Below the pieces are notes generated by a model. The model was not told where the DNA came from, did no database searches, and saw nothing but the letters and a program-made list of their open reading frames with translations. A program made the position numbers and the translations under genes. A stretch of DNA of 7,575 nt, taken from Caldifarciminota bacterium. Lineage in GTDB: Bacteria > WOR-3 > Hydrothermia > UBA1063 > CAJXJZ01. Numbering within the stretch: position 1 is the first letter of the stretch; each line of letters begins with the position of its first letter. The stretch spans positions 1 through 7,575 of the forward strand of contig JALTEL010000338.1 in NCBI GenBank assembly GCA_027073945.1, written 5' to 3'. Positions 1-7,575 of the stretch are shown piece after piece.

Positions 1-2671
1 TGTTCGTTCTGTGCCAGTTACCTTGAATATACCATTGACCGGATATGGGCTGCTCAAAATTCTCACTAAAGCTGGTTCCAGTCAGAGATATGTAGAGTGT
101 TTCCACCTGCTGCTGTATTTCCTGAGATTGTGCTGACATGAGCACCGGAACCACGCTGGGGAGGTTTATTGATGAGTCAGTGTAGAATATAAGCGAAAAA
201 GAGTCTGTATGTGCGGCAGGAAGAGAATCAAAGGAAAATGGCCCTGGAGTTACGATGTATAAATGGGAAGATGGTGTACCCAAAAGTATTCGGAGGCAAT
301 TTGCCGTGCCCTGTCCCTGGTTCTTAATGTACATGACAACATACTGTGTGTCCCCGGGCACAATAGCCGTTTGCCGGGAGGTGTATGTCTCAAATTTTAT
401 CTCTGGCAGCTTTACGGGAATGTTAAGGGTGTTTCGCTCCCCGTTCATATCAATTTTCAGGGAAATGCTACTGTTGGGAACTATGGTATCATTGACAATT
501 CCCGTTATTTTTAAAGTCAGAATATTTTCGGGCAGTATCGTGTCTGTGTACGAAAATCCCGTGGAGTCAGGATTAAATCCGTTATAACTCAACAGTGATG
601 CTGTCAGCCCCATAACAGGAGTAGTGCTGATATTTTTTATATGTATATCGAGTTCTATGTACTCACCCGGTTCGGCATAACCATTTCCGTCGGATAAGTT
701 ATCCACTATTTTATATCCCGTGATTGCAAGAACAGCGGTATCGGAATTATTATATATCCATTTTTGAAAGACATTATGATTCTCTTTAAAACAGGTGAGA
801 AGCACAGAGTCCATAGTTATATCGTTTATGTGTATGGATATGCTTCCTGTATTATCTGTCTTTCCACTGTAAATCAGTGAATCTCCATAGGTGAGAGTGC
901 ATGATGCCTCCCCTATAGGTCCATTGTTATCGGACACATAGGCAGACAGAATTCCTCCGTTATCAAAAAAACTACTGCATTCCACGTTGAGATTACGTGA
1001 TTCTTCTGTTCGTATGTTCATTTCAGGATCTCCAAGCAGGTTCAGTTGATACTGGTGCCATCTGTAGACATTGGCCGAGCGCGAAAATGGTATGAATGCA
1101 CTTTTTGCATTTGCAAGCGTTCTTCCTATTTTATAAATTGAGTCTGCAAAAAGCTTTCTGTAAAACATACGATCAAATCTATCCGAATAGCCGAAAAGCG
1201 GATTTCCAGGCGATCCCCAACCATAGCGTGAATTGCCTATGAATGCCACGACTCCCCCCTGTGGATTTCTTATAAGGTGCTCGGATATTGCGTCGTAATC
1301 AAATGCGCCTACCCAGCATCCAATTGAGTAGAGCACACCGATTCTGTTTCCATTTTTGAGAGTATCTGCATCACCTCTTGATATATATTCCCAATTCGGT
1401 GCACCGTTGACCCACATACCGGAATACCAGCCGTGTCCGTTGTGATTCAGGATGCCCTGTCCATTGTTGATGGCATTTAATACTGTATTGTGATTTTCAT
1501 TTCCATTAGCCTCGTATAATTTTTCAACCGAGTAATTGGCAGGCATGAAAATGCTATCAATATAATCCTTACTCTCTGCCGAATTGGTGTAAGGGTCACT
1601 CCACAATATCATTGCAAAGAACAGGGCTCTGTCAAGGTAATCCGAAGTTGGATTTTTTTCATAATTAACGATTTTTGAAGAAAACACGGAGGCTTCCTCT
1701 GCACTTCTTACAGGTGCCCTGCCTGCATAAATATCCGGATAAAGGTCAACAGAATCGGATACCTCTCCGAATATTCCATTGTTATTGGAGTCCCAAGTGC
1801 CATCGAGATCTTCAAAATACAGATCTGCCCTTAAACTGTCCTCATCTGGCATATAACCCGCATCACTTTTCATGGCAAATGCAATGCGTGCCGGTACGAA
1901 GTCAACATCCCCGCCTAAAAGAACGTATTTAAGACCTGAATCCTCGTACATAATTTTCAGGTAATTTCTTAATCTTTCGGCATCATCCCTGCCTGTGTAA
2001 TGTGAACTTACCCATTGCATAGTTCTTGTTTTTACTCTGTATCCCTTCTGCACCTTCCATTTAATCAATTCTGAGAAACCTTGAACAAAATTCTGGTCGG
2101 TGATGATAAGATACAACGGAGTATCCCACACAGTTGGAATGGAAAGAGCTGAGTTTTCGTCGTATGATATTTCAAATTTTATATTGTGTATTTCAAAAAG
2201 GGTTTTCTTTACATTATTATATTGGTACGGGTATATGACAACATAAGCCTCATATCCATTGCCTGTTTTTCTGTATCCGGACAATTGTACAACATTTTGA
2301 GGGTAAATATCAAAATTCGTTGTCTGTGCTTTAGGCGTTTTATATTTAAACAGAAAACCTGCGGATATCGGACGAGCTGCGGGAAGCTCATAAATTTGAC
2401 ATCCCGAACAGATTTTTTTCTTTTCTGTGTATAAAATTTTGACATGTTTTGGTATGCCATTAATGTGATATGTGTTCACAAGTGCAGGAATTGCTGGCAT
2501 ATACGGTCTGTATGGGTAGAACATTAACGGGGCAATAATCTTTACACGCCCATTTTTTGTTGTTAAAACGGCAGGTTTTGTTGTATTGCGCCATGTATAC
2601 ACATTCGAACCGAAATTAAGTATGAATAATGTGAATATAACAGGCATCATAAGGGCTCTATTATAAAGCAT
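1..2671 (-). CDS. Secreted gingipain-like C25 family cysteine peptidase, 3' end outside window (partial)
   Basis: Translating the complement from the ATG at 2671 gives 890 residues with no stop to the left edge. A hydrophobic N terminus (PVIFTLFILNFG, about 10-21) looks like a signal peptide. Residues about 28-180 resemble the C25 propeptide (YPQNVVQLSGYR, VVIYPYQYNN, IKFEISY). The peptidase domain spans about 182-551: LLGGDVDFVPAR (251-262), an Asp/Asn-rich DLDGTWDSNNNG segment (288-299) that may bind calcium, PDIYAGRAPV (312-321), catalytic His413 in NHNGHG, catalytic Cys452 in SIGCWVGAFD, and the closing LLGDPEM (545-551). Then come an Ig-like domain (about 556-640), two CARDB-like domains (about 647-750, with DGNGYAEPGEYIEL, and about 760-845), and the start of a jelly-roll-like domain (FSENFE, 868-873). 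A sorting signal, if present, is off the window. It is probably an exported protease. The start is uncertain: ATGs at 2650 and 2647 also leave a signal peptide, and no clear ribosome binding site precedes any of them. Confidence 0.92.
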   Translation of the reverse strand, partial: MLYNRALMMPVIFTLFILNFGSNVYTWRNTTKPAVLTTKNGRVKIIAPLMFYPYRPYMPAIPALVNTYHINGIPKHVKILYTEKKKICSGCQIYELPAARPISAGFLFKYKTPKAQTTNFDIYPQNVVQLSGYRKTGNGYEAYVVIYPYQYNNVKKTLFEIHNIKFEISYDENSALSIPTVWDTPLYLIITDQNFVQGFSELIKWKVQKGYRVKTRTMQWVSSHYTGRDDAERLRNYLKIMYEDSGLKYVLLGGDVDFVPARIAFAMKSDAGYMPDEDSLRADLYFEDLDGTWDSNNNGIFGEVSDSVDLYPDIYAGRAPVRSAEEASVFSSKIVNYEKNPTSDYLDRALFFAMILWSDPYTNSAESKDYIDSIFMPANYSVEKLYEANGNENHNTVLNAINNGQGILNHNGHGWYSGMWVNGAPNWEYISRGDADTLKNGNRIGVLYSIGCWVGAFDYDAISEHLIRNPQGGVVAFIGNSRYGWGSPGNPLFGYSDRFDRMFYRKLFADSIYKIGRTLANAKSAFIPFSRSANVYRWHQYQLNLLGDPEMNIRTEESRNLNVECSSFFDNGGILSAYVSDNNGPIGEASCTLTYGDSLIYSGKTDNTGSISIHINDITMDSVLLTCFKENHNVFQKWIYNNSDTAVLAITGYKIVDNLSDGNGYAEPGEYIELDIHIKNISTTPVMGLTASLLSYNGFNPDSTGFSYTDTILPENILTLKITGIVNDTIVPNSSISLKIDMNGERNTLNIPVKLPEIKFETYTSRQTAIVPGDTQYVVMYIKNQGQGTANCLRILLGTPSSHLYIVTPGPFSFDSLPAAHTDSFSLIFYTDSSINLPSVVPVLMSAQSQEIQQQVETLYISLTGTSFSENFEQPISGQWYIQGNWHRTN

Positions 2672-2688
2672 AAAAGGCGAAAAAGCAA
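2660..2688 (-). promoter_or_regulatory. Possible sigma70-type promoter near the C25 peptidase start
   Basis: On the minus strand a TTGCTT (2688-2683) is followed, after exactly 17 bases, by a perfect TATAAT (2665-2660). The -35 matches the consensus TTGACA only in TTG. Transcription would begin near 2653, just before the ATGs at 2650/2647, so use of this promoter would imply a nearly leaderless message and would exclude the ATG at 2671. The region is AT-rich, so a chance match is quite possible, and the host's promoter consensus is unknown. Confidence 0.25.
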
Positions 2689-2732
2689 GTTTTTTATTGA
2701 ATTACATTGAGTTATAAGGGATTAGGTGTATA
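2672..2732. other. Short intergenic gap between kinase-helicase and C25 peptidase
   Basis: This 61-base AT-rich gap lies between the TAA of the kinase-helicase and the first ATG of the peptidase. The peptidase frame is closed upstream by a TAA at 2704-2702. I see no GC-rich hairpin followed by a T run, so no convincing intrinsic terminator, and read-through from the upstream genes is possible. It is the only non-coding stretch in the window. Confidence 0.7.
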
Positions 2733-5432
2733 TTAACCTGTAGCTTTTAAATACATTTCTGTAACAAATCTTGATACATTGGCTGTATATCCCCTCCTTT
2801 TTCGGGGCCTCAGCAGGTACAGGGTTTCCTGTGCCCTTGTTATTGTTACATAAAAAAGTCTTCTCTCTTCCTCTATATCCTCAATTGTCGCAGTGTTTTT
2901 GAGCAGCGGGAAAACACCGTCAACAAGTCCGATTGCAAATACAACCGGGAATTCAAGCCCCTTGCACTTATGGGCGGTCATAACGGCAACTCCGTTTGTG
3001 GTTTCGGACTCTATACTAAGCTTTTGTAAAACGTTTATTTCGGATATGGCTTTTCCAAATTCATTAAAAGAAAATTTAGATAAAAATTCCATCATCTCCA
3101 TAATGTTTTCGTATTCCTGCTGTTTTGCGGGAGTGCCTTCATTTTTCAATTTATCAATATATTTCCATTTATTGATGACTTTTTCAACTGCAAAAAGAGG
3201 AGTGATTTCACGATTTAATGCTTGCTTTTTGATATTTTCAAGGAATTTACAGGCAAGGTTGGCGTCTCGCATCATCTTGGAGGTGTAAAGTGATTCGTTA
3301 AAAGTCTTATTCGTTAGCTTATTGTAAATAATATCCTGCACATCGGAGAGATTGTCATATCCCGGTAGATTCCGTAAAAACTTTTTGAGCATTATGCTGA
3401 TATCTTCTTGTGTGGCGCACCCATGGGCAAATTTTAGGACAGCAGTAAGCGCCTTTATCTCATCTCTTTCGTAAAACCCTCCTTTGCCTATTATGTTGAA
3501 TGGGATACCTTTTGAAAAAAATGCCTCTTCAATATTCCTTGATTGGCTGTTTAACCTGAAGATTACAGCCATGTCTTCATAATTATACCCTTTATCTTTC
3601 AACTCACTTACGGTATCGGCCACAAATACAGCTTGAGAGCGCTCATTTTCCAGATCTTTATATATAACCTCACCCTGTGTTTTTGAAAGAGAAATCATTA
3701 TTTTTGGTATCTTATCCTTATTATGTGATAGTAAATTGTTGGCAAGCACAAGTATATTGTCAGGGACTCTGAAACTCGCGGTAAGGTAAAATCGCTTTAC
3801 ATGTTCTGATTTCACATTTTCAAGGTCCCTGATAAAATCCGGTTTTGCCCCCCTGAATGTATAAATCGATTGGTCATCATCTCCTGTTATAAAAAGGTTT
3901 TTATGGCGGCTTGATAGCAGTTTTAAAAGTTGGAATTGAGCGGTATCAATGTCCTGAAATTCATCTACAAGCACATGTTTGAAATTGGTTGAGAACATTG
4001 TAAGTAAATCTCTATTCTCTGTTAAAATCTTTACAGCATAGTAAATAATATCACCGAAGTCGATTAAATTCCGTTGTCTCATCACATTTTGATAGGTATT
4101 ATAGGTCTGAGCCACAGCTTTTTCCCACTGATTGCCCGCCAATTTGTGATAGTTTTCGGGACTTATCAGGTTTGTTTTTGCTCTTTCAATAGCCTTTAAA
4201 TATGCTTTCACTCTATTATAGGAGTTCCCGGACATAATATTGGTCAGCAATTGCATGCTATCCTCATGGTTTAACACCGTTAACTTCTCGCTGTCGAAGT
4301 CTATGCGCTCTGCCCCCTTTGCCACGATTTTAAGACCAACGGAATGTAATGTCCCTGTCCACAAATCGTCCATATTGCTGTCAGACAAGATTGTTGATAG
4401 TTCTTCTTTTAGCCTGTTTGCAGCTTTTACGGTGAATGTAACTGCAAGTATGCGAGAGGGGGGAACATGCCTGTTTTGAATGAGATAGGCTACCCTTCTT
4501 GTAAGGGTTAAAGTCTTGCCCGTACCTGCCCATCCTATTACAAGTGTTATACCGTCTCCGTTTACAACTGCGGATTTTTGTTCCTCTGTGAGCCCCGAAA
4601 GCGATGATGTATTTGCAGACTTTTTCAAAACAGGGTGGAACTTAAATTCACTTTTATCCACTTTGCCAATAAGGGCTTTCTTGAACTCGTTGCATGTCTT
4701 GAATCTGTGATTTGACCTTTTTGAGGTGGATGTTCGTATTGCCTTCATGAGAAATGGTGGAATCCCGTTAATTTTTCTTATTCTACCATTGAATATTTTT
4801 GTTCTCAATGCTTCCATTGATTCTGCATTGAAAGGAGGATGCCCTGCCAGCATTTCATACAACACTATGCCAGCGGAATAAATATCCGATTGCCTTGTGG
4901 ATTTACCTGTCCACATCTCACGCGCCATATAAATAGGAGTTCCTGCCATTGACAGAAGCATTGAATTGCTGCCTGCGATACCTGCAAGTCCGAAATCTGC
5001 TACTTTTACAATGCCTCTGGAATTTATAAGGATATTCTCTGGTTTTATGTCTCTGTGAAGAACACCTCTATCATGGGCGTATTGAACGGCGTCAAGGACC
5101 TGCATGATGATATTGACAGCAGTATCTTGTGATAATTTTCTTTCACGTTCTATTTTTGCTCTTAATGACTCACCATCCACAAATTCTGTAACAAGCACCA
5201 CTTTCCCATCTATAATATCAACTGAAAAAAATCTCAGTATATTAGGATGTTCGAGCTCTATCAGCATTTTTGCCTCTCTCTTTAACATTTCAATGTCTTT
5301 TGAGCGTTGCCTTGGAATTTTAAGTGCGACCTGCTTTTCAATAATTGTGTCCACTGCCAGAAATACATCACTGAATTGTCCCCCGCCGAGCCATTTAATT
5401 ATGCGAAATTTTCCTAAATGTTCACCTATCAT
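2733..5432 (-). CDS. Ser/Thr protein kinase fused to UvrD/PcrA-like SF1A DNA helicase
   Basis: This 899-residue protein has an ATG at 5432-5430 and a TAA at 2735-2733. Residues 1-255 form a Hanks-type kinase: glycine loop GGGQFSDV (16-23), lysine K38 in VALK, probable helix-C glutamate E53, catalytic loop HRDIKPEN (126-133), DFG (146-148), activation segment GTPIYMARE (164-172; the usual APE is ARE here) and SDIYSAGIVLYE (182-193). A short linker (about 256-280) leads to a UvrD helicase: Q motif LTEEQKSAV (281-289), Walker A GWAGTGKT (300-307), Ia VTFTVKAA (331-338), Ib GTLHS (360-364), DEFQD (490-494), GDDDQSIYTFRGA (517-529), the ASFR region (552-555), TAHKCKGLEFPVV (819-831) and EEERRLFYVTITRA (854-867). 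Family knowledge predicts phosphotransfer plus ATP-driven 3'-5' DNA translocation in the cytoplasm. No transmembrane segment or extracellular PASTA sensor is seen. The start is fixed by the kinase N terminus and the ATGA overlap with the upstream STAND-TPR gene; I see no strong Shine-Dalgarno, which fits coupled translation. The substrate is unknown. Confidence 0.95.
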   Translation of the reverse strand: MIGEHLGKFRIIKWLGGGQFSDVFLAVDTIIEKQVALKIPRQRSKDIEMLKREAKMLIELEHPNILRFFSVDIIDGKVVLVTEFVDGESLRAKIERERKLSQDTAVNIIMQVLDAVQYAHDRGVLHRDIKPENILINSRGIVKVADFGLAGIAGSNSMLLSMAGTPIYMAREMWTGKSTRQSDIYSAGIVLYEMLAGHPPFNAESMEALRTKIFNGRIRKINGIPPFLMKAIRTSTSKRSNHRFKTCNEFKKALIGKVDKSEFKFHPVLKKSANTSSLSGLTEEQKSAVVNGDGITLVIGWAGTGKTLTLTRRVAYLIQNRHVPPSRILAVTFTVKAANRLKEELSTILSDSNMDDLWTGTLHSVGLKIVAKGAERIDFDSEKLTVLNHEDSMQLLTNIMSGNSYNRVKAYLKAIERAKTNLISPENYHKLAGNQWEKAVAQTYNTYQNVMRQRNLIDFGDIIYYAVKILTENRDLLTMFSTNFKHVLVDEFQDIDTAQFQLLKLLSSRHKNLFITGDDDQSIYTFRGAKPDFIRDLENVKSEHVKRFYLTASFRVPDNILVLANNLLSHNKDKIPKIMISLSKTQGEVIYKDLENERSQAVFVADTVSELKDKGYNYEDMAVIFRLNSQSRNIEEAFFSKGIPFNIIGKGGFYERDEIKALTAVLKFAHGCATQEDISIMLKKFLRNLPGYDNLSDVQDIIYNKLTNKTFNESLYTSKMMRDANLACKFLENIKKQALNREITPLFAVEKVINKWKYIDKLKNEGTPAKQQEYENIMEMMEFLSKFSFNEFGKAISEINVLQKLSIESETTNGVAVMTAHKCKGLEFPVVFAIGLVDGVFPLLKNTATIEDIEEERRLFYVTITRAQETLYLLRPRKRRGYTANVSRFVTEMYLKATG
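5429..5432 (-). other. ATGA stop/start overlap (translational coupling)
   Basis: On the minus strand the bases read ATGA. The TGA ends the STAND-TPR gene and the ATG begins the kinase-helicase. The preceding bases are A-rich (AACAAAAA) with no evident GGAGG. This fits termination-reinitiation by the same ribosomes and supports a two-gene operon with linked expression. Confidence 0.85.
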
Positions 5433-7575
5433 TTTTTGTTTTCATAAGTATATAATACTTCAATAAGTTTTTTATGCCAGTACACTGCCCCTATTGTATC
5501 GAAAATTTTAAGGGATTTTTTGAAATTTGCTTTGGCATCAATGGGCTTATTCATTTTTTCATAGAGTTTGCCCATATAGTAATATGATTTTCCGAGGTCG
5601 AAATTCTGTCCCAATTGGGAAAATACATTTATACTTTTGGTTATATACCCCGCTGCTGTGTCATATTCTCCTTTTTCCATACTCAACCTACCCTCTGCAA
5701 GCCTCAGGTCTCCCTCAAACGATTTTGACCTCAAAGAAGTTTCCATATCTTTTAATTTTACAAGGAGATTTTCTGCATTTTCCATATTCCAAACAAGCAT
5801 ATTGTATTCAAATAAATTAAGCAAAACTTCTTTCAACATGCCTGTAGAGCCCGTTTGTTCGGCCATGGATTTTGCCCCTTCAAGAAATTTTTGTGCCTCT
5901 TCTGCATTATCTAAATCAAGGTACAATTCAGCAGTATCAAGTAAATTAACAAAAGCAAGGTAGTTTTCCTGAATATCCTTTACCTTCTCTCTTACTTCTC
6001 TGTAAATTGCAAGTGCCTTTTTCATATCACCCTTTATGAAGTGAATTTCTCCTATACTCTCTATGCTCCATAGGTACAGACTTTTCTCTTCTACCATTTC
6101 GGATATGTCCCTTGCCCTGTTATAAAGCTCCAGAGCTTCTGCAAGCTTTCCTGTTGTTTTGTATATGAGTCCTGAGATAATCAAAGATGCACATAAGGCT
6201 GAAGCATCACCTATTTCTTCTGCTACATTGATGGATTCATTGGAATAAAGAAGTGCCTTTTTGTAATCTCCAGCATCCAGATAGAGAGCCCCGATATTGC
6301 TAAGTACGGAATCCTGAACTCTTTTATCGTTGATTTCTCGTGTGATTTGCAGAGATTCGTTGTATAATTTCAGTGATTCTTCATAATTTCCCATTCTGTT
6401 ATGAATAATTCCTATATTGTTTAAAACACCTGCTATCCCGGATTTGTTATTGCTTTTTTCATAAGCATCCCTTGCCTTTTTTAAGTAATTAAAAGATTTC
6501 TCATACTCTGAAAGATACATATAAGATACGGCTATTATGTTCAAGGCATTTGCCTCTCCCTTTAGATTTTCCGTTTTTTCATATATTGAGAGAGATTTTT
6601 GGGCATATTCTATAGCTTCTCTGTATTTCGAGATGGAATTATGGATATAAGCCAATCTACTTAAGAAATCTGCCTCCATCTCTTGATCTTGCAAATTTTT
6701 GGCCAGCCTGATGCCTTCCTCTGCATCTTTAAGTGCTTCTTCATTTTGCCCTGTAAGCATGAATACATCAATACGACCCATCAAACATTGAACAGTATAA
6801 TGTGCATTCTGACTATCCTTTTTGTTTTCTATCAGCTGCATTGCCCATTGATAATATTTGAGAGCATTTTTATTTGCATACTTCTCCTTTGTAACCTTCC
6901 CTGCCATGACACAGTATTTTATCCCTTTTTCATATTCCCTCGCCCTGTAATAATGATATGCCAATTCCTCCACAAAGGCTGTTATTTTCTTTGTATTTTT
7001 CAGTTCTATGAAATCTGCCACCTTTCTGTGCAATAGTCGCCTTCTTATAGGTGATATGTATTTGTTATATATAACATTTCTTGTGATATTTTCCTTGAAA
7101 ACAACGGCATTTTCAGTTTCATGCAAAAGCCCTGTTTTTTCTATTTTATCAAGCAGGCCTATAATGTGTCCTTCATTATAATTGAGTAAATGCCTCAAAA
7201 GTTCAGTATTGATGCTTCCAACAACACTGCTTATTTTTAGTACTTCTTTTGCCTCCTCTGATAGAGACTGGTATTTTCTGTTGGTTATATCCTCAATGCT
7301 CCTTGGCACTATTCCATTCTTGGGTACATCAAATATCCATGCGCCATCTGAGATGTGCAGGTTCCTTTTTTGATACAGTTCTCTTGCAATTTCTTCGATG
7401 TATAACGGGTTTCCTCCGCTTTCTTGCTGTATATAATGTGCCAGTGACGGCAGAGCATATCCGCCCAGTATGGCATTGATGCTCTCTTTAATATAGGAAT
7501 ACTCAAAAGGAGGCAGGGAATATTCATTTATGTTCGTATATCTGCCTATGTCCTGTAAAAAGGATTCAACCTGAG
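5429..7575 (-). CDS. STAND/AAA_16-type ATPase with winged-helix segment and TPR array, 5' end outside window (partial)
   Basis: The frame is open from the right edge to a TGA at 5431-5429, giving 714 visible residues (residue 1 = bases 7573-7571). Residues 1-88 read as the C-terminal part of a STAND/AAA_16 NTPase; the stretch SGGNPLYIEEIARELY (52-67) is the family's conserved GNPL(F/Y)xEE segment. It is followed by VPRSIEDI and LSEEAKEVLKISSVVG (about 89-119), the usual entry to the winged helix, and by an arginine-rich RRRLLHRKVADF segment (about 177-188), also typical. From residue 201 to the end are about 12-13 TPR units. Walker A and B must lie upstream, outside the window. Related proteins (PknK, MalT/LuxR-like regulators, adenylate-cyclase-associated ATPases) often carry an N-terminal kinase, cyclase or DNA-binding domain, so the output cannot be told from here. 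A GTG at 7309 could be taken for a start, but family-consistent coding continues upstream of it. The gene overlaps the kinase-helicase start by four bases. I see no frameshift. Confidence 0.9.
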   Translation of the reverse strand, partial: QVESFLQDIGRYTNINEYSLPPFEYSYIKESINAILGGYALPSLAHYIQQESGGNPLYIEEIARELYQKRNLHISDGAWIFDVPKNGIVPRSIEDITNRKYQSLSEEAKEVLKISSVVGSINTELLRHLLNYNEGHIIGLLDKIEKTGLLHETENAVVFKENITRNVIYNKYISPIRRRLLHRKVADFIELKNTKKITAFVEELAYHYYRAREYEKGIKYCVMAGKVTKEKYANKNALKYYQWAMQLIENKKDSQNAHYTVQCLMGRIDVFMLTGQNEEALKDAEEGIRLAKNLQDQEMEADFLSRLAYIHNSISKYREAIEYAQKSLSIYEKTENLKGEANALNIIAVSYMYLSEYEKSFNYLKKARDAYEKSNNKSGIAGVLNNIGIIHNRMGNYEESLKLYNESLQITREINDKRVQDSVLSNIGALYLDAGDYKKALLYSNESINVAEEIGDASALCASLIISGLIYKTTGKLAEALELYNRARDISEMVEEKSLYLWSIESIGEIHFIKGDMKKALAIYREVREKVKDIQENYLAFVNLLDTAELYLDLDNAEEAQKFLEGAKSMAEQTGSTGMLKEVLLNLFEYNMLVWNMENAENLLVKLKDMETSLRSKSFEGDLRLAEGRLSMEKGEYDTAAGYITKSINVFSQLGQNFDLGKSYYYMGKLYEKMNKPIDAKANFKKSLKIFDTIGAVYWHKKLIEVLYTYENKK
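5450..6973 (-). repeat. TPR repeat array within the STAND-TPR protein
   Basis: This stretch encodes tandem helix-turn-helix units of about 34-40 residues with the TPR signature (small residue, then Y/N, two variable residues, A, then an amphipathic helix ending in a hydrophobic pair). Recognisable second helices include REYEKGIKY, NKNALKYYQWA, QNEEALKDAEEG, SKYREAIEYAQK, SEYEKSFNYLKK, GNYEESLKLYNE, GDYKKALLYSNE, GKLAEALELYNR, GDMKKALAIYRE, NAEEAQKFLEG, GEYDTAAGYITK and KPIDAKANFKKS. The central units, with about 40-residue spacing, resemble the LGN/Pins-type TPR subclass. They are protein repeats with diverged DNA, not identical nucleotide copies. Such arrays usually form a superhelix that binds peptides or partner proteins, and in STAND proteins they act as the ligand-sensing part. 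Confidence 0.85.

What the first reader, a model, noticed from the sequence alone, without database searches (positions are those of the whole stretch)
2733..5432. Hanks-type Ser/Thr kinase fused in one frame to a complete UvrD/PcrA-like helicase
The sequence shows one uninterrupted 899-codon frame with kinase motifs (K38, HRD, DFG) followed after a short linker by all main SF1A helicase motifs. Bacterial Hanks kinases are usually fused to sensor domains (PASTA, TPR, WD40) or STAND ATPases, and UvrD-like helicases are usually fused to nucleases. A kinase on a UvrD motor is an uncommon arrangement as far as I know. It suggests either that the kinase controls the helicase by autophosphorylation, or that DNA engagement by the helicase switches the kinase on to signal damage or invading DNA.
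Basis: partly seen in the sequence, partly recalled or inferred. Interest (0 to 1): 0.85.

Follow-up and report, generated by a model that had tools for sequence, protein, structure and literature searches.

The report
Protein kinase fused to DNA motor
This gene joins a signalling enzyme (a serine/threonine kinase) to a DNA-travelling motor related to the repair helicase PcrA, in a family of related bacterial proteins; it may let the cell turn contact with exposed single-stranded DNA into a phosphorylation signal, but this has not been tested.

Summary
Window 5432-2733 (minus strand) is one 899-codon gene: an intact Hanks-type kinase (residues 11-255), a flexible linker, and an SF1A UvrD/PcrA-like motor (281-890). 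It is not an assembly artefact: 86 other protein clusters carry the same fusion at 32-48% identity, both catalytic sites are conserved and the linker is 21-28 residues in 80 aligned members. Of 8 relatives with an organism name, 6 are candidate division WOR-3. Kinase parts and helicase parts each form one group in trees, so the fusion probably arose once.

"Complete UvrD/PcrA-like helicase" needs one correction. The motor motifs are complete, but the 2B GIG loop is missing, the separation-pin stretch is four residues shorter and the C-terminal extension is gone. The helicase also diverges faster than its kinase, unlike separate PcrA and PrkC. I read it as a kinase whose sensor is a single-stranded-DNA motor, activated when copies meet on DNA (inferred). 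Upstream, overlapping by 4 bases, lies a GGDEF-AAA_16-TPR gene, a possible partner. My searches found no paper on this fusion. Biochemistry is untested.

The parts
2733..5432 (-). Kinase-helicase fusion gene, 899 aa
   Evidence: 86 related fusion clusters
4668..5402 (-). Hanks-type Ser/Thr kinase domain (residues 11-255); K38, E53, HRD 126-128, DFG 146-148 intact; activation-loop T165 invariant in 80; APE proline is R171 here (P in 79 of 80)
   Evidence: PDB relatives S. aureus PknB/Stk1 and StkP
4593..4667 (-). Variable linker (residues 256-280), 21-28 residues in all 80 aligned members, pLDDT under 50 at 258-275
3816..4592 (-). UvrD N-terminal motor part (residues 281-539): Q motif, Walker A, DEFQD, motif III
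2814..3788 (-). UvrD C-terminal motor part (residues 549-873): motifs IV to VI
2991..3437 (-). 2B subdomain (about residues 666-814, boundary set by alignment to PcrA), lacks the PcrA P-x-RGIG loop
2766..2840 (-). Motif VI TRA to SRF stretch (residues 865-889) that holds the separation-pin hairpin in UvrD; 25 residues against 29 in PcrA
5429..7573 (-). Upstream gene, 5' end cut by the window; full-length near-twin P0125 (1 difference in 714) is GGDEF - AAA_16 - TPR, 1066 aa; overlaps the fusion start by 4 bases (ATGA)

Best explanation
A single-polypeptide DNA-responsive kinase. Step 1: the UvrD/PcrA-like half binds single-stranded DNA and moves on it with ATP (inferred from intact motifs). 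Step 2: without the GIG loop, with a shortened pin and without the RNA-polymerase-binding tail, it is not an ordinary repair helicase; it works mainly as an ssDNA sensor and translocase (inferred). Step 3: when two or more copies load on a long enough stretch of ssDNA, their flexibly tethered kinase domains meet and phosphorylate each other's activation loops, as PknB-type kinases are thought to do (inferred from relatives). Step 4: the active kinase phosphorylates itself and nearby replication, repair or signalling proteins. Steps 1 to 4 are inference; shown here are the architecture, its conservation, its grouping as one set in the sampled trees, and the altered motor.
For: Both catalytic sites intact across the family. 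Flexible linker of near-constant length. Kinase identity 0.505 against helicase 0.378 in fusions, kinase higher in 99.4% of 3081 pairs; in 29 Bacillota genomes the separate PrkC kinase has 0.547 and PcrA 0.525, kinase higher in 73.4% of 406 pairs; at matched kinase identity (0.50-0.60, mean 0.535, 1086 pairs) the fused motor core is 0.450 against 0.607 for PcrA. GIG loop: present at its place in 0 of 75 testable fusions (12 of 87 untestable), against 26 of 28 testable PcrA at the same offset and one more at another offset (30 examined). Pin stretch 25 residues in 67 of 70 parsable fusions (of 87) against 29 in 24 of 25 parsable PcrA (of 30) (a first parse gave 61 of 70 and 25 of 25). Eleven kinase positions are fusion-specific, among them W174 just after the APE motif, which hints at a conserved substrate. 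Precedents: YabT, a Hanks kinase activated by DNA binding that phosphorylates RecA (passages of PMC3708118), with a model of DNA-promoted dimers (passages of PMC6333020); UvrD-family monomers translocate on ssDNA and are activated by dimerising (passages of PMC13238157).
Against: No biochemistry. The model's pTM of 0.65 gives no domain docking. GIG loss need not remove unwinding: mutating one GIG glycine stimulated 3'-5' unwinding in D. radiodurans UvrD, and the GIG-duplex contact is described as autoinhibitory in monomers, with the role of the pin also questioned. The 2B region where UvrD1 dimerises is itself altered here, which weakens the dimer step. A short pin stretch is not peculiar to fusions: the one parsable of five other unfused UvrD-like proteins, L084, also has 25 residues. 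Faster helicase change could reflect adaptation or paralogy. The rate and motif controls come from another phylum, and 7 of those 30 PcrA score under the curated PcrA cut-off.
Confidence: 0.42

Rival explanations
1. The kinase is the switch and the helicase the output: autophosphorylation, for example in 2B or the linker, turns the motor on or off in response to another signal, perhaps from the upstream GGDEF-AAA_16-TPR protein.
For: UvrD-family helicases are regulated through 2B and by partner proteins (passages). The motor keeps all ATPase motifs. The upstream gene overlaps by 4 bases and encodes a likely sensor protein.
Against: 2B is the least conserved helicase part (0.234 mean identity; it is also the least conserved in PcrA, 0.349) and the linker is variable, so no conserved phosphosite is evident there. 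I would expect the output half to be the better conserved, and it is the worse.
Confidence: 0.25
2. A defence protein: it senses invading or damaged phage DNA through the GajB-like motor and phosphorylates targets to stop growth.
For: PADLOC's best helicase hits are GajB models (298 bits) and its best kinase hits are PD-T4-6 and MADS6 models. GajB also lacks the GIG motif and pin (passages of PMC10681800). A separate kinase gene next to a small UvrD-like gene occurs on a viral-collection contig, L069, with weak matches to PADLOC's models C3a189 'kinase' (47 bits) and C3a187 'NERD+UvrD' (80 bits).
Against: NCBIfam's best match for the protein is PcrA, 427.7 bits, and PADLOC models are loose for such common domains. 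The two neighbours in the window match no defence or mobile-element family in Pfam, and only generic TPR models in PADLOC; this is one locus of 7.6 kb. No place covers at least 80% of the protein in any of 712 plasmid and 111 phage records with a match.
Confidence: 0.13
3. It is simply the lineage's housekeeping PcrA, tethered to a kinase that phosphorylates replication or transcription partners wherever PcrA goes.
For: Motor aligned end to end with PcrA 1pjr (residues 278-880; TM 0.84 by target). The family is diverse (32-48% identity to the window).
Against: Below PcrA's curated NCBIfam cut-off (427.7 against 911.2 bits); a group separate from 15 PcrA in the tree; lacks the GIG loop and the C-terminal extension; diverges faster than PcrA relative to its kinase.
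Confidence: 0.15

Closest known systems
PcrA/UvrD SF1A DNA helicases (PDB 1pjr, 4c2t, 3lfu)
   Same: All motor motifs; best sequence and fold match
   Different: No GIG loop in 2B, pin stretch four residues shorter, no C-terminal extension, kinase at the N-terminus
PknB/PrkC/StkP Hanks-type kinases
   Same: Kinase fold and catalytic residues
   Different: No PASTA match in the protein; helicase in its place; eleven family-specific kinase positions
YabT of Bacillus subtilis
   Same: Hanks kinase with a DNA-contacting module, proposed activation through DNA and dimers (passages)
   Different: YabT binds DNA by a basic juxtamembrane stretch and is membrane-anchored; here the module is an SF1A motor
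GajB of Gabija
   Same: UvrD-like, lacks GIG motif and pin (passages)
   Different: No kinase; no ATPase or unwinding was detected for GajB in that paper; no GajA-like family among the neighbours in this window
RqkA of Deinococcus radiodurans
   Same: A DNA-damage-responsive Ser/Thr kinase (title and start of abstract of PMC6052341 in the listing; that this kinase is RqkA rests on the term count there and on recall)
   Different: Not compared by sequence here; no helicase fusion is mentioned in what I saw

Membership tests
Hanks-type Ser/Thr kinase | Pkinase fold with catalytic Lys, Glu, HRD, DFG | tested here: met
SF1A UvrD-like motor | Q motif, I, Ia, II, III, IV, V, VI (motif names recalled) | tested here: met
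   85 of 87 pass four coarse patterns (kinase, Walker A, DExQD, motif VI) and 2 lack motif VI
PcrA (NCBIfam TIGR01073) | score above curated cut-off 911.2 bits | tested here: not met
   427.7 bits; 7 of the 30 free-standing PcrA used as control also fall short
PcrA/UvrD | GIG loop in 2B | tested here: not met
   at its place in 0 of 75 testable fusions of 87, in 26 of 28 testable PcrA of 30
PcrA/UvrD | C-terminal RNA-polymerase-binding extension | tested here: not met
   protein ends 10 residues after SRF; conserved PcrA tail columns are gaps in 80 of 80; role of that tail from titles and abstract starts in the listing
PcrA/UvrD | ATP-dependent unwinding | not testable with these tools
   needs purified protein
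Gabija GajB | adjacent GajA nuclease | tested here: not met
   neighbours are GGDEF-AAA_16-TPR and a C25 peptidase; one locus only
PASTA kinase (NF033483) | score above 450 bits | tested here: not met
   216.3 bits, kinase part only
MADS6 and BREX PglW kinases | score above NCBIfam cut-off | tested here: not met
   168.3 of 460 and 92.6 of 990 bits
DNA-activated kinase (YabT-like mode of action) | DNA-stimulated autophosphorylation | not testable with these tools
   needs a kinase assay

The most novel reading that the evidence does not exclude
A bacterial DNA checkpoint kinase in one chain: the SF1A motor measures the length or persistence of single-stranded DNA, and only when two motors occupy the same strand do their kinases activate each other and broadcast a phosphorylation signal, a bacterial counterpart in logic to ATR-type signalling in a lineage where the alarm need not run through RecA and LexA.
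Probability: 0.22. Interest if true: 0.88.

Novelty: new variant of a known kind. Interest (0 to 1): 0.6.

Why it matters
Known bacterial Hanks kinases mostly carry extracellular or scaffold sensors (recalled). A conserved family with a DNA motor as the built-in partner would be a direct physical link between DNA processing and Ser/Thr phosphorylation, and a tractable one: a single protein of about 100 kDa whose kinase can be assayed with and without defined DNA. It also offers a natural example of a UvrD-family motor without the GIG loop, useful for the current debate on what 2B does.

Tried and rejected
Assembly artefact or lost stop between two genes: rejected, 86 further fusion clusters with the same join.

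Pseudokinase or dead helicase: rejected at the level of motifs. R171 in place of the APE proline is peculiar to the window (1 of 80) and unexplained.

Fusion on plasmids or phages: no place covers at least 80% of the query in 712 plasmid and 111 phage records with a match. Of the 76 loci of the viral-contig scan, none has one open frame with both a kinase HRD motif and a UvrD DExQD motif; the one matched range that lies well inside both parts, L069, is two separate genes.

Conserved operon with the GGDEF-AAA_16-TPR gene: not supported beyond this window. By eye, no contig length listed for the relatives of that protein equals one listed for a fusion; this is weak, since only the longest contig of each cluster and the best 120 hits are shown.

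Genome context in WOR-3: could not be reached. No genome is held for the window; the one genome-contig scan returned one locus, a Peptoniphilus PcrA-like helicase. A search of 101 genomes around that organism gave 0 of 101 at E 1e-200, which without a positive control says little.

Literature: searches listed no paper; one search listed one and two, and the passages on UvrD and kinase in these three do not describe this fusion, on kinase, UvrD and NERD in defence, listed none. The library holds open-licence PMC papers only. One search gave WOR-3 papers; 'helicase' does not occur in the main text of either of the two I searched, 'UvrD' was searched in PMC12542636 only and does not occur.

Rfam: 0 families in the window. 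Promoter-like and terminator-like hits exceeded shuffles (21 against 10.0, 6 against 2.5) but I rely on none.

Weak points in my counts: the pin pattern failed in 17 of 87 fusions and 5 of 30 PcrA; a first parse began at an earlier TR in some rows and was redone, where one PcrA came out at 20. The GIG segment could not be cut in 12 of 87 fusions (none of these has RG[IVLA]G anywhere) and 2 of 30 PcrA; one PcrA has the motif at offset 68 and one lacks it. Three fusions (P0041, P0044, P0047) have a TGIG at offset 68, just before the E-Y-E-N that lies near residue 775 of the window protein, and P0074 an RGLG at offset 82; I took these as other places. One search stopped with an error after its two main groups. 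The helicase tree used 40 of 80 fused rows and 15 of 30 PcrA, a simple model and a quick search; the 36 unfused kinases came from the same similarity searches. The alignment A1 left out 7 of the 87 fused clusters (P0007, P0010, P0011, P0028, P0034, P0086, P0087), near-copies or incomplete ones.
Full report
Observation. The minus strand of the window carries, at 5432..2733, one frame of 899 codons from ATG to stop (sequence). Pfam places a protein kinase at residues 11-255 and the two UvrD helicase parts at 281-539 and 549-873. The nearest solved structures are PcrA 1pjr for 278-880 and, for the kinase, S. aureus PknB/Stk1 (2-255) and StkP (6-254). An AlphaFold2 model from an 80-sequence alignment has mean pLDDT 88.5 and pTM 0.65; stretches under 50 lie only in the activation loop (150-161) and the linker (258-275), and 47 further residues lie between 50 and 70. 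Foldseek matches the helicase part to PcrA 1pjr (TM 0.84 by target; DNA-bound UvrD structures match less well, about 0.65) and the kinase part to PknB. The two domains are thus well modelled, their mutual position is not.

Is it real? A search of 5.8 billion proteins lists 87 clusters (P0001, the window's own, and 86 others) whose Pfam column includes both kinase and UvrD, at 32-48% identity to the window for the others; the remaining 33 of the 120 rows shown have one of the two only. A profile of 80 of them listed no further fusion at E 1e-100, though only the 7998 candidates sharing most words were scored in each search. Eight relatives bear an organism name: six candidate division WOR-3, one 'bacterium', one 'Candidatus Pacearchaeota archaeon'.

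Conservation. In the 80 aligned members E53, HRD 126-128, K130, N133, D146 and G148 of the kinase, and G303, G305, K306, T307, D490, E491, Q493, D494 and the core residues of motifs III and VI of the helicase are invariant; K38 is present in 79 of 80. A coarse pattern check over all 87 finds kinase, Walker A, DExQD and motif VI in 85; two lack motif VI. The linker is 21-28 residues in all 80 and not conserved in sequence. In a tree of 80 fused and 36 unfused kinases the fused ones are one side of a branch (SH-aLRT 99; the tool warned of long branches among the unfused rows); in a tree of 63 helicases the 40 fused ones used are one side of a branch (100) and 15 PcrA another (98). Pairwise identities of the two halves correlate (Pearson 0.86, Spearman 0.65; Pearson 0.54 for separate PrkC and PcrA). 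One fusion event followed by joint descent is the simplest reading.

What is changed in the motor. The control is 30 PcrA proteins from 30 of 31 genomes drawn from the phylum of G001, the genome of L001, whose title says Peptoniphilus (Bacillota, recalled); 23 of the 31 genomes pass the curated PcrA cut-off. Against these the fused helicases lack the P-x-RGIG loop of 2B: it stands at one and the same offset in 26 of 28 testable PcrA and at another in one more, and in 0 of 75 testable fusions; 12 fusions were untestable and have no RG[IVLA]G anywhere. The stretch from motif VI to SRF that includes the separation pin is 25 residues in 67 of 70 parsable fusions and 29 in 24 of 25 parsable PcrA; a glycine invariant in PcrA is a gap in 79 of 80 fusions there. 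One unfused small UvrD-like protein, L084, also has 25, so this trait is not unique to fusions. The C-terminal tail of PcrA is absent in 80 of 80; papers listed (titles and abstract starts only) tie it to RNA polymerase. For D. radiodurans UvrD, passages of PMC3797037 say that the pin is critical for unwinding, that the GIG motif serves duplex binding, and that mutating Gly424 of it stimulates 3'-5' unwinding while reducing 5'-3' unwinding. A 2026 review (passages of PMC13238157) treats the GIG-duplex contact as autoinhibitory, dimerisation as activating, and doubts the role of the pin. So the loss of the loop may mean a pure translocase or a de-repressed helicase; the sequence cannot tell which. 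GajB also lacks GIG and pin, and no ATPase or unwinding was found for it in one study (passages of PMC10681800); here every ATPase motif is kept.

Which half is the output? Mean pairwise identity is 0.505 for the kinase and 0.378 for the helicase across fusions (79 sequences, 3081 pairs, kinase higher in 99.4%). In 29 control genomes the separate PrkC kinase and PcrA core have 0.547 and 0.525 (406 pairs, kinase higher in 73.4%). Restricting fusion pairs to kinase identity 0.50-0.60 (1086 pairs) gives helicase 0.383 and motor core (1A and 2A) 0.450, against 0.607 for the PcrA core. The fused helicase is therefore under weaker or more varied constraint than PcrA, relative to its kinase; the control is from another phylum, so depth of sampling may play a part. 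Eleven kinase positions are at least 90% fixed in fusions and at most 25% in 66 unfused kinases, including W14 and D22 around the glycine loop and W174 right after APE. I take this as a hint of a conserved partner or substrate of the kinase.

Mechanism. Best supported is a DNA-responsive kinase: the motor binds and walks on ssDNA; loading of two copies lets tethered kinases trans-phosphorylate; the active kinase modifies proteins at the site. The steps are inferred from intact motifs, the flexible tether, the evolutionary asymmetry, and two precedents: YabT, which is activated by DNA, phosphorylates RecA Ser2, and is modelled as DNA-promoted dimers (passages of PMC3708118 and PMC6333020), and the dimer activation of UvrD-family enzymes. 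Rivals are a kinase-controlled helicase, a defence protein, and a housekeeping PcrA with a kinase passenger; they are set out with their tests in the rival list.

Surroundings. The fusion start overlaps the stop of the upstream gene by ATGA, which suggests translational coupling. That gene is cut by the window edge; a near-twin from another contig, P0125 (1066 aa, 713 of 714 shared residues identical; listed without source), shows a GGDEF domain with an RYGGDEF motif and an RxxD motif five residues before GGDEF (the meaning of RxxD as an inhibitory site is recalled), an AAA_16 ATPase and TPR repeats. It may be a signalling partner; I could not show that the pair is conserved. Downstream lies a C25-family peptidase (2671..2, Peptidase_C25 E 2.3e-65), probably unrelated.

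Known or new? Five searches of the paper library found no description (the three papers listed were checked by passages). Where a source names a member, it is as 'UvrD-helicase domain-containing protein', 'PcrA' or 'hypothetical protein'. Both domains are well known kinds; the conserved combination and the altered motor make it a new variant of a known kind. Interest 0.6: an uncommon, clearly conserved and directly testable link between DNA processing and Ser/Thr phosphorylation, held back by the lack of genome context and of any biochemistry.

Noticed in passing
window 5429-7573 and P0125: Upstream gene is a GGDEF - AAA_16 - TPR protein (GGDEF motif intact in the near-twin P0125). The ten best other relatives have 29-35% identity; nine of the ten list a GGDEF domain and one (P0132) is named diguanylate cyclase-like.
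   Followed up: partly
L069:9776-13779: On a viral-collection contig, a kinase gene (472 aa), a small UvrD-like helicase gene (387 aa) after a 15-base gap, and a 469-aa gene overlapping it by 4 bases with no Pfam match; the first two weakly match PADLOC models C3a189 (kinase) and C3a187 (NERD+UvrD). An unfused analogue of the pair, maybe a defence system.
   Followed up: partly
window 4920-4922 (residue 171): The APE motif of the kinase reads ARE in the window (P in 79 of 80 aligned fusions, the window being the exception); unexplained.
   Followed up: no
window 2-2671: C25 (gingipain/PorU-like) peptidase gene on the same strand; the listed ORF start (2671) lies just before a TATAAT at 2665-2660, so the real start may be the ATG pair at 2650-2645 (sequence; by eye).
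   Followed up: no
P0119: A 1100-aa UvrD protein whose helicase begins at residue 493; the residues before it match no Pfam family at E 0.001.
   Followed up: no
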